Positions 1 to 64,000 of a DNA stretch of 64,000 nt are shown one piece after another. The position numbers and the translations under genes are program-made. The notes beneath the pieces were generated by a model. It saw only the letters and a program-made list of their open reading frames with translations. It was not told the origin of the DNA and did no database searches. Origin of the DNA: Christiangramia portivictoriae DSM 23547 (GTDB lineage Bacteria; Bacteroidota; Bacteroidia; Flavobacteriales; Flavobacteriaceae); NCBI RefSeq assembly GCF_000423045.1, contig NZ_KE383971.1, positions 630,092 through 694,091 of the forward strand, read 5' to 3'. Numbering within the stretch: position 1 is the first letter of the stretch; every line of letters starts with the position of its first letter.

Positions 1-119
1 TAGGGATCGAATTAAAAGACCCGGCAGACTTTGAACCACTGGTGGAGAGGATGAAAAAGAGGAATTTCTATGGGGAGTATTTAAACAACAATCCCAATTT
101 ATTTCAATTTTTAATCTAG
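1..119 (+). CDS. ilvA: Threonine ammonia-lyase, C-terminal end (partial)
   Basis: Only the last 38 or so codons lie in the window; the frame that starts at base 3 is open from the window edge to a TAG at 117-119. The encoded tail (GIELKDPADFEPLVERMKKR, then NFYGEYLNNNPNLFQFLI) matches, from memory, the end of the ACT-like regulatory domain of Bacteroidota biosynthetic threonine dehydratases, which usually finish with Y-x-Y/E-Y-L-N and a short hydrophobic end. The enzyme makes 2-oxobutyrate for isoleucine. The nearby leucine genes fit an amino-acid biosynthesis neighbourhood. The identification rests on a short stretch; the rest of the gene lies upstream of the window. Confidence 0.6.
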   Translation, partial: GIELKDPADFEPLVERMKKRNFYGEYLNNNPNLFQFLI

Positions 120-145
120 AACTGCCTATACATCAAAAATTTATA

Positions 146-153
146 TACATTTG
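146..153 (+). promoter_or_regulatory. Candidate -7 box before the arginine cluster
   Basis: TACATTTG fits the Bacteroidota -7 consensus TAnnTTTG exactly. No clear TTG lies 17-23 nt upstream, so the promoter is only half supported. A transcript starting near 160 would carry a leader of about 295 nt before the GNAT start codon. Confidence 0.35.
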
Positions 154-195
154 TAATATGATTTCTATCGCAAAGATAATACTAGTCCGCTTTAA

Positions 196-401
196 TTCGA
201 GGCCCCGCCGCCGCTTCTAGGCAGCACCCTCGAAACGACTTTTAATCATATTATCTTACTTTTCCACATTGAATTATTTAAACGGCATAGAATACAAATT
301 GAATATCAGAACTTTTTCTGATATTTCTCCTATGCGCCGCCGTTTTCCCCGTCGCACGTAAGTGCGTCTATATATCCATGGAACCCAGGTGAGTCCGGTT
401 C
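196..401 (+). other. Structured leader or small RNA candidate
   Basis: This gene-free region (the gap is 120-454) contains several inverted repeats. Stem 1 pairs TTCGAGG 196-202 with CCTCGAA 228-234 around a GC-rich loop. Stem 2 is nested: AAACGGC 280-286 with GCCGTTT 339-345, ATAG 287-290 with CTAT 330-333 (five-base bulge between), and inside it AATATCAG 302-309 with CTGATATT 318-325. Stem 3 pairs CGCAC 353-357 with GTGCG 362-366 around a GTAA (GNRA-type) tetraloop. Stem 4 pairs GAACC 381-385 with GGTTC 397-401. The GC-rich patches stand out in an AT-rich intergenic region. CCCTCGAAA occurs twice (about 227-235 and 404-412). It could be a riboswitch-like or attenuator leader of the arginine cluster or an independent RNA; the orientation is not proven. 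I recognise no known family. Confidence 0.45.
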
Positions 402-454
402 TGCCCTCGAAAACCCAGATCAAAATTTAATTTCCAACATAAATCTTTTAGCAG

Positions 455-1087
455 ATGAAAATTCTCATTGCTAATAAATCTCATGCATCTTATGCTGAGA
501 TCATTTGTAATACTATCGAAGAATCGGCGAAGGTTCGCGGTACCGGTATTGCGCGCAGAACTCCTGAATACATCATCAACAAAATGGAGAAGGGAAACGC
601 TGTGATCGCACTCGAAGAGGAAAATTTTGCCGGTTTCTGTTATATAGAAACCTGGAGCCATGACAAGTATGTGGCCAATTCCGGACTTATTGTCCATCCC
701 GATTATAGAAACCAGGGACTGGCGAAAGACATCAAAAATGTCATTTTTGATCATTCCAGAAAAAAATATCCGGAAGCTAAAATTTTCGGGATTACTACCG
801 GACTGGCGGTCATGAAGATCAATTATGATCTGGGCTATCAACCAGTCACTTTTTCTGAACTTACCGATGATGAGACATTCTGGAAAGGATGCCAGACCTG
901 TAAGAATTACGACATTCTAACACGTACCGATCATAAAATGTGTTTGTGTACCGGCATGCTCTACGACCCCGCAAAGAAGAAAGACCTAAAGCTGAAGGAG
1001 AAGCCAAAGACCAATTTCAATGAAAAAGCATTTCAAAGATTGAAAAGTATCAAGCAGACGCTTTTTTATAAAAAAGAGAAGAAATAA
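455..1087 (+). CDS. GNAT acyltransferase, probable N-acylglutamate synthase
   Basis: A 210-residue single-domain GNAT acyltransferase. Motif A is around residues 76-100, with the acyl-CoA pyrophosphate loop RNQGLA at 85-90 (family form Q/R-x-x-G-x-G/A). It heads the arginine gene run, and no classical argA or argJ is visible, so by context it is the best candidate for the first step, acylating glutamate with acetyl- or succinyl-CoA. The C-terminal part is unusual: C146-x2-C149 and C163-x-C165 form a four-cysteine cluster that could bind a metal, and the tail is very lysine-rich. The ATG at 455 follows an AT-rich leader without a strong Shine-Dalgarno. The acyl donor cannot be told from sequence. 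GNAT fold certain, role inferred. Confidence 0.75.
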   Translation: MKILIANKSHASYAEIICNTIEESAKVRGTGIARRTPEYIINKMEKGNAVIALEEENFAGFCYIETWSHDKYVANSGLIVHPDYRNQGLAKDIKNVIFDHSRKKYPEAKIFGITTGLAVMKINYDLGYQPVTFSELTDDETFWKGCQTCKNYDILTRTDHKMCLCTGMLYDPAKKKDLKLKEKPKTNFNEKAFQRLKSIKQTLFYKKEKK

Positions 1088-1150
1088 TATCACTAATGAA
1101 AATAAATCCTTCGGTTTTAATTTCTGAAGGAAATACGAATACCATTAATT

Positions 1151-2338
1151 ATGAAAAAAGTAGTTATAGCATATAGCGGAGGTTTGGACACGTCCTACTG
1201 CGCAAAATATTTATCTGAAGAGAAAGGATTTGAAGTGCATGCTGTAAGTGTGAATACCGGAGGATTTTCAGAAGAAGAAATACAGCAAATAGGAGAAAAC
1301 GCTAGGAAAATAGGTGCAAGTAGTTATAAGAATATCGATGCGATCCATTCGTTCTACCAGAAAGTAATTAAATATCTCATCTTCGGAAATGTGCTTAAGA
1401 ATGACACGTATCCTTTATCTGTAAGTGCTGAAAGGATCATCCAGGCTATCGAGATCGTTGAATATGCGAAAAAAATTGGAGCTGAATATATTGCCCATGG
1501 AAGCACAGGGGCAGGCAATGACCAGGTAAGATTTGATATGATCTTCCAGATCATCGCTCCGGAGATCCAGATTATAACGCCAATAAGAGACCAACAGTTA
1601 ACCAGACAGCAGGAGATCGAATATCTTAAAAGTAAAGGGGTCGAGATGAACTGGGAGAAAGCGAAATATTCGGTGAATAAAGGTCTTTGGGGCACCAGTG
1701 TAGGTGGAGCAGAAACGCTGACGTCAGAAAAACCGCTGCCAGAAACCGCATATCCCTCACACTTAAAAGAAAGGGAACCAAAACAAGTTCAATTAAGTTT
1801 TACCAAAGGAGAGCTTACCGCGATTGACGGAAAGCAGGATGCACCAGAAAAAAATATTGAATTACTGGAATCTATCGCTTCAAAATATGCGATTGGGCGA
1901 GACATTCACGTGGGCGATACTATAATTGGGATCAAAGGACGGGTTGGTTTTGAAGCTGCAGCAGCATTGATCACGATTAAAGCGCATCACCTGCTGGAAA
2001 AACACACACTGAGCAAATGGCAATTGCAGCATAAGGATTACACTTCCAACTGGTATGGGATGCACCTGCACGAAGGATTGTACCTCGACCCGGTAATGCG
2101 TGATTTTGAAGCACAGTTACAGAGTTCTCAATCCAAGGTCACCGGTGACGTTTTTGTAAGCCTGAAACCATACCATTTTACACTGGATGGAATCAGCTCG
2201 CCGAATGATCTTATGAACAGCAGCTTTGGAAACTATGGTGAAGAGAATAAAGCCTGGACCGCGAATGACGCCAAGGGATTCATTAAGATCCTGTCTAATT
2301 CTGGGAAAATATATCAACATGTAAACCAGGGTTTATGA
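1151..2338 (+). CDS. argG: Argininosuccinate synthase
   Basis: Joins citrulline and aspartate with ATP to give argininosuccinate, the penultimate step of arginine synthesis, in the cytoplasm. The protein has 395 residues, the usual family length. The ATP-pyrophosphatase P-loop SGGLDTS is at residues 9-15, and the 'AHGSTGAGNDQVRFD' block, typical of this family, lies near residue 115. It begins 63 bp after the GNAT gene. The intergenic stretch holds a small possible hairpin (TCCTTC 1107-1112 with GAAGGA 1126-1131). Its TGA overlaps the argC start (ATGA, 2335-2338), so argG and argC are probably translationally coupled. Confidence 0.96.
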   Translation: MKKVVIAYSGGLDTSYCAKYLSEEKGFEVHAVSVNTGGFSEEEIQQIGENARKIGASSYKNIDAIHSFYQKVIKYLIFGNVLKNDTYPLSVSAERIIQAIEIVEYAKKIGAEYIAHGSTGAGNDQVRFDMIFQIIAPEIQIITPIRDQQLTRQQEIEYLKSKGVEMNWEKAKYSVNKGLWGTSVGGAETLTSEKPLPETAYPSHLKEREPKQVQLSFTKGELTAIDGKQDAPEKNIELLESIASKYAIGRDIHVGDTIIGIKGRVGFEAAAALITIKAHHLLEKHTLSKWQLQHKDYTSNWYGMHLHEGLYLDPVMRDFEAQLQSSQSKVTGDVFVSLKPYHFTLDGISSPNDLMNSSFGNYGEENKAWTANDAKGFIKILSNSGKIYQHVNQGL

Positions 2339-3300
2339 TACAGGCAGGAATTATAGGAGGAGCAGGTTATACTGCAGGAGAATTGATTAGAGTTTTACTG
2401 AATCATCCGGAAGTAAACCTCAACTTCGTTTACAGTACTTCCCAACACGGAAAGCCTGTACACAGTATTCACCAGGATCTTATAGGTGACACAGATCTTG
2501 AATTTTCTCAGAACCTTAATAAGAAGGTTGATGTAGTTTTTCTTTGTCTGGGGCACGGGAATTCTAAGAAGTTCCTTTCAGAAAATGAATTTTCTGCTGG
2601 AACGAAAATAATCGATCTAAGCACAGACTTCAGAATAAGATCCAGTGATCATGAGTTTGTTTATGGTCTTCCGGAATTGAATAAAGTAGAGATACAATCT
2701 GCAAACTTTATAGCGAATCCGGGGTGTTTTGCCACTGCGATCAGCCTGGCCATTCTGCCCTTAGCGAAAGCAGGTCAAATAACAGATGAGGTTCATGTGA
2801 ATGCCGTAACAGGCGCAACGGGTGCGGGTACGTCGTTATCCGGTACTACCCATTTCACATGGAGAGATAATAACTTTTCAGCATATAAAAGTTTCGAGCA
2901 TCAGCATCTGCAAGAAATTAGGCAAAGTTTAAAGCAGCTGCAGCAAACTCCTAATACCGCGATCAACTTTATTCCGAATAGAGGGAATTTTTCCCGAGGT
3001 ATTCATGCGACTGCCTATACAAAATTTGAAGGCTCCCTGGAAGAGGCAAAACAGGTGTATGCTGAATTCTATAAAGCGGCTGCGTTCACCTTTATTACAG
3101 AAGAGGAATTACACCTGAAACAAGTGGTGAACTCCAATAAATGTTTATTGAGATTGCAGAAATTCGGAGATAAATTACTGGTTACAAGTGTGATCGATAA
3201 TTTACTGAAGGGCGCTTCAGGACAGGCTGTACAAAACATGAATCTTATGTTCGGTTTTAAAGAGAACACAGGTTTGACCCTGAAGGCAAATTATTTTTAA
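2335..3300 (+). CDS. argC: N-acetyl-gamma-glutamyl-phosphate reductase
   Basis: Reduces N-acylglutamyl phosphate to the semialdehyde with NADPH. The protein has 321 residues. The Rossmann fingerprint GIIGGAGYTAGEL is at 5-17, and the catalytic cysteine lies in NPGCFATA (C131). The start overlaps the argG stop by four bases. In Bacteroidota this enzyme may act on the N-succinyl rather than the N-acetyl substrate, depending on the pathway variant; sequence alone does not decide. The gene order argG-argC-proC-argD-argF'-argB supports the assignment. Confidence 0.94.
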   Translation: MIQAGIIGGAGYTAGELIRVLLNHPEVNLNFVYSTSQHGKPVHSIHQDLIGDTDLEFSQNLNKKVDVVFLCLGHGNSKKFLSENEFSAGTKIIDLSTDFRIRSSDHEFVYGLPELNKVEIQSANFIANPGCFATAISLAILPLAKAGQITDEVHVNAVTGATGAGTSLSGTTHFTWRDNNFSAYKSFEHQHLQEIRQSLKQLQQTPNTAINFIPNRGNFSRGIHATAYTKFEGSLEEAKQVYAEFYKAAAFTFITEEELHLKQVVNSNKCLLRLQKFGDKLLVTSVIDNLLKGASGQAVQNMNLMFGFKENTGLTLKANYF

Positions 3301-3355
3301 ACTGCAAGATTCAAATCTAAATGGAACAAAAGAAAGAATCAAAATTCGAAAAAGT

Positions 3356-4147
3356 ATGAAAATAGCAATTATAGGAGCGGGAAATCTGGGTGTTTCCGTA
3401 GCGAAAGGGCTTATTTTTAGTAATGCATTTACCACGCTTTACTTAAGTAAAAGAAACGTTCAGGATATCCAGGATTTTGAAGAATACGCCAAGGTTCATG
3501 TTACTTCAGATAACCTCGAAGCCGTAAGAAATTCAGACATCCTGATCTTTGCGGTGCAGCCTACTCAATTCGAACGAATTCTAGAAGAGATCAGGGATGA
3601 ACTAACAGATAAACATGTTTTGATCTCTACGGTTACCGGATTTAAGATCCCCAGGATTGAAGCGATCATTGGAAAGCATCACTACATCATCAGGTCCATG
3701 CCCAACACCGCGATTGCTGTGGGTAAATCCATGACCTGTTTGTGTAGTAATGAAGCCGGGGAGAAAAGGATCAGGATCGCTGAAGCTATTTTTAACAGAC
3801 TGGGAACAAGTATCATTATTCCGGAAAATAAAATGCAGGCAGCAACGGTGATTTGTGCCAGTGGTGTTGCCTTCTGGATGCGATTGATAAGGGCGACCAC
3901 GCAGGGAGCTGTTCAGCTTGGGTTTGATGCGAAAGACGCACAGGAGCTATCTATGCAAACCTGCCTTGGTGCCGCCAGTTTATTGATAGAATCTGGAAAG
4001 CACCCGGAGGAAGAGATTGATAAGGTCACCACGCCAAGAGGCTGTACCATTGAAGGTTTAAATGAAATGGAACATAACGGACTCAGTTCTTCGCTAATTA
4101 AAGGGATCCAGGCTTCTTTCAAAAAAATTAATACAATTTCAGACTAG
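3356..4147 (+). CDS. proC: Pyrroline-5-carboxylate reductase
   Basis: A 263-residue protein with an N-terminal NAD(P)-binding GAGNLG loop (residues 7-12), the RSMPNTA segment typical of P5C reductases, and a C-terminal helical dimerisation region with the TTPRGCTIEGL block (family signature T-x-P-G-G-x-T). It reduces pyrroline-5-carboxylate to proline. It sits inside the arginine run, between argC and argD, with only 4 bp to argD. That links proline and arginine supply, because glutamate semialdehyde and ornithine are neighbouring metabolites. The usual Gly in the TSPGG motif is Arg here. Family assignment firm; the substrate in vivo could be checked because of the location. Confidence 0.88.
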   Translation: MKIAIIGAGNLGVSVAKGLIFSNAFTTLYLSKRNVQDIQDFEEYAKVHVTSDNLEAVRNSDILIFAVQPTQFERILEEIRDELTDKHVLISTVTGFKIPRIEAIIGKHHYIIRSMPNTAIAVGKSMTCLCSNEAGEKRIRIAEAIFNRLGTSIIIPENKMQAATVICASGVAFWMRLIRATTQGAVQLGFDAKDAQELSMQTCLGAASLLIESGKHPEEEIDKVTTPRGCTIEGLNEMEHNGLSSSLIKGIQASFKKINTISD

Positions 4148-4151
4148 GCTT

Positions 4152-5306
4152 ATGGAGTTATTCGATGTTTATCCGTTATACGACATTACCCCGGTAAAGG
4201 GCGATGGTTGCTATGTTTATGATGAAAACGGGAAGGAATACCTGGATCTTTATGGAGGTCATGCCGTGATCTCCATAGGTCATGCACATCCAAATTTCGT
4301 GAAGGCCATACAAACTCAGGTGGCTCAACTTGGATTTTATTCCAATTCCATCAAAAATCCTTTGCAAAATGAACTTGCAGGGAAACTGGAGGAAATTTCT
4401 GGAATCAGGGATTATGCACTGTTTCTATGCAGTTCTGGTGCTGAGGCGAACGAAAATGCACTGAAAGTCGCTTCTTTCCATACGGGCCAGGACAGGATCA
4501 TTTACTTTGAAAATGCATTTCACGGGAGAACTTCAGGAGTTGTTGCAGTGACAGATAATGATGCGATCAAAGCGCCTTACAATCAAAGACATCAGTCTAC
4601 TCGTCTGGCATTTAATAATATAGAGGCTTTGGAAACCGAATTTAAAAAGGGGGATGTTGCGGCCATTATTTTCGAGGTGATCCAGGGTGTTGGCGGCCTG
4701 GATGAAGCTGAATCCGGCTTTTACAGGGCTGCTGCAGATCTTTGTAGAGAGTACAATGTCATGCTTATCGCAGATGAAGTACAGTCTGGATATGGTAGAA
4801 CCGGTGAGTTTTTTGCCTACCAGAAACATGGAATCAGGCCTGATATCATAAGCATGGCCAAAGGAATGGGCAATGGCTTTCCCGTGGGCGGAATTTTGAT
4901 TGATCGCAGGATCACTCCTCGCTACGGAATGCTGGGTACAACTTTCGGTGGAAATCATCTTGCCTGTGCTGCGGCTATTTCGGTTTTGGATACTATCAAA
5001 GAAGAACATCTGATACAGAATGCTGCGGAAGTTTCACAATATATCCGGGCGGAAGCTGCGAAAATTTCAGAAATAAAAAAGGTCAAAGGTCGGGGCTTGA
5101 TGATAGGACTGGAATTCGATTTCGAGATTGCAGCACTGCGGAAGGAGTTACTTTTTGACTTTCAAATATTTACCGGGGCGTCATCTAATAAAAAGCTGCT
5201 AAGAATCCTTCCGCCACTAACGATTGAGAAGCAGCATTTTCAGATCTTTTTTGAAGCTTTAAAGCAAGCATTAAAAAATCAAAAAATAAGCTCTGAAGCT
5301 TCTTAG
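4152..5306 (+). CDS. argD: Acetyl/succinylornithine aminotransferase
   Basis: A class III PLP aminotransferase of 384 residues that converts the N-acylglutamate semialdehyde to N-acylornithine with glutamate as donor. The phosphate-binding CSSGAEANE block is at 93-101, the cofactor aspartate in LIADEVQSG at D208, and the PLP lysine in SMAKGMGNGFPVGG at K237. It follows proC by 4 bp and comes 57 bp before the transcarbamylase gene. Acetyl and succinyl forms belong to one family, so the acyl group cannot be read from this gene. Confidence 0.94.
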   Translation: MELFDVYPLYDITPVKGDGCYVYDENGKEYLDLYGGHAVISIGHAHPNFVKAIQTQVAQLGFYSNSIKNPLQNELAGKLEEISGIRDYALFLCSSGAEANENALKVASFHTGQDRIIYFENAFHGRTSGVVAVTDNDAIKAPYNQRHQSTRLAFNNIEALETEFKKGDVAAIIFEVIQGVGGLDEAESGFYRAAADLCREYNVMLIADEVQSGYGRTGEFFAYQKHGIRPDIISMAKGMGNGFPVGGILIDRRITPRYGMLGTTFGGNHLACAAAISVLDTIKEEHLIQNAAEVSQYIRAEAAKISEIKKVKGRGLMIGLEFDFEIAALRKELLFDFQIFTGASSNKKLLRILPPLTIEKQHFQIFFEALKQALKNQKISSEAS

Positions 5307-5363
5307 TACGCTTCAGAAAAAAATTACAAAGTCCATAAACTTCGGTTTTATCAACATAAAAAA

Positions 5364-6311
5364 ATGAAAAACTACATCAACTTAACAGATATTGAGAATT
5401 TAAAAGCTTTGATCCAGGAAGCAAAAGTCATGAAATCGAAGCCTTCAGAAGAGAAGCCGGGAAAAGGAAAGACTCTGGGAATGCTATTCTTCAATCCTAG
5501 TCTTCGTACCCGCCTTAGCACTGAAAAAGCTGCGAAATTCCTGGGTATGGACGTAATGGTCATGAATGCCGATAAAGATGGCTGGGCTTTGGAATTTGAA
5601 GATGCTGCGATCATGAATTCAGATAAAGCGGAGCATATTAAAGAGGCAGCTGCGGTGCTTTCTCAATATTGCGATATCATTGCGGTTCGTGCATTTCCAG
5701 GCTTAAAAGACAGGGACCAGGATGAGACTGAACTGGTTATGAACAGTTTTAAAAAGTATGCTTCTGTTCCTATCGTGAACCTGGAAAGCGCCACTGCTCA
5801 CCCGTTACAGGCTTTGACAGACGCCATCACCATCCAGGAGCTAAGTGAGAAAACCCGTGCAAAAGTAGTTTTGAGCTGGGCTCCACACCCAAAGGCCTTA
5901 CCACAATCTGTAGCGAATTCTTTTACAGAAATGATGCAGCAGATGGATGTAGATTTCGTGATCACCAATCCGGAAGGATATGATCTTGATCCAAAAGTAA
6001 TAAAGGAGGTGCGGGTCGAACATGATCAGGAAAAAGCATTTGAGGATGCCGACTTTGTGTATGTTAAAAACTGGAGTAGTTATGAACAATATGGCCAGGT
6101 ACTTGAAGTTCAGGAAAACTGGACCGTAGATCAGGCAAAATTGAAGAAGACCAACAATGCGAAAGTGATGCATTGTCTTCCCGTGAGAAGAAATGTTGTG
6201 ATTGCCGATGATATCCTGGATAGTGAAAATTCCATCGTAATACAGCAGGCGAATAACAGAACCTATGCTGCACAAGCGGTATTAAAAAAGTTACTGGAAT
6301 GCTCGAAATAG
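5364..6311 (+). CDS. argF': N-acylornithine transcarbamylase (acetyl/succinyl type)
   Basis: A 315-residue transcarbamylase that carbamoylates N-acylornithine rather than free ornithine. The carbamoyl-phosphate motif is FFNPSLRTR (42-50), with WAPHPKALPQ and HCLPVRRN further on. Overall it closely resembles Bacteroides fragilis succinylornithine transcarbamylase. As I recall the published structures, Pro90 in that enzyme, in the segment GDKPEH, versus Glu92 in Xanthomonas acetylornithine transcarbamylase, sets substrate choice. Here the aligned segment is SDKAEH, placing Ala89 at that site. So the acyl group is not predictable from the known rule. The 3' end overlaps argB by 13 bp, which suggests coupled translation. 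Confidence 0.9.
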   Translation: MKNYINLTDIENLKALIQEAKVMKSKPSEEKPGKGKTLGMLFFNPSLRTRLSTEKAAKFLGMDVMVMNADKDGWALEFEDAAIMNSDKAEHIKEAAAVLSQYCDIIAVRAFPGLKDRDQDETELVMNSFKKYASVPIVNLESATAHPLQALTDAITIQELSEKTRAKVVLSWAPHPKALPQSVANSFTEMMQQMDVDFVITNPEGYDLDPKVIKEVRVEHDQEKAFEDADFVYVKNWSSYEQYGQVLEVQENWTVDQAKLKKTNNAKVMHCLPVRRNVVIADDILDSENSIVIQQANNRTYAAQAVLKKLLECSK

Positions 6312-7099
6312 TTCATCAACCTACCAAAAAGGTTTTAAAAGTCGTCAAAATAGGAGGGAAGCTTATTGAAAATAAATCACTGCTTGATTCTTTTCTGGAT
6401 GATTTTGTTAAGCTTGAAGGGCCTAAGATCCTCGTGCACGGAGGCGGAAATAAAGCTACTGAAGTTGCTGGAAAACTAGGTTATAAAACTCATATGGTAG
6501 ATGGCAGGAGAATCACAGATGAGGAATCAATGGAAGTGATCACCATGGTTTATGGCGGACTTTTAAATAAAAATATCGTTGCGAAATTACAGGCTAAAGA
6601 TCTAAATGCAATTGGACTTTGCGGGGCAGATGCGAAGGTCTTGATATCCAGGAAACGGGAGGTGAAGCAAATTGACTACGGACTGGTGGGAGATATCATG
6701 CAGGTGAATACAGATTTTATCGATGTGTTGTTAACGCAAAAAATCGTACCTGTGTTCTCCGCGATTTCATCTACGGAGGGAGGAGTATTGCTGAACACCA
6801 ACGGCGATTCGGTAGCTTCAGAAATAGCGATTGCTATGAGCCCATATTATACGGCACAGCTTTATTACTGTTCAGAAAAGAAAGGCGTTCTAAAAAATAT
6901 CCAAGACGAAAACTCGGTAATTCCTGTATTGAATTCAGATACCTATCAGAATTTAAAAGATTCCAAAGTAATTACAGATGGCATGTTGCCCAAACTTCAT
7001 AATTGTTTCGAAGCTATCAACAGAGGAGTTTCCAGCGTTTTTCTTGGAGATGCAGAACTTTTGAAAAAAGATGCTAAACATACAAAAATCGTACACTAA
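6299..7099 (+). CDS. argB: N-acetylglutamate kinase (or N-succinylglutamate kinase)
   Basis: A 266-residue amino-acid kinase that phosphorylates N-acylglutamate. Nucleotide-binding KIGGKLIEN near residue 17, LVHGGGNKATE near 48, and the GGVLLNTNGDSVASE block late in the protein are family marks. The start codon lies inside the end of the transcarbamylase gene (13-bp overlap), and the stop shares a base with the next start (TAATG at 7097-7101). Both fit one polycistronic message. The start was kept because the next Met is well inside the conserved fold. Confidence 0.92.
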   Translation: MLEIVHQPTKKVLKVVKIGGKLIENKSLLDSFLDDFVKLEGPKILVHGGGNKATEVAGKLGYKTHMVDGRRITDEESMEVITMVYGGLLNKNIVAKLQAKDLNAIGLCGADAKVLISRKREVKQIDYGLVGDIMQVNTDFIDVLLTQKIVPVFSAISSTEGGVLLNTNGDSVASEIAIAMSPYYTAQLYYCSEKKGVLKNIQDENSVIPVLNSDTYQNLKDSKVITDGMLPKLHNCFEAINRGVSSVFLGDAELLKKDAKHTKIVH

Positions 7100-8169
7100 T
7101 GCAGATCATAGAACTTCAGAAGAAAGCATTGCAACTATTGCAGAACCTTATCGGGACACCATCATTTTCAGGAGAAGAAGATCAAACAGCCAGTTTGCTG
7201 GAAAAATGGTTTGAAGATCACAAGATTCTGCATAAGCGTAGTCTAAACAACGTATGGGCGAGGAGTAAGTTTTTTGATGCTTCAAAACCAACGCTGTTAT
7301 TAAATTCTCATCACGATACCGTAAGACCAAATTCAGCCTATATACGAGATCCTTTTGAGGCCAGGATTGAAAATGGTAAATTATACGGTCTTGGCAGTAA
7401 TGATGCGGGAGGTTGCCTTGTCTCGCTCCTGGCTGCTTTCACCCATTTCTATGCTGAAAAGAATTTAAAATACAATCTAATTTTTGCCGGTACTGCGGAA
7501 GAAGAGATCAATGGGAAAAATGGTATTGCAGAACTATTACCTAAATTACCGGGAATAGATGTGGCGATTGTTGGGGAACCAACCCTGATGAATCTCGCGG
7601 TAGCCGAAAAAGGTTTGATCGTTTTCGATGCTGTGGTCAAGGGAACTCCTTCGCATGCGGCTCATCCAAATACAGATAATTCCATTTATAAAACGGCGAG
7701 AGTTCTGGACTGGTTCGAGAATTTTAAATTAGACAAAGTTTCGGATAGTCTTGGTGAAGTAAAAGTGACAGTCACGCAGATCAATGCTGGAAGTCAGCAT
7801 AATGTGGTGCCCGCTAAGACGCATCTGGTAATTGATGTGAGGGTGAATGATAAATACAGCAATGCAGAGATCGAGCGTATACTGAAAGAACAGGCTCCGG
7901 TAGATGAGATCACCGCGAGAAGTTTACGATTGAATTCTTCTTCGATCCCGTTGGATCATGACCTGGTGAAAGCAGGAATAGAAATTGGGATGGAAACTTA
8001 TGGTTCCCCCACACTCTCAGACCAGGCGATGTTAAATTGTCCATCGCTTAAACTGGGTCCAGGAGACTCTGTTAGGTCACATTCGGCAGATGAATTTATT
8101 TACGTAAAAGAGATTGAAGAAGGAATCGAAAAATATATCGAGCTGCTTGAGAGAGCACTTAAGAAATAA
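7099..8169 (+). CDS. argE: M20-family N-acylornithine/N-acylcitrulline deacylase
   Basis: A dinuclear zinc deacylase of the M20 family (ArgE/DapE), 356 residues. Visible metal and catalytic residues are LNSHHDTV (His and Asp) near 74, GLGSNDAGG (Asp) near 98, GTAEEEINGKNG (catalytic Glu pair) near 131, VGEPT, and a late HSADEFI histidine. In the acylornithine transcarbamylase pathway the deacylation follows carbamoylation, so the likely substrate is N-acylcitrulline. It starts one base inside the argB stop. It is followed by a long inverted repeat (8180-8226) that may separate it from argH. Confidence 0.88.
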   Translation: MQIIELQKKALQLLQNLIGTPSFSGEEDQTASLLEKWFEDHKILHKRSLNNVWARSKFFDASKPTLLLNSHHDTVRPNSAYIRDPFEARIENGKLYGLGSNDAGGCLVSLLAAFTHFYAEKNLKYNLIFAGTAEEEINGKNGIAELLPKLPGIDVAIVGEPTLMNLAVAEKGLIVFDAVVKGTPSHAAHPNTDNSIYKTARVLDWFENFKLDKVSDSLGEVKVTVTQINAGSQHNVVPAKTHLVIDVRVNDKYSNAEIERILKEQAPVDEITARSLRLNSSSIPLDHDLVKAGIEIGMETYGSPTLSDQAMLNCPSLKLGPGDSVRSHSADEFIYVKEIEEGIEKYIELLERALKK

Positions 8170-8179
8170 TATCACTGAA

Positions 8180-8226
8180 ATTGCTGCATTGAACTTGTCG
8201 CACTTCGACAAGCTCAGTGCAGCAAT
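8180..8226. repeat. Long inverted repeat containing TTCGACAAGCTCAGTG
   Basis: A 21-bp stem, 8180-8200 pairing with 8206-8226 around the five-base loop CACTT, has just one G-T wobble and one A-C mismatch. The core TTCGACAAGCTCAGTG is a sequence I recall as a common interspersed intergenic element in bacterial genomes. It lies between argE and argH and could lower readthrough or stabilise the upstream mRNA 3' end. No T-run follows, so it is not a classic terminator. Confidence 0.75.
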
Positions 8227-8331
8227 GGTAATAATGTTAGGCTGAAATTATTCAACTTCTCATAAGATCTTGAATTCAGAAATTCGGCGAGGTCAAACCA
8301 TTCATGATAACTGATAATAATAATAAAAACT

Positions 8332-9609
8332 ATGAAACTTTGGGATAAGGGTATTTCAATAGATAAGAAGATCGAGCGATTTACCGTAGGGAATGATCGT
8401 GATCTCGATATGCATCTGGCAAATTATGATATACAGGCTTCAGCAGCTCACGCTAAAATGTTGGGAAAGGTGGGAATTCTGGACGGGCAGGAGGTGACTT
8501 CATTAGTTTCAGAATTGGAGCTTTTGAACCAGCAACTGGAAAACGGTGAATTTAGGATCGAAGAAGCATTTGAAGATGTACATTCAAAGATAGAATATGA
8601 GCTTACTTCCAAACTTGGGGATACCGGGAAAAAGATCCATACCGCAAGATCCCGGAATGACCAGGTTCTTGTAGCGCAGCAATTATACTTCAAGGAAAAT
8701 CTCCTGGAAATCTCCGGAAAAACGCGGAATCTAATCGACGTACTTTTAAAACTGGCAGAGGAACACAAGGAAAAATTACTTCCTGGCTATACGCATTTAC
8801 AGGTAGCAATGCCTTCATCTTTTGGTTTGTGGTTTTCGGCTTATGCAGAATTGTTAATAGATGATCTGTACTTACTCGATGCAGGCTTGAAGATCGTGGA
8901 TCAAAATCCGCTGGGATCTGCTGCCGGATATGGATCTTCATTTCCTATCGACAGAGAATTTACTACCAGGGAACTTGGTTTCTCAACTCAAAAATATAAT
9001 GTTGTAGCAGCCCAGATGAGTAGGGGGAAATGTGAGCGAACGGTCACTTCCAATATCTCTTCTCTTGCTAACACACTTTCCAGGTTTGCGATGGATATTT
9101 GTTTGTATATGAGTCAGAATTTTGATTTTATCACTTTTCCGGATGAACTGACAACAGGATCCAGCATCATGCCGCACAAGAAAAATCCGGATGTTTTCGA
9201 ACTGGTACGAGGAAAGTGTAACAAACTGCAGGCTATCGCCAATGAAATGATCCTAATCACCAATAATCTCCCCAGTGGTTATCACCGGGATTTTCAGCTC
9301 ATCAAGGAAAACAGTATCTATGCTGTTGAAAATATTAAGGAGATTCTCGATGTTTTCACTTATTCCATCAGCAAGATTATTGTGAAAAATATAAATATTG
9401 AGGACGAGAAGTATAAGTATCTATTTACCGTGGACAGTATCAATGAACTTGTGATAGGAGGAAAATCGTTTCGGGATGCTTACAGAATTATTGGAGAAAA
9501 GGTGCAGAGCAACACCTATGAAGCTACTGAAGGTATGCGGCATACTCACTCCGGTAGTAAGGATAATCTGAGTTTAAATTTGATCAGGACAAAACTACAA
9601 CAGTTATAA
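8332..9609 (+). CDS. argH: Argininosuccinate lyase
   Basis: Cleaves argininosuccinate to arginine and fumarate, the last step of the pathway. The protein has 425 residues, somewhat shorter than the usual 450-460. The family signature GSSIMPHKKNPD is near residue 280, and the HTARSRNDQV block lies near 102. It is the last gene of the arginine run and stands apart from argE by 162 bp that contains the inverted repeat. It ends at a strong bidirectional terminator shared with leuB. Confidence 0.94.
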   Translation: MKLWDKGISIDKKIERFTVGNDRDLDMHLANYDIQASAAHAKMLGKVGILDGQEVTSLVSELELLNQQLENGEFRIEEAFEDVHSKIEYELTSKLGDTGKKIHTARSRNDQVLVAQQLYFKENLLEISGKTRNLIDVLLKLAEEHKEKLLPGYTHLQVAMPSSFGLWFSAYAELLIDDLYLLDAGLKIVDQNPLGSAAGYGSSFPIDREFTTRELGFSTQKYNVVAAQMSRGKCERTVTSNISSLANTLSRFAMDICLYMSQNFDFITFPDELTTGSSIMPHKKNPDVFELVRGKCNKLQAIANEMILITNNLPSGYHRDFQLIKENSIYAVENIKEILDVFTYSISKIIVKNINIEDEKYKYLFTVDSINELVIGGKSFRDAYRIIGEKVQSNTYEATEGMRHTHSGSKDNLSLNLIRTKLQQL

Positions 9610-9613
9610 AAAC

Positions 9614-9654
9614 GACAGGCCTCCTGAAAAACCAATTTCCAGGAGGCTACTGTC
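9614..9654. terminator. Bidirectional terminator between argH and leuB
   Basis: GACAG 9614-9618 pairs with CTGTC 9650-9654, and GCCTCCTG 9619-9626 with CAGGAGGC 9640-9647, with a two-base bulge and a 13-base loop. A-rich flanks give U-runs on the minus side. It lies between two converging genes. Confidence 0.85.
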
Positions 9655-9673
9655 TACAAACATGAACTAAAAT

Positions 9674-10789
9674 TTAAATAATGGTCGTTTGACCTAAACT
9701 CAGATTTTCCTTGTTTACAATATGATTTTCAGTATCACTTATAACGCTTTCCAGAAAATCTCCAACCCTTTCGGTCGAGTAGTGATTATCTTTATTAATG
9801 TCTATCGTGCAGACGTTCAGTTTTAAGCTGAGGTCTACCGCCATTCGAACCGTTTCCGCTTCAGTTTTAAGTCCTAAATGATCCAGTAGCATCGCAGCAG
9901 AAAGTACAGATGCCAGAGGATTTGCAATTCCCTGCCCGGCAGCCTGAGGATAGGATCCATGAATAGGCTCAAAGAGTGCACTGCTATTCCCTACGGAAGC
10001 AGATTCCAGAAGCCCGATACTTCCACCAATTACACTTGCCTCATCTGAAATGATATCACCAAACATATTTTCAGTAAGAATAACATCGAATTGTCTGGGA
10101 TTCAGGATCATTTGCATAGCAGCATTGTCCACGAACAGGTAGTCTACTTTTACTTTAGGATACTGCCTGGCAATCTCAGTCACTGTTTTTCTCCACAAAC
10201 GGGATGTTTCCAGCACATTGGCTTTGTCTATAAGCGTTAGCTTGTTCCTCCTTGTTTCCGCAGCCTTGAAAGCGAGATGAGCAACGCGTTCAATTTCTTC
10301 TACGGAATATGCGCAGAGATCTGAAGCGCTTTGACCATCCACAGAAGTGCTTTTTTCACCAAAATAGATACCGCCGGTAAGTTCCCTGTAAATGATCATA
10401 TCTGCTCCTTCGATATGCTCTCTTTTAAGGGGAGACTGATGTATAAGACTTTCGTAAGCTTTAACAGGTCTAATATTAGCAAAAAGACCCAGTTCTTTTC
10501 TTAGACGCAGCAATCCCTGCTCCGGTCTTACTTTCGCAGAAGGATCAAGATCATATTTAGGATCACCAATAGCTCCAAAGAGTACGGCATGAGAACCTTT
10601 ACAGAGTTCCAGAGTTGATTCAGGCAGTGGTTCCCCGTACTTATCGATGGCAATGGCGCCAACATCGGCCTCCTCAAAATGAAATTCATGATCAAACCTA
10701 TCAGCAACAGCCTTCAGCACTTTTATGGACTGCTGCGTTATTTCGGGACCAATCCCGTCGCCGGGGAGTACAGCTATATTATATTTCAT
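9674..10789 (-). CDS. leuB: 3-isopropylmalate dehydrogenase
   Basis: NAD-dependent oxidative decarboxylase of the leucine pathway, 371 residues. N-terminal [10 protein letters not shown], the [21 protein letters not shown] block with the substrate-binding arginines, and [25 protein letters not shown]-like metal and cofactor region (here with GLLESAS) identify it. It is last in the order leuA-leuC-leuD-leuB, 9 bp after leuD, so it belongs to the same transcript. Confidence 0.95.
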   Translation of the reverse strand: [371 protein letters not shown]

Positions 10790-10798
10790 ATATTAATT

Positions 10799-11416
10799 TT
10801 ATAATGTTTCCTGTGCTACAGGTTCTTTGTCTTTACGTTTCTGCTCAAATTTTTTTATAGCTTCCAGCTTACTGGTTAGAAAATCTATATCATCATAACC
10901 ATTGATAAGGCAGGTCTTCTTGTAGGGATCTATGTCAAAATGTTCTTTTTCAGCAGTGCCTTCAATTTTGATAAATTGATTTTCCAGATCTATACTGAAT
11001 TTTTCCTGCGCATCTTTTTCTACGGAAGTAAAAAGTTGATGAAGAAAATCCGGACTCACCTGAACGGGCAGTAGTCCGTTATTCAAGGCATTACCTTTAA
11101 AAATATCTGCAAAGTAGCTGGAAACAACAGCTTTGAAACCATAAGCTTTTATCGCCCAGGCGGCATGTTCCCGACTTGATCCACATCCAAAATTATTTCC
11201 TGCGATCAAAATGGAACCAGAAAACCGGGTTTGATTCAATACAAATCCGCTGTTTGGATCTCCATTTTTATCGTATCGCCAATCTCTGAAAAGATTTTCA
11301 CCAAAACCAGCTTTGTCTGTCGCTTTAAGAAATCGCGCAGGAATGATCTGGTCTGTATCCACATTTTCGGTATCCAGAGGAACGGCCGTATCTGTAAAAG
11401 TTATAAATTTTTCCAT
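10799..11416 (-). CDS. leuD: 3-isopropylmalate dehydratase small subunit
   Basis: Swivel-domain subunit of isopropylmalate isomerase, 205 residues. The family marks [13 protein letters not shown] near 18-31 and [16 protein letters not shown] near 73-88 are both present. It pairs with LeuC to interconvert 2- and 3-isopropylmalate. Its start overlaps the leuC stop by one base and leuB follows 9 bp downstream. The C-terminal tail is lysine- and glutamate-rich. Confidence 0.95.
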
Positions 11417-12798
11417 TAGTTGAATGTTAGCGTATAATCTGAAATTTTACCAGAAATAGCGGTCGCAGCGGCAGTTAGCGGACTTGCCAGGATAGTTCTG
11501 GAACCGGGTCCCTGTCTTCCTTCAAAATTTCTGTTGCTCGTAGACACGCAATATTCACCTTCTGGGATCTTGTCATCATTCATCGCCAGACATGCCGAGC
11601 ATCCAGGCTGTCGCAAAGTGAAACCAGCCTCTTCAAAAATCCTGTCAAGCCCTTCTTCTTTGATCTGTAAGGCAACCTGCTGGCTTCCCGGCACGATCAG
11701 AGCGTTCACATTGTCGGCTTTTTTCTTACCCTTGATATAAGAAGCCGCAACTCTGAAATCTTCGATGCGAGAGTTGGTACAACTACCTATAAAAATATAA
11801 TTGATAGGTTTTTCCAGTAATCTTTCACCGGGTGAAAAGTTCATATAGGCCAAAGCCTTGGCATCGCTTTTATTTCCTTCCACAGGTATACTTCCGGTAA
11901 GCTTGATTCCCATTCCCGGGTTAGTACCATAGGTGATCATGGGTTCGATATCTTCCGCTTCAAACGAATATTCCTGGTCAAATTCGGCGCCTGCATCAGT
12001 TTTTAGGGTTTTCCAATAAGTGGTCATTTTATCAAATTCATCGCCCTTAGGAGCAAACTCTCTGCCTTCCACGTAATCTATCGTGGTTTGATCTGGAGCA
12101 ATAAGGCCACCACGAGCTCCCATTTCTATGCTCATGTTACATACCGTCATTCGACCTTCCATAGACATTTCTTCGAATACATCTCCAGCGTATTCACAAA
12201 AATATCCTGTGCCTGAATTGGTGCCCAGCTTACTAATGATATACAGGATCACATCTTTAGGTAAAACTCCCTTTTTCAGTTTTCCATTTACATTCACCCG
12301 CAATTTTTTTGGCTTTTGTACCAGCAGGCACTGGCTTGCAAACACCTGGGTTACCTGGCTGGTTCCAATTCCGAAGGCGATCGTACCAAAAGCGCCATGT
12401 GTAGAGGTATGACTGTCACCGCAAACGATGGTCATGCCCGGTTGAGTGATTCCCAGCTCCGGAGCCATGACGTGAACGATCCCGTTAAATGGATGCCCCA
12501 ATCCGTACAAAGCGATGTCATTTTCTGCACAATTCTGGCTAAGCTCTTTCAACTGCTTTCTGGATAGCAGATCTCTAACCGGTAAATGTTGATCCAGGGT
12601 TGGCGTATTATGATCTGCCGTAGCAACGATCTGTGCGGGCCGAAACACAGGGATGTTTCTTTCTTTTAATTCATTGAAAGCCTGTGGACTGGTCACTTCA
12701 TGTATCAGGTGTTTGTCGATATACAAAATGTCCGGTCCATCCGGGATGCTTTCCACCACATGGGCATCCCATATTTTATCGAATAAAGTTTTCTTCAT
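11416..12798 (-). CDS. leuC: 3-isopropylmalate dehydratase large subunit
   Basis: Aconitase-family catalytic subunit, 460 residues. The 4Fe-4S cluster ligands are visible as one cysteine in [13 protein letters not shown] and two in [24 protein letters not shown] is another family block. It acts with LeuD. It follows leuA by 6 bp and overlaps leuD by one base, consistent with an operon. Confidence 0.95.
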
Positions 12799-12804
12799 GA
12801 CTAA

Positions 12805-13977
12805 TCAGGCAATTGCACGTGAATTCTTTCTGAAGATATCCATGATCGTATGTATATCGGTATCTGCCACCTGTTTCTTCGCATCTGCAAAGCTCAGGAA
12901 CTCCAGGTATACATGATCCAGTTCAATTTTAGTAAGATCATAACCCATTTTTTTAGCTTTGTAGGCCAGTGCTGCCCTCCCGCTACGGGCGGTCAAAACA
13001 ATAGCCGACTCGGTTACCCCGACATCGGCTGGATTAATGATTTCATAGGTTTCTCTGTTCTTGATGACGCCATCCTGGTGGATTCCAGAACTATGCGCAA
13101 ATGCATTGGCTCCCACAATGGCTTTATTCGGCTGGACGAACATGCCCATTTCTCTAGAGACCATATTGCTGGTGTCGTATAACAATTGCGGATTAATAGC
13201 TGTATTCAAATCAAGATATGGGTGTTGCCTAAGGATCATGACGACCTCTTCCAGTGCAGTATTCCCGGCACGTTCCCCAATTCCATTGATGGTGCATTCT
13301 ATTTGCCTGGCTCCGTTCGTTATCCCGGCAATTGCGTTGGCAGTAGCCAGTCCAAGGTCATTATGACAATGACAGGAGATGATCACGTTTTCGATCCCGG
13401 CTACATGTTCTTTTAAATACTTTATTTTTTTACCGTATTCTTCAGGCAGGCAGTATCCTGTAGTATCAGGAATGTTTAGAACGGTAGCGCCATTCTTCAC
13501 TGCTTCAGTACAAACTTCTGCCAGGAATTCGTTCTCGGTTCTACCGGCATCTTCCGCATAGAATTCTACATCATCTACGAAGCTCTTGGCGTAAGCCACA
13601 GCCTCACCAGCTCTTTCAATGATTTCGGGACGACTGGATTTGAACTTATATTTTATATGGGAGTCTGATGTTCCAATTCCTGTATGAATACGTGGCTTTC
13701 TGGCAAATTTAAGCGCATCTGCCGCTACCTTAATGTCATTTTTCACAGCACGGGTTAAACCACAAACACTTGCATTTTTTACAAGTTTTGAAATTTCAGT
13801 TACAGATTGAAAGTCGCCGGGACTTGAGACCGGGAAACCAGCTTCGATCACATCAACACCAAGTTCATCGAGTCGGGCAGCGATCTTCTTCTTCTGTTCC
13901 GTATTCAGTTTGCAGCCGGGGACTTGTTCTCCGTCCCTCAATGTAGTGTCAAAAATTTCTACCTTTTCAGTACGCAT
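12805..13977 (-). CDS. leuA: 2-isopropylmalate synthase, short form
   Basis: Condenses acetyl-CoA and 2-ketoisovalerate, the first step of leucine synthesis. The TIM-barrel start [14 protein letters not shown] (residues 9-22) and the metal ligands in [13 protein letters not shown] (HxH) near 200 are clear. At 390 residues it lacks the C-terminal LeuA dimer domain that binds leucine in the 500-plus-residue enzymes. Feedback control by leucine through that domain is therefore not expected. Citramalate and homocitrate synthases are relatives, but the leuCDB neighbours favour isopropylmalate synthase. Confidence 0.9.
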
Positions 13978-14073
13978 GTGAGATTTATTTTACTTTATCT
14001 TTAACTAATGTATCAGTCTCACTACAAGTTTTCCGGTCATAGCATACAGATGTTACAGTAATTAAAACGAAGT

Positions 14074-14101
14074 GAAAAGTATATAAATAACTGAAAAACA
14101 A
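14074..14101 (-). promoter_or_regulatory. Candidate leu operon promoter
   Basis: On the minus strand TTG (complement of 14099-14101) is followed after 17 nt by TACTTTTC (complement of 14074-14081), one base off the Bacteroidota -7 consensus TAnnTTTG. It would give a leader of about 90 nt for leuA. Confidence 0.4.
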
Positions 14102-14125
14102 TTAACTAGTAAACCTGATTTTACA

Positions 14126-15670
14126 ATGACCAATGATTTAACCGAAAACCTGTTTTCTTTGATCAAATCTTTATCTGCTTCAGAAAAAAGACAGTTTTCA
14201 CTTTATGTTGGAAGAATTGGGGTGAATTCAGATTCAAAATTTCTGAATTTATACAAAGTGATTTCCAGGCAGAAAAAATATAATGAGGCTGAAATTCTTC
14301 AGAATACCAGCATTACCAAGCTGCAGCTATCCAATGTAAAAACACATCTCTATAAGCAGCTTTTGATTTCACTCAGGCTCAATCCTGCACACCAGAGTAT
14401 TCCGGTTCAGATTCGTGAACAACTGGATTTCGCCTATATTCTGTATCATAAAGGACTATATAAGCAGAGTTTAAAATTGCTGGATAAAGTGAAGTCGCTG
14501 GCGCTGAATTTCGAGGAAAAAAACCTGGCTTACGAAGTGCTGGAACTTGAAAAGATCATAGAGTCACAGTACATCACGAGGAGTATGAATAACAGGGCTG
14601 AGATCCTTATTCGGGAAACCCGGGAGATAAGTGCACTTAACTCCTTATGGGGAGATCTTTCCAATCTCTCCCTCGAGCTTTATGCGATATTCCTGAAGCA
14701 GGGTTATTGCCGAACAGAAGAGGAGGCCATAGCTATCAAAAAATTTTTTAAAAATCAGCTTCCGGAATATACCATTTCGGCATTAGGGTTCAGAGAAAAA
14801 TTATGGGTGTACAAATCTCATTTATGGTATAGTTTTCTAATTCAGGACTTTTTGGGCTGTTACCGGTATTCCATGAAATGGAAGGAGCTTTTTGTGGAAT
14901 ATGATCAAATGATCACCGTGCATCCCGTTTCCTACCTCAAAGGCAATCATTATCTGCTGGAATCCCTGTTTTATTTGAATCATACAGATCTTTTCGAAAA
15001 GACCCTGATACAGCTGGAAAGTTCATTAAGAGATGCGCAGATCCCGCACAATGATAACATAGCTGCACTATCCTTTCTATATGTGTATTCCAATAAACTG
15101 AACTTAAGGTTTATGAAAGGCGAATTTGGAAATAACCAGGAGCTGGTCAAAAAAATTACAGATAAGATCGCCAAATTCAAAGGCAGGCTTGATGAGCATC
15201 ATGTCATGGTATTTTATTATAAAATCGCCTGTTTGTATTTTGGTGATGGAGATCACAAAAAGTGTATCGCATTTCTCAAGAAGATCATCTCCAATAAATC
15301 ACTGGCCATGAGGGAGGATCTTATGTGCTTTTCCCGAATTCTCAATCTGGTAGCGCATTATGAGGCCGGGCTCGATTATCATCTGGATCATCTGATCAAG
15401 TCAACCTATAAATTCCTTATCAGAATGGACGATCTGCACGAAGTTCAGAAGGAAATGATCAAATTTTTGAGAAAGCTACCCGATGTTTCACCATTGGATA
15501 TCAGGGATGAATTTAAAAAATTGCATGCTGTACTCAAAGTTTTCGAGCAGCATCCCTATGAAAGAAGGGCTTTTTTATACCTTGACATCATAAGCTGGCT
15601 GGAAAGTAATATTGAGAATGTTCCGGTTCAAACGATCATTCAGCAGAAAACAGCCGCATCCTCACGTTAA
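14126..15670 (+). CDS. Helical-repeat protein of unknown function
   Basis: A 514-residue soluble protein with no signal peptide and no membrane segment. I do not recognise a named family. The sequence is almost wholly predicted helical, with repeated patterns of paired amphipathic helices (for example YHKGLYKQSLKLLDKVKSLA near 112-131) that resemble TPR-type repeats. The N-terminus (LFSLIKSLSASEKRQFSLYV) reads like a short DNA- or protein-binding helical unit. It is divergent from the leu operon and ends 8 bp before an EamA transporter gene. A scaffold or regulatory role is possible but not shown by the sequence. Confidence 0.8.
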   Translation: MTNDLTENLFSLIKSLSASEKRQFSLYVGRIGVNSDSKFLNLYKVISRQKKYNEAEILQNTSITKLQLSNVKTHLYKQLLISLRLNPAHQSIPVQIREQLDFAYILYHKGLYKQSLKLLDKVKSLALNFEEKNLAYEVLELEKIIESQYITRSMNNRAEILIRETREISALNSLWGDLSNLSLELYAIFLKQGYCRTEEEAIAIKKFFKNQLPEYTISALGFREKLWVYKSHLWYSFLIQDFLGCYRYSMKWKELFVEYDQMITVHPVSYLKGNHYLLESLFYLNHTDLFEKTLIQLESSLRDAQIPHNDNIAALSFLYVYSNKLNLRFMKGEFGNNQELVKKITDKIAKFKGRLDEHHVMVFYYKIACLYFGDGDHKKCIAFLKKIISNKSLAMREDLMCFSRILNLVAHYEAGLDYHLDHLIKSTYKFLIRMDDLHEVQKEMIKFLRKLPDVSPLDIRDEFKKLHAVLKVFEQHPYERRAFLYLDIISWLESNIENVPVQTIIQQKTAASSR

Positions 15671-15678
15671 TTCCAACT

Positions 15679-16557
15679 ATGAGTTCACCAAAATCTGGTA
15701 ATATTTCGAATATTCTTATGCTCAACCTGGCCGTGCTGCTTATTAGTACATCAGGAGCCTTAGGTCGTTACATCACTCTGGATCCCATAATCACCATTTT
15801 CTACCGCTGTGTGCTGGCCGCTATGATTTTTTATGGCTACTGTAAGTGGCAGGGCATAAGCCTGAAGATTAGCTCCAAAAAAGATAAACTTAAAGTGATT
15901 TCTGGCGGAGTTCTCATGGGGGCACACTGGGTGACCTATTTCTATTCCCTTCAATATTCCAGCGTAGCCATAGCTTTGTTATCTTTATTCACATACCCGG
16001 TAATCACTGCATTTCTGGAGCCACTATTGTTTAAAATCCGATTTAATAAGATTCATGTAGGTCTGGGTTTTTTAGTGTTGTTCGGGGTGTATTTTCTAAG
16101 TCCCGATTTCGATCTTCAGAATAACTCATTCATCGCTGTACTCTTCGGAATAGCATCTGCTGTGTTTTATGCTCTTCGGAATTTGCTAATGAAAAAGGAG
16201 ATCGAGCGTTATGATGGTTCCACATTGATGTTCTACCAGATCTTGGTGGTCGCTTTAGTGCTATCTCCCGCACTGTTTTATTCTGAAATTGCCAATATCC
16301 TGGAACAGTGGAAACCACTTCTTACGCTGGCCTTACTCACAACCTGTATTGGGCATACCTTGTTTCTGAAGAGTTTTAAAAATTTCAGTATTACGGCCGC
16401 CAGTATTATGAGTAGCATACAGCCTGTTTATGGCATCGCGCTCGGTGCTATCTTTCTAAATGAAATACCATCAGCAAAAACCATGATTGGTGGTTCATTG
16501 ATCATAGGTGCCGTGATTGTGGAAAGCCTGAGTTCTTTGAGAACTTCAAAGAAATAA
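15679..16557 (+). CDS. EamA/DMT-superfamily transporter
   Basis: A 292-residue inner-membrane protein with about ten hydrophobic segments arranged as two EamA halves (RhaT/YdcZ-like). The second half has the usual small-residue-rich helices and ends with an EIPSAKTMIGGSLIIGAVIVE stretch. Substrate unknown; the family exports or imports amino acids, sugars or metabolites. It starts 8 bp after the helical-repeat gene, so the two are probably co-transcribed, and it ends at a terminator. Confidence 0.85.
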   Translation: MSSPKSGNISNILMLNLAVLLISTSGALGRYITLDPIITIFYRCVLAAMIFYGYCKWQGISLKISSKKDKLKVISGGVLMGAHWVTYFYSLQYSSVAIALLSLFTYPVITAFLEPLLFKIRFNKIHVGLGFLVLFGVYFLSPDFDLQNNSFIAVLFGIASAVFYALRNLLMKKEIERYDGSTLMFYQILVVALVLSPALFYSEIANILEQWKPLLTLALLTTCIGHTLFLKSFKNFSITAASIMSSIQPVYGIALGAIFLNEIPSAKTMIGGSLIIGAVIVESLSSLRTSKK

Positions 16558-16569
16558 CAGCGCATAAAA

Positions 16570-16591
16570 AAGCCACCAATAAAGGTGGCTT
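16570..16591. terminator. Terminator between EamA gene and ypfJ-like gene
   Basis: AAGCCACC 16570-16577 pairs with GGTGGCTT 16584-16591 around a six-base loop, with A-runs on the left, giving a U-run on the minus strand. Convergent genes share it. Confidence 0.8.
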
Positions 16592-16610
16592 CGATATGAC
16601 TTGGTTGCAG

Positions 16611-17456
16611 TTAGTTTAAAACTTCTTTGAAAGTATCTCCCTGTCTAATGTCTCCGGTTCTGTATCCTCGCATGAACCAGGATTTACGTTGCTCTGAAGT
16701 TCCATGCGTAAACGAATCTGGATTCACCCGTCCACTGGTTCGTTTCTGGATGGCGTCATCACCCACAGCGTTTGCTGCACTTAGTGCTTCCTCGATATCT
16801 CCTTCACTCAAATACTGCTGATTCTCCTTGGTCCAAACACCTGCATAAAAGTCGGCTTGGAGCTCAAGTGCTACAGATAATTCATTAGCTTCGGTCTGAC
16901 TTGATTGTCGCTGGAGATTTCGAACTTTTCCGGCCGTTCCCATTAAATGTTGGACATGGTGACCTACTTCATGAGCCATTACATAGGCAACTGCGTAGTC
17001 ACCACCTTTGGCACCAAATCTTTGTCTCAATTGATCGAAGAAGGTAAGGTCCATATAGATTTTCTGATCTGCAGGACAGTAAAAAGGGCCGCTGGCAGAG
17101 GATGCACCACCGCAGGCAGTTTGAACAGCATCACTAAAAAGAACCAGACCTGGTTCCTGGTAATTTATATTATTCTCGGCAAAAATATCATTCCATACAT
17201 CTTCAGTATCAGCAAGAACGGTAGCAACAAAGTCACCCATCTCCTTTTCTTCCGCAGTAAGTTCACGCGATTCAGTCTGGGAACTGCCAGAACCTTCCAG
17301 TTGTTGTAAAACTGAAACATCGCCATCACTTAGAATAAATTGAGCGATCACGAAAATAACACCAATAATTCCTCCACCGGCAATTAATTTACCTTTACCT
17401 GAGGAACCTCTGCGATCCTCTACATTCCCGCTTTGTCTACGACCTTGCCATTTCAT
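16611..17456 (-). CDS. ypfJ: Neutral zinc metallopeptidase, YpfJ family
   Basis: A 281-residue protein. The N-terminus MKWQGRRQSGNVEDRRG is typical of the family, followed by a single membrane segment (about 25-45), a low-complexity linker and a zincin domain with HEVGHHVQHLMG (HExxH) around 165. A downstream glutamate in ELQADFYAGVW probably completes the zinc site. The substrate is unknown in this family. It is on the same strand as the pseudouridine synthase and panB, 50 bp downstream, and may share their transcript. Confidence 0.9.
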   Translation of the reverse strand: MKWQGRRQSGNVEDRRGSSGKGKLIAGGGIIGVIFVIAQFILSDGDVSVLQQLEGSGSSQTESRELTAEEKEMGDFVATVLADTEDVWNDIFAENNINYQEPGLVLFSDAVQTACGGASSASGPFYCPADQKIYMDLTFFDQLRQRFGAKGGDYAVAYVMAHEVGHHVQHLMGTAGKVRNLQRQSSQTEANELSVALELQADFYAGVWTKENQQYLSEGDIEEALSAANAVGDDAIQKRTSGRVNPDSFTHGTSEQRKSWFMRGYRTGDIRQGDTFKEVLN

Positions 17457-17506
17457 ATTTAGATATTTTGGTTAAAAATAGTAAAAAGGCAGAATGTAAA
17501 TTCTAA

Positions 17507-18211
17507 TTATATCATAATTGCATCCCAGATGGGATCTTTTGGGGGAGGAGCGGTGATGTGGATTTCTTCTTTTTTTACAGGATGGATAAACCTCAATTCT
17601 CTTGAATGAAGATGTATGCTTGCATCGCGGTTACTCCTGTCAAATCCATATTTAAGATCTCCTTTTATAGGACATCCAATGGCCGATAACTGGCTCCTGA
17701 TTTGATGATGTCTGCCGGTATGAAGGTCGATTTCCAGAACATAGTACCTGTCAAGTTCTTTGATTAGTTGGTAGTCAAGGATCGCCTTTTTCGAGTCTGG
17801 AACTTCATTCTTATGAGCATAGGATTTATTCTGCTTGGAGTTCCTTTTCATGAAGTGAATAAGTTCACCACTTTGTTTTGGCGGTTTCTCCTTAACCACG
17901 GCCCAATAGGTTTTTTTCGCGTCTTTATTCTGAAATAATTTATTAAGTCTTGGCAGCGCTTTTGATGTCTTCGAAAACAATACGATCCCGCTGGTAGGCC
18001 TGTCGAGCCTGTGTACCACGCCTAGATACACATTTCCTGGTTTATTATATTTTTCCTTGATATAACTTTTCACCACTTCAGAAAGCGGTTTGTCCCCGGT
18101 TTTATCTCCCTGAACAATATCGCCTGGTCTTTTGTTAACGATAATGATATGATTATCCTCATGCAGCACCTGCAGATTGTCCTTCGTGGAAATAATTTTA
18201 TCTGAAGCCAA
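17507..18211 (-). CDS. RluA-family pseudouridine synthase
   Basis: A 234-residue RNA pseudouridine synthase. The catalytic motif GVVHRLDRPTSG (HRLDR with the nucleophilic Asp) is near residue 65, followed by the usual LHTGRHHQIRSQL segment near 165-177. There is no N-terminal S4 RNA-binding domain, as in the short RluA/TruC-like members. The target base in tRNA or rRNA cannot be assigned. It lies 47 bp downstream of panB. Confidence 0.9.
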   Translation of the reverse strand: MASDKIISTKDNLQVLHEDNHIIIVNKRPGDIVQGDKTGDKPLSEVVKSYIKEKYNKPGNVYLGVVHRLDRPTSGIVLFSKTSKALPRLNKLFQNKDAKKTYWAVVKEKPPKQSGELIHFMKRNSKQNKSYAHKNEVPDSKKAILDYQLIKELDRYYVLEIDLHTGRHHQIRSQLSAIGCPIKGDLKYGFDRSNRDASIHLHSRELRFIHPVKKEEIHITAPPPKDPIWDAIMI

Positions 18212-18258
18212 AATTTAAATATTGTTGAAAACGTAAAAGCTCAATTGATGGTTCTGGA

Positions 18259-19077
18259 TTAGTACTGTTCCTCATCTGAAGGGAATGCACTGCTTTTTAC
18301 ATCATCTCTGTAATTTTGAAAAGCTTTGGTCATTTCTCCGTGAAGATCTGCATAACGTCTTAAAAATCTTGGATTGAATTCGTGAGTCATACCAAGCATA
18401 TCATGCACAACGAGTACCTGCCCATCTACGCCATTACCAGCTCCAATACCAATGACCGGGATGGTAAGACTTGCGGCAACTTCTTTGGCCAGTTTAGCAG
18501 GCACTTTCTCCAGAACAATAGCAAAACAACCTATTTTTTCAAGCATCAGGGCATCAGCCTTTAGTTTTTCTGCTTCCTGCTCTTCTTTTGCACGAACTGT
18601 ATATGTTCCAAATTTATAGATGGATTGTGGTGTAAGTCCAAGATGTCCCATGACCGGAATTCCCGCATGCATAATCCTTTTGATACTCTCCTTCACCTCT
18701 TTTCCTCCTTCAAGCTTAACGGCATGACCACCGCTTTCCTTCATGATCCGGATAGCAGATCTTAAAGCTTCCTTAGGATCACTCTGGTAACTTCCGAAGG
18801 GTAAATCAACGACTACAAGAGCGCGATTGATTGCTCTTACAACACTGGTAGCGTGATAGATCATCTGGTCCAGTGTAATTGGAAGTGTGGTTTCATGACC
18901 TGCCATGACATTACTTGCAGAATCACCTACCAAAATCACGTCTATACCGGCGCCATCCACGATCTGAGCCATAGTGAAATCGTATGCTGTAAGCATGCTG
19001 ATCTTCTCACCGTTCGACTTCATATCTACCAGTGATTTTGTTGTAATTCTTTTGTACTGTTTTTTGGCAACCGACAT
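18259..19077 (-). CDS. panB: 3-methyl-2-oxobutanoate hydroxymethyltransferase
   Basis: Makes ketopantoate from 2-ketoisovalerate and methylene-tetrahydrofolate in pantothenate (CoA) synthesis. It has 272 residues, the usual length. Metal-binding [16 protein letters not shown] and the [12 protein letters not shown] start are family marks; GHLGLTPQS and [16 protein letters not shown] follow. The substrate is shared with the leucine pathway encoded upstream. A promoter is visible at 19099-19129. Confidence 0.95.
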
Positions 19078-19098
19078 TCGTGTAAAATTTAATTTCAG

Positions 19099-19129
19099 TA
19101 AAAGTAGTAAATTCGTAGAGCACTGTCAA
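19099..19129 (-). promoter_or_regulatory. panB: Candidate panB promoter
   Basis: Minus strand: TTG (complement of 19127-19129), 20 nt spacer, then TACTTTTA (complement of 19099-19106), one base off TAnnTTTG. The start would fall about 15 nt before the panB ATG. Confidence 0.45.
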
Positions 19130-19142
19130 TATAACCAGCCTT

Positions 19143-19589
19143 ATGAAAAATTTTATCTTCTTCGCATGTCTAATATTTTGTTTACATATCCAGGCACAAT
19201 CTGATGATCCAAAACAACTTGTAGTAGATTTTTTCGAGGCGTTTCATGAGCAGGATACTGTAAAGCTTCAAGCTCTCGCTACTGAATCGCTTCAGTTGAA
19301 ATCTGTAAGTGCTGATTCTGAAGGTGAAACAACGATAAGTACTACTGCTTACCCGGAATTTATAAAAAACATCGCCTCCATTCCGAAGCAAATGGATTTT
19401 GAAGAAAAAATATTAGATTATAAAGTAGAAGAAAACGGACTGCTGGCAACCGTAACCACACCTTATATTTTCTATTACAACGGGAATAAATCACACTGCG
19501 GCACAAATGTCTTCAATTTAGCGAAGATCGATGGAAGCTGGAAGATCCTGTTCTTAATGGATTCCCGAAGCAGAGAGGAGTGCGATTAA
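19143..19589 (+). CDS. Secreted NTF2-like protein
   Basis: A 148-residue protein with an N-terminal signal peptide (hydrophobic IFFACLIFCLHIQAQ, cleavage probably after AQ). The rest, starting DDPKQLVVDFFEAFHEQDTV and ending with a WKILFLMDSR strand, fits the NTF2/SnoaL-like cone fold used by DUF4440 and lumazine-binding-type proteins. No catalytic residues can be named. It is divergent from panB and its stop overlaps the stop of the FGE-like gene on the other strand by four bases. Confidence 0.75.
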   Translation: MKNFIFFACLIFCLHIQAQSDDPKQLVVDFFEAFHEQDTVKLQALATESLQLKSVSADSEGETTISTTAYPEFIKNIASIPKQMDFEEKILDYKVEENGLLATVTTPYIFYYNGNKSHCGTNVFNLAKIDGSWKILFLMDSRSREECD

Positions 19590-20611
19590 ATATCCTTCAC
19601 ACACCGAAAACCAGTATGCTCCAGGCCAGTATCTGGCACCGAACTCATTCTTGCTGAGACACGATAGCCACTGCAATAACTTTCAGCACATAAGAAAGAA
19701 CCACCGCGAATTACTTTTTCCTGCTCCATATTATAGTAATGCTTGAAATATCCGTCTTTCATTTCAGTAGTTCTGGAGTAGGCATCAGCATGATAGGTGT
19801 CCAGGCACCATTCCCAGACATTTCCAGTGGTTTCGTACAAACCAAAATCATTCGCAGGAAAACTTTTTACGGGAGCCATTTTTTCAAATTGATCCTCTGC
19901 GGAATTCTTCTTTGGAAAATCTCCCTGGAAAAAATTTGCATGCTGCACGGCGATGTCCAAATCATTTCCCCAGTGGTATGTTAGGGAATCGCGACCTGCA
20001 CTATTAAAATATTCAAATTCAGCTTCAGTAGGAAGTCTTTTGCCTGCCCACTTAGCATAGGCCATTGCATCATACCAGGAAACCTGAACCACAGGATAAT
20101 CCTCCATGCCTTCAATGGACGAGCCGGGACCCTGGGGATGTCGCCAGTTCGCGCCTTTAACGAATTTCCACCACCATTCTGGATTATATGGATCAAAAAC
20201 CAGGGCTCCGGGTTCATAAGTTTTCCCATTCAGCTCAAAGCTTCTTTCCGCAGTGGTCACATAGCCGGTGGCTTCTACAAACTCTGCAAATTCAGCATTG
20301 GTAACTTCAGTTTGGTCAACATAGATTGGTTTGATCTCTACTTTATGAACGGGTAATTCATTTTCTTTCGACTGGTTTGATTTGCCACCCATCAAATAAG
20401 AACCGCCTCCAAGTTTGATCATATTATCGGTAGAGGAGGAGTCGGCTCTGGTTTTGATATAGGAAATCTCCTTAAGATATTGCTTGTGGTAATCTGAAAC
20501 CTGCCGGGTCTCCACAGGTTCGATCGCCTGGATGGGGCCATTTGATTTTTCGTCTTTACAAGAGGTGAGCAATAGGCTCGATACTATGAATAAGAAGATG
20601 AATTTTTTCAC
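19586..20611 (-). CDS. Formylglycine-generating-enzyme-like lipoprotein
   Basis: A 341-residue lipoprotein (LLLTSC, Cys18) with a SUMF1/FGE-sulfatase domain starting near residue 65 (GGGSYLMGG). Family blocks are present: DQTEVTNAEFAEF, the KWAGKRLPTEAEFEY block, ETTGNVWEWC. The C-terminal segment IRGGSFLCAESYC keeps Cys308 and Cys313, spaced as the two active-site cysteines of human FGE (336 and 341, from memory). Gliding relatives GldJ/GldK share the fold but usually lack the cysteines. The protein may therefore be a true enzyme oxidising a sulfatase cysteine, or another target, outside the cytoplasm. No sulfatase gene lies in the window. Confidence 0.85.
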   Translation of the reverse strand: MKKFIFLFIVSSLLLTSCKDEKSNGPIQAIEPVETRQVSDYHKQYLKEISYIKTRADSSSTDNMIKLGGGSYLMGGKSNQSKENELPVHKVEIKPIYVDQTEVTNAEFAEFVEATGYVTTAERSFELNGKTYEPGALVFDPYNPEWWWKFVKGANWRHPQGPGSSIEGMEDYPVVQVSWYDAMAYAKWAGKRLPTEAEFEYFNSAGRDSLTYHWGNDLDIAVQHANFFQGDFPKKNSAEDQFEKMAPVKSFPANDFGLYETTGNVWEWCLDTYHADAYSRTTEMKDGYFKHYYNMEQEKVIRGGSFLCAESYCSGYRVSARMSSVPDTGLEHTGFRCVKDI

Positions 20612-20633
20612 GATATACCTGATGAATGAACCT

Positions 20634-20641
20634 CAAATATA
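20634..20641 (-). promoter_or_regulatory. Candidate -7 box for the FGE-like gene
   Basis: On the minus strand TATATTTG (complement of 20634-20641) matches TAnnTTTG, 22 bp before the start codon. No TTG was found at the usual distance. Confidence 0.35.
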
Positions 20642-20649
20642 AACATAAA

Positions 20650-20685
20650 AAAACCGGAAAATAAATCCTTTTACTTTCCGGTTTT
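20650..20685 (-). terminator. Terminator of the alcohol dehydrogenase gene
   Basis: AAAACCGGAAA 20650-20660 pairs perfectly with TTTCCGGTTTT 20675-20685. Reading on the minus strand, the hairpin is followed by a T-run. It lies directly after the ADH stop and next to the following promoter. Confidence 0.8.
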
Positions 20686-20702
20686 AGGACTGATCTCTAT
20701 TA

Positions 20703-21707
20703 TTACATCTTTAGAACTACTCTAAACCTTGCCTTGTTATTCATCATTTGTTGAAAGGCTTCAGAAACATCATCGAGTTCATATTCTTCGATCATGGGTT
20801 TTGTGCCGGTCATAGCACTAAACTTCAGCGTATCTTCGGAATCTATAGCTGTTCCGCTGGGCCAGCCAGCGGCAGACTTTCTTCCCATAAGCAGTTGCAT
20901 TGGAGAAACTTCGATAGGCTCTCCGGTCGCGGCAACCATTAAAAGTTTTCCATCTATTCCCAAGCCATCTACAATTGAGGTAATGGCATCGCTATGTGGA
21001 GCGGTTGCAAGAATTAATTTCGCTCCTCCTAGTTTCTGAAGTTCCTCTGCACCATCCTTTTCACTGGTATTTATAAATTCGTGAGCACCCAATTTGGAGG
21101 CAAGCTCTTTTTTCTCGTTACTATGAGATACTGCGACCGTGCGCATTCCCATTTTCGCCGCATATTGAATAGCTAAATGTCCCAGGCCTCCAATTCCCTG
21201 AACGGCCACAATATCTCCCGCTCTAATTCCCGAATTCCTTAGAGCATTGAAAACGGTGATTCCCGCACACAATAAGGGCGCAGCTTCAGCTGAAGTAAGC
21301 TCGTCTGGAATATTCGCCACGGCTTCCTGTGGTGCTGTCATGTACTCTGCATATCCGCCATCGTATGATATACCGCTTACCCTGGCGTTCTCACAACTTA
21401 TAAAATCGCCGCGTCGACAGGGTTCACATTCAAAACAATGTCCACCATGCCAACCTACTCCTACACGTTGCCCTTTCTCCCACTGGACTACATTCTCTCC
21501 AACTTCTTCAATGATTCCCACAACCTCATGACCAGGAATTCGAGGATATTCAAGGCCTGGGAAACCGCCTTCTTTTACAAAATTATCGCTGTGGCAAATG
21601 CCACAGGCTTCCACTTTAATTAAAATTTCATTCGATGATGGACTGGGTTTATCTACTTCCTTAACGACAAAATCTCCTCCCGCTTCTTCAATGACTGCTG
21701 CTTTCAT
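20703..21707 (-). CDS. Zinc-dependent alcohol dehydrogenase
   Basis: A 334-residue medium-chain dehydrogenase. The catalytic zinc site is CGICHSD near 37-43 with GHEVVG near 63. The structural zinc cysteines are in CFECEPCRRGDFISC near 95-110. The NAD(P)-binding GIGGLGHLA loop lies near 170. It resembles AdhA/AdhP-type alcohol dehydrogenases; the substrate is not predictable, and its genomic neighbours do not suggest a pathway. Confidence 0.9.
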   Translation of the reverse strand: MKAAVIEEAGGDFVVKEVDKPSPSSNEILIKVEACGICHSDNFVKEGGFPGLEYPRIPGHEVVGIIEEVGENVVQWEKGQRVGVGWHGGHCFECEPCRRGDFISCENARVSGISYDGGYAEYMTAPQEAVANIPDELTSAEAAPLLCAGITVFNALRNSGIRAGDIVAVQGIGGLGHLAIQYAAKMGMRTVAVSHSNEKKELASKLGAHEFINTSEKDGAEELQKLGGAKLILATAPHSDAITSIVDGLGIDGKLLMVAATGEPIEVSPMQLLMGRKSAAGWPSGTAIDSEDTLKFSAMTGTKPMIEEYELDDVSEAFQQMMNNKARFRVVLKM

Positions 21708-21767
21708 AACTTTTTTTTTTGGATTCAGAAGTTACAAAATGTGTAAAGAAATTTTTTAAAGGCTTTG

Positions 21768-22454
21768 TTAATTTGAAAGACTCAAAGGAAGGATAAAAAG
21801 CAACACCATGGAATTGTTCATGCTATGCATTAATATTGGCCAGATCAATCCGTGATTTTCCAGTTTTATTTTTCCGAAGAAAAAGCCCGCGATGATCCTG
21901 GGAAAGATCATCAGAAACAAGACCAGGTCTATCTGGAAACTGTCCACATAATTGAAAATATGTACAAAACCGAAAATGACAGCCCCAAGAATCCAGTTGA
22001 TCAAATAGTAGCGATGTAGCCAGTAACAGATTTTTCTAAAGATATTTTCCGGGATCAATTCCCCCAGGGCATAAAAAGCAAGCAGCAGCGTTCCCGCAAG
22101 TACGCCAAACTTCAAACTCCAATGCGCTTCTTCAGGAATTACAGCCATACCTATCATAAACAAAATACAGCATACGAAGAACCTGAGGCTGAAGTTCGTA
22201 GGTTTGAGAAGACTTCGGAAAACGCCTTCCTCCATGACCGGAGCGAAAATAGCTGCCATAAAAGCAAATTTCCATGGTTCTGCTTTCAGCAATTCGAAGA
22301 TTTTGGTTTGCTGATATTGATTGTAATCGAATGATGGAAAAGTAGATTGCAGAATGGCCAGTAGCATAAAAAACAGAAAATAGCAACCAAGCATTTTTCC
22401 AAAATTGGTAAACAGGTTAAAAATCTTAGACCTCAGGCTGACTTCTGCAGGCAT
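21768..22454 (-). CDS. CPBP-family intramembrane metalloprotease
   Basis: A 228-residue protein with about six membrane segments and the three CPBP (Abi/CAAX protease-like) motifs: EEGVFR near 71, FGFVH near 161 and HSMNNS near the C-terminus. These hold the glutamates, histidines and asparagine of the membrane zinc site. The family includes prenyl-protein proteases and bacteriocin-immunity proteins; the role here is open. It stands alone, on the opposite strand to the dihydroxyacetone kinase gene. Confidence 0.85.
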   Translation of the reverse strand: MPAEVSLRSKIFNLFTNFGKMLGCYFLFFMLLAILQSTFPSFDYNQYQQTKIFELLKAEPWKFAFMAAIFAPVMEEGVFRSLLKPTNFSLRFFVCCILFMIGMAVIPEEAHWSLKFGVLAGTLLLAFYALGELIPENIFRKICYWLHRYYLINWILGAVIFGFVHIFNYVDSFQIDLVLFLMIFPRIIAGFFFGKIKLENHGLIWPILMHSMNNSMVLLFILPLSLSN

Positions 22455-22623
22455 TTATAGTAGCATTTGAAAGTGCAATATAAGAAGAGGAACTGCGTAT
22501 TTAAACTTTCTAATTTGGAAATCTTAGTTGGACAAAATTTACTTTATAAAACTTTATGAATAGATTAAGGCTCAACAAAAAGCTGAAATTTTCGTGTTTT
22601 TTATCTTTAATAAAAATAGGATT

Positions 22624-24246
22624 ATGAAGTTTTTTATAAATGAGGCAGACGAGGTTGTAAACGAAGGAATAGAAGGATTACTCACTAATCCCAGGCTTAC
22701 CCGGCTGAATAATTTTCCAGAAGTTCGAGTGGTACTGCGTAAGGACTGGGACAAATCGAAAGTAGCCATTATTTCTGGCGGAGGATCTGGTCATGAACCA
22801 ACTCATGCGGGATTTGTTGGAAAAGGCATGCTTACCGCAGCGGTATGTGGAGATATTTTCGCTTCTCCTTCTGTAGATGCGGTACTTTCAGCAATCATAG
22901 CCACGGCCGGCGACAAGGGCTGTCTACTTGTCATCAAGAATTATACAGGAGACAGGCTTAATTTTGGTCTGGCAGCAGAGCAAGCCAGGGAAATGGGCTA
23001 CAAAGTTGAAACCATCATCGTGGGTGATGATATCGCTTTGGGAGAGGAAACTGAGCAAAGAGGGCTGGCCGGAACACTTTTCGTACATAAGACCGCAGGA
23101 TTTTTATCTGAAGAAGGAAAGTCTCTGCAGGAAATTTTAGATCAAACAAAGAAAGTTGCTCAAAATTCTTATTCCATAGGTCTTTCGCTGGAGGAAGGAC
23201 AGAAGTTCCAAGGTAAAGAAGAATCTCGCCTGAGTGAATCTGAAGCTGAACTTGGTCTGGGAATTCACGGCGAACCGGGTGTTGAGAAAATAGCTGTAGG
23301 AAAAGCTGATGAGCTTATGGAAACAGCTGTGGAGAAATTACAGGAATATACCAGCGGAACGGAGTATGCCCTTATTCTGAATAATTTGGGCAGTGTAACG
23401 CCGGTTGAAATGAACGTATTACTGAACTCCTTCAGCAAAACTTCCTTAGCGAAGAAGACAAAACTTCTCGTAGGTCCCGGTAGTTTTATGACCTCATTAA
23501 ATATGAAAGGTTTTTCTCTTTCTGTGCTGGAACTGGATAAAGAAATCAAAAATGCTTTGCTGGCGGCTTGTGAACCTGCTTCCTGGTTTATTACTGAATA
23601 TGGGGAATCAAGCTCTATCGAAAGTCCGAAGCTGCCGGAAACCCTTCCTTTTAATGCTTCGGAAAATTCTGAAACAAGAAAATGGATCAAGCAAATTTCA
23701 GAAGAACTGGTCAATATAAAGGATGAGATCAATGCGCTGGATGAAAAAGTGGGGGATGGTGATGCTGGATCTACCTTTGCCAGCGCAGGAAAGAACATGC
23801 TGGAAGTGATAGACAGCTTGCCTTATGCTAAAAACTCGGAACTATTTATAAGTATAGGACGAATTTTTTCCAGAGAGATCGGGGGTTCCAGCGGGGTACT
23901 TTTTTCTCTGCTATTTACAGGAGCTGGAAACGCGCTGAAAGAAAATGATGATCTTGGAAAAGCTTTATTAAGCGGACTGGATAAAATGAAGGATTACGGT
24001 GGCGCCAAACAAGGGGAGCGCACGATGATAGATGCTCTGCAACCTGCATTCGAAGCGATTGCCAATGGCGACACCATGGCTAAAATTGCACAGGCTGCAA
24101 GAAAAGGCGCAGATGCTACCAAAGAAATTACCAATACCAAATTTGGAAGGTCTTCGTACCTTTCAGAAGATAGTTTGAAAAATGTGCCAGATCCAGGGGC
24201 AGAAGTTGTTGCCAGGGTGTTTGAAAAACTGGAGGAGATTCAATAA
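22624..24246 (+). CDS. dhaK: Dihydroxyacetone kinase, fused DhaK-DhaL
   Basis: An ATP-dependent single-chain dihydroxyacetone kinase of 540 residues. The DhaK half has GGGSGHEPTHAGFVG near 48-62 and a GIHGEPG histidine near 210, which is the one that binds substrate covalently in the family. The DhaL half carries the Mg-ADP site DEKVGDGDAGSTF near 375. I start it at ATG 22624 (MKFFINE), ten codons inside the longest open frame, because family members start there. It has no pts or glycerol genes around it, so it would supply glycolysis with dihydroxyacetone phosphate on its own. A terminator follows. Confidence 0.92.
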   Translation: MKFFINEADEVVNEGIEGLLTNPRLTRLNNFPEVRVVLRKDWDKSKVAIISGGGSGHEPTHAGFVGKGMLTAAVCGDIFASPSVDAVLSAIIATAGDKGCLLVIKNYTGDRLNFGLAAEQAREMGYKVETIIVGDDIALGEETEQRGLAGTLFVHKTAGFLSEEGKSLQEILDQTKKVAQNSYSIGLSLEEGQKFQGKEESRLSESEAELGLGIHGEPGVEKIAVGKADELMETAVEKLQEYTSGTEYALILNNLGSVTPVEMNVLLNSFSKTSLAKKTKLLVGPGSFMTSLNMKGFSLSVLELDKEIKNALLAACEPASWFITEYGESSSIESPKLPETLPFNASENSETRKWIKQISEELVNIKDEINALDEKVGDGDAGSTFASAGKNMLEVIDSLPYAKNSELFISIGRIFSREIGGSSGVLFSLLFTGAGNALKENDDLGKALLSGLDKMKDYGGAKQGERTMIDALQPAFEAIANGDTMAKIAQAARKGADATKEITNTKFGRSSYLSEDSLKNVPDPGAEVVARVFEKLEEIQ

Positions 24247-24261
24247 TCGAAGATAAACTTG

Positions 24262-24299
24262 AAACCCACCTGGAAATATAATCAAATCTCGGTGGGTTT
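24262..24299. terminator. Bidirectional terminator between dhaK and sdaA
   Basis: AAACCCACC 24262-24270 pairs with GGTGGGTTT 24291-24299 around a 20-base loop, with a T-run on the + side. The genes converge. Confidence 0.75.
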
Positions 24300-24310
24300 T
24301 ACTTTATATG

Positions 24311-25744
24311 TTAGCAGTCACTAAGACTTACTTTGACTGCCAGTCCACCTTCAGAAGTTTCTTTATACTTTTTATTCATGTCTTTTGCCGTTTCCCACAT
24401 AGTCTCAATAACTTTGTCCAGTGGCACTTTAGCACGGCTGGCATCGCTTTCCATGGCAATTTCAGCAGCATTGATCGCCTTGATCGCTCCCATGGCATTT
24501 CTTTCGATACATGGAACCTGCACTAATCCTGCAATTGGATCACAGGTTAATCCAAGATGATGTTCCATGGCTATTTCACTGGCCATTAGCACCTGTTCTG
24601 GTGTGCCTCCCAAAAGTTCGGTAAGTCCGCCAGCCGCCATGGCTGAGGAGACTCCAATTTCTGCCTGGCAACCGCCCATGGCTGCAGAAATGGTAGCACC
24701 TTTTTTGAAAAGGCTTCCTACTTCACCGGCAACCAGCATAAATCTTTTGATATCCTCGTAAGTAGCGTGGTGATTTTCGATACAGAGATAGTACATGAGG
24801 ACCGCAGGTACAGTTCCCGCGCTTCCGTTTGTAGGAGCCGTAACGACTCTTCCCAAAGATGCATTTACTTCATTGACACTTAAAGCAAAGCAGGTAACCC
24901 ATTTAAGGATCTGGCGAAATTTTACTTCGGTTTGTCGAATTGCAGGAATCCAGTCTTCTTTGCAACTATAAGAAGTGTCACCAATCAAACGCTGATGCAT
25001 TTCAAATGCGCGTCTCTTTACATTGAGACCTCCTGGAAGTGTCCCTTCTGTATGACATCCAATATACATGGATTCCAGCATCACATCCCAGATCTGTTTA
25101 AAATTGGCATCGATTTCGGCATCGGTTCGTAGAGAACGCTCGTTTTCCAAAACAATTTCAGAAATGGTTTTATTTTCCATTTTGCAAAATGCCAGTAGTT
25201 CAGTCGCTTTTTCAATGGAGAATGGGAAATTCTGAAAATTCTTCATTTTCTTGCTGGCGTTCTTACGCTCTTTCTTCACCACGAAGCCGCCTCCAATGGA
25301 ATAGAACGAAGAAGAAGTCTTTCTTCCAGTAAACATACGAGCTCTGAAGGTCATTCCATTTGGATGAAATTCCAGGAATTTTCTATTGAATTTTATGTCA
25401 TTGGTTATTGAAAATGCTATATCCCGTTCACCATTCAGCATTAATCTACCGCTTTCGCGAACCTGATGGATCACAGCCTCCAGGTTTTCTATGTTCATAG
25501 TGACTGGATCATGGCCTAATAGTCCAAGTATGGTAGCGATATCTGTGGCGTGACCTTTACCGGTTAGACTTAGAGACCCATATAGATCTACATGGATCTT
25601 CTCCACCTGATCGAACTTTTCTTTAGACTTTAATTCTGCGATCCAGCGTTGCGCAGCCCGCCATGGTCCAAGAGTATGAGAACTGGATGGGCCCACACCC
25701 ACCTTCAGCATATCAAAAACACTAATGCATTCGATTTTTCGCAT
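24311..25744 (-). CDS. sdaA: L-serine ammonia-lyase
   Basis: An iron-sulfur-dependent L-serine dehydratase of 477 residues that converts serine to pyruvate and ammonia. The N-terminal beta domain begins with SVFDMLKVGVGPSSSHTLGP. The alpha domain has GCHTEGTLPGGL, NGSAGTVPAVL and the cysteine pair in CDPIAGLVQVPCIERN, which are likely cluster ligands. It is the single-chain (fused) form. A -7 box is visible just upstream (25766-25773). Confidence 0.94.
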   Translation of the reverse strand: MRKIECISVFDMLKVGVGPSSSHTLGPWRAAQRWIAELKSKEKFDQVEKIHVDLYGSLSLTGKGHATDIATILGLLGHDPVTMNIENLEAVIHQVRESGRLMLNGERDIAFSITNDIKFNRKFLEFHPNGMTFRARMFTGRKTSSSFYSIGGGFVVKKERKNASKKMKNFQNFPFSIEKATELLAFCKMENKTISEIVLENERSLRTDAEIDANFKQIWDVMLESMYIGCHTEGTLPGGLNVKRRAFEMHQRLIGDTSYSCKEDWIPAIRQTEVKFRQILKWVTCFALSVNEVNASLGRVVTAPTNGSAGTVPAVLMYYLCIENHHATYEDIKRFMLVAGEVGSLFKKGATISAAMGGCQAEIGVSSAMAAGGLTELLGGTPEQVLMASEIAMEHHLGLTCDPIAGLVQVPCIERNAMGAIKAINAAEIAMESDASRAKVPLDKVIETMWETAKDMNKKYKETSEGGLAVKVSLSDC

Positions 25745-25765
25745 TCAGATAATATTATTTGAGGA

Positions 25766-25773
25766 CAAAAATA
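25766..25773 (-). promoter_or_regulatory. sdaA: Candidate -7 box of sdaA
   Basis: TATTTTTG on the minus strand (complement of 25766-25773) fits TAnnTTTG and lies 21 bp before the start codon. Confidence 0.4.
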
Positions 25774-25847
25774 AGGATTTGCCAATGCTGCCCATGTATA
25801 ATTACGAAAATAATATTCCGAAGAAAAACAGCAGGCAGACTGGATAA

Positions 25848-25911
25848 TGACATGATCAAACTAGGGGAAATGACAGTCTGTCATAACAAAAGCGCTGGCA
25901 TAATGATTGAC
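25848..25911 (+). promoter_or_regulatory. Palindrome and -24/-12-like element before dnaK
   Basis: A perfect inverted repeat, ATGACA 25870-25875 and TGTCAT 25879-25884 with a three-base spacer, is preceded by another TGACAT half-site at 25848. Eleven bases after the palindrome comes TGGCA (25896-25900) followed by TTGA (25907-25910). This spacing resembles the sigma-54 -24/-12 form (TGGCAC-N5-TTGC), though the -12 GC is GA here. No CIRCE element is visible. It is a good candidate for heat-shock control of dnaK; the assignment is inference. Confidence 0.45.
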
Positions 25912-25960
25912 TTCAACTGAGTGTAAAATTGATAATCTAACAAAAACAAGTTATATAGTT

Positions 25961-27889
25961 ATGAGTAAAATAATTGGAATTGACTTGGGTACCACTAACT
26001 CCTGCGTTGCCGTAATGGAAGGTAGTGAGCCAACAGTGATACCTAATGCTGAAGGAAAAAGAACAACGCCATCTGTGATCGCATTCGTAGAAGGTGGAGA
26101 AATAAAAGTTGGTGACCCTGCAAAAAGACAGGCAGTAACCAATCCAACCAAAACGGTTGCTTCCATCAAAAGATTTATGGGAAATAAATTCTCAGAATCT
26201 GAGAAGGAAGCCGGAAGAGTACCTTATAAAGTGACTAAAGGTGATAACGATACTCCACGTGTGGATATTGATGGTCGTCTTTATACTCCGCAGGAACTTT
26301 CTGCTATGGTACTTCAAAAAATGAAGAAAACTGCTGAAGACTATTTAGGACAGGATGTAACCGAAGCGGTTATTACTGTACCTGCGTATTTTAATGATTC
26401 TCAACGTCACGCTACCAAAGAGGCGGGTGAGATCGCTGGTCTTAAAGTAAGAAGAATTATAAACGAGCCAACTGCAGCTGCACTGGCTTACGGATTGGAC
26501 AAAAAATCCCAGGACCAGAAGATCGCTGTGTATGACCTTGGTGGTGGTACCTTTGATATTTCGATTCTTGAACTGGGAGACGGAGTATTCGAAGTACTTT
26601 CTACGAATGGTGATACTCACCTTGGTGGAGATGATTTTGATGAAGTATTGATCGATTACCTGGCTGATAACTTTCAGAAAGCAGAAGATATCGACCTGAG
26701 AAAAGATCCTATGGCACTTCAGCGTTTGAAGGAAGCTGCTGAGAAGGCGAAGATCGAATTATCATCTTCTACTCAAACAGAGATCAACCTTCCATACGTA
26801 ACTGCTACTTCCAGTGGACCAAAACACCTTGTGGAAACAATCACGAGATCGAAGTTCGAGCAATTAGCGTCTGAACTGGTAACCAGATCTATGGAGCCTG
26901 TGAAAAAGGCACTTAGTGATGCAGGTCTTTCTAAGAGTGATATTGACGAGGTAATTCTTGTTGGTGGATCAACCCGTATTCCTAAGATCCAGGAAGAAGT
27001 AGAATCTTTCTTTGGAAAAAAACCTTCTAAAGGTGTGAATCCAGATGAGGTTGTTGCAATTGGTGCAGCGATTCAGGGTGGTGTACTTACAGGAGATGTA
27101 AAAGATGTATTGCTTCTTGATGTAACTCCACTTTCTCTAGGTATTGAAACCATGGGAGGAGTGAACACAAAACTAATTGAGTCGAATACTACAATCCCAA
27201 CCAAAAAGTCACAGACTTTCTCTACTGCGGCAGATAACCAACCTTCCGTAGAAATTCATGTACTTCAGGGAGAGCGTCCAATGGCGGCAGATAACAAGAC
27301 CATTGGTAGATTCCATTTAGATGGTATTCCGCCAGCACAAAGAGGAACTCCGCAAATTGAGGTTACTTTCGATATTGATGCCAACGGTATCATTAAAGTA
27401 AGTGCTACAGATAAGGCAACTGGTAAATCTCAGGATATTCGTATCGAGGCTTCTTCAGGATTGACGGAAGAGGAAATCGAGAAAATGAAGAAAGAAGCTG
27501 AAGCGAATGCAGAAAGCGATAAGCAGGCCAAAGAAAAGGTTGATAAGCTTAATGAAGCAGACAGCATGATCTTCCAGACAGAGAAGCAACTAAATGAATT
27601 TGGTGATAAGCTTTCTGAAGATAAGAAGAAGCCGGTTGAAGAAGCTTTGGAAGAATTGAAAAAAGCTTACGAAACCAAGGAGATCGAACAAATTTCTCCA
27701 GCTCTGGACAAATTGAACGAGGCATGGAAAACTGCTTCAGAAGAAATGTACAAAGCTCAGGCAGAAGCTCAGGGCGGTCAGCCAGGTGGACCACAACAAG
27801 GCGCTACTGGCGCTGAAGGTGGAGCCGCTAACGGTGGAGCACAGGGAGCAGATGATGTTGAAGATGTAGATTTTGAAGAAGTGAAGTAA
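25961..27889 (+). CDS. dnaK: Chaperone protein DnaK (Hsp70)
   Basis: A 642-residue Hsp70. ATPase domain: [13 protein letters not shown] at 5-17, the phosphate 2 motif [13 protein letters not shown], and [11 protein letters not shown]. Then the substrate-binding domain and a lid with a glycine- and glutamine-rich tail ending [11 protein letters not shown], the usual end of bacterial DnaK. I start it at [10 protein letters not shown] (25961); the longer frame upstream is not conserved in the family. There is no dnaJ or grpE next to it, as is common in this phylum. Strong terminator downstream. Confidence 0.98.
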
Positions 27890-27910
27890 TTCACATCCAA
27901 TATACTTTAG

Positions 27911-27938
27911 AAAAACCTCGCAGCAATGCGGGGTTTTT
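27911..27938 (+). terminator. Terminator of dnaK
   Basis: ACCTCGCA 27915-27922 pairs with TGCGGGGT 27927-27934 around GCAA, flanked by A4 and T6. The rest of the gap to 28199 is AT-rich: a weak inverted repeat (CATCATA 27970-27976 with TATGATG 28000-28006) and nothing else I can resolve. Confidence 0.85.
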
Positions 27939-28199
27939 TGTTTTAAACCAGTCATAAATCAAAAGGAGGCATCATACGTAAAATATCAAATAAGTGCTTT
28001 ATGATGATTATCTCAAAATACCATATCAAATTTTGAAGTAAAACAGGTTTCCTGAATGTGAACTTTCAATCTTTTAAAACAAACTTAACTCGGTAACATA
28101 AGCGTGATTTTAAATTAATTTAAGTACTACAGTAGCTTAACATCCTGGCTGAGTTCAAACTGTATTTTTATCACAACTAAAAACTTAAATTATTTTCCA

Positions 28200-29759
28200 A
28201 TGAACAGAATTACAAATTTTATGGGTCAGATTTTTATTCTGGCCGCACTGGCATCTGCGATTAGCGGTTGTGAAGCTGAAGACGGCGTTGATGGCAGGGA
28301 TGGGATCGATGGCCAGGACGGGATCGACGGTGTGGATGGAGTAGATGGTGAGGATGGTGAGGATTTTACGCCATCACCGCTACTTTTCGAAAACAAAAGT
28401 GCGGTAGATCCGCTGGTAGCAATGGCACCGCAATTTAGCTTCGTGCAGGCTTATTCCCTATTAAGTACACCAGATGTGGTAGGAGAAGATTTTCAACTTG
28501 CAGGTTCTGCTGATGGTGCAGGTTTTCTAAAAGATGGTGATGGGTATATGTATGTAGTGAACTGCGAAGACAGCTATGCTGTGGCAAGAATCAGATTCGA
28601 CCAGTATATGAACCCGGTTAGTGGTGATTATTTACTGAATTCGGGCGTATCAGACTATGCGCGCCAATGTTCTGCAACTATGTGGGAAGCTAGTATTCAT
28701 GGAGGCTCAAAAGATCTTTTTCTTTCAGCATCAGAAAGTATCAATTACGACGTGAAAGGAATTGACCCATGGGTTGAAAATCCAACTCCGCAGGCTGATT
28801 TTGGTCTGGATGCTCTTGGTGAATTTTCATGGGAGAATGCGGTACCGCTTCCGAAGGATACCTACTCCGGAAAGACTGTGATCATAGGTGGAGATGATGA
28901 CTCCTCTGGATCTGAAGGACAGGTTGTGCTTTATTATTCTGAAAATGCTGATGATGACCTCGAAAACGGGAAGATCTATGTGCTTCGTGCCAAGGAAGTT
29001 TCAGATGGTATGGATGGTAAAAAAGAGGTTGACTCTGATGTAGTATATAACGAATCAAGCTTCGATCTTAAATCTACTTACGAAGTAGAATTCGTTGAGA
29101 TCGAGAATGGTAAGAATCTTACCAAGGATGAAATGGAAACTGCCAGCACCAATGTACTTGCCACACAGTTTATGAGGGTTGAGGATGTAGATTACCAGAA
29201 GGGTTCTAATGCGAATGCCAGAAATGTTTATTTCGCGGTTACTGGTAGAGGTCCGGGTAGAGGTACTTATAATGACTGGGGTACTGTTTACAAACTGGAA
29301 CTGGATGAAGATTCTCCACTTACGGGGAAATTAACCCAGATCGTAAGTGGAAATACCGATACCAATAATATGGATGGTAATTTAGGTGCTTTACAAAGCC
29401 CGGATAATATTTGTGTTACTGAAAACTTCGTGTACATCCAGGAAGATCCAAACAGTTTTAGCAGAGGGCATTCAGCATATATCTACCAGTCTGATCTTAA
29501 CGGAAATAATATTCAGCATGTACTGGAATTGATCGTTAGACAGGATCTGGATCCAAACAATTCTACAGGATTTAGCGGAGAGTTTGGTTCATTGATCGAT
29601 GTTTCAGACAAAGTTGGGGAGCCAGGGACTTTTCTGCTGGCTGTACAACCTCACTATTGGGAAAACAGTGACTACATGAACCTGGACGGTCATACCAATG
29701 CCGATTATGAGGATGACCAGGCCTCACAAATAGTTTTATTACGAGGATTACCTAGATAA
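28200..29759 (+). CDS. PhoX/DUF839-like lipoprotein with Gly-X-Asp stalk
   Basis: A 519-residue lipoprotein (ISGC, Cys24). Right after the lipid anchor come nine consecutive Gly-X-Asp triplets (29-55), a collagen-like spacer. The rest fits the beta-propeller of PhoX-type alkaline phosphatases (DUF839). Visible blocks are GEFSWENAVPLP, FMRVEDVDYQ followed by a VYFAVTGRGPG strand, and LQSPDNICVTENFVYIQED, which correspond to family segments that bind iron and calcium. Activity as phosphatase or phosphodiesterase is likely but unproven, since the metal ligands are only partly recognisable. A terminator follows, then the peroxidase fusion gene. Confidence 0.75.
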   Translation: MNRITNFMGQIFILAALASAISGCEAEDGVDGRDGIDGQDGIDGVDGVDGEDGEDFTPSPLLFENKSAVDPLVAMAPQFSFVQAYSLLSTPDVVGEDFQLAGSADGAGFLKDGDGYMYVVNCEDSYAVARIRFDQYMNPVSGDYLLNSGVSDYARQCSATMWEASIHGGSKDLFLSASESINYDVKGIDPWVENPTPQADFGLDALGEFSWENAVPLPKDTYSGKTVIIGGDDDSSGSEGQVVLYYSENADDDLENGKIYVLRAKEVSDGMDGKKEVDSDVVYNESSFDLKSTYEVEFVEIENGKNLTKDEMETASTNVLATQFMRVEDVDYQKGSNANARNVYFAVTGRGPGRGTYNDWGTVYKLELDEDSPLTGKLTQIVSGNTDTNNMDGNLGALQSPDNICVTENFVYIQEDPNSFSRGHSAYIYQSDLNGNNIQHVLELIVRQDLDPNNSTGFSGEFGSLIDVSDKVGEPGTFLLAVQPHYWENSDYMNLDGHTNADYEDDQASQIVLLRGLPR

Positions 29760-29776
29760 TTCCAATTTTAGTTTCT

Positions 29777-29804
29777 ACAGGTCTTCGTAGGTTCGGAGAC
29801 CTGT
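29777..29804 (+). terminator. Terminator or attenuator between the PhoX-like and peroxidase genes
   Basis: ACAGGTCT 29777-29784 pairs with AGACCTGT 29797-29804 and is followed by T5. It ends just 14 bp before the start codon of the next gene, so that gene has no room for its own promoter after the hairpin. Confidence 0.7.
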
Positions 29805-29818
29805 TTTTATATTATGAT

Positions 29819-31678
29819 ATGTGTAAAAAAATTCTACTGGTCATTATTCTTATCACTCAGTTTTCCTGTAAGCAGGAATCAGAATATATGGCTATTAATT
29901 CTGAAACAGGCACAAGCTGGGATCAGGCTCACAAATTTTACGAAAATTCACTGCGGCATAGCATTGAGTTTTTAGCTGAAGTAAAATCCAATGGGTTGAA
30001 GGATCCTTCCAATAAAGAACTTTTCAGACAAGCGAGACAGGAATGGAAAAAAGCCGAACCATTTGCGGCTTATTTAAATTCTCCGGTCGGTCACCGCGTA
30101 AATGGGCCGGCACTTCCGGTGTTTCTGGAAGATAATTCACGTTTTATGCCGGCGGTTGGGCTGCAAAAAATAGAAGAAAGTATTTACGATGGCGAAGCTA
30201 CAGAAAGCGAATTTCAGGAAGAGCTCAAGGTCACGCTTGGTCTTATGGGAAATCTTCTCAAGAACATTCAAAAAAGAGAGCTTACTACCGAGCGTTTTTT
30301 CATCGCCACACAACATCAATTACTCAGGATCCTGAGTCATAGCATTACAGGCTTTGACACCCCTGTAAGCCATCTGGGAATAGAAGAAGCTGCGATCTCT
30401 CTTGAGGCACTAAGAGATATTTATACACTTACGCTTCAAAACGATATACGACAGAAGGATAAAGATCTGGATCAGAGATTTCTGCGGAAGCTAAAAATTT
30501 CTACCGGGTATCTGCAACAGAACTCAGATTTCAACACTTTTGACAGGTATGAATTTATCCGAGAGCATTTAAACGATATCACCAGCCTATGGGCGCAGAT
30601 CAGTAATACTTCAGGCCTTTGGGAGGGCACAGCCAATCAACCATTCAATTTCGATGCACCAACGTTTTTTGAAGAGAATTCTTTTAAGCCTGAGTATTTT
30701 ATGCAGACTATAAACAGAAAGAATTCTGAAACGAAGATAGCACTTGGCGAGAAATTATTTTTTGAGAAAAAGCTTTCGAAAAATGGGTGTATGGCCTGCG
30801 CCACCTGTCATCTTCCGGGCAAAGCCTATGCAGATAGGTTAACTTTCAGTAGAGATAATCAGGGAATTGCGCTTGATAGAAATACACCTACTCTTATTAA
30901 TTCGATTTATCAGCGCGGATTCTTTTGGGATGGCAGATCTGAAGGTTTGATGGAGCAGATTTCTTCAGTATTTACAAATAAACAGGAATTTGATTCCGGA
31001 GTACATGAATTTTCCGAAGCGATCTTACAGGATCCCACTTATCAGGAATTTTTCGAGCAGGCATTTGGCGATATTCCGAAGTCCAATACCGAGCTCATCA
31101 AGGCATTATCAGCCTATATAGCTACGCTTAATGGAATGAATAGCAAATTTGACAGGAATATTTCTGGCAAGGAAAACACCTTTACAAGTCAGGAAAAACG
31201 AGGTTTCAATTTATTCGCGGGCAAAGCGCTTTGCGCGACCTGTCACTTTTTGCCGCTAACCAATGGGACGGTTCCACCATTTTATACTGAAACCGAAAAG
31301 GAAGTTATTGGAGTGCCAGAAACTGCGGAGAACAAAAAGCTGGATGGTGATACCGGCTTTTACTGGAGTTATAATGTCGAGCAGCACAAGGGAATGTTTA
31401 AAACACCGGGAGTACGCAATATCGCTTTAACTGCTCCGTACATGCACAATGGAGTTTATAAGAATCTGGTGCAGGTTATAGACTTTTATAACAAGGGAGG
31501 AGGAGGCGGATTAGGTTTCGATCTGCCCCACCAAACCCTGCCGTTTGATAACCTGGAACTTGATGACGAAGAACAGGCTGCCCTAGTAGCTTATCTAAAA
31601 ACGCTAACAGATACTCAGGTGACTGGTCCAAAAAAAGGATCTATCAATTTAGCAAGGTATAGATATACACGAAATTGA
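29819..31678 (+). CDS. Imelysin-like domain fused to dihaem cytochrome c peroxidase
   Basis: A 619-residue lipoprotein (TQFSC, Cys17). Residues 30-265 are helical and look like the imelysin/EfeO-type fold, with VGLQKIEESIY (113-123) at the place of the family's GWHxIE segment. Residues 300-610 are a CCP/MauG-type dihaem peroxidase with two CxxCH sites, C327-C330-H331 and C472-C475-H476. The second haem region ends in the usual FKTPGVRNIALTAPYMHNG block. It probably faces the periplasm. The extra Cys324 before the first haem site makes a C-x2-C-x2-CH cluster. Imelysin and peroxidase genes are often neighbours in iron-linked loci; here they are one protein. The 3' end overlaps the transporter gene on the other strand by 35 bp. 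Confidence 0.85.
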   Translation: MCKKILLVIILITQFSCKQESEYMAINSETGTSWDQAHKFYENSLRHSIEFLAEVKSNGLKDPSNKELFRQARQEWKKAEPFAAYLNSPVGHRVNGPALPVFLEDNSRFMPAVGLQKIEESIYDGEATESEFQEELKVTLGLMGNLLKNIQKRELTTERFFIATQHQLLRILSHSITGFDTPVSHLGIEEAAISLEALRDIYTLTLQNDIRQKDKDLDQRFLRKLKISTGYLQQNSDFNTFDRYEFIREHLNDITSLWAQISNTSGLWEGTANQPFNFDAPTFFEENSFKPEYFMQTINRKNSETKIALGEKLFFEKKLSKNGCMACATCHLPGKAYADRLTFSRDNQGIALDRNTPTLINSIYQRGFFWDGRSEGLMEQISSVFTNKQEFDSGVHEFSEAILQDPTYQEFFEQAFGDIPKSNTELIKALSAYIATLNGMNSKFDRNISGKENTFTSQEKRGFNLFAGKALCATCHFLPLTNGTVPPFYTETEKEVIGVPETAENKKLDGDTGFYWSYNVEQHKGMFKTPGVRNIALTAPYMHNGVYKNLVQVIDFYNKGGGGGLGFDLPHQTLPFDNLELDDEEQAALVAYLKTLTDTQVTGPKKGSINLARYRYTRN

Positions 31679-32894
31679 ACAGAACCAGCACCGCAAGGCA
31701 GCATAAACTGAGAATTCGGTACTGCTTACCGGGCTGGTCTTCTTTTTTCATAACACTGCTGGTTACGAGTTTATAATTGAACCAGGCCAGCAGAGGAGCC
31801 GATAGAAATGATAAGGCTGTGGCGAAATCTATCAGAGCCGTGAAAGTCATGCTGAATTTAGAGAGGATCACCAGCGCAACAGCAGGGATGATAAAAATTG
31901 CCAGTCGGTAGAAATTCCATTTATTAGATGCCTTTGCCTCAGGTTTTTCAAGGATGTATATTTCTGAAAGTACTCTTGGGAAGGCATCGGTTACCGCAAG
32001 TGTTGTGGAAAGCATGGCAATAAACGCAGCAATGGCCACCAGGGTTTCGCTCCAGGGACCCAGAGTGGCACCATACAGGGCCACCAGTTGACTTGAGAAC
32101 TGCACCGCATTTCCAGAAAATTCTATGTTCGAACCAAATATCATAAGGGCTCCCATTAGAAAGAACAGCAAACCAATAATCGCAGCTGCAAGGTAACCCA
32201 CATTGAAATCTACGAATGCATCCTGAGTACTTATTTTCCCGGTGGTTACCGACTTTTCTCTAGTCCAGATCGAGTGCCATACAGCGGCATCTAAGGGAAT
32301 TGGCATCCAACCCATAAATGCAATGATAAAGGCTATGCTCGCGGTATTCCAGATATCTGGTGATATAGTGGATAGCGAACGATCCAGTCTACCATCACCG
32401 AAGGCTAGTACCACTGTTATCAAGGTAGCGATACCTAGTAAGCTAACTATGAATTTCATGGATTTGTCCAGTGCCGGGTATCTGCCAATAAGCAGCAGAG
32501 CAATGCAAATACCTGAAATAACAAGACTCCAGTTAAAGGTTCCCCAGGATATTCCAAATAATAACTCAGCTAGACCGGCAGTTACGATCGTCACCGCTGC
32601 CTGAATAATGAACATGCTTCCTACCGTAATAAATATAAATAGCGCATAGGGCCATTTACCAAGGCGCCTGTAACCCTGGATAAGATGTTCTCCTGTGGAA
32701 GCAGCATACCTTGGACCAAATTCCAGAAACGGATATTTGGTAATGCAAGCTAGTACTAAGATCCAGATGAGAAAAAAACCATAATCTGCACCAGCCCTGG
32801 TGGCCTGTACCAGGTGTGACACACCAATGGCAGCACCGGCCAACAATAAGCCTGGTCCCAACGATCTCAATAAGGATCTGCGTGCTGGCATCAA
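31644..32894 (-). CDS. NRAMP-family transporter with atypical metal site
   Basis: A 416-residue protein with about eleven membrane segments, recognised as NRAMP-related by the SLGPGLLLAGAAIG start of helix 1 and overall helix order. The metal-binding DPGN of helix 1 is absent (segment GAAIGVSHL, 20-28), and helix 6 has GWMPIPLDAA (195-204) in place of the A/C-x-x-MPH motif. Canonical manganese/iron transport is therefore doubtful; it may use another substrate, as magnesium-type NRAMP relatives do. It overlaps the peroxidase fusion gene by 35 bp at the 3' end and the esterase gene by four bases at its start (coupled). Confidence 0.75.
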   Translation of the reverse strand: MMPARRSLLRSLGPGLLLAGAAIGVSHLVQATRAGADYGFFLIWILVLACITKYPFLEFGPRYAASTGEHLIQGYRRLGKWPYALFIFITVGSMFIIQAAVTIVTAGLAELLFGISWGTFNWSLVISGICIALLLIGRYPALDKSMKFIVSLLGIATLITVVLAFGDGRLDRSLSTISPDIWNTASIAFIIAFMGWMPIPLDAAVWHSIWTREKSVTTGKISTQDAFVDFNVGYLAAAIIGLLFFLMGALMIFGSNIEFSGNAVQFSSQLVALYGATLGPWSETLVAIAAFIAMLSTTLAVTDAFPRVLSEIYILEKPEAKASNKWNFYRLAIFIIPAVALVILSKFSMTFTALIDFATALSFLSAPLLAWFNYKLVTSSVMKKEDQPGKQYRILSLCCLAVLVLFNFVYIYTLLN

Positions 32895-33532
32895 CTCATT
32901 TTAGCAATTTTCTGGATAATCTCCTGGTTGGGTTCGTGACCTCCTTCGAAAGTATGAATCTGGATCTGATCACCAAATATGTCCTTTAGCCTGGATTCTT
33001 CAACTTTGATGATACCTTCCTTAAGATATTCATCCTCTGTACCGTAAATAAAATGAAAATTGGTTTCATTCAAAAATTTAAAATCTGAATGATCCAGTTC
33101 CTGAGGCACTTTTCCGGAGTGCATTATAAGATTAGTACATTTAATCCTGCGCCTGGCCACAAACCTGGTCGCGATAGAAACCCCCTGGGAATATCCAAGA
33201 ATATTCAGGTTCTCGACATTCGATAAATCTTCAGCATCAAAAACAGCGTCGAGGTACTCCAGCACGTTTTCTATCTCAGCTTCAAGATTTTCCCGGGTAA
33301 GCCAGGACGCACCCATATGCCTGTATTCACCATTGAGATAATATTTGGACTGAGCCTGTGGCGCAATGATATAATTTTCAGGATCCAGATGGTTGAAATG
33401 CCTTATAAAATACCTGCTTAAATATCCAATCCCATGTAGTACCAACCAGACCGTTTTGGTATTTTCAGAATGATCATTCAAGGTTGAATAGGTGTTGCTA
33501 ATCGTATAAGAAAGCCTTTTCTCCTTACTCAT
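32891..33532 (-). CDS. Alpha/beta-hydrolase, carboxylesterase type
   Basis: A 213-residue hydrolase with the nucleophile elbow GYSQGVS, the acid in YGTEDEY and a late EGGHEP histidine, a complete Ser-Asp-His triad. It resembles the phospholipase/carboxylesterase (YpfH) family. I start it at MSKEKRL (33532); a longer frame reaches 33604 but would overlap the divergent thioesterase gene. No signal peptide. Its stop overlaps the transporter start, so the two are likely co-expressed. Substrate unknown. Confidence 0.82.
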   Translation of the reverse strand: MSKEKRLSYTISNTYSTLNDHSENTKTVWLVLHGIGYLSRYFIRHFNHLDPENYIIAPQAQSKYYLNGEYRHMGASWLTRENLEAEIENVLEYLDAVFDAEDLSNVENLNILGYSQGVSIATRFVARRRIKCTNLIMHSGKVPQELDHSDFKFLNETNFHFIYGTEDEYLKEGIIKVEESRLKDIFGDQIQIHTFEGGHEPNQEIIQKIAKMS

Positions 33533-33545
33533 GGTTGTCGCAGGT

Positions 33546-33561
33546 TTTGTATTTTTACAAA
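33546..33561. promoter_or_regulatory. Palindrome between divergent esterase and thioesterase genes
   Basis: TTTGTA 33546-33551 and TACAAA 33556-33561 form an inverted repeat around TTTT, midway in the 48-bp gap between divergent starts. It may be an operator or overlapping promoter elements. Confidence 0.3.
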
Positions 33562-33580
33562 TAAACCAATCTTTTAAAAG

Positions 33581-34003
33581 ATGACGAAGGAAGAAGTGCT
33601 GCAACTTTCGAAAAAGGTCTGTAAGAATACACTTATGGAAACCCTTGAAATAGAGTTTTCTGAAATTGGGGAAGATTACCTGATCGCTAAAATGCCGGTG
33701 AATTCAAGAGTTCATCAACCCGATGGAGTATTACATGGAGGTGCGACGGTAGCCCTGGCAGAAAGCGTTGGAAGTATGGCAAGTTATGTTTTTCTGGATA
33801 CCGACAACTTTTTTATTCGAGGAATTGAGATTGCGGCAAATCATCTTAAAAGTGTAAAAGATGGCTGGGTATATGCGAAAGCGACGTTTATACATAAAGG
33901 CCGAACCACACAGCTATTCGAAATTAGGGTCACAGATGAGGAAGATCGCCTGATCTCCCTGGTAAAGTTAACGACCATCGCTCTTCCAAAAGAATCCAAA
34001 TGA
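33581..34003 (+). CDS. Hotdog-fold thioesterase, probable DHNA-CoA thioesterase
   Basis: A 140-residue PaaI-type hotdog thioesterase with the catalytic block VHQPDGVLHGGATVALAE near residues 44-61. It overlaps menF by four bases and precedes menF-menD, so the best guess for its substrate is 1,4-dihydroxy-2-naphthoyl-CoA in menaquinone synthesis, the MenI step. The fold is certain; the substrate comes from context. Confidence 0.85.
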   Translation: MTKEEVLQLSKKVCKNTLMETLEIEFSEIGEDYLIAKMPVNSRVHQPDGVLHGGATVALAESVGSMASYVFLDTDNFFIRGIEIAANHLKSVKDGWVYAKATFIHKGRTTQLFEIRVTDEEDRLISLVKLTTIALPKESK

Positions 34004-35145
34004 TCACACAAGAAGAATTATTTGCAGCTGTAAGAAAGCAGGTAGACAAGCAATTCCCATTCGTCGCCTATCGCAAGCCTGGTGAAAATACTGTAAAACT
34101 AATCTGTCAAACTTCTGCGGAAAGCCACTCTGGTGAAAATCTTGACACCTCGGGTTTTGTATTCGCTGCTTTTGATTCGCTACGTAGTTCTCTGCTTATT
34201 CCTATTGCTGAAGCTGAAATTTTCGAATGTAGGTACGAAAAGCGGGAAGTAAAAGCATCTGAAATACCAAAGCCAGAACAACCTATATCTTCCGGAAACT
34301 CCAAGGATCAGATCAGGCACGAACAATTAGTGCAATCTGGTATCGAGAAGATTAGGAATAGCAATATGGATAAGATCGTTCTGGCAAGGGCTGAAAAAGT
34401 ACAATTGCAGGACCCTGATCCCCTTCCGGTTTTTAGACAACTGCTGGACCGGTATGAAGATGCCTTTGTTTACTACTGGTTTCACCCTGAATCCGGAACC
34501 TGGATGGGTGCTACTCCGGAATCCCTTTTGCATACAGAGCGCAATAGATTTAAGACTATGGCACTTGCCGGGACGCAGGTTTATGAAGAGGATGCGGAAA
34601 TTACATGGCGTAAAAAAGAAATTGAAGAGCAGGCTATTGTAACTGGTTATATAGATAAAGAGTTACAAAAGATTTCAGAAGTAAAAGAACTGAAGATCGG
34701 AGAGCCATATAATGTAAAGGCAGGAGACCTGTTGCATATTAGAACCGACATCCAGGGGTCTTTTGATTCCAGTTCTGCACTTTCGAGAATCGTGACCGCG
34801 CTTCATCCCACACCGGCGATCTGCGGCATTCCAAAAGCTGAAGCACTTCAATTTATCCTTCAAAATGAAGAAATGGACAGAGGATACTATAGCGGCTACC
34901 TCGGGGAAGTACTGCTCCCCAGGGAAGTGAAGAGGAATTCGAATCAACGAAATCAGGAAAATCAGCAATTTGCGTCTATTTCCCGGGTGTCCAATTTATA
35001 TGTGAATCTTCGGTGCATGAAACTGCAGCAGGATATTGCCACCATTTACGTGGGAGGAGGTATTACTAAAGATTCGAATGCTGCAGAAGAATGGTATGAG
35101 ACCGTCAATAAATCTGTCACCATGCACAAGGTTCTTGTTAAATAA
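34000..35145 (+). CDS. menF: Isochorismate synthase
   Basis: A chorismate-binding enzyme of 381 residues that makes isochorismate for menaquinone. Family blocks: DKIVLARAEK, GATPESLL, LHPTPAICGIPK, the MDRGYYSGYLG block and YVGGGITKDSNAAEEW. It could in principle serve a siderophore, but the menD neighbour 51 bp downstream supports menaquinone. The start overlaps the thioesterase stop (ATGA). Confidence 0.92.
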   Translation: MITQEELFAAVRKQVDKQFPFVAYRKPGENTVKLICQTSAESHSGENLDTSGFVFAAFDSLRSSLLIPIAEAEIFECRYEKREVKASEIPKPEQPISSGNSKDQIRHEQLVQSGIEKIRNSNMDKIVLARAEKVQLQDPDPLPVFRQLLDRYEDAFVYYWFHPESGTWMGATPESLLHTERNRFKTMALAGTQVYEEDAEITWRKKEIEEQAIVTGYIDKELQKISEVKELKIGEPYNVKAGDLLHIRTDIQGSFDSSSALSRIVTALHPTPAICGIPKAEALQFILQNEEMDRGYYSGYLGEVLLPREVKRNSNQRNQENQQFASISRVSNLYVNLRCMKLQQDIATIYVGGGITKDSNAAEEWYETVNKSVTMHKVLVK

Positions 35146-35180
35146 GCTTCAAAAACCCGTTCCAGCTTAGAGGTAAATAC

Positions 35181-35188
35181 TAATTTTG
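35181..35188 (+). promoter_or_regulatory. menD: Candidate -7 box just before menD
   Basis: TAATTTTG fits TAnnTTTG exactly and ends 7 bp before the menD ATG. Initiation here would make an almost leaderless message. No TTG was found at the usual distance. Confidence 0.3.
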
Positions 35189-35195
35189 GGAGTCT

Positions 35196-36929
35196 ATGAA
35201 ATATTCAAAAATTCCGGTAGCCAGATCTGTCGTAGCGCTCTGCGTAGCCAAGAATATAAAGCATGTCGTGATTTCGCCAGGTTCGAGAAATGCGCCTCTT
35301 ACGATCGGGTTTACCCATCACGATGAGATTACAGCATACAGTATTGTAGACGAGCGTTGTGCAGCATTCTTTGCCCTGGGTATCGCTCAGCAAAATAAAA
35401 CTCCCGTCGCATTGGTCTGTACTTCAGGTTCAGCCCTGTTAAATTATTATCCAGCGATCGCTGAAGCATTTTACAGTGACATTCCACTGGTGGTGATTTC
35501 CGCAGATCGACCCATTGAGCGTATCGACATTGGCGATGGACAAACCATCAGGCAGAAGAATATCTTCGAGAATCACATTTTGTATTCTGCCAATCTCCAT
35601 TCTGAACTGGTACTGGAACAGGAATCTGAAGACGCCAAGCTTCAGCAAAAACAATTTGAAGCCAGGAAGCATAATGAACGGGAAATTAACCTGGCGCTGA
35701 ACAAGGCGATCGAAGAAAAAGGACCTGTGCACATAAATGTTCCTTTTTATGAACCGCTTTATGATACAGTAGAAGATATTGAAGTTGAACCTTTACAGAT
35801 CCTTCCCGAGTTTATCGAGCGACATTATACTGCTGCGCAGTTAAGCACTTTTGCTCAGCAATGGAATAGCGCTCAACGTAAGATGGTGATCGTGGGAGTG
35901 GCTCAACCAAACCTAATAGAGCAACAGTTTCTGGATATGCTGGCCAGGGATCCAAGCGTGATTGTGTTTACTGAAACCACGTCTAATGTAGATCACCCGG
36001 AATTTTTTACCAGGATCGATACACTCATAGGACCAATTGAAAAAGAAGAGAATAAGGAGGAATTATTCAGAAAATTGCAACCTGAAATTTTGCTTACTTT
36101 CGGAGGAATGATCGTGTCTAAAAAGATCAAGAACTTTCTGCGGAACTACAACCCGAAGCACCACTGGCATGTGGACTCTAAAAAGGCCTACAACACCTTT
36201 TTTTGTCTGAATAAGCATTTTGAGACAGAAGTAAATGACTTTTTCCAGTCGTTTATGCCCCTTACAAACACTGTAAGCAGTGATTATGGGCAATTCTGGA
36301 AGGATGTCAAATCAAAAAGGCAACTTCGCCATGAAAAATATATGTCTGAAATTCCATACTCAGACCTTAAAGCAATGCAGTTGATCGTTCCAGAGGTGCC
36401 AGATCACAGTATAGTGCATTTTGCGAATAGCTCCACTATTAGATACGCACAGTTATTTGAATGGGACCAGAGTCTCAACACGTTTTGTAATAGAGGAACC
36501 AGCGGGATCGATGGCAGTACTTCAACTTCTGTTGGAGCTGCGGTAGCATCCAACAAACCTGTTCTGTTTATTACCGGAGATCTAAGCTTTTTCTACGACA
36601 GCAATGCATTATGGAACGACCATATTCCAGCGAACTACCGGATCATAATTTTGAATAATAGTGGTGGAGGAATTTTCAGAATTTTACCGGGTAATAAGGA
36701 TTCAGAGAATTTTGATACCTATTTTGAAACCACACATGAGTTGCAGGCTAAACCTATTTGTGAACTATATGGTTTTGGGTATTCGAAAGCTTCGAATGAA
36801 CAGGAGATCGCGCAGGAACTACAGAATTTCTTTAATATTTCAGACAAACCAAAATTACTGGAGATTTTTACTCCGCGTAAGATGAATGACAGGGTTTTAC
36901 TCGAATATTTCAGTTTTATGAAATCTTAA
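35196..36929 (+). CDS. menD: 2-succinyl-5-enolpyruvyl-6-hydroxy-3-cyclohexene-1-carboxylate synthase
   Basis: A thiamine-diphosphate enzyme of 577 residues that joins isochorismate with 2-oxoglutarate. N-terminal ISPGSRNAPLTIGF near 27-40, CTSGSALLNYYPAIAEA near 74-90 and the cofactor segment GDLSFFYDSNAL with NNSGGGIF near 470-490 are family marks. It follows menF in the same direction. The window lacks menA, menC and menE. Confidence 0.94.
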   Translation: MKYSKIPVARSVVALCVAKNIKHVVISPGSRNAPLTIGFTHHDEITAYSIVDERCAAFFALGIAQQNKTPVALVCTSGSALLNYYPAIAEAFYSDIPLVVISADRPIERIDIGDGQTIRQKNIFENHILYSANLHSELVLEQESEDAKLQQKQFEARKHNEREINLALNKAIEEKGPVHINVPFYEPLYDTVEDIEVEPLQILPEFIERHYTAAQLSTFAQQWNSAQRKMVIVGVAQPNLIEQQFLDMLARDPSVIVFTETTSNVDHPEFFTRIDTLIGPIEKEENKEELFRKLQPEILLTFGGMIVSKKIKNFLRNYNPKHHWHVDSKKAYNTFFCLNKHFETEVNDFFQSFMPLTNTVSSDYGQFWKDVKSKRQLRHEKYMSEIPYSDLKAMQLIVPEVPDHSIVHFANSSTIRYAQLFEWDQSLNTFCNRGTSGIDGSTSTSVGAAVASNKPVLFITGDLSFFYDSNALWNDHIPANYRIIILNNSGGGIFRILPGNKDSENFDTYFETTHELQAKPICELYGFGYSKASNEQEIAQELQNFFNISDKPKLLEIFTPRKMNDRVLLEYFSFMKS

Positions 36930-36997
36930 CCGGCGGCTCCGGGCTTATAATTTTCTTTTTTATTAACTTACCTGAGCTAAAACTTAAAATTTAGATC

Positions 36998-37342
36998 ATG
37001 AGTAAACTTGATGAAAAAGTAGGTCAGTATATCGATGACCTTAAGACCAAAGTAGGGGAGGATAATCCTGATGTGGATCTTCTACGGAAACTGGCCAAGT
37101 CCATGGGGCCAAGCATTTATAATGCCGATGCTGAAACTGTTGCTGCTTCAAGTAAATCTGAAGTTGAAACGGTTAAGAAAAATTTCGTGATGAAAAAACT
37201 TGGGGTGACCGATGAAGCTGAAGCAGACGAAGCGATTAACCAGGTAATGGAGAAATATGGAAAATCCAATCGTAATAAATATAGAGTGGTAATTTATTAC
37301 CTTCTTACTAAGCATTTTGGTAAAGAAAGCATGTATAAATAA
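36998..37342 (+). CDS. DUF2853-family protein
   Basis: A 114-residue acidic, soluble, helical protein (MSKLDEKVGQYIDDL). It matches what I recall of DUF2853, a small family common in Bacteroidota and proteobacteria without known function. The C-terminus has the KYRVVIYYLLTKHF helix typical of the family. It lies alone between menD and a strong terminator. Confidence 0.8.
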   Translation: MSKLDEKVGQYIDDLKTKVGEDNPDVDLLRKLAKSMGPSIYNADAETVAASSKSEVETVKKNFVMKKLGVTDEAEADEAINQVMEKYGKSNRNKYRVVIYYLLTKHFGKESMYK

Positions 37343-37362
37343 GTTACTGTAAACATATATAG

Positions 37363-37393
37363 ATCCGTTTATGTGATTATCACGTAAACGGAT
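37363..37393 (+). terminator. Terminator after the DUF2853 gene
   Basis: A 14-bp stem, 37363-37376 with 37380-37393, has one G-T pair, a three-base TTA loop and a following T-run. Confidence 0.88.
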
Positions 37394-37414
37394 TTTTTTA
37401 TTGCTGATTAACAG

Positions 37415-37422
37415 TATCTTTG
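37415..37422 (+). promoter_or_regulatory. Candidate -7 box of the CvfB gene
   Basis: TATCTTTG fits TAnnTTTG and lies 18 bp before the start codon, immediately after the terminator. Confidence 0.45.
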
Positions 37423-37440
37423 TATGCTAAATTTTAGACT

Positions 37441-38289
37441 ATGATCAGGTTAGGAGAATACCATGAGTTAAGTATTATTAGAGAAAGCGATCACGGTGTG
37501 TATCTTGAAAACGATGCCGGTGATGAGGTGCTGTTACCTAATAAATACGTTCCTGAAACCTGGATGGTCTATGACAAGATCAAGGTTTTTGTCTACCTGG
37601 ATCATTCAGAAAGACCGGTCGCAACCACTCTGGAGCCTAAGATCAAATTAGATCAGTTTGCGAATTTAACCTGTGTTGAGGTTAGCAAATTTGGGGCATT
37701 TTTAGATTGGGGCCTTGAAAAGCATTTATTCGTACCGTTTAAGGAGCAGGTCATCCCGATGCAAAAAGGAGAGCGTTACCTGGTATTTTGTTACCTGGAC
37801 TTGGAAACCGAAAGACTTACGGCATCCTCTAAAGTTCATGCATTCCTGGATAACTCAGAGCTTACCGTGGAGCCATTTGAAGAGGTGGATCTTATTGTGA
37901 GCAACGAAACCGAGCTGGGTTTTAACGTGATCATCAATCAGCTGCATTTAGGATTGATCTATCATGATGAGGTCTTCAAAAAATTGCGAATTGGTGATTC
38001 CCTTAAAGGTTTTATCAAGAAAATTAGAACCGATAATAAGATCGATATCATGTTGCAAAGACCTGGATATCGAAGTATCGAGCCTAATGCACAGAAAATC
38101 CTGGACAAATTGCAGTCTTCCGGTGGTTTTATAGATTTAACAGATAAGTCTGATCCTGCAGATATTAAATCGAGGTTACAAATGAGTAAGAAGAGCTTTA
38201 AGAGAGCGATTGGTAGCCTTTATAAAAACAGGCAGATAGAATTGAATGAAGACGGAATCTCTTTAAAGGAAGAAACCAAGGATCAATAA
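37441..38289 (+). CDS. cvfB: CvfB/YitL-type S1 RNA-binding protein
   Basis: A 282-residue protein of the conserved-virulence-factor-B family: S1-like OB folds in tandem followed by a C-terminal winged helix. Visible blocks are GEYHELSIIRESDHGVYL, the second S1 region VEVSKFGAFLDWGLEKHLFVP, a third region near 155-210 and the end domain with SKKSFKRAIGSLYKNRQI. It likely binds RNA; in Staphylococcus the homologue affects virulence-gene expression. The 3' end overlaps the next gene on the opposite strand by seven bases. Confidence 0.9.
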   Translation: MIRLGEYHELSIIRESDHGVYLENDAGDEVLLPNKYVPETWMVYDKIKVFVYLDHSERPVATTLEPKIKLDQFANLTCVEVSKFGAFLDWGLEKHLFVPFKEQVIPMQKGERYLVFCYLDLETERLTASSKVHAFLDNSELTVEPFEEVDLIVSNETELGFNVIINQLHLGLIYHDEVFKKLRIGDSLKGFIKKIRTDNKIDIMLQRPGYRSIEPNAQKILDKLQSSGGFIDLTDKSDPADIKSRLQMSKKSFKRAIGSLYKNRQIELNEDGISLKEETKDQ

Positions 38290-38738
38290 ATATAGCGATA
38301 AGGTGTATTATATCTCCTAACCCCGTAGCTACGCTGATTATAGTTATTTAGAAATGGATTGTAGAACGGGTTACTAAAGGAGTCATTCCTGTCTCTGGTC
38401 TGGATACTTCCTGTAACTTCAAAAGTTTTCTTTTCCCTGCTTCTCTGCGGAAGTGGAGATCCAAGGTCTATTTCGCGAGTGATCTTGTTTCTATTCGATT
38501 TGTCTATGATCGCCAGCATATCGATCTGGTCCTTCTGAATATCATTTCGAAGATGCATAAAGGATCCATCAGAAATATTGAATTCTGAAGGCTGTTGCCA
38601 GTTAAAGCTGAAATCTTTCCAGTCGTTTTGAATACCCCGATTGCCAATTTCAAAATCCTCTCGATCCCAGTACCCGAATTCCTGGGCAGAAGTAGTAAAA
38701 CCTGCCAGCAGATATAGAAGGATAAGTAGAATTCTCAT
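38283..38738 (-). CDS. Secreted protein of unknown function
   Basis: A 151-residue protein with a signal peptide (LLILLYLLAGFTTSAQ). I recognise no family. The mature part has an aromatic and Asp/Glu-rich first half (YWDREDFEIGNRG) and an Asn/Tyr/Arg-rich tail (FYNPFLNNYNQRSYGVRRYN). It may be periplasmic or surface-exposed. It converges with cvfB, overlapping by seven bases. Confidence 0.65.
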   Translation of the reverse strand: MRILLILLYLLAGFTTSAQEFGYWDREDFEIGNRGIQNDWKDFSFNWQQPSEFNISDGSFMHLRNDIQKDQIDMLAIIDKSNRNKITREIDLGSPLPQRSREKKTFEVTGSIQTRDRNDSFSNPFYNPFLNNYNQRSYGVRRYNTPYRYIY

Positions 38739-38869
38739 GATCAGTTTTTTCCGAAGGATATCAAAAATGGTGCAAAAACATTAATTATATTCCAATTCTT
38801 TTAAAAATTATCGAAGCAGTTTTCTAAAAACGATTATTTTCACTCCAAATTATAAAATCGAACGCAAAT

Positions 38870-39277
38870 ATGAAAAAATTAATATTAAGTATTGGAGTTG
38901 CCTTTATTGGTTTTACTTCTATGGCGCAAGAGCAAATGACTTCGGAAGAGACTAAAGCGATCAAGCTTATAGAGCTTACATCAGGTCAACAGTTTGATAT
39001 CATGACCGAGCCTATCGTTAAAATGGTTGCTGAAGATAAAAGGGAAGAATTTAAAAAAGAACTTTCTGCCAGCACCCAGGAACTATACAAGAAAATGGCA
39101 GTAATCTATACTGAGAAGTTTACAGAAGAAGAACTTGATGATATTCTTGCATTCTATGCTACACCGGTAGGTGAGAAGATGGTGGAACTTACGCCAGAAA
39201 TCACGAAAAAAGCTATGGAAATTGGCCAGGCCTGGGGAATGGAATTACAACCTATGATGGCGAAATATATGCAATAA
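38870..39277 (+). CDS. DUF2059-family secreted protein
   Basis: A 135-residue protein with signal peptide MKKLILSIGVAFIGFTSMAQ. The mature part is helical. The segment FTEEELDDILAFYATPVGEKM is the DUF2059 hallmark (F-T-x-x-E-L-x-x-x-x-x-F-Y-x-T-P-x-G-x-K). It has no known function. A palindromic terminator follows. Confidence 0.85.
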   Translation: MKKLILSIGVAFIGFTSMAQEQMTSEETKAIKLIELTSGQQFDIMTEPIVKMVAEDKREEFKKELSASTQELYKKMAVIYTEKFTEEELDDILAFYATPVGEKMVELTPEITKKAMEIGQAWGMELQPMMAKYMQ

Positions 39278-39297
39278 CAGGTCGCGGGATCTGTATT

Positions 39298-39321
39298 AAA
39301 CCTGTTCCATGGAACAGGTTT
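39298..39321 (+). terminator. Terminator after the DUF2059 gene
   Basis: A perfect palindrome, AAACCTGTTCC around AT around GGAACAGGTTT, followed by T5. It precedes menB by 57 bp. Confidence 0.75.
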
Positions 39322-39377
39322 TTTTATCAACTTTCTCAAGTTAACATAAAACTTTAATTTTACTGAAAACTATTTCT

Positions 39378-40217
39378 ATGGCTAGCATAAACTGGAAAAC
39401 AGTACGTGAATACGAGGATATAACTTATAAAAAGGCAGACGGGGTTGCGAGAATTGCTTTTAACCGTCCCGATGTTCGGAACGCCTTTAGACCAAAAACA
39501 ACTTCAGAGCTGCTGCATGCTTTTCAGGACGCGCATGAAGATACTTCGATTGGTGCGGTCCTACTTTCTGCAGAGGGACCTTCTTCAAAGGATGGAATCT
39601 GGGCATTTTGCAGTGGAGGAGATCAAAAAGCAAGAGGTCACCAGGGATATGTTGGTGAAGATGGTTATCATCGCCTTAATATTCTGGAAGTACAACGCTT
39701 GATTAGATTTATGCCTAAGGCAGTGATCTGTGTGGTTCCAGGATGGGCAGTAGGTGGAGGTCACAGCCTGCATGTGGTATGTGATCTAACGCTGGCTTCC
39801 AAAGAACATGCGATTTTTAAACAGACCGATGCAGACGTAACGAGTTTTGATGCCGGCTACGGTTCTGCGTACCTGGCGAAAATGGTTGGACAGAAGAAAG
39901 CCCGGGAAATCTTCTTTCTTGGAAGAAACTATTCTGCACAGGAAGCTTTTGAAATGGGGATGGTGAACGCCGTGATCCCACATGAAGAATTGGAAACTAC
40001 TGCCTTTGAATGGGCTCAGGAAATTTTAGAAAAATCACCGACTTCTATTAAAATGCTGAAGTTTGCGATGAATCTTACCGATGATGGGATGGTAGGTCAG
40101 CAGGTATTCGCTGGAGAAGTCACCAGGCTGGCTTATATGACAGACGAAGCTAAAGAAGGTCGAGATGCATTTCTAGAAAAAAGAAAGCCGAATTTCGAGA
40201 AAAAGTGGATTCCATAG
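39378..40217 (+). CDS. menB: 1,4-dihydroxy-2-naphthoyl-CoA synthase
   Basis: A 279-residue crotonase-family enzyme that cyclises succinylbenzoyl-CoA in menaquinone synthesis. Family marks: FCSGGDQKARG near 78-88, WAVGGGHSLH near 125 and TDADVTSFDAGYGSAYLA near 155. Ordinary enoyl-CoA hydratases lack this last block. It is separated from menF-menD by 2.4 kb of unrelated genes. Confidence 0.95.
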   Translation: MASINWKTVREYEDITYKKADGVARIAFNRPDVRNAFRPKTTSELLHAFQDAHEDTSIGAVLLSAEGPSSKDGIWAFCSGGDQKARGHQGYVGEDGYHRLNILEVQRLIRFMPKAVICVVPGWAVGGGHSLHVVCDLTLASKEHAIFKQTDADVTSFDAGYGSAYLAKMVGQKKAREIFFLGRNYSAQEAFEMGMVNAVIPHEELETTAFEWAQEILEKSPTSIKMLKFAMNLTDDGMVGQQVFAGEVTRLAYMTDEAKEGRDAFLEKRKPNFEKKWIP

Positions 40218-40274
40218 AGAATTCACGCAACCATTTCAGGAAAAGAACGTCTTTGTAGTAGAACTAAATTATAG

Positions 40275-40841
40275 ATGATTATGGGATTCCCAAAAATAGT
40301 ATATAGATTCTTTGTCCTGTTTCTAACAGTTGTAAGCTTTAGCTCATGTAGTGGCGATGACAATTCTGATAATGAAAACGAATTCGTTGGTGAAAGTGGC
40401 ATCAATTCTTCAGAAAGCAAAGATCTATGGCTTTCATTGAAAAGTACTAATAAGGATAGTTATGAGTATACTATAGAAACAGCATCCTGGACAGGCTTCG
40501 CTACTTCAACTACAATTAAGGTTGAAAATGGGGATGTGGTAAGTAGGGAATTTATCTCTACCCAGCCCCAGCAAGAGAATCCATCCGAAACTGAAATTGT
40601 AGAGGAATATATAGAAACAGAATCTGATCTTGGAACTCATGAGAGCGGCGCAGATATTCTGACCATAGATGAACTATATAGCGTTTGTTTTGCAGAGTAT
40701 CTCACTGTAGATACTGATTCCAACCTTATATATTTTAATACTACAACTGAAGGAGTTATAAATACCTGTGGTTATGTAAATAAGAATTGTGCAGATGATT
40801 GTTTTGTTGGTTTTAAGCTGACTGACTTTAACTGGTTATAG
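40275..40841 (+). CDS. Lipoprotein of unknown function
   Basis: A 188-residue lipoprotein: hydrophobic FFVLFLTVVSFSSC (Cys25), then an acidic Asp/Asn/Glu-rich stretch as usual for surface lipoproteins in this phylum. The mature part contains four further late cysteines (C152, C172, C178, C182). ATG 40281 is an equally possible start. No family recognised. The neighbour 82 bp downstream is another small lipoprotein. Confidence 0.65.
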   Translation: MIMGFPKIVYRFFVLFLTVVSFSSCSGDDNSDNENEFVGESGINSSESKDLWLSLKSTNKDSYEYTIETASWTGFATSTTIKVENGDVVSREFISTQPQQENPSETEIVEEYIETESDLGTHESGADILTIDELYSVCFAEYLTVDTDSNLIYFNTTTEGVINTCGYVNKNCADDCFVGFKLTDFNWL

Positions 40842-40923
40842 GATTATTCAAAGCAAGATGATTAAGTGTAATTTCACGGTCTCGTGTAAAAACTATATTT
40901 TTAATCAGACTTAAAACTTCAAT

Positions 40924-41487
40924 ATGAAAAAGCTGCTTATTCTGATGTTTGTACTCCTGATTTTTGCGTGTTCCGAAGATTCGGATTCGGGAATTCTCGA
41001 TCAGGAAGTTCTAAAAGAGAAACCTGAATTGGTGGAACAAGAGTCAGAAACCGAAGCCGAAAGCGAAACCGAAACAGAAACTGATTCAAATACAGATGGG
41101 GAGGATGAAGAGCAAGGGACTGTTATCGATGTCGATCTACCACAAAACTGGCAACTCTATAAAGCCAGATGTTGTGGAAATATAGAAGAAATGGCCGAAG
41201 ATCTTGAATATTACCATGAGTTTGTATTTGGCGAAGATCTTAAATTCGAAAAAACGGTGATTCATGGGAATGATACGTTAAAGTATTACGGAGAATTTCA
41301 GGTTGTTGAGACAAGCAGTCAGGATACCTTATACAGGCTTACTCATAACAATGAAATAGTACCGGTAAGTTGCGTAAGTGGTAATCAGGAAGTTCTTACG
41401 CTTACTTTTGAGGATGATAAACCACTCCTATTCAATAAAATGTCACCATGTGATGGCCCCGATCTTTACTACGAAGAAGTGAATTGA
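40924..41487 (+). CDS. Lipoprotein of unknown function, Glu/Thr-rich linker
   Basis: A 187-residue lipoprotein (LIFACSED, Cys16) with an acidic low-complexity linker (residues 37-63, alternating Glu and Thr/Ser) that spaces a compact C-terminal domain from the membrane. That domain has WQLYKARCCGNIEEM and a late VSCVSGNQEVL, and reads like a small lipocalin-like beta domain. I recognise no named family. A terminator follows. Confidence 0.65.
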   Translation: MKKLLILMFVLLIFACSEDSDSGILDQEVLKEKPELVEQESETEAESETETETDSNTDGEDEEQGTVIDVDLPQNWQLYKARCCGNIEEMAEDLEYYHEFVFGEDLKFEKTVIHGNDTLKYYGEFQVVETSSQDTLYRLTHNNEIVPVSCVSGNQEVLTLTFEDDKPLLFNKMSPCDGPDLYYEEVN

Positions 41488-41538
41488 CATGTAAGACGAG
41501 CTCTGAATTTTTGAAATAGTCTATTGATGATAAAGAAC

Positions 41539-41565
41539 AGTGCCGTGTGAAATTTACACGGCACT
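41539..41565. terminator. Terminator after the 40924 gene
   Basis: AGTGCCGTGT 41539-41548 pairs perfectly with ACACGGCACT 41556-41565 around GAAATTT. It slightly overlaps the 3' end of the broken hydrolase gene on the other strand. Confidence 0.8.
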
Positions 41566-42462
41566 TATATTTAGTGCGTTTAAAGATCGATATGTCCTTT
41601 TAATAAAATCATCAATTTTTTCAGCAATTTCTGCATACACCTCTTCCTGTAGAAAATGTCTGGAAGGAAGCGAATGAACTTCCCGACAATCGGTTAATTT
41701 CTCCAGTTCTTTGCTGAAATGTTCGTAGGTTAGAGCCGGGTCATCCTCGCCCCAAACTGCCTGTATGGGATAATCTACATTTTTCAATGCAGTCTGTACT
41801 ACATTCTGAAATTCTTCAGTTTGGTTGAAATTTCTCATAAGATTCAGAAAAGCTTTTCCATCATCTCTTCTTTTCAGAAGATCGACGTAAGCTTTAATTT
41901 CCGCAGAAGAAGAGCAGGATGCATCGTTGACGCCCATATGAGAAAACATAACTGGCCAGGTAGCGTGAGTGATCAAAATTAATTCGGGTTCAACTAAAAC
42001 TTTTTTCTCGAATGGTCGCATCACCGGTGGCTTCTTGAAATTCTGAATATCGATCATGGTATTCAGATTAGTAATCGATTGTACTTTTTACAGATTCTTT
42101 GCAGCCAGTGCGAACCCTACAGGACCTCCAATATCATGCACTACTAAGTGAAACTTCTCAATTCTTAATTCCTGAAGACAGTCTGTAAGAAAGTCGGCGA
42201 AATTATTAAATACATAGTCAAAATCTTCCGGCCTGTCCGTAAGACCAAGTCCGGGAAGATCTACAGAGACACCACGACGATGTTTTTCAGCTAGTGAATC
42301 TATAACCTTTCTATATAGAAAAGAGGAAGTAGGCACTCTAGGAACACAAAGTACCACTTCACCACTTCCTCTGTCCAGAGCGAAGGTTTTGATATCATTA
42401 TAGTTAAAATATTTTCCTTCCCGTTCGTGATCTTGAATCACTTCTTCAATTTCCTTACTCAT
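41554..42462 (-). pseudogene. Haloalkane-dehalogenase-like hydrolase broken by one in-frame stop
   Basis: Two open stretches on the minus strand are in the same frame, split by one TAA at 42088-42090. The first part (42462 to 42091) has the nucleophile block VVHDIGGPVGF, with Asp at the nucleophile position as in haloalkane dehalogenases. After the stop the frame reads on as KVQSITNLNT and then MIDIQNF, and carries the acid in VWGEDDPAL and the histidine in PSRHFLQEE. The reconstructed protein of about 301 residues is full length and complete apart from the stop, which sits where relatives have an ordinary residue (often Glu). One base change would explain it. It may be a recent pseudogene, a sequencing error, or rarely two chains or recoding. 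Confidence 0.8.
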
Positions 42463-42551
42463 AACCGTTTTGTTTGAATAGCCATAAAGCTACGATCTTG
42501 GAAACAAGTCTTTCGAAAGCACCTTTTAAAGTCTGATAAACGAAAACAAAA

Positions 42552-42574
42552 AAGCCGCGAATGAATCGCGGCTT
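42552..42574 (-). terminator. Terminator of the 2-oxoacid dehydrogenase E1 gene
   Basis: AAGCCGCGA 42552-42560 pairs with TCGCGGCTT 42566-42574 around ATGAA, with an A-run to the left that is a T-run on the minus strand. Confidence 0.82.
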
Positions 42575-42595
42575 GTATAAAGAAAGATAGATTTA

Positions 42596-44995
42596 CTATC
42601 GTAGTTTTGGATATTTATTAGGATTGGTTTCATGCATGATAGCGTACACTTTTTCAAAAATATCTTCGGCTGAAGGTTTCGAAAAATAATCACCGTCTGT
42701 ACCGTAAGCTGGCCTGTGTTCTTTAGCACTTAAAGTTTGCGGTTTGCTGTCCAGGTATCTGTAAGCATTCTGTTCATCGAGAACTTTCTGCAGGATATAG
42801 GCAGAGGCTCCTCCTGGAACATCTTCATCTATCACCAGCAAACGGTTTGTTTTCTGAACACTTTTTACAATGTCATGGTTTATATCAAAAGGTAAAAGCG
42901 ACTGTACATCGATTACTTCAGCGTCAATATCCACCTGAGCTAATTCCTTCGCTACTTCTTCCACAATTCGAAGGGTGGAACCGTAAGATACCAGTGTGAT
43001 ATCGGTACCTTCCCGTAAAGTTTCAGTAACCCCAATCGGCGTTTTTATGTCTTTCAGGTTTGTAGGTAGCTTTTCTTTGAGTCTGTATCCATTAAGACAT
43101 TCAATCACAAGGGACGGAGTATCTAATTCCAGTAAATGATTGTAGAAACCAGCGGCTTTGGTCATGTTTCTGGGTACAAGAACATACATTCCTCTAACCA
43201 GGTTAAGAATTCCCGCCATTTGAGAACCACTGTGCCAGATCCCTTCCAGTCGATGTCCTCTGGTTCTAACGATTAAAGGTGCCTTTTGCATTCCTTTTGT
43301 TCTATAATGCAGTGTAGCCAGATCGTCGCTCATTCCCTGAAGACAATATAATACATAATCGAGATATTGAATTTCCGCAATTGGACGCAAGCCTCTCATG
43401 GCCATTCCTATACCCTGACCCAGGATTGTCGCTTCCCGAATTCCAGCATCAGAAACTCTAAATTTTCCATATTTATTCTGAAGCCCTTCAAGACCCTGGT
43501 TTACATCTCCAATTTCGCCTGAATCTTCACCGAATATCAATGTATTTGCATGATTTTCAAAGATCTGATCGAAATTATCCCTCAGGATAATTCGTGCATC
43601 CACTTCCTCTGCTTCTTCATTATATTCAGGTAAAACCTCTGTTAGCGTATCTTCATTGATATAAAGATGCGAACTGTATTCTCCCTTATTTTCTTCTCCA
43701 TATTCATTCAACCAGTCCAGCAACTGCTCTTTTGCAGCAGAAGACTCACCTATAGTATACCTCAAAGTTTGTCTTGCTGCAGAGATAAGATCCTTTTTCA
43801 AAGGTTCCCTGTCTTTCGCAATATTTTCTTTAAGAGAAGTTATAAAATTACCGTTGGCACTATTCTTAGCAACTTTTCCCAGAATTTCTACTATCTGCTT
43901 TTTCCTGTCGAGGGTTGGCTTCAAATAATTGTTCCAGGCGTTGCTTTTAGCAGTTCTTACCTGTTTCTTGATCTCCTTCTCCATCACTTCAAGATCTTCA
44001 GCATTGGAGAAATTATTTTCGATAATCCATTCCCGGAACTTCACATTACAATCATGCTCCTTTTCCCAGTTCAATCGGTCTTCAGATTTGTACCTCTCGT
44101 GAGATCCTGAAGTTGAGTGGCCCTGAGGCTGAGTTAATTGCTGAACATGTATTAAAACAGGGCAATGTTCTACACGAGCGATAGAAGAGGCTTTTTCGTA
44201 GGCATCTACCAGAGCCGGATAATTCCAGCCTTCCACAACAATGATCTCATAGCCATCATTCTCCTCATCTCGCTGAAAACCTTTAAGGATTTCAGAAATA
44301 TTCTCTTTGGTTGTTTGGTGTCTTGCGTGTACAGAAATTCCATACTCATCATCCCATACGCTCATCACCATTGGTACCTGCAAAACACCAGCGGCGTTAA
44401 TGGTTTCCCAGAAATGACCTTCACTTGTACTGGCATTTCCAATGGTTCCCCATGCTACCTCGTTTCCATTATCTGTAAATTTCTCAGCAGAAATTCCCTC
44501 AACGTTTCTATAGATCTTAGAAGCCTGCGCAAGACCAAGAAGTCTGGGCATCTGCCCGGCAGTAGGAGAAATATCTGAACTGGAATTCTTTTGTTCCATC
44601 AAATTTTTCCATTCTCCATTTTGGTCCAGACTGTGAGTCATAAAATGACCACCCATTTGCCTTCCGGCAGACATGGGTTCATTTTCCAGATTCGTATCTG
44701 CATATAGACCAGCAAATAATTGCTCTGGCGTAAGCGCACCTATAGCCATCATAAAGGTTTGATCGCGGTAATAACCCGACCTGAAATCACCATTCCTGAA
44801 AGCTTTGGCCATAGCCAGTTGTGGAACTTCCTTTCCATCTCCAAATATTCCGAATTTCGCCTTCCCGGTAAGCACTTCACGTCTACCTAAAAGACTACAT
44901 TCTCTGCTGGTGACAGCAATCCTGTAATCTTCAAGTACCTGAGACTTGAATTCATCAAATGAAATTGAATTTTCAGTTTGTGTTTCGCTTTGCAT
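42596..44995 (-). CDS. Branched-chain 2-oxoacid dehydrogenase E1, fused alpha and beta
   Basis: A thiamine-diphosphate E1 of about 799 residues with alpha and beta chains joined, a common form in Bacteroidota. The alpha half has GRQMGGHFMTH, the thiamine-binding AWGTIGNASTSEGHFWE and DDEYGISV. The beta half has FGEDSGEIGDVNQGLEGL, IREATILGQGIGMAMRGLRP and VIDVQSLLPFD. It feeds branched-chain acyl-CoA (iso fatty acid primers). I start it at MQSETQ (44995): the promoter (45017-45047) would place the transcript start about 45010, downstream of the alternative start at 45019. Confidence 0.9.
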   Translation of the reverse strand: MQSETQTENSISFDEFKSQVLEDYRIAVTSRECSLLGRREVLTGKAKFGIFGDGKEVPQLAMAKAFRNGDFRSGYYRDQTFMMAIGALTPEQLFAGLYADTNLENEPMSAGRQMGGHFMTHSLDQNGEWKNLMEQKNSSSDISPTAGQMPRLLGLAQASKIYRNVEGISAEKFTDNGNEVAWGTIGNASTSEGHFWETINAAGVLQVPMVMSVWDDEYGISVHARHQTTKENISEILKGFQRDEENDGYEIIVVEGWNYPALVDAYEKASSIARVEHCPVLIHVQQLTQPQGHSTSGSHERYKSEDRLNWEKEHDCNVKFREWIIENNFSNAEDLEVMEKEIKKQVRTAKSNAWNNYLKPTLDRKKQIVEILGKVAKNSANGNFITSLKENIAKDREPLKKDLISAARQTLRYTIGESSAAKEQLLDWLNEYGEENKGEYSSHLYINEDTLTEVLPEYNEEAEEVDARIILRDNFDQIFENHANTLIFGEDSGEIGDVNQGLEGLQNKYGKFRVSDAGIREATILGQGIGMAMRGLRPIAEIQYLDYVLYCLQGMSDDLATLHYRTKGMQKAPLIVRTRGHRLEGIWHSGSQMAGILNLVRGMYVLVPRNMTKAAGFYNHLLELDTPSLVIECLNGYRLKEKLPTNLKDIKTPIGVTETLREGTDITLVSYGSTLRIVEEVAKELAQVDIDAEVIDVQSLLPFDINHDIVKSVQKTNRLLVIDEDVPGGASAYILQKVLDEQNAYRYLDSKPQTLSAKEHRPAYGTDGDYFSKPSAEDIFEKVYAIMHETNPNKYPKLR

Positions 44996-45016
44996 GAACA
45001 TAAATTTGAATAGGAG

Positions 45017-45047
45017 CAAATGTAGCGAAAATCAAAATTATATACAA
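45017..45047 (-). promoter_or_regulatory. Promoter of the E1 gene
   Basis: Minus strand: TTG (complement of 45045-45047), 20 nt, then TACATTTG (complement of 45017-45024), a full match to the Bacteroidota consensus. Confidence 0.6.
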
Positions 45048-45183
45048 TTCAAATTTTTACGGTAAAACTGATAATAATTTAATTTTAACCTTTATTTATT
45101 ATTTATTTCAAAAATAATAGGCGTAAGATTCAGAATTTGTTGATAAATGTGAAATTGTTCCAATTATAGCGAGGCTGATCATT

Positions 45184-47997
45184 TTAGTACCAGCGTCTTG
45201 TGAAAAGTTTAATGATCGTTCCAAGATCCAGCGATACGATAAACCTGATCTTCTCATCATAATTTTCCTGGGCAACTTCCCACCCCAGATTGGAATAGAC
45301 GGGAAGAAACAGTTCGAAATAGTCCTGTACCAGGCTCATTCGAACACCAGAATCATATAAGAGCTTCCCATTTTCATGTCGATTTTTAACGATCCCAACA
45401 TCAGCATAGGCATAGATCCATTTCCAGATATTGGTGCTGGCGTTGATTGTAGTAATCCATTCATTGGCATACTCGGGCTGGAGCTGAGATTTGAAGCCAC
45501 CTTCAGCAACAATGATCTGTTGACTGAATAAACCGCTTCCCTGGCTTCTTCCGTAGTAATTATAATCAAATAGATAATCTGTAGGACGGTCCAGCGCAAA
45601 ACTGAAGTAATCATTATTGCGTGAATCATTATATAGAAATGTCCCGCCAAAAAATCTTAAGTTAATCTGCCTGTTATTGGTAAACAATTTTCTGTATTCT
45701 GCAGTCACGGCTATTTTACTAAACTTATCTGAGAGTTGATAATCGAAGGAGGCGGTAAGGTGCTTTAAAAAATTTGGATTGCTGTAGCTGTACTTCACAT
45801 TAAGCACATTATAATTTGGCTGAAGCAAGGGTTCCTCTGGATTCTGATCTCTGTGAACGTTGATGTTCCGTATAAGCAAACGTTGGCTCTCATTGCTTCG
45901 CAGGTAGGAATTTCTAAAGGCAAAGACCAGAAACGGACTGTATTTCTGGTAAAACAGATCATAGCCATAGGAATACCTGGAACCACCAACTCCATAGTAA
46001 ATCAGGTACAAATCATTGTTCTCGAATTGATGTGCATTATAAAAGGAAGCTGAACCTACAAGAGTTTCACTTCCAAAGCCATATTTAGGAGACATTGAGA
46101 AATTAAAAGTTTTGCTGAGAACAGTCTTGTTATACAGCTTGGGCCCAATGGAAATGCCATCGTATAGGTTGTAATCGAATTCAGGCATAAAAAAGATCTG
46201 GTTATACCTTGGATCTTCTATGTCCTGAAGCAGCCTGAACTGCACGGGCTTATTCAACAGTGTGGTTACCCTTTTATAATTATTTCTTTGGTTGAATTCC
46301 GGGATTTCTGCTTCATAATTTAAGGCAAGTCTTTCGATTTCCATTCGTGGGATGGTAACAGTTTTAGTATCCCGAACGTTCTCTACCCAGGTTTTATAGA
46401 TCGATTTTCCATCTTTGAGTCCGTAGAGGCTAATAGGCATCTCATTTTGCCTCAGGTTCCTAATTTGAACATCCAGTGAATCATCCTTCCTTTTTGTAAC
46501 CTTCTGAATCTTAAAATCAATTTTGGTATTGCTTCCCACATAGTCCTCGAAAAACCAGGAAATATCTTTCTCTGCATTCTTCTGAAGTATTTCGGCGAAT
46601 CGATCATCTGTCGTGGATTGAAGTCGATATTGCTGGTAAAATTCACGAATAGACTCCGAAACTGTTGAATCCCCAAGGAATTCTTCCAGGTATTTGATCC
46701 CAACGCCCGCCTTGTATGCATTGGCGATATTTTTGTTGAATTTTACCAGTGAATCCTGGCTGGTGTTTAGTGACTGATCTATATTCATTCTAGCCACATT
46801 CATATACAGGAACTGGTATTGATCATTGAACTCCAGATCTGCAGCATGGAACCAGCGAATCCCAATGATATCACTTAAATTCCCAATTAGCTTCATATTT
46901 GGGTAATACGTATCTACATAATCGATCATTAGAGAAACCTGGATGGCATCCGTCACCCATTTTTCGGTTCTGGGATTCACAAATATAGAGTTCTGGAGAT
47001 AGTAGTTCGTGATGGATTTAAATAGTTTCAAATCGTATTGAAAACCATCAGGAAATGGTCTTATGAATCCGGGTAGTTGGTTCAAACCGTAAATAGGACT
47101 GTTTTTATAATCTTCCTGAGTAATAAAAATATTCTTGTTGGGGTAGCTTCCCAGCCTGTCTTCAAGAAAGCTGAAAGTACGCGAAAGCAATCTCGTTTTG
47201 TTCTCCAGGTCCACATCCTCATCCCGGATATTGGTTATGATCTTGTTTGAATTTGCGGGAAGGGACTCAAAAATATAAGTTTTGGTTAGATACATTTTGC
47301 TGTCAACGCGATGATCTCCGCTAAAATGAATGGTCTTAAAGCCTTTTCTGGTTTGGGTACGGGTAAGGTCTAAAGCTGATGCTGCATAATATTCAGTAGG
47401 AATATCAATATCGATTTCAATGCTGTACGGGCTTACGTATTGCGTTCCCAGATCTTTATGACTATAGAGCTTCCAGCCATTATCCAGCGGTGCAGGAGTC
47501 ATATACCAGTATCGCAATTTGTAGTTGCCATCATTGTCCCGACCAAATCTGGTAAATTTATCATCAGGAATCTTCAGTTCGTACTGAAGATTTATGGTAA
47601 TGGAATCTCCGGAATCAAGTGGTTCTGGTAGAAACACTCGTACAAGGTCCTCAATATTGCCTGGTCGGTCCCATTCCAGGCCAGTACCTTCCGTAGAAAT
47701 TATAGATTCAATGGCTGTATGACCACGTTCTTCCTCTTTAGCGAAATGAAAACGGCGGGCAAAATCTTCAGCAAATCTTTTAGCGAGAGGGGAGGTTTTG
47801 GAGCTGAATGCGTTGTTCCAGTCATTCAGGTATATACTAACCAGTTCTCTATCTTCAGTATTCACAAAGGTAATTTGCTGGTCAACTTCAATGGTATGAA
47901 GACTGTCAACCAGGCGGGCGTTCACCTTTATAGCGTTTTGTGCTGAAAGCCAAAAGGGGAGTAGTAGAACGATAAAGAAACACTGAAGGTATTTCAA
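45184..47997 (-). CDS. Outer-membrane protein with inactive M1-peptidase-like domain
   Basis: A 937-residue protein with signal peptide (FFIVLLLPFWLSAQ). Residues 20-500 follow the layout of M1 aminopeptidases: an N-terminal beta sandwich, then a gluzincin-like helical part with SPIYGLNQLPGF (300-311) in the exopeptidase-loop region. Where HExxH is expected the sequence is K327-S-I-T-N331, and the WLxEG segment is W347-V-T-D-A, so all zinc ligands are gone. Residues 590-937 alternate polar and aromatic beta-strands and end in RRWY, as outer-membrane barrels do. It is probably an outer-membrane protein with a periplasmic or surface binding domain rather than a protease. The M1 assignment rests on layout and is moderately sure. 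Confidence 0.75.
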   Translation of the reverse strand: MKYLQCFFIVLLLPFWLSAQNAIKVNARLVDSLHTIEVDQQITFVNTEDRELVSIYLNDWNNAFSSKTSPLAKRFAEDFARRFHFAKEEERGHTAIESIISTEGTGLEWDRPGNIEDLVRVFLPEPLDSGDSITINLQYELKIPDDKFTRFGRDNDGNYKLRYWYMTPAPLDNGWKLYSHKDLGTQYVSPYSIEIDIDIPTEYYAASALDLTRTQTRKGFKTIHFSGDHRVDSKMYLTKTYIFESLPANSNKIITNIRDEDVDLENKTRLLSRTFSFLEDRLGSYPNKNIFITQEDYKNSPIYGLNQLPGFIRPFPDGFQYDLKLFKSITNYYLQNSIFVNPRTEKWVTDAIQVSLMIDYVDTYYPNMKLIGNLSDIIGIRWFHAADLEFNDQYQFLYMNVARMNIDQSLNTSQDSLVKFNKNIANAYKAGVGIKYLEEFLGDSTVSESIREFYQQYRLQSTTDDRFAEILQKNAEKDISWFFEDYVGSNTKIDFKIQKVTKRKDDSLDVQIRNLRQNEMPISLYGLKDGKSIYKTWVENVRDTKTVTIPRMEIERLALNYEAEIPEFNQRNNYKRVTTLLNKPVQFRLLQDIEDPRYNQIFFMPEFDYNLYDGISIGPKLYNKTVLSKTFNFSMSPKYGFGSETLVGSASFYNAHQFENNDLYLIYYGVGGSRYSYGYDLFYQKYSPFLVFAFRNSYLRSNESQRLLIRNINVHRDQNPEEPLLQPNYNVLNVKYSYSNPNFLKHLTASFDYQLSDKFSKIAVTAEYRKLFTNNRQINLRFFGGTFLYNDSRNNDYFSFALDRPTDYLFDYNYYGRSQGSGLFSQQIIVAEGGFKSQLQPEYANEWITTINASTNIWKWIYAYADVGIVKNRHENGKLLYDSGVRMSLVQDYFELFLPVYSNLGWEVAQENYDEKIRFIVSLDLGTIIKLFTRRWY

Positions 47998-48073
47998 CGA
48001 AGTTTAAGTTTAAAGCTGACAAAAATCAGATCTAAATATAAACAAAGTTTGATACCTTCAGCAGTTGATAATA

Positions 48074-48763
48074 TTAGAAATTCGGGCTTAAGTTATATTC
48101 ATCATAGAATTTATCCAGGATGTCTATTACTTCGTCTTCAGTATCTACAACCTGCACCAGATCAATATCGGCAGGACTAATGTTCTGAAAACTATCAAGA
48201 AGAGTGGTTTTGATCCATTCCACAAGACCTCCCCAGAATTCAGTCCCTACAAGAATAATAGGAAATTTATCGATCTTATGGGTTTGGATTAGAGTAATTG
48301 CTTCGAACAATTCATCAAGCGTACCAAAACCGCCGGGCATTACCACGAAGCCCTGTGAATACTTGACGAACATTACCTTTCTCACGAAGAAATAGTCAAA
48401 ATCCAGGCTTTTATCGTTGTCTATATATGGATTATCGTGTTGCTCGAAAGGCAGATCGATATTAAGTCCAACAGAAGTACCGCCGGCAAGGTGAGCTCCT
48501 TTATTTCCGGCCTCCATGATCCCGGGACCTCCACCTGTAATCACTCCATAACCGTGATCTACGATCTTTTTTGCCACTTTTTCGGCAAGTCCGTAATACT
48601 TCATGTCCGGTTTCGTTCGTGCCGATCCAAATATGGAAACACAGGGACCAATCTGGCTTAATTTTTCGTAGCCGTTCACGAATTCCCCCATTATCTTAAA
48701 GATCGCCCAGGAATCATTTGTTCTTATCTCGTTCCAGGCCTTATTGCTATTTGCTGCTTTCAT
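48074..48763 (-). CDS. LOG-family protein (TIGR00730)
   Basis: A 229-residue Rossmann-fold protein with GGGPGIMEAGNKGA and MPGGFGTLDELFE, the PGGxGTxxE motif of LOG (nucleoside-5'-monophosphate phosphoribohydrolase) proteins. The family hydrolyses N6-modified or plain nucleotides to base and ribose phosphate. It starts 9 bp after uvrA and is likely co-transcribed with it, perhaps linking nucleotide salvage to repair. Confidence 0.9.
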   Translation of the reverse strand: MKAANSNKAWNEIRTNDSWAIFKIMGEFVNGYEKLSQIGPCVSIFGSARTKPDMKYYGLAEKVAKKIVDHGYGVITGGGPGIMEAGNKGAHLAGGTSVGLNIDLPFEQHDNPYIDNDKSLDFDYFFVRKVMFVKYSQGFVVMPGGFGTLDELFEAITLIQTHKIDKFPIILVGTEFWGGLVEWIKTTLLDSFQNISPADIDLVQVVDTEDEVIDILDKFYDEYNLSPNF

Positions 48764-48772
48764 ATGATTGGT

Positions 48773-51604
48773 TTAGCTCATTTCCTTTTTCAGGAAGCGA
48801 GCAGTGTAACTTTTAGTGTTTTTAATAATTTCTTCCGGGGTACCGGTGGCAACAACTTCACCACCACCTTTACCGCCTTCGTAACCTATGTCGATAATGT
48901 GATCTGCCATTTTGATCACATCCATATTATGTTCAATAATAAGGACCGTATTACCTTTGTTTGTTAGTGAATTCAGGACATCCATGAGTACCCTGATATC
49001 TTCAAAATGAAGCCCGGTGGTTGGTTCATCCAGGATATAGAACGTATTTCCGGTATCTCTTTTCGAGAGCTCAGTCGCCAGTTTTATCCTCTGGGCTTCT
49101 CCTCCAGAAAGTGTTGTGGATTGCTGTCCTAAACTAATATAACCCAGTCCCACATCCTGGATCGTCTTTAATTTTCTGTAAATCTTCGGAATGTTCTCAA
49201 AGAACGGTGTTGCTTCATTGATGGTCATTTCCAGCACATCAGCAATGGACTTTCCTTTGTATCGTATTTCCAAGGTTTCGCGATTGAATCGTTTTCCCTG
49301 GCAGGTTTCACATTCTACGTAAACATCTGGCAGGAAGTTCATTTCGATAACCCGTAGTCCGCCGCCTTTACAGGTTTCACATCTTCCGCCTTTCACATTA
49401 AAGCTGAATCTTCCTGGTTTATATCCCCGAATAAGAGATTCAGGAGTTTTGGCAAAAAGATTACGCACTTCAGAAAAAACACCGGTATAAGTTGCGGGAT
49501 TCGAACGCGGGGTTCGCCCAATCGGACTTTGATTGATGTCGATCACTTTGTCTATATGATCCAGCCCCTTGATGGTTTTATAAGGTTTAGGAACCTTTAC
49601 TCCATTAAAATAATGAGCATTCATGATAGGGTAGAGGGTCTCATTGATCAACGTAGACTTTCCACTTCCAGAGACACCAGTTACGGCAATCATTTTTCCC
49701 AACGGAAGTTTTATGCTCACATTTTTTAAGTTATTTCCCGTAGCACCTTTCAATTCGATCGACTTACCGTTTCCTTTTCTTCTTTTCTCCGGAATGGCGA
49801 TGGCCTTCTTCCCACTTAAATAATCTGCGGTGAGCGTGGAATGATTCATTAGATCTGCCGGTGGACCTTCGCTAATGATCTCGCCACCGTGTTTCCCGGC
49901 ACGCGGACCAATATCGATCACGTGATCTGCTCTTTCGATCATATCCTTGTCGTGCTCCACCACGATTACCGTATTTCCAATATCTCTTAAAGATTCAAGA
50001 GAATTGATCAATTTTTCGTTATCGCGTTGATGCAGCCCGATACTCGGTTCATCAAGAATGTATAATACACCAACCAGTTGAGATCCAATCTGTGTTGCCA
50101 GCCGTATACGCTGTGCTTCACCGCCAGAAAGCGACTTGGAACCACGATTCAGGTTGAGGTAGGTAAGACCTACATCTACCAGGAAGGCTATACGGGCACG
50201 AATTTCTTTTACGACCTCTTCACCAATCTGTAATTGTTTAGCGGAAAGCTTTTCTTCTATATTGTTGAACCAGTCTGCGAGATCTGAAATATCCAGATTG
50301 GCCAGTTCAGCTATGTTTTTATCATGAATTCTGAAGTATAGCGCCTCCTTTTTTAATCGGGAACCTTCACATTCAGGGCATATTACTTTATCCATGTATT
50401 CTTTGGCCCATCTGCGCAAAGAAGTGGAATCATTGTTTTTAAAGGTAGTTTCAATAAAGCTGGCGACACCCTCGAAATCGATCTTAAAGTCTCTGGTAAT
50501 TCCCAGAGCTTTAGATTCCTTGGAGAATTTTTCTTTCCCTCCGTACAGGATCATATCCATTGCTTCCTTCGGAATCTTATTTATGGGGTCGTTCAAGCTG
50601 AATTCGAAGCGTTCAGCGATGAGTTCCAGTTGAGAGAATACCCAGTTCTTCTTTTGCGGGCCGTGTGGTTCCAAACCTCCATTTTTGATGGACTTTTTAG
50701 GATCCGGGATGATTTTGTCGATGTTCACCTGGTATAAGGTTCCTATCCCATTACAATTAGGGCAGGCTCCTTTTGGCGAATTGAAAGAGAAGCTGTTGGG
50801 TTCTGGATTAGGATAGCTAATTCCGGTAGTAGGACACATTAGATTTCTACTGAAGTACCGAATCTCGCCACTTTCCTGGTCCAGGATCATCAAAGTATCC
50901 TCCCCGTGATACATGGCTGTTTTAATACTCTCGTCCAGCCGTTTATCGGCCTCCGGCTTTTCTTCAATCTTTAAGCGGTCTACAACAATTTCAATATCAT
51001 GCGTTTTGTATCGATCTAGCTTCATGCCTTTCTCGATATCAACCACCTTCTCATCTGCCCGTACCTTGATGAATCCCTGCTTGGCAATAGATTCAAATAA
51101 TTCTCGGTAATGACCTTTTCTACTTCTTATAACTGGTGCAAGAATATTTACTTTTCTACCCTTGAAATCCTGTAATATCAGTTCTTTAATCTGTGAGTCT
51201 GTATAACTCACCATTTTTTCTCCTGTCTTATAACTGTACGCATCTCCCGCTCTTGCGAACAGTAATCTCAGGAAATCATAAATTTCAGTAATCGTTCCAA
51301 CAGTACTTCTGGGGTTTTTACTGGTTGTTTTTTGTTCTATGGCGATCACTGGAGAAAGACCATCAATTTTATCCACATCAGGACGTTCAAGACTTCCCAG
51401 AAACTGGCGAGCATATGCAGAAAATGTCTCAATATACCTGCGCTGTCCTTCAGCATAGATGGTATCAAAAGCGAGTGAAGACTTTCCAGATCCAGAAAGT
51501 CCTGTTATTACAACAAGCTTTTCTCTGGGAATGGAAACATCTATATTCTTAAGATTGTGAACTCTAGCTCCTAATACCTCAATACTGTCGTCAAATTTCT
51601 CCAT
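48773..51604 (-). CDS. uvrA: Excinuclease ABC subunit A
   Basis: The damage-recognition ATPase of nucleotide excision repair, about 943 residues. Two ABC modules with Walker [15 protein letters not shown] and [14 protein letters not shown], signatures [12 protein letters not shown] and [12 protein letters not shown], and zinc-finger cysteines (CPNCNGIG and CETCKGGG with CETCQGKRF). I use ATG 51604 ([10 protein letters not shown]); ATG 51616 is possible but would lie at the predicted transcript start. The LOG-family gene follows by 9 bp. Confidence 0.96.
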
Positions 51605-51621
51605 ACATTTTTTCAAGATGG

Positions 51622-51629
51622 CAAAGTTA
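51622..51629 (-). promoter_or_regulatory. uvrA: Candidate -7 box of uvrA
   Basis: TAACTTTG on the minus strand (complement of 51622-51629) fits TAnnTTTG. A transcript start near 51615 follows, so the leader to ATG 51604 is very short. No SOS-like repeat was found in this stretch. Confidence 0.45.
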
Positions 51630-51716
51630 CTTATTGTAGCGGTATTAAGAAAGCCGAAGACAAAGTACTCTTGTTAAGATAGCTGTAAATTTTTATTGTA
51701 GGAACTTATACAGATT

Positions 51717-51843
51717 ACCACTGTTAACGTTTTCAAAAAAACGAGTGGTTTCATGATGATTTTATCGCTAAACTGAGTTAAAGTTATTAAATAATGTTAA
51801 AGGATTACTTTGTAAATTACTAGTTGTCAGAGTAATATTACTG
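51717..51843. promoter_or_regulatory. Inverted repeats between uvrA and the LuxR-type regulator
   Basis: The 387-bp gap holds a bulged inverted repeat: ACCACT 51717-51722 with AGTGGT 51744-51749, and inside it CGTTTT 51728-51733 with AAAACG 51738-51743. A 12-bp perfect palindrome, AGTAATATTACT, follows at 51832-51843, about 150 bp before the regulator start. Either may be a binding site or an RNA element. The rest is AT-rich with nothing else recognisable. Confidence 0.35.
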
Positions 51844-51991
51844 TAAAAATTTTATCTCTGGATTTACAGCCACTATATTTGGTTATCCCTAAAAATGTTC
51901 CCGATCTGTTCATGATCTATTTGAAGTGTAACTTTTATCCCACTTAGTTACAATTGGAGCTTGTTTATATTTATTTAAAGTTTGAGATAAA

Positions 51992-52996
51992 ATGCAAAAG
52001 AAACAATTACTTATTGTAAGTAAGAATGAATTGCTTATCCAGGAACTTGTTCAGGGTTTGAGCACTATGTTTGATGTTTCCATAGAAGGACCTATTCACG
52101 TAGCTTATCACAGGGTTCTCAATTTATTACCAGATACGATTGTTTTCGACAAAACTTCCTATCGTAAACCTTCAGATTTTAAGAATCTGAAAAACTTTAA
52201 AGCAACCCACTTTCTAAAAAGAGCACATCTTGCAATCTATGGTAGTCCTTTGGAAATCAAGATGATGGCAAAACGATACAAAGATCTTGTAGATGAGTAC
52301 CATTCTACTGCTACAGGTTTAGAGCAATTGGTTTCTAGAATTGCTCGCACTGCAGAACAACACAAACTTAATTACTGGCATGAATGCTTTATGGGTCTTT
52401 TTCACCTGATGAATCAACCCGTGCTGCTTCTGGAGAAAGACCAGATAGTTAATATGAATGATGTCGCAATAAATACATTCAGGACCAGTGGGGAAATGCT
52501 GGATATTACAGACATCGTGAGACCGGATGCTAAAAATACAATACGTGAATGTTTACGCAAATTTGCAAAAGGTAAGCATATGCATGCTACAACTGAAACC
52601 ACTCTCAGGATCACGAGTCAGAAACTTAGGAATGCACGTATCACGCTTTCAAAACTAACTCCGAAAATTCAGGATACCTATATAATGCTGATTGATTTTA
52701 TGGGTGATGAATATTGTCTTCGAGATAACGTGGGGTCTACTGCTACAGAAGTTGAAAATTCTCTTTCAATGGTTAAATGTATGGAAGAGGAGAATTTCAC
52801 GAGAAGAGAAAAAGAGATCATTACCCTATTATGTAAAGGCTATAAGACCAAGGAGATTTCAGAAGCACTATTTATAAGCCCTAAAACAATAGAGAAGCAC
52901 AGATCAAGCATTATAAAAAGAACGAATTCAGATACGATCCTTGAAAGCATTATTTACGCTATCAATCACAACCTGGTAGAAATACCAAAATCTTAA
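51992..52996 (+). CDS. LuxR-type regulator with degenerate receiver and PAS-like region
   Basis: A 334-residue regulator. The C-terminal part (about 265-330) is a LuxR/GerE helix-turn-helix: FTRREKEIITLLCKGYKTKE, then ISEALFISPKTIEKHRSSI. Residues 1-115 resemble a receiver fold (LLIVSKNELLIQELVQGL, then NLLPDTIVFDK), but the acidic pair after the first strand is missing (SKN), so phosphorylation by a histidine kinase is doubtful. Residues 130-250 look like a PAS fold (NQPVLLLEKDQIVNMNDVA). It stands directly upstream of the lipoprotein array and is a candidate to control it; that is inference from position. Confidence 0.82.
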   Translation: MQKKQLLIVSKNELLIQELVQGLSTMFDVSIEGPIHVAYHRVLNLLPDTIVFDKTSYRKPSDFKNLKNFKATHFLKRAHLAIYGSPLEIKMMAKRYKDLVDEYHSTATGLEQLVSRIARTAEQHKLNYWHECFMGLFHLMNQPVLLLEKDQIVNMNDVAINTFRTSGEMLDITDIVRPDAKNTIRECLRKFAKGKHMHATTETTLRITSQKLRNARITLSKLTPKIQDTYIMLIDFMGDEYCLRDNVGSTATEVENSLSMVKCMEEENFTRREKEIITLLCKGYKTKEISEALFISPKTIEKHRSSIIKRTNSDTILESIIYAINHNLVEIPKS

Positions 52997-53028
52997 AGCA
53001 TTGTTAAAGAGTTGTTTTAAGATAAATA

Positions 53029-53046
53029 ATAGGGGATTTCCCCTAT
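53029..53046. promoter_or_regulatory. Perfect palindrome after the LuxR-type gene
   Basis: ATAGGGGA 53029-53036 and TCCCCTAT 53039-53046 flank TT. No T-run follows, so it may be an operator rather than a terminator. GCCCCCATC (53098-53106) and GCCCCCGATC (53136-53145) lie further on in the same gap, 38 bp apart. Confidence 0.4.
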
Positions 53047-53194
53047 AAAAATGAGGAATACAATAACATATATTTACATAGATTTCCAAAAGAGGTTGCC
53101 CCCATCTTCACAAAAATCTTTCCTACACTAAGATCGCCCCCGATCCTTACTTAATAAATTGAAAAGAATCATCTCATTTGAGATAACTAATATT

Positions 53195-53394
53195 ATTTAT
53201 TAACCATTCGAAAATTTATTAACCAAAACTCTGTAATTATGAAGTAGATAGTCACTCCCACCTGGTTCAATCTGAACCGGAAAACTCGTAAGATCAAATC
53301 TTAAGAATCTTTATCCACGAACATATATCGTTCCTTGGACCAGACATTTATTAACCATTCTCAAAATTTTAACCAAAACTTTTTAATCATGAAA
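53195..53394 (+). repeat. Duplicated leader of the lipoprotein array
   Basis: Two near-identical leader copies, 53195-53244 and 53346-53394, both begin ATTTATTAACCATTC, continue AACCAAAACT and end at an ATG. In the first copy the ATG (53239) is followed at once by AAG TAG, an aborted start. The second copy leads into the first lipoprotein gene (ATG 53389). Between them are hairpins: CTGGTTCA 53262-53269 with TGAACCGG 53273-53280, and TAAGAT 53289-53294 with ATCTTA 53298-53303. The simplest reading is a lost or rearranged fourth array gene. Confidence 0.65.
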
Positions 53395-54858
53395 AAATTT
53401 AATTTATACCTCGCTATTTTCTCGATGTGTGCTTTAGTGCTCACCGGATGTAGCAAAGATGAAAACGAAAAAATGAATCCGGGCGAAGATTCAGCTTTTG
53501 TTGAGATCACTTTTGGAGCATCACTTGACGAACTCGTAAACCGGGCCGTACAGGTTAATAAGGACCATTTTAATCAGATACCAACCTGTTCAGATGCTAC
53601 ACCTGCTGTAGCAAGAATCGAATTTTCCTATGGAGGGCAGAATTATTCGACAGATGTAGATATTCTGTTTGATGGAACTGCATACTTTACAGATTACTCT
53701 GAAGCACTAAAGATCCCAGTAGCAAATAATGGTACGACTACCGTTACTTTAACTGGTTTTATGGTGTATGATGGAGATCCTAATTCAGATGGTGATATCA
53801 TATGGATCGCGCCTAAATCATCTGAAGAAGGTCAGTTTGATGGTTATGTAGATAATCCTCTACCATTCGATTTTGATGTTCGAGACGGTACGAAACCATA
53901 CATTGATATTGAAGTTTTGTGTTATGATCGACGTATGGTCAATGAATATGGATATGTATTCTTTGAACTTGAAAATACTGAACTAATCAACTTCTGTATT
54001 TTTGGAAACTTCTGTCCTCCATCCGGTAGACACTACCTGGCTTCTTATAGCGTGAATGTATGGACAGTGGATGAAAACGGTAATAATCTTGTAGATCTTT
54101 ATGATGGAGGTATAGAAAATATGATCGTTGAAGAAGACGGACAGTATTCTGCAGACCCATTATGTATCGTATTACCAGATAGATTAGACGAAACCGATAG
54201 ATATCGTATTGAAATTAGAATTCAAGATGGTCCTGATTATGACGCTAATGAAGGTGAATTAATTAGAACTGCAATTCTAACTGATCTGGAAATTAGAACA
54301 TTTTTTGATGGCGATGATAACCTGGAATACTACCACTTCTTTGAAGGTTGTGGAGAGTCTGATGATCCACAAATCTTTGATGATCCTCGTGACGACACCA
54401 TGGTTTATAAGACTTGTGCTAAAGAATTAAATGATTCTGGTGTTATAGCCTTGGCTTCTGTTGCAAAAACAGGAAATAAATTTGATGTAACCGTACTTGC
54501 TACTAATACTACTGCAGGAATGAGTCACCTACAGCACATACATGGATTTGCTCCTGTACAGGGAGTTCAACAGGATGCGACCTGTCCAACTATGGACGCT
54601 GCTGGTGCTGATGGTATTCTAACCCTCGCAGAAGGTGAGCCATTCTACGGTCCTGTTCAATTGGGTCTATCTGTTTCTGGAGATCAATATCCTGTCGCAG
54701 ATGCAAATGGAAATTATATTTACGAAAGAGTTTTCACACTCTCAGCCGACGAAATGGAAAATCTCACATCTCTTGATAAGAACGTGATCGTAATTCATGG
54801 TCTTGATGGCAATGCTACTTTACCAGTAGCTTGTGGAGAACTTTCTTTGGTTCAATAA
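53389..54858 (+). CDS. Array lipoprotein 1, shared module plus CHRD-like domain
   Basis: A 489-residue lipoprotein (LVLTGC, Cys21); I start it at MKKFN, 18 codons inside the longest frame, because that gives the signal peptide. Residues 35-322 are the module shared with the next two genes: cysteines C67, C178, C203, C209, C259, C321 and motif [13 protein letters not shown] from 180. Residues 335-489 resemble a CHRD domain: HLQHIHG (380-386), a PFYGPV segment near 418 and VIVIHG near 466. I do not recognise the shared module as a named family. It is likely anchored at the outer membrane, perhaps on the surface. The gene ends at its own terminator (54867-54889). Confidence 0.82.
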   Translation: MKKFNLYLAIFSMCALVLTGCSKDENEKMNPGEDSAFVEITFGASLDELVNRAVQVNKDHFNQIPTCSDATPAVARIEFSYGGQNYSTDVDILFDGTAYFTDYSEALKIPVANNGTTTVTLTGFMVYDGDPNSDGDIIWIAPKSSEEGQFDGYVDNPLPFDFDVRDGTKPYIDIEVLCYDRRMVNEYGYVFFELENTELINFCIFGNFCPPSGRHYLASYSVNVWTVDENGNNLVDLYDGGIENMIVEEDGQYSADPLCIVLPDRLDETDRYRIEIRIQDGPDYDANEGELIRTAILTDLEIRTFFDGDDNLEYYHFFEGCGESDDPQIFDDPRDDTMVYKTCAKELNDSGVIALASVAKTGNKFDVTVLATNTTAGMSHLQHIHGFAPVQGVQQDATCPTMDAAGADGILTLAEGEPFYGPVQLGLSVSGDQYPVADANGNYIYERVFTLSADEMENLTSLDKNVIVIHGLDGNATLPVACGELSLVQ

Positions 54859-54866
54859 TATTGAGG

Positions 54867-54889
54867 GGGACACTTGAAGTAAGTGTCCC
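54867..54889 (+). terminator. Terminator after array lipoprotein 1
   Basis: GGGACACTT 54867-54875 pairs with AAGTGTCCC 54881-54889 around GAAGT and is followed by T9. Confidence 0.9.
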
Positions 54890-54920
54890 TTTTTTTTAAT
54901 CAACTTAAAACACAATATAA

Positions 54921-56645
54921 ATGAAACATTTTAAAATTTGCTTGGGATTATTAGCAATGTTAGCGTTGCTGGTGATGTCTTGTAGCCAGGAAGATCAATC
55001 TTCCTCTGAAACCGGCACAGATATTCAGTCTGTAGACTTACAATTTGGAGCTTTATTAAATGACCTGGCAAATCGTGCCATGAGCGTGAACAAGGATCAT
55101 TTTAACCAAATTCCTGATTGTTCAGATGCACTTCCAGCAGTAGCAAGTATTTCCTTCAGCTATGGAGGTAATGATTATGATGTAGATGTAGACATCCTGA
55201 ATGACGGATCAGATTTTTTTACAGCATATTCAGATGATCTTAAAATACCAGTAGCGAACAACAGCTCTGTAACTGTGACTTTGAATGGTTTTCGTGTTTA
55301 TGATGGAGATCCCGATGATGATGGTGAGTTAATATGGGTAGCACCCATTGAAGCTACACCCGGACAGTTTGATGGATATGTGGACAATGCGCTTCCTTTT
55401 ACATTCGAAGTACGAGATGGAACAAAACCCTATATAGATGTTGAAGTTTTATGTTTTGATCGTAGAATGGTCAATGAGTATGGATATCCTTTCTTTGATC
55501 TTGTTCCCGGCAAACTTTATCCATTGTGCTTTTTTGCGAATTACTGTACCGAAAGTGGTCGTCATTATGTAGGGAACTATAGTATAGATCTATATTACGA
55601 TAATGGAGACGAACGTATCAGGCTTTATTCTACCTCTCAAACTCCAACAACAGGAGAAAATAATGGTCAATATTTCGCAGATCCACTTTGTTTAGTAGTA
55701 CCAGAATCTCCCTTTGAAGATGCAACAAGAGACTACCTGTTCTATACCGTTACTCCATTAGATTGGACTGGATCATATGGTGATATAGATAATACACCGA
55801 TGGCAGAAGTAGGACTGGACTGGAACGATGTTGATGCATTATTGAGTGCCGATGGCGAATCTGTAGATTACATACACCTCTTAATTGGATGTGAGCCACC
55901 AATAGGGGATTGTCCTGGTGTACCTACTGAAGGGGATATGGATGGTGATTGTGTGCCAGATGTTGATGATGAATGTCCAGAAGTTCCAGGTACCGTTGAA
56001 AATTTTGGTTGTCCAGATGATGAATGTCCTGGTGAAGACCTGGATAACGATGGATTGTTCGGTGAGTGTGATCAATGTCCCGATGAAGCTGGAACAGCTG
56101 ATAATTTCGGTTGTCCAGTAGATGATTGTACTACAGATACAGATAATGATGGGGTAGTAGATTGTGAAGATGCATGTCCAGATACACAGGGTTCTGCAGA
56201 TAACGATGGCTGTCCGGAAGATGATGGAGGTGATACCTGTGAAACAGCGTTTATGTTTGGAGATACTCAAATTAATGAGATTTCAAATGGCAACCGTTGG
56301 GGATGGGCTGAAAACTTTGATACCACGATTGATGGCAACAGTAAAACATTCAATTTCTGGGCCGGAGCTGGTCAAAATGATACTAGCAAAGGAGAACTTG
56401 TAGGTACTGTGACGATTACTGTTGATGGAGACGAGGTTAATTTTGATATAGATCTTGAATCTGGAGTTAGCCTGGATGATCTTCACGTTTACTTAAGCGA
56501 GGATAACCCTGGAAATATCGCTAAAAGTCCAGGTCAGTATAACCGAAATGACGAAGTAAGTACAGGCGTTCTAGATTTCACTTTAGATCGTAGCAGCAGC
56601 GATTCCAGTTTTTGGATAATTGTTCACGGAGTAGCTTGCTATTAA
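54921..56645 (+). CDS. Array lipoprotein 2, shared module plus TSP3 repeats
   Basis: A 574-residue lipoprotein (LLVMSC, Cys21). The shared module (about 37-325) is collinear with that of gene 1, with cysteines at C67, C178, C203, C209, C257, C324 and [13 protein letters not shown] from 180. Residues 338-432 are thrombospondin-type-3, calcium-binding repeats rich in D-x-D-x-D-G and Cys-Pro. The last 135 residues (from [11 protein letters not shown]) form a beta-rich end domain with WGWAENF and [11 protein letters not shown] segments that I cannot name. TSP3 repeats usually bind calcium and act as rigid spacers. A terminator follows. Confidence 0.82.
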
Positions 56646-56657
56646 TTGGAAATAAAT

Positions 56658-56689
56658 CCATCCTGGAATTTGCATAGACTTCAGGATGG
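56658..56689 (+). terminator. Terminator after array lipoprotein 2
   Basis: CCATCCTG 56658-56665 pairs with CAGGATGG 56682-56689 around a 16-base loop, followed by GATTTTT. Confidence 0.75.
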
Positions 56690-56723
56690 GATTTTTCAGA
56701 AATAATAATAACTAAAAATAGAC

Positions 56724-58349
56724 ATGATGAAGTTTATAAATAAATATATAGCATTAATAGCCCTAGGCGCTATGATGTTTACATCCTGTAGTAAGGATGA
56801 AAGTTCTGAGGTAGTAGACGACGCAGAACTTCAGGCAGTAGAAATTACTTTTGGAGCTTCTCTTAATGATCTGGTAAATCGTGCGGCTCAAAGTCTTAGC
56901 AAAGATCATTTTAATACGATTCCTGATTGTTCTGAAGCTGCACCTGCGGTTGCTAGAATAGAATACAGTTATGGTGGGTCCAGTTACCAAACCGATGTAG
57001 CGATATTAAATGATGGCGATGATTATTTTACCGATTATTCCGAAGATCTTAAAATTTTGGTCCCTAATAATGGACAGGTTACTATAAGCCTGGATGGTTT
57101 TATGGTCTACGACGGCGATCCGGATACTACTGGAAACTTGATTTGGGTGGCCCCGAAGGAATCTGATGGATCATTTGATGGGTATGTGGATCAAGCACTG
57201 CCATTTGACTTTACAGTAGAAGATGGTACTAAACCATACATAGAAGTAGAAGTTCTATGTTTTGATAGAAGAATGGTAAACGAATATGGATATGTATTTT
57301 TTGATATTCTTCCTGAAGTTATCTATCCTCTATGCCTGTTTGTAAACTACTGTGATGAAGATGGAAGACATTATGTAGCAGATTATAGTATTGATCTTTA
57401 TTTCGGAGAGGATGCGTCTGGTATTCAACTTTATGATCATAACGAAAGTTCAGCAATGGCTACTACCGGAGATTATGGATCTGGACAGTATTATGCAGAT
57501 CCACTATGTCTTGTAGTATCAGGTCCACCTGCCAATCTTGGTGACAACGAACCATACTTGTATATGGTATTGTACCCGCAGGATTGGGATGGAACAGGCG
57601 ATATTGATAACTCACCAATCCAGGGAATCACATTATCGTGGAACATGGTTAAGTCCCTTCTGAATGGTGATGGAACGACCAACGAATACTATCACCTGCT
57701 TATTGGTGAATGTGAAGGTGCCTTGACCGGAGATGGTTCTGATGGAGGAGATACCGGAAATAACGACCTTGATGGAGATGGTGTTACTAATGATATAGAC
57801 CAGTGTGCTAATACACCAGCCGGAGCAGTAGTAAATGCAGTTGGATGTCCAGATTCAGACGGAGATGAAGTTTTTGACAACAAAGATTTGTGTCCTGGAA
57901 CTCCAACGGGAACTACAGTAGATGAAGACGGTTGTCCTGTAGATATAGGAGGACCTGATTGTGGAACTGCAACCTGGGGACGCGAAGATCTAATCGAAGG
58001 TTTTGGTCTTGTACTACCTGCTGACTTTACTTTACCTATAAGGATCTTTGCTGAAGCATCCACTTTAGATGATTTAAATGAAGATTTGGAAATCGGTTCA
58101 ATTCAGTTAAGTCCTGTAGAGGGGGGTGTAGCAGTTGCAATCAATTTGGAGCAGGGCTCTCCATACGAGGTTAATAGCTTTACTATTTCAGCAAGTATAA
58201 ACGCAGACGGAAGTAATCCCGTAGTCATTTCGGGAACAGAACTCAATCCTGGTGAAACTGTAAATGAGAATTTAATTTTGACTGGTTATACTGGAACTAA
58301 TCTTTACCTGAAAGTTGAATTCGATATATGTGAAGTTTCTGTGAATTAA
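56724..58349 (+). CDS. Array lipoprotein 3, shared module plus TSP3 repeats
   Basis: A 541-residue lipoprotein (MMFTSC, Cys22). Shared module about 38-331 with cysteines C69, C179, C204, C210, C262, C330 and [13 protein letters not shown] from 181. Residues 347-408 hold two or three TSP3-type repeats (DLDGDGVTNDIDQC, DSDGDEVFDNKDLC). The end domain, from CGTATWGREDL, is beta-rich and unlike those of genes 1 and 2. ATG 56724 gives MMKF; ATG 56727 is equally possible. The array seems to have kept one module and exchanged the C-terminal domains. Confidence 0.82.
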   Translation: MMKFINKYIALIALGAMMFTSCSKDESSEVVDDAELQAVEITFGASLNDLVNRAAQSLSKDHFNTIPDCSEAAPAVARIEYSYGGSSYQTDVAILNDGDDYFTDYSEDLKILVPNNGQVTISLDGFMVYDGDPDTTGNLIWVAPKESDGSFDGYVDQALPFDFTVEDGTKPYIEVEVLCFDRRMVNEYGYVFFDILPEVIYPLCLFVNYCDEDGRHYVADYSIDLYFGEDASGIQLYDHNESSAMATTGDYGSGQYYADPLCLVVSGPPANLGDNEPYLYMVLYPQDWDGTGDIDNSPIQGITLSWNMVKSLLNGDGTTNEYYHLLIGECEGALTGDGSDGGDTGNNDLDGDGVTNDIDQCANTPAGAVVNAVGCPDSDGDEVFDNKDLCPGTPTGTTVDEDGCPVDIGGPDCGTATWGREDLIEGFGLVLPADFTLPIRIFAEASTLDDLNEDLEIGSIQLSPVEGGVAVAINLEQGSPYEVNSFTISASINADGSNPVVISGTELNPGETVNENLILTGYTGTNLYLKVEFDICEVSVN

Positions 58350-58410
58350 TTCTTTAAAAAATCCGCATGATTAATTAACCGGGGGGTGACTAATTTGCGG
58401 GTTTTTTACC

Positions 58411-58456
58411 CACTCCTGTGGAGTGTGTGTAAGGCTGTCTGGAGCAATCCAGACAG
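58411..58456 (+). terminator. Terminator pair after array lipoprotein 3
   Basis: CACTCC 58411-58416 pairs with GGAGTG 58420-58425, then CTGTCTGG 58435-58442 with CCAGACAG 58449-58456, followed by a T-run. The rest of the gap to 58760 is AT-rich, with an inverted repeat TGGTTT 58536-58541 and AAACCA 58546-58551 and the short open frame described next. Confidence 0.85.
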
Positions 58457-58695
58457 TTTTTTTTGTTTTATAAGAAAAAATGTTTTTATGTTACTACTTG
58501 ATTATCAATATCATGGATGACAGAAAACACTTACTTGGTTTCTGAAAACCATTAGTTTTATTGGGCTTTAAGTAGATTAATGTTCTGATTTTTAGGTCAA
58601 CTAGCTTCCTGAAAAGAACAATAGCCATAGAGCTTAGAGCACAGACTGTAAGAATAATATTGTTAAAAAATTAACTAAAATATACGTTAATTTTT

Positions 58696-58746
58696 ATGGA
58701 ACAGGAATTGCTAAACCCAGAGTGTATTATTAACTATAAATTTTAA
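58696..58746 (+). other. Possible 16-codon upstream open frame
   Basis: A short open frame (MEQELLNPECIINYKF) ends 14 bp before the first peptidase start codon. It may be a leader peptide or chance; there is no evidence of translation. Confidence 0.2.
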
Positions 58747-58760
58747 AAAAAGACCTACTT

Positions 58761-59816
58761 ATGACAAAATTAAAGAGTGTCTTCCTACTATCAGCTTTTG
58801 CGATGTTTAGCTGTAGTGAGGATCCTGCTTCAGAAATTGTAACTGCTGAAAATGAAACCCAAATCACTTCAACAGAACCTAAGGATGACATTACCGAGAT
58901 CGCATTCCCAGATTCTAAAGGGACTGCTACAGACGTTTATTACACTGGTATTAAAATGGCTGTAGAAAATGTGAATGGTAATTATATTTTCGAAGGTGAT
59001 ATTATTATTCCTAAAGAAAAGACGTCCAAAAGTCCTGTAAATTTAGTTTTAGAGAAAGGTGATGAGGTATCTCAAACAAAAAGCGTTGGAAGAACTAAAG
59101 CTTACTGGGAAGATAATACTGTTTACTACGAAATAGATTCAAGGTTATCCAATCAGGATCGCGTTTTCGATGCGATTAGCCATTGGGAAGCAAACACCAA
59201 TCTGGAATTTGTGAAAAGATCTGGACAATCAGATTACATTTATTTCACTCCGGGCTCTGGATGTTCTTCTTATGTTGGAAAAGTTGGAGGAAAGCAGAAT
59301 ATTACTTTGGCAGATGCTTGTTCTACCGGTAATACTATCCATGAAATTGGTCACGCAATTGGACTATGGCACGAACAAAGCCGTGTGGATAGAGACAGCC
59401 ATATAACTATCAACTTTGAGAATATTCAGACTGGAAGGGAATATAATTTTCAGACTTACCAGGAAAATAACTTTGATGGAGAGGAGTTTACTACCAATCT
59501 CGACTTTGGCTCCATCATGATGTATAGCCCCTACGCATTTTCCAAAAACGGTCAGCCAACGATTACAAGGAAAGATGGCAGTATTTATAATGTTCAAAGA
59601 TCGCAATTATCAAATGGGGACGTAACAGGAATTAACGCAATGTACCCTTCATCTAATGGTGGCGAGGAGAATCCAAACCCGACTTATATCAATGGAGAGT
59701 ATTACACAATTGCCGGACTTACCGTCCTGAGATATTATGATCAATGGTACTATAATATGGGCTGGTACGGTTGGAAACGAGTTGAGCTTATAGATGGGGT
59801 ATGGTACTTCGCTTAA
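58761..59816 (+). CDS. Astacin-family (M12A) lipoprotein metallopeptidase 1
   Basis: A 351-residue lipoprotein (AMFSCSE, Cys18). Residues 45-110 are a propeptide with FEGD (77-80), the FxGD 'aspartate switch' that blocks zinc in proastacins. The catalytic domain (about 111-297) has the full zinc motif HEIGHAIGLWHEQSRVDRD (194-212) and Met-turn SIMMYS (251-256). C168 and C187 may form a disulfide. A linker leads to an end module of about 43 residues (YINGEYYTIAGLTVLRYYD...VWYF). Likely outer-membrane anchored, made as a zymogen and activated by cleavage. Its neighbour is a close paralogue. Confidence 0.93.
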   Translation: MTKLKSVFLLSAFAMFSCSEDPASEIVTAENETQITSTEPKDDITEIAFPDSKGTATDVYYTGIKMAVENVNGNYIFEGDIIIPKEKTSKSPVNLVLEKGDEVSQTKSVGRTKAYWEDNTVYYEIDSRLSNQDRVFDAISHWEANTNLEFVKRSGQSDYIYFTPGSGCSSYVGKVGGKQNITLADACSTGNTIHEIGHAIGLWHEQSRVDRDSHITINFENIQTGREYNFQTYQENNFDGEEFTTNLDFGSIMMYSPYAFSKNGQPTITRKDGSIYNVQRSQLSNGDVTGINAMYPSSNGGEENPNPTYINGEYYTIAGLTVLRYYDQWYYNMGWYGWKRVELIDGVWYFA

Positions 59817-59843
59817 TTTGTACTACTTCTAAAAATTAACTTG

Positions 59844-59881
59844 AATCATCGAAAGTTCAACAATTTGAACTTTCGATGATT
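59844..59881 (+). terminator. Terminator between the two astacin genes
   Basis: A 17-bp perfect stem, 59844-59860 with 59865-59881, around CAAT, followed by TT and then C. The second gene starts 79 bp later. Confidence 0.85.
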
Positions 59882-59959
59882 TTCTATGAAATAACTTTTC
59901 AGATTTCTGAATGAAACCAAATCGAATTCAGACTCATACACTTACTAATAATCCTACTT

Positions 59960-61057
59960 ATGAAAAACCTTAAATTTATTTTAGCTGTTCCGTTATTGGC
60001 TCTAACAAGTTGTAGCGAAGAGAACTTTGATGATTCTAAAACTTTGCCAAGCGAAGCGGGTTCTTTCCTGAATGATGAATTTACAGAAATCGCATTCCCT
60101 AGCGAATCTGGAAATGTTTCCGATATTTATTTTGCTGGCAGAAAACTTCCAGTAGAGGAATTAAATGGAAAGTATGTATACCAGGGAGATATTTTTCTTT
60201 CAGAAGAGAATATTTCTAAAATACCGCTAGACCTGGTTTTAGATGCTGATGAAGATGTACTTATCACTGATAAAAGTGTTGGCCGTACAAAATTCTTCTG
60301 GCCTGAGAATGTAGTATATTACAGTATAGATCCTGCATTGCCTAACCAGCAGAGAGTTGTAGATGCAATCGCGCATTGGGAAAGCAACACTGCTGTGCAA
60401 TTCGTTCAACGATCTTCAGAATCCAACTACGTATATTTCACTCCAGGAGGAGGGTGTTCTTCTTACGTGGGTATGGTAGGCGGTAGACAACCCATTACTC
60501 TTGCTGATGGCTGTTCAACTGGAAATACGATACATGAGATTGGTCATGCCGTTGGATTATGGCATGAACAGAGCAGAGCAGATAGAGATCAAACTATTAC
60601 AGTAAATTTTAATAATATCCTTTCAGGTAGAGAGCATAACTTTTACACGTATATAGAATCCGGTTATGATGGTGCAGATTATACTGCCGGACTGGATCTT
60701 GGATCAATTATGATGTATAGTCCGTACTCATTTTCTGCCAATGGACAGCCTACAATCACCAGAAAAGATGGCTCTCTTTATAATGTCCAGCGCTCTGCTC
60801 TTTCTAACGGAGATATCGAAGGAATCGCGGTCATGTATCCTGGCGGAAACGAACCTGAACCAACCGAACCAGAACCTACAGAGCCAGAACCTACAGAGCC
60901 GGAACCAACGAATCCTGAGCCGGAGTATATCAATGGCGAGTGGTATGTTATCGAAGGTGTGATGGTACTTCGACAAGACAATAAATGGTATGTTGAAAAA
61001 GGTAAAAATTTGAGGGAAGTGGAACTTGTAAACGGTCGATGGAGATTTGTTAAGTAA
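59960..61057 (+). CDS. Astacin-family (M12A) lipoprotein metallopeptidase 2
   Basis: A 365-residue lipoprotein (LALTSCSE, Cys18), paralogue of the preceding gene. Propeptide with YQGD (74-77) at the FxGD position. Zinc motif HEIGHAVGLWHEQSRADRD (192-210); Met-turn SIMMYS (249-254). Between catalytic domain and end module is a Pro-Glu-Thr linker, (EPEPT) repeated four times (298-321), replacing the short linker of the first enzyme. The end module (323-365: YINGEWYVIEGVMVLRQ...WRF) matches the first enzyme's. The linker repeat DNA could change length by slippage. Confidence 0.93.
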   Translation: MKNLKFILAVPLLALTSCSEENFDDSKTLPSEAGSFLNDEFTEIAFPSESGNVSDIYFAGRKLPVEELNGKYVYQGDIFLSEENISKIPLDLVLDADEDVLITDKSVGRTKFFWPENVVYYSIDPALPNQQRVVDAIAHWESNTAVQFVQRSSESNYVYFTPGGGCSSYVGMVGGRQPITLADGCSTGNTIHEIGHAVGLWHEQSRADRDQTITVNFNNILSGREHNFYTYIESGYDGADYTAGLDLGSIMMYSPYSFSANGQPTITRKDGSLYNVQRSALSNGDIEGIAVMYPGGNEPEPTEPEPTEPEPTEPEPTNPEPEYINGEWYVIEGVMVLRQDNKWYVEKGKNLREVELVNGRWRFVK

Positions 61058-61076
61058 GTAGAAAACAGCTAAAAAA

Positions 61077-61100
61077 AAGGCCCGATATCGTTCGGGTCTT
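61077..61100. terminator. Bidirectional terminator between astacin 2 and acpH-like gene
   Basis: AAGGCCCGA 61077-61085 pairs with TCGGGTCTT 61092-61100 with one G-T pair; an A-run lies upstream and TTATTTTT downstream. The genes converge. Confidence 0.8.
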
Positions 61101-61697
61101 TTATTTTTCAGTAATAATCTGCTCCAATTTCTGTTCTGCAAAACGCTGTACGTCTTCAAAGAATTGACGGAATTCATGTTCGAATTCGCTATAATGCAAC
61201 TTCAAATCCTCTGTAGCCCGATCCATTCCTGACTTGAGTTTGGTTCTTCTATTCATGCCATTCAGCACGCTCTGTATTCCATCTGTAGAAGCGTAACTCA
61301 AAAGCCAGTTTTGTTCGATCATATACGGTAGAAAGTTCTTAACATTTGAAGGGAGAACCTCATAGTTCAGCTTCAGCAACTCATAAAACCGGATGGTGTA
61401 TTCTTCCAGGGGTTGATCGCAATAGTCTGTCCAGTTAGATGCTAAGAAGTGATCGTAAAAGATGTCTACTATAATGCCGCTGTAATGCCGGTATCTATCA
61501 GATAATCGATGGCTACTTTCCTTAAATATCGGGTGGGTATCTGTATAAAAGTCGATCGCCCGATGGAGGATAATGCCAGTTTGAATCCGGTTTTCATACT
61601 TGCGATATTTCTTACCCTTAATGGAATCTGCCATGAAGTTCCCAATTTTAACCAGATCATCATTACCAGAAAGATATATATGCGCAAGAAAGTTCAT
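61101..61697 (-). CDS. acpH: Acyl carrier protein phosphodiesterase-like protein
   Basis: A 198-residue protein of the AcpH (DUF479) family, which can remove 4'-phosphopantetheine from ACP. The MNFLAHIYLSG start, GNFMADSIKGK near 20 and HRAIDFYTDTHP near 45 are family marks; the histidines and aspartates resemble an HD-type metal site. The upstream region toward glmM holds the glmM promoter. Confidence 0.9.
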   Translation of the reverse strand: MNFLAHIYLSGNDDLVKIGNFMADSIKGKKYRKYENRIQTGIILHRAIDFYTDTHPIFKESSHRLSDRYRHYSGIIVDIFYDHFLASNWTDYCDQPLEEYTIRFYELLKLNYEVLPSNVKNFLPYMIEQNWLLSYASTDGIQSVLNGMNRRTKLKSGMDRATEDLKLHYSEFEHEFRQFFEDVQRFAEQKLEQIITEK

Positions 61698-61743
61698 GCG
61701 GAAATATACGAATTAAACAGGGCCAGGGTTAATATTTGTTAAG

Positions 61744-61777
61744 TTTTGGAAAGTACCGGCTCACACAATTATATTTG
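61744..61777 (+). promoter_or_regulatory. glmM: glmM promoter
   Basis: TTTTG 61744-61748, a 21-nt spacer and TATATTTG 61770-61777, a full match to the Bacteroidota consensus. The start codon is 46 bp downstream. Confidence 0.65.
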
Positions 61778-61822
61778 TTAAAATTTCTTACAGGTCATCT
61801 ATCGACCTATAAATAACTAATA

Positions 61823-63208
61823 ATGACTTTAATAAAATCAATTTCAGGGATTAGAGGAACCATTGGGGGAAACACCGGTGATAACCTAACTCCTTTAGAT
61901 ACTGTAAAATTTGCCGCAGCATACGGCACATGGTTAAAAAATAACTCTACCAGTAAAGAGCTGAAAGTGGCAGTAGGAAGAGATGCGAGAATTAGTGGGA
62001 AGATGATACAGGAACTCACGATGAATACCCTAACCGGATTGGGGATCAATGTGATCGACCTGGGACTGTCTACCACTCCAACGGTAGAAGTCGCCGTGCC
62101 TCTGGAAAAAGCTGATGGTGGAATCATTCTTACCGCAAGTCATAATCCAAAGCAATGGAATGCTTTAAAATTATTAAACAGCAGGGGCGAATTTCTTGAT
62201 GGTGAAGCAGGAGCCGTGATTCTTGAAATAGCAGAACAGGAAAATTTTGATTTTGCCGAAGTAGACGACCTCGGTACCATCACAGTGATCGATGATTATA
62301 TCGAAAGGCATATTGAAGAAGTTCTAAAACTGAAACTGGTAGATGCCGATAAAGTCTCCGCTGCAAAATTTAAAGTTGCTGTAGATGCTGTAAATTCTAC
62401 TGGCGGGATTGCCATACCTGCTCTTTTAAAAAAGATGGGAGTGGAGGTAATCGAATTATACTGCGAGCCAAACGGACATTTCCCACACAACCCAGAACCT
62501 TTAAAAGAGCACTTAACCGACATCTGTGACTTGATGAAAAAAGAGAAGGCAGATCTTGGAATCGTGGTAGATCCCGATGTAGATCGTCTTGCGTTTATAG
62601 ATGAGAACGGGGAAATGTTTGGGGAAGAGTATACATTGGTAGCTTGTGCAGATTATGTTTTGTCTAAAACTGCCGGGAACACTGTAAGTAATCTGAGTTC
62701 CTCCAGAGCTTTAAGAGATATTACAGAAAAGCATGGTGGTCAATACAATGCCAGTGCCGTAGGTGAAGTGAATGTAGTTCAGCTAATGAAAGATAAAAAC
62801 GCGATCATAGGTGGTGAAGGTAATGGCGGTATCATCTATCCTGAAGCTCATTATGGCAGAGATAGTCTGGTGGGAACAGCGTTATTCCTTACGTATCTTG
62901 CAGAGAAGAAGATGTCTGTGTCTTCGATCAGAGATAGCTATCCATCATATTATATGAGTAAAAATAAAATTCAATTAACTCCAGATCTGGATGTGGACGG
63001 AGTGTTGAAAGCAGTTGAAAAGAGACATTCTTCAGAAGAAATATCAACTGTGGACGGAGTTAAGATCGATTTTCCGGAGAATTGGGTTCACTTGAGAAAA
63101 TCTAATACAGAGCCGATCATCAGGATCTATACGGAAGCAAAATCTCAACAGGAAGCAGATGAGCTGGCGCAAAAGATGATTTCTGAAATTGAACAGATCA
63201 TAGCTTAA
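61823..63208 (+). CDS. glmM: Phosphoglucosamine/phosphohexose mutase
   Basis: A 461-residue alpha-D-phosphohexomutase. The active-site serine lies in TASHNPKQWNALK near 110, the metal loop is DPDVDRLAF near 250 and GEGNGGIIYPEAHYGRD is the sugar-binding region. In Bacteroidota this single-copy enzyme is usually annotated GlmM, which converts glucosamine-6-phosphate to the 1-phosphate for peptidoglycan and lipid A; phosphomannomutase activity cannot be excluded. Its stop overlaps that of the convergent acyltransferase gene by four bases. Confidence 0.9.
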   Translation: MTLIKSISGIRGTIGGNTGDNLTPLDTVKFAAAYGTWLKNNSTSKELKVAVGRDARISGKMIQELTMNTLTGLGINVIDLGLSTTPTVEVAVPLEKADGGIILTASHNPKQWNALKLLNSRGEFLDGEAGAVILEIAEQENFDFAEVDDLGTITVIDDYIERHIEEVLKLKLVDADKVSAAKFKVAVDAVNSTGGIAIPALLKKMGVEVIELYCEPNGHFPHNPEPLKEHLTDICDLMKKEKADLGIVVDPDVDRLAFIDENGEMFGEEYTLVACADYVLSKTAGNTVSNLSSSRALRDITEKHGGQYNASAVGEVNVVQLMKDKNAIIGGEGNGGIIYPEAHYGRDSLVGTALFLTYLAEKKMSVSSIRDSYPSYYMSKNKIQLTPDLDVDGVLKAVEKRHSSEEISTVDGVKIDFPENWVHLRKSNTEPIIRIYTEAKSQQEADELAQKMISEIEQIIA

Positions 63209-64000
63209 CTGACTCTGGTAGCTCCTTCTGGGACAGGTTCATTTTTATGTTTCCAGCGCTTATGCGTCCATAGATAGTACTCTGGTTTCTCACGAATTTG
63301 CTTTTCAAGAAGTTCAAAAAACTTTTGAGTAATAAAATGCTCCGGTTCTTCCGGGGCATTTTCAGTAATGGGAACCAGAGTAGCTTCATAAAACCCTCTA
63401 CCAGTCTTTTCCACATGCAGGTAGATCACATTTAAATCCAGGCCACGCGCGAGCTTTTCAGAGCCTTCAAAGACGGGGACAGATATTCCCATGAATTTCA
63501 TCCATAAGTTTGACCGCTGTAGTCTGGGAGATTGGTCGGCGATCATGGCGTAATTACCGCGTAATCCTTCCCGCTCATTCTGAATAATTCTCTTCGTCGC
63601 TTTGTGCGTATCCACCAGTTCACCGTCGAACTTGCTACGAATATTTCGAACCATATCATCAAAATACCTGTTTCGTATCTTCTTGTAGATTCCGAAGGAC
63701 TTATATTTGAGTCCGTAGAGCTGCAAGGCGATAATCCATTCATAACTGGCATAATGTGCACACATCAGAACAATGCTTTTGTTTCTGCTCTCAATATTTC
63801 TCAAAACTTCAAGATTAGTAAATTTGAAGCGTTTTTGAAGTTCCTCATTACTAATGGAGATGCTTTTAATCATTTCCAGGAACATGTCACACATATGGCA
63901 GTAAAAAGCCTTTTCGATATGTTTTAATTCTTCGGAAGTTTTCTTAGGAAATACCAGTTTTAAATTTTTTTGAACTGTTTTCCGGCGATATCCAATAACT
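63205..64000 (-). CDS. LpxL/HtrB-like lysophospholipid acyltransferase (partial)
   Basis: A lipid A-type acyltransferase, open at the window edge. The frame runs beyond the internal ATG 63894 with VIGYRRKTVQKNLKLVFPKK, which is conserved in LpxL/LpxM-like proteins, so the true start lies past 64000. The catalytic HxxxxE/D motif is probably CAHYASYEW, and DQSPRLQRSN, followed by a YLWTHKRWK end, are further family blocks. It likely adds a secondary acyl chain to lipid A at the inner membrane. It converges with glmM. Confidence 0.88.
   Translation of the reverse strand, partial: VIGYRRKTVQKNLKLVFPKKTSEELKHIEKAFYCHMCDMFLEMIKSISISNEELQKRFKFTNLEVLRNIESRNKSIVLMCAHYASYEWIIALQLYGLKYKSFGIYKKIRNRYFDDMVRNIRSKFDGELVDTHKATKRIIQNEREGLRGNYAMIADQSPRLQRSNLWMKFMGISVPVFEGSEKLARGLDLNVIYLHVEKTGRGFYEATLVPITENAPEEPEHFITQKFFELLEKQIREKPEYYLWTHKRWKHKNEPVPEGATRVS

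What the first reader, a model, noticed from the sequence alone, without database searches (positions are those of the whole stretch)
53389..58349. Three tandem lipoproteins sharing an unnamed six-cysteine module
Modules of about 290 residues are collinear, with six conserved cysteines (for example C67, C178, C203, C209, C259, C321 in gene 1) and [13 protein letters not shown] almost invariant. I recognise no family for it. Three intact copies in a row suggest selection for variants of a surface function such as binding, adhesion or matrix.
Basis: partly seen in the sequence, partly recalled or inferred. Interest (0 to 1): 0.72.

Follow-up and report, generated by a model that had tools for sequence, protein, structure and literature searches.

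The report
Matched surface-lipoprotein array with interchangeable heads
A marine bacterium carries a conserved set of neighbouring, probably cell-surface proteins that share one six-cysteine module but end in different heads, and comparison with relatives shows that the modules change together as a matched set while most heads vary largely on their own.

Summary
Three intact lipoprotein genes (53389-54858, 54921-56645, 56724-58349) share a ~300-residue module right after the lipid cysteine. Its six cysteines are kept in 108-113 of 114 distinct homologues; it is under purifying selection (dN/dS 0.04-0.06, one genome pair) and reaches no Pfam or NCBIfam cut-off. The predicted fold is mostly beta; PDB matches include a type V fimbrial anchor (Mfa2) and pilins, at low TM.

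The array belongs to a locus kept in Christiangramia, Gillisia, Salegentibacter and Salinimicrobium: LuxR-type regulator, mostly 2-4 module lipoproteins, astacin genes. Heads: a Cu/Zn-SOD-like barrel, a 'WGW' domain behind TSP3-like repeats, a third mixed type; some members are module only.

New: modules of one locus match each other beyond species relationship (partial Mantel r 0.83-0.95 given UvrA), while heads do not covary with each other (-0.11 to 0.13). A relative with 97-98% identical UvrA and LuxR has modules only 40-47% identical. I infer, without a binding test, that array members co-assemble through the module. The locus also carries a strictly conserved single-copy hairpin, a palindrome and a leader mini-ORF.

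The parts
51992..52996 (+). LuxR-type (GerE) regulator gene at the head of the locus
   Evidence: Pfam GerE E 1.1e-13; directly upstream of the first module gene in the 26 non-redundant loci, which were picked for having it
53030..53045 (.). palindrome TAGGGGATTTCCCCTA, candidate operator
   Evidence: only site in the own genome at up to 3 mismatches of a 20-base form; GGGG-N4-CCCC in 15 of 19 aligned genus leaders, 0 of 7 other leaders; in a window-only scan at 3 mismatches the count is at chance level; function inferred
53197..53262 (+). first copy of the TTATTAACCATTC leader box, mini-ORF ATG AAG TAG (53239-53247), then AGTCACTCCCACC
   Evidence: a 2-3 codon mini-ORF in 17 of 19 genus leaders
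53348..53388 (+). second copy of the leader box, directly before gene 1
53389..54858 (+). gene 1, lipoprotein (489 aa): module plus SOD-like head
   Evidence: lipobox-like Cys and C-S-K-D-E
53452..54366 (+). six-cysteine module of gene 1
54394..54855 (+). head of gene 1, Cu/Zn-SOD-like barrel
   Evidence: Foldseek top hits are Cu/Zn SODs, 7b4p TMt 0.61, E 9.9e-5; QHxH, a late His and a Cys pair invariant in 18 heads
54921..56645 (+). gene 2, lipoprotein (574 aa): module, TSP3-like repeats, WGW head
54984..55913 (+). six-cysteine module of gene 2
56238..56642 (+). WGW head of gene 2 (unnamed domain)
   Evidence: class found in 28 of 114 homologues; no Pfam domain over this part of the window protein at E 0.05
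56724..58349 (+). gene 3, lipoprotein (541 aa): module, TSP3-like repeats, third-position head
56790..57728 (+). six-cysteine module of gene 3
58355..58407 (+). conserved hairpin with cap ACCGGGGGGTGACTAAT after the last module gene
58435..58464 (+). hairpin plus T-run, terminator-like
   Evidence: read directly in the sequence; not scored by a tool
58761..59816 (+). astacin metalloprotease gene
   Evidence: Pfam Astacin E 7.8e-49; lipoprotein-like start read by eye
59960..61057 (+). second astacin gene
   Evidence: Pfam Astacin E 3.3e-45; lipoprotein-like start read by eye

Best explanation
The three proteins are members of one surface assembly. Each is lipid-anchored and, from its signal behind the lipid cysteine, probably flipped to the outer face of the outer membrane. 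The shared module is a probably disulphide-stabilised beta scaffold, built somewhat like the anchors of Bacteroidota type V fimbriae, by which the lipoproteins of one array associate with each other; in genes 2 and 3 TSP3-like linkers hold out the head, in gene 1 the SOD-like head follows directly. The heads do the binding or chemistry. A LuxR-type regulator next door probably controls the operon, and the downstream astacins are probable co-acting surface proteases. Shown here: gene anatomy, conservation, synteny, module matching, lack of covariation between heads. Inferred: surface exposure, disulphides, co-assembly, the roles of heads, regulator and astacins.
For: Module directly behind the lipid Cys, six Cys conserved. 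In 26 non-redundant loci picked for the LuxR gene, the array follows it and an astacin follows the array in 24, the other two (L035, L039) being cut by contig ends; of 28 fetched loci without the LuxR gene none has an astacin of that cluster. Arrays carry distinct heads, and six carry a module-only member (L045, L062, L064, L068, L073, L092), hard to explain if the module were only a stalk. Modules of one locus match: partial Mantel r given UvrA 0.95 (WGW gene vs last gene, n=20), 0.83 and 0.83 (SOD gene vs each, n=16), p 0.0002 each, the smallest that 5000 permutations allow; WGW vs last also within the large lineage (0.67, n=12) and outside it (0.93, n=8). Head-head correlations are 0.13, -0.07, -0.11. 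Of 66 members tested, 62 have a module nearer to a paralogue of their own array than to any same-head module of another lineage (lineages taken from the module tree, so after the fact). Purifying selection. Fold hits include anchors (5nfi, 3pay) and pilins.
Against: No complex was predicted or measured. Fold matches are weak over the module (TMq 0.25 or less in the 50 listed). Matching could come from gene conversion without compatibility: in L070 two modules are 98-100% identical in DNA over about 900 bases. Heads are not all free of the modules: the SOD head covaries with its own module (0.69) and with the WGW gene's module (0.55), and in the large lineage the WGW head covaries with its module (0.43, p 0.007). 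In that lineage the SOD and WGW modules match only weakly (0.31, n=9, p 0.03). Module types do not covary with the regulator (-0.02) or astacin 1 (0.15-0.18, not significant).
Confidence: 0.48

Rival explanations
1. The module is a passive anchor or stalk. Tandem copies are homogenised by neutral gene conversion and arrays are now and then replaced by transfer; each lipoprotein works alone through its head.
For: A conversion-like tract in L070 starts near the start codon and ends near the module end; array difference between close relatives (window vs L073); module genes outside the locus carry unrelated heads, for example Lcl_C in L078, and PPC, GSDH-like and P-domain occur among 83 C-termini (members not named there).
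Against: Module-only members; two or more module genes in 23 of 24 genomes of the genus, the miss being 73% complete. Except in L070, modules of one array are only 46-71% identical, so conversion does not sweep them to identity.
Confidence: 0.3
2. The modules are targets of phages, grazers or other recognition, and arrays are swapped under balancing selection, like serotypes.
For: Deeply divergent module types share one syntenic place within one genus; window and L073 have 97% identical UvrA but 40-47% identical modules.
Against: dN/dS 0.04-0.06 in one genome pair. No phage evidence: PHROGs gave one weak tail-fibre hit to the gene 2 module (E 0.015) and one to an unknown family (E 0.37).
Confidence: 0.12
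3. A true type V fimbria: processed subunits polymerise by strand donation, with module-only proteins as shaft.
For: Mfa2 (5nfi), BovFim2B (3pay) and several Gram-positive pilins are among the top fold hits; weak NCBIfam Mfa1-family hit at the N-terminus of gene 1 (E 2.2e-4, 20.6 bits against a cut-off of 130).
Against: A signal peptide alone may give that hit; a cysteine after strand 1 recalls the uncleaved anchor rather than a processed shaft (PMC5789003); heads occupy the C-terminus in 105 of 114 members.
Confidence: 0.07

Closest known systems
Type V fimbrial anchor proteins (Mfa2, BovFim2B)
   Same: Lipid-anchored Bacteroidota surface proteins of beta domains; in Mfa2 the first strand is held by a disulphide and not cleaved (PMC5789003, passages and section 11); among the best fold hits.
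   Different: Low TM-score (TMq 0.25 for 5nfi, 0.21 for 3pay); six conserved Cys; heads behind the module; tandem arrays; LuxR and astacin neighbours.
DUF4458 (PF14660) and BT_0210 (4ecn)
   Same: Weak sub-cut-off hits in 4 of 46 alignment members and 3 of 8 further relatives, there in the first half of the protein; 4ecn is the top fold hit.
   Different: Never over the curated cut-off; no LRR hit in the window proteins. That 4ecn carries DUF4458 is recalled, not tested.
Cu/Zn superoxide dismutase / CHRD
   Same: Gene 1 head has the SOD-like fold, the H-x-H pair and an invariant Cys pair.
   Different: Only three His invariant and one nearly so in 18 heads; no full Zn site seen.
TSP3 surface proteins
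   Same: TSP3-like repeats between module and head in genes 2 and 3; in the window below Pfam's cut-off.
   Different: Repeats are only the linker here. A Zobellia operon with TSP3 proteins rises on alginate or laminarin (PMC5613140, one passage); no kinship to our genes was tested.

Membership tests
Type V fimbrial proteins (FimA/Mfa1/Mfa2) | two-domain fimbrillin fold over the whole module | tested here: inconclusive
   5nfi E 6.6e-4, prob 0.94, TMq 0.25, rmsd 11.7
Type V fimbrial proteins (FimA/Mfa1/Mfa2) | sequence-family match over cut-off | tested here: not met
   Mfa1-family model 20.6 bits against 130
Type V fimbrial proteins (FimA/Mfa1/Mfa2) | proteolytic maturation and polymerisation | not testable with these tools
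   needs biochemistry
Surface-exported Bacteroidota lipoproteins | lipobox and C-X-K-(D/E)2 export signal | tested here: met
   lipobox-like Cys in 113 of 114 by my simple rule; signal in 80 of these 113, relaxed form in 97; genes 1 and 3 exact, gene 2 C-S-Q-E-D, relaxed form only. Export itself not tested
DUF4458 | Pfam match over the curated cut-off | tested here: not met
   none listed over it; best bits shown 15.4 against 22.4 (one search gives E-values only); the genome search with this family rang nowhere, controls included, so it decides nothing
Cu/Zn superoxide dismutase (gene 1 head) | SOD beta-barrel fold | tested here: met
   7b4p TMt 0.61, prob 1.00, on a model
Cu/Zn superoxide dismutase (gene 1 head) | full Cu and Zn ligand set (six His, one Asp; recalled) | tested here: not met
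   only H59, H61, H146 invariant and H56 nearly so in 18 heads
Astacin (neighbour genes) | Pfam Astacin over cut-off | tested here: met
   166.3 and 154.5 bits against 22.5

The most novel reading that the evidence does not exclude
This is an allotypic surface-assembly locus: lipoproteins of one array recognise each other through lineage-specific module types, so that modules must stay matched within a cell while heads can be exchanged; arrays of incompatible type replace one another as cassettes between close relatives, giving a self/non-self surface code served by its own regulator and RNA elements.
Probability: 0.22. Interest if true: 0.85.

Novelty: new variant of a known kind. Interest (0 to 1): 0.6.

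Why it matters
If matching reflects compatibility, it is a natural system for studying how surface complexes stay self-consistent under horizontal exchange.

Tried and rejected
Known family for the module: Pfam, NCBIfam, PHROGs and the PDB by sequence gave nothing convincing. The phmmer hit of gene 3 (best E 0.0016) and the TraB, MtsC and PA1041 hits fall in or next to the TSP3-like stretch. Anti-phage defence: no PADLOC hit for lipoproteins or astacins at E 0.01; of three weak hits of the regulator, two fall in its HTH region. DUF4458 in 148 phylum genomes: no match anywhere, controls included, so uninformative. Flavobacterial promoter motif TTG-N17-23-TAnnTTTG (recalled): 4 found, 4.0 expected. 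Rfam: two hits, both under the gathering score, taken as chance; one, AniS, overlaps the 3' hairpin at 27.9 bits against 50. Regulator or astacin type matched to module type: not seen. Alignment A8 had mis-set coordinates and was replaced by A9. Literature (open-licence PMC only): searches for DUF4458 (57), astacin+lipoprotein+Bacteroidetes+thrombospondin (58), tandem+lipoprotein+gene conversion+Flavobacteria (74), Gramella+thrombospondin+lipoprotein (98), Gramella+astacin (99) and Gramella+proteome+TonB+lipoprotein+surface (43) listed no paper whose title or abstract start describes this locus; full texts were not read.
Full report
What is there. The window lies in a 3.27 Mb genome in 8 contigs; the nearest named record found is an uncultured Christiangramia MAG (gene 1 module 99% identical). 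Three intact genes follow one another at 53389-54858, 54921-56645 and 56724-58349. Each begins with a lipoprotein signal; the module starts right behind the lipid cysteine and is collinear in all three. The genome holds no fourth copy at E 1.

Conservation. In 59 genomes, the own included, the module is found in 27: 23 of 24 of the genus (the miss is 73% complete) and 4 of 35 others. In an even draw of 249 family genomes, the own included, it is found in 6, two of them by weak partial matches only. Named hits are Christiangramia/Gramella, Gillisia, Salegentibacter and Salinimicrobium (19 loci). Among 114 distinct homologues from the fetched loci the six cysteines are kept in 113, 112, 113, 112, 113 and 108. 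Two genomes of another family of the order have tandem runs of three relatives with most of the cysteine pattern, and FGFNWF in place of the NEYGY stretch in the three of L071. Partial matches (L082, L097, L098) share only the first part of the module.

Fold. No Pfam model reached its cut-off. A model of gene 1 (mean pLDDT 77.8, pTM 0.39) matched Cu/Zn SODs through its head. A model of the gene 2 module alone (pLDDT 81.0, pTM 0.59) is beta strands apart from two short helices. Its best PDB matches are 4ecn (E 1.1e-6), a Bacillus TIE protein, a streptococcal ancillary pilin, a basal pilin, Mfa2 and 3pay, and TMq is 0.25 or less in the 50 rows shown. PMC5789003 (passages and section 11) lists 3pay as a putative fimbrial anchor and describes Mfa2 as uncleaved, its first strand held by a disulphide. 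I read this as 'built like a fimbrial anchor', not as membership. Most of the stretch [10 protein letters not shown] lies in a low-confidence part of both models.

Surface signal. PMC5080379 (passages) gives C-X-K-(D/E)2-X as the export signal of Capnocytophaga and S-led acidic forms for two other Bacteroidota. Of 113 homologues with a lipobox-like Cys, 80 fit C-X-K-(D/E)2, 97 a relaxed form, and 104 have at least two acidic residues at +2 to +6. Export in this genus is inferred, not tested.

Heads. By profiles made here, the 114 C-termini are 28 WGW, 23 SOD-like, 17 third-type, 9 module only (under 40 residues) and 37 other; gene 3 of the window falls under 'other' by this cut although it sits in the third position. 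Pfam finds TSP3 in 31 of 83 C-termini scanned (E 0.05; 83 of the 105 long ones). In 18 SOD-like heads only three His are invariant, so full SOD chemistry is doubtful.

The locus. I took as syntenic those fetched loci that carry the LuxR-type gene: 32 records, 26 non-redundant, so its presence is by selection. In all of them the reversed uvrA-like gene, the LuxR-type gene and module genes follow in this order, and an astacin follows in 24 of 26; the other two end at contig ends. The arrays have 2-4 module genes before the astacin, except L035 (one, contig end); L073 has two more behind it. Of 28 fetched loci without the LuxR gene, none has an astacin of this cluster, and they hold one to three module genes. 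The name uvrA is recalled from its sequence; no family search was run on it. I chose the loci by hand: the main arrays of G003, G005, G011 and G012, those of G016 at C23:434-440 kb, and those of G077 and G287 were not fetched with full flanks. Gaps: median 394 bases before SOD-type genes, 78-101 before the other types; 377-463 before the first astacin in 14 of 15 loci, 722 in one.

Modules match, heads do not. The module tree groups modules by locus lineage more than by head. I measured protein identities for 22 of the 26 loci (L034, L035, L048, L049 left out as near copies or cut) and tested them by partial Mantel with UvrA as species control, leaving out L053 and, in the last run, L039. Module of the WGW gene against module of the last gene: 0.95 (n=20); SOD against WGW 0.83 and SOD against last 0.83 (n=16 each); all p 0.0002. 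Terminal head domains: WGW-SOD 0.13 (n=14, p 0.12), WGW-third -0.07 (n=15), SOD-third -0.11 (n=12). Module with own head: WGW 0.13 (p 0.11), third -0.14, but SOD 0.69. Untrimmed heads gave 0.27 (p 0.013) for WGW and 0.70 for SOD, and 0.43 (p 0.007) for WGW within the large lineage; so heads do not covary with each other, but are not wholly free of the modules. Within that lineage WGW-last modules give 0.67 (n=12) and SOD-WGW only 0.31 (n=9, p 0.03); outside it 0.93 and 0.94 (n=8). Two loci (L058, L068) dropped out of the WGW head rows because my pattern missed their start. Of 66 members testable, 62 are nearer to an array partner than to any same-head module of another lineage; the 4 exceptions are all SOD-type. 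The third position mixes head classes, so its low head correlation is partly noise.

Replacement. The window and L073 share 97% UvrA, 98% LuxR and 94% leader identity, yet their modules are 40-47% identical, while L073 modules are 68-85% identical to those of L062. L070 shows 98-100% DNA identity between two modules over about 900 bases and about 50% beyond. I read these as array replacement and within-array conversion. Between the window and L053 modules are under strong purifying selection (dN/dS 0.04-0.06; heads 0.05, 0.05 and 0.19, one pair, simple counting, synonymous changes high in several genes).

RNA-like and DNA elements. After the last module gene lies a hairpin whose cap holds CCGGGGGGTGACTAAT. 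At up to one mismatch this 16-mer occurs once in 22 of 24 genomes of the genus (the two misses are 73% and 67% complete) and in none of 35 others. Of 24 array loci examined 21 have the motif, three of them Salegentibacter with a different but still pairing stem; L042, L045 and L068 lack it as searched, L042 having a near form. Of 17 predicted pairs, 7 have sequences with both sides changed and the pair kept (17 sequences). A covariance model finds it in 2 of 249 family genomes, both array bearers; G030 and G287, which also hold runs of module genes, have no match. In 19 aligned leaders of genus loci, 17 have a mini-ORF of 2-3 codons behind the first leader box (not L059, L060), 15 the palindrome core GGGG-N4-CCCC (not L054, L058, L059, L064) and 13 AGTCACTCCC exactly; the 7 other leaders lack the palindrome core. 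AGTCACTCCC could pair with the hairpin cap; this was seen by eye and not tested.

Verdict. Co-assembly is inferred from module matching and module-only members; neutral homogenisation is the main rival.

Noticed in passing
58355-58407: Hairpin with cap ACCGGGGGGTGACTAAT, single copy, next to the array in the genus and in three Salegentibacter loci; no Rfam family over its gathering score.
   Followed up: partly
53197-53262: Leader with duplicated 5' box, mini-ORF ATG-AAG-TAG and AGTCACTCCCACC, which could pair with the 3' hairpin cap.
   Followed up: partly
53030-53045: Palindrome TAGGGGATTTCCCCTA, single site in the own genome; core in 15 of 19 genus leaders; candidate operator.
   Followed up: partly
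51992-52996: The regulator is itself allelic: 98% identical to that of L073 and L053 but 43-56% to the other 19 loci compared, whose UvrA is 79-91% identical.
   Followed up: partly
L071 9021-13205; L072 7033-11635: Tandem runs of three related proteins in another family of the order, without the LuxR or astacin genes.
   Followed up: partly
56238-56642: WGW head: an unnamed domain also fused to the distant modules in L087 and L088.
   Followed up: no
58761-61057: Both astacins score on NCBIfam LegP (237 and 219 bits) but below its cut-off of 300; the astacin tree splits into two old clades.
   Followed up: no
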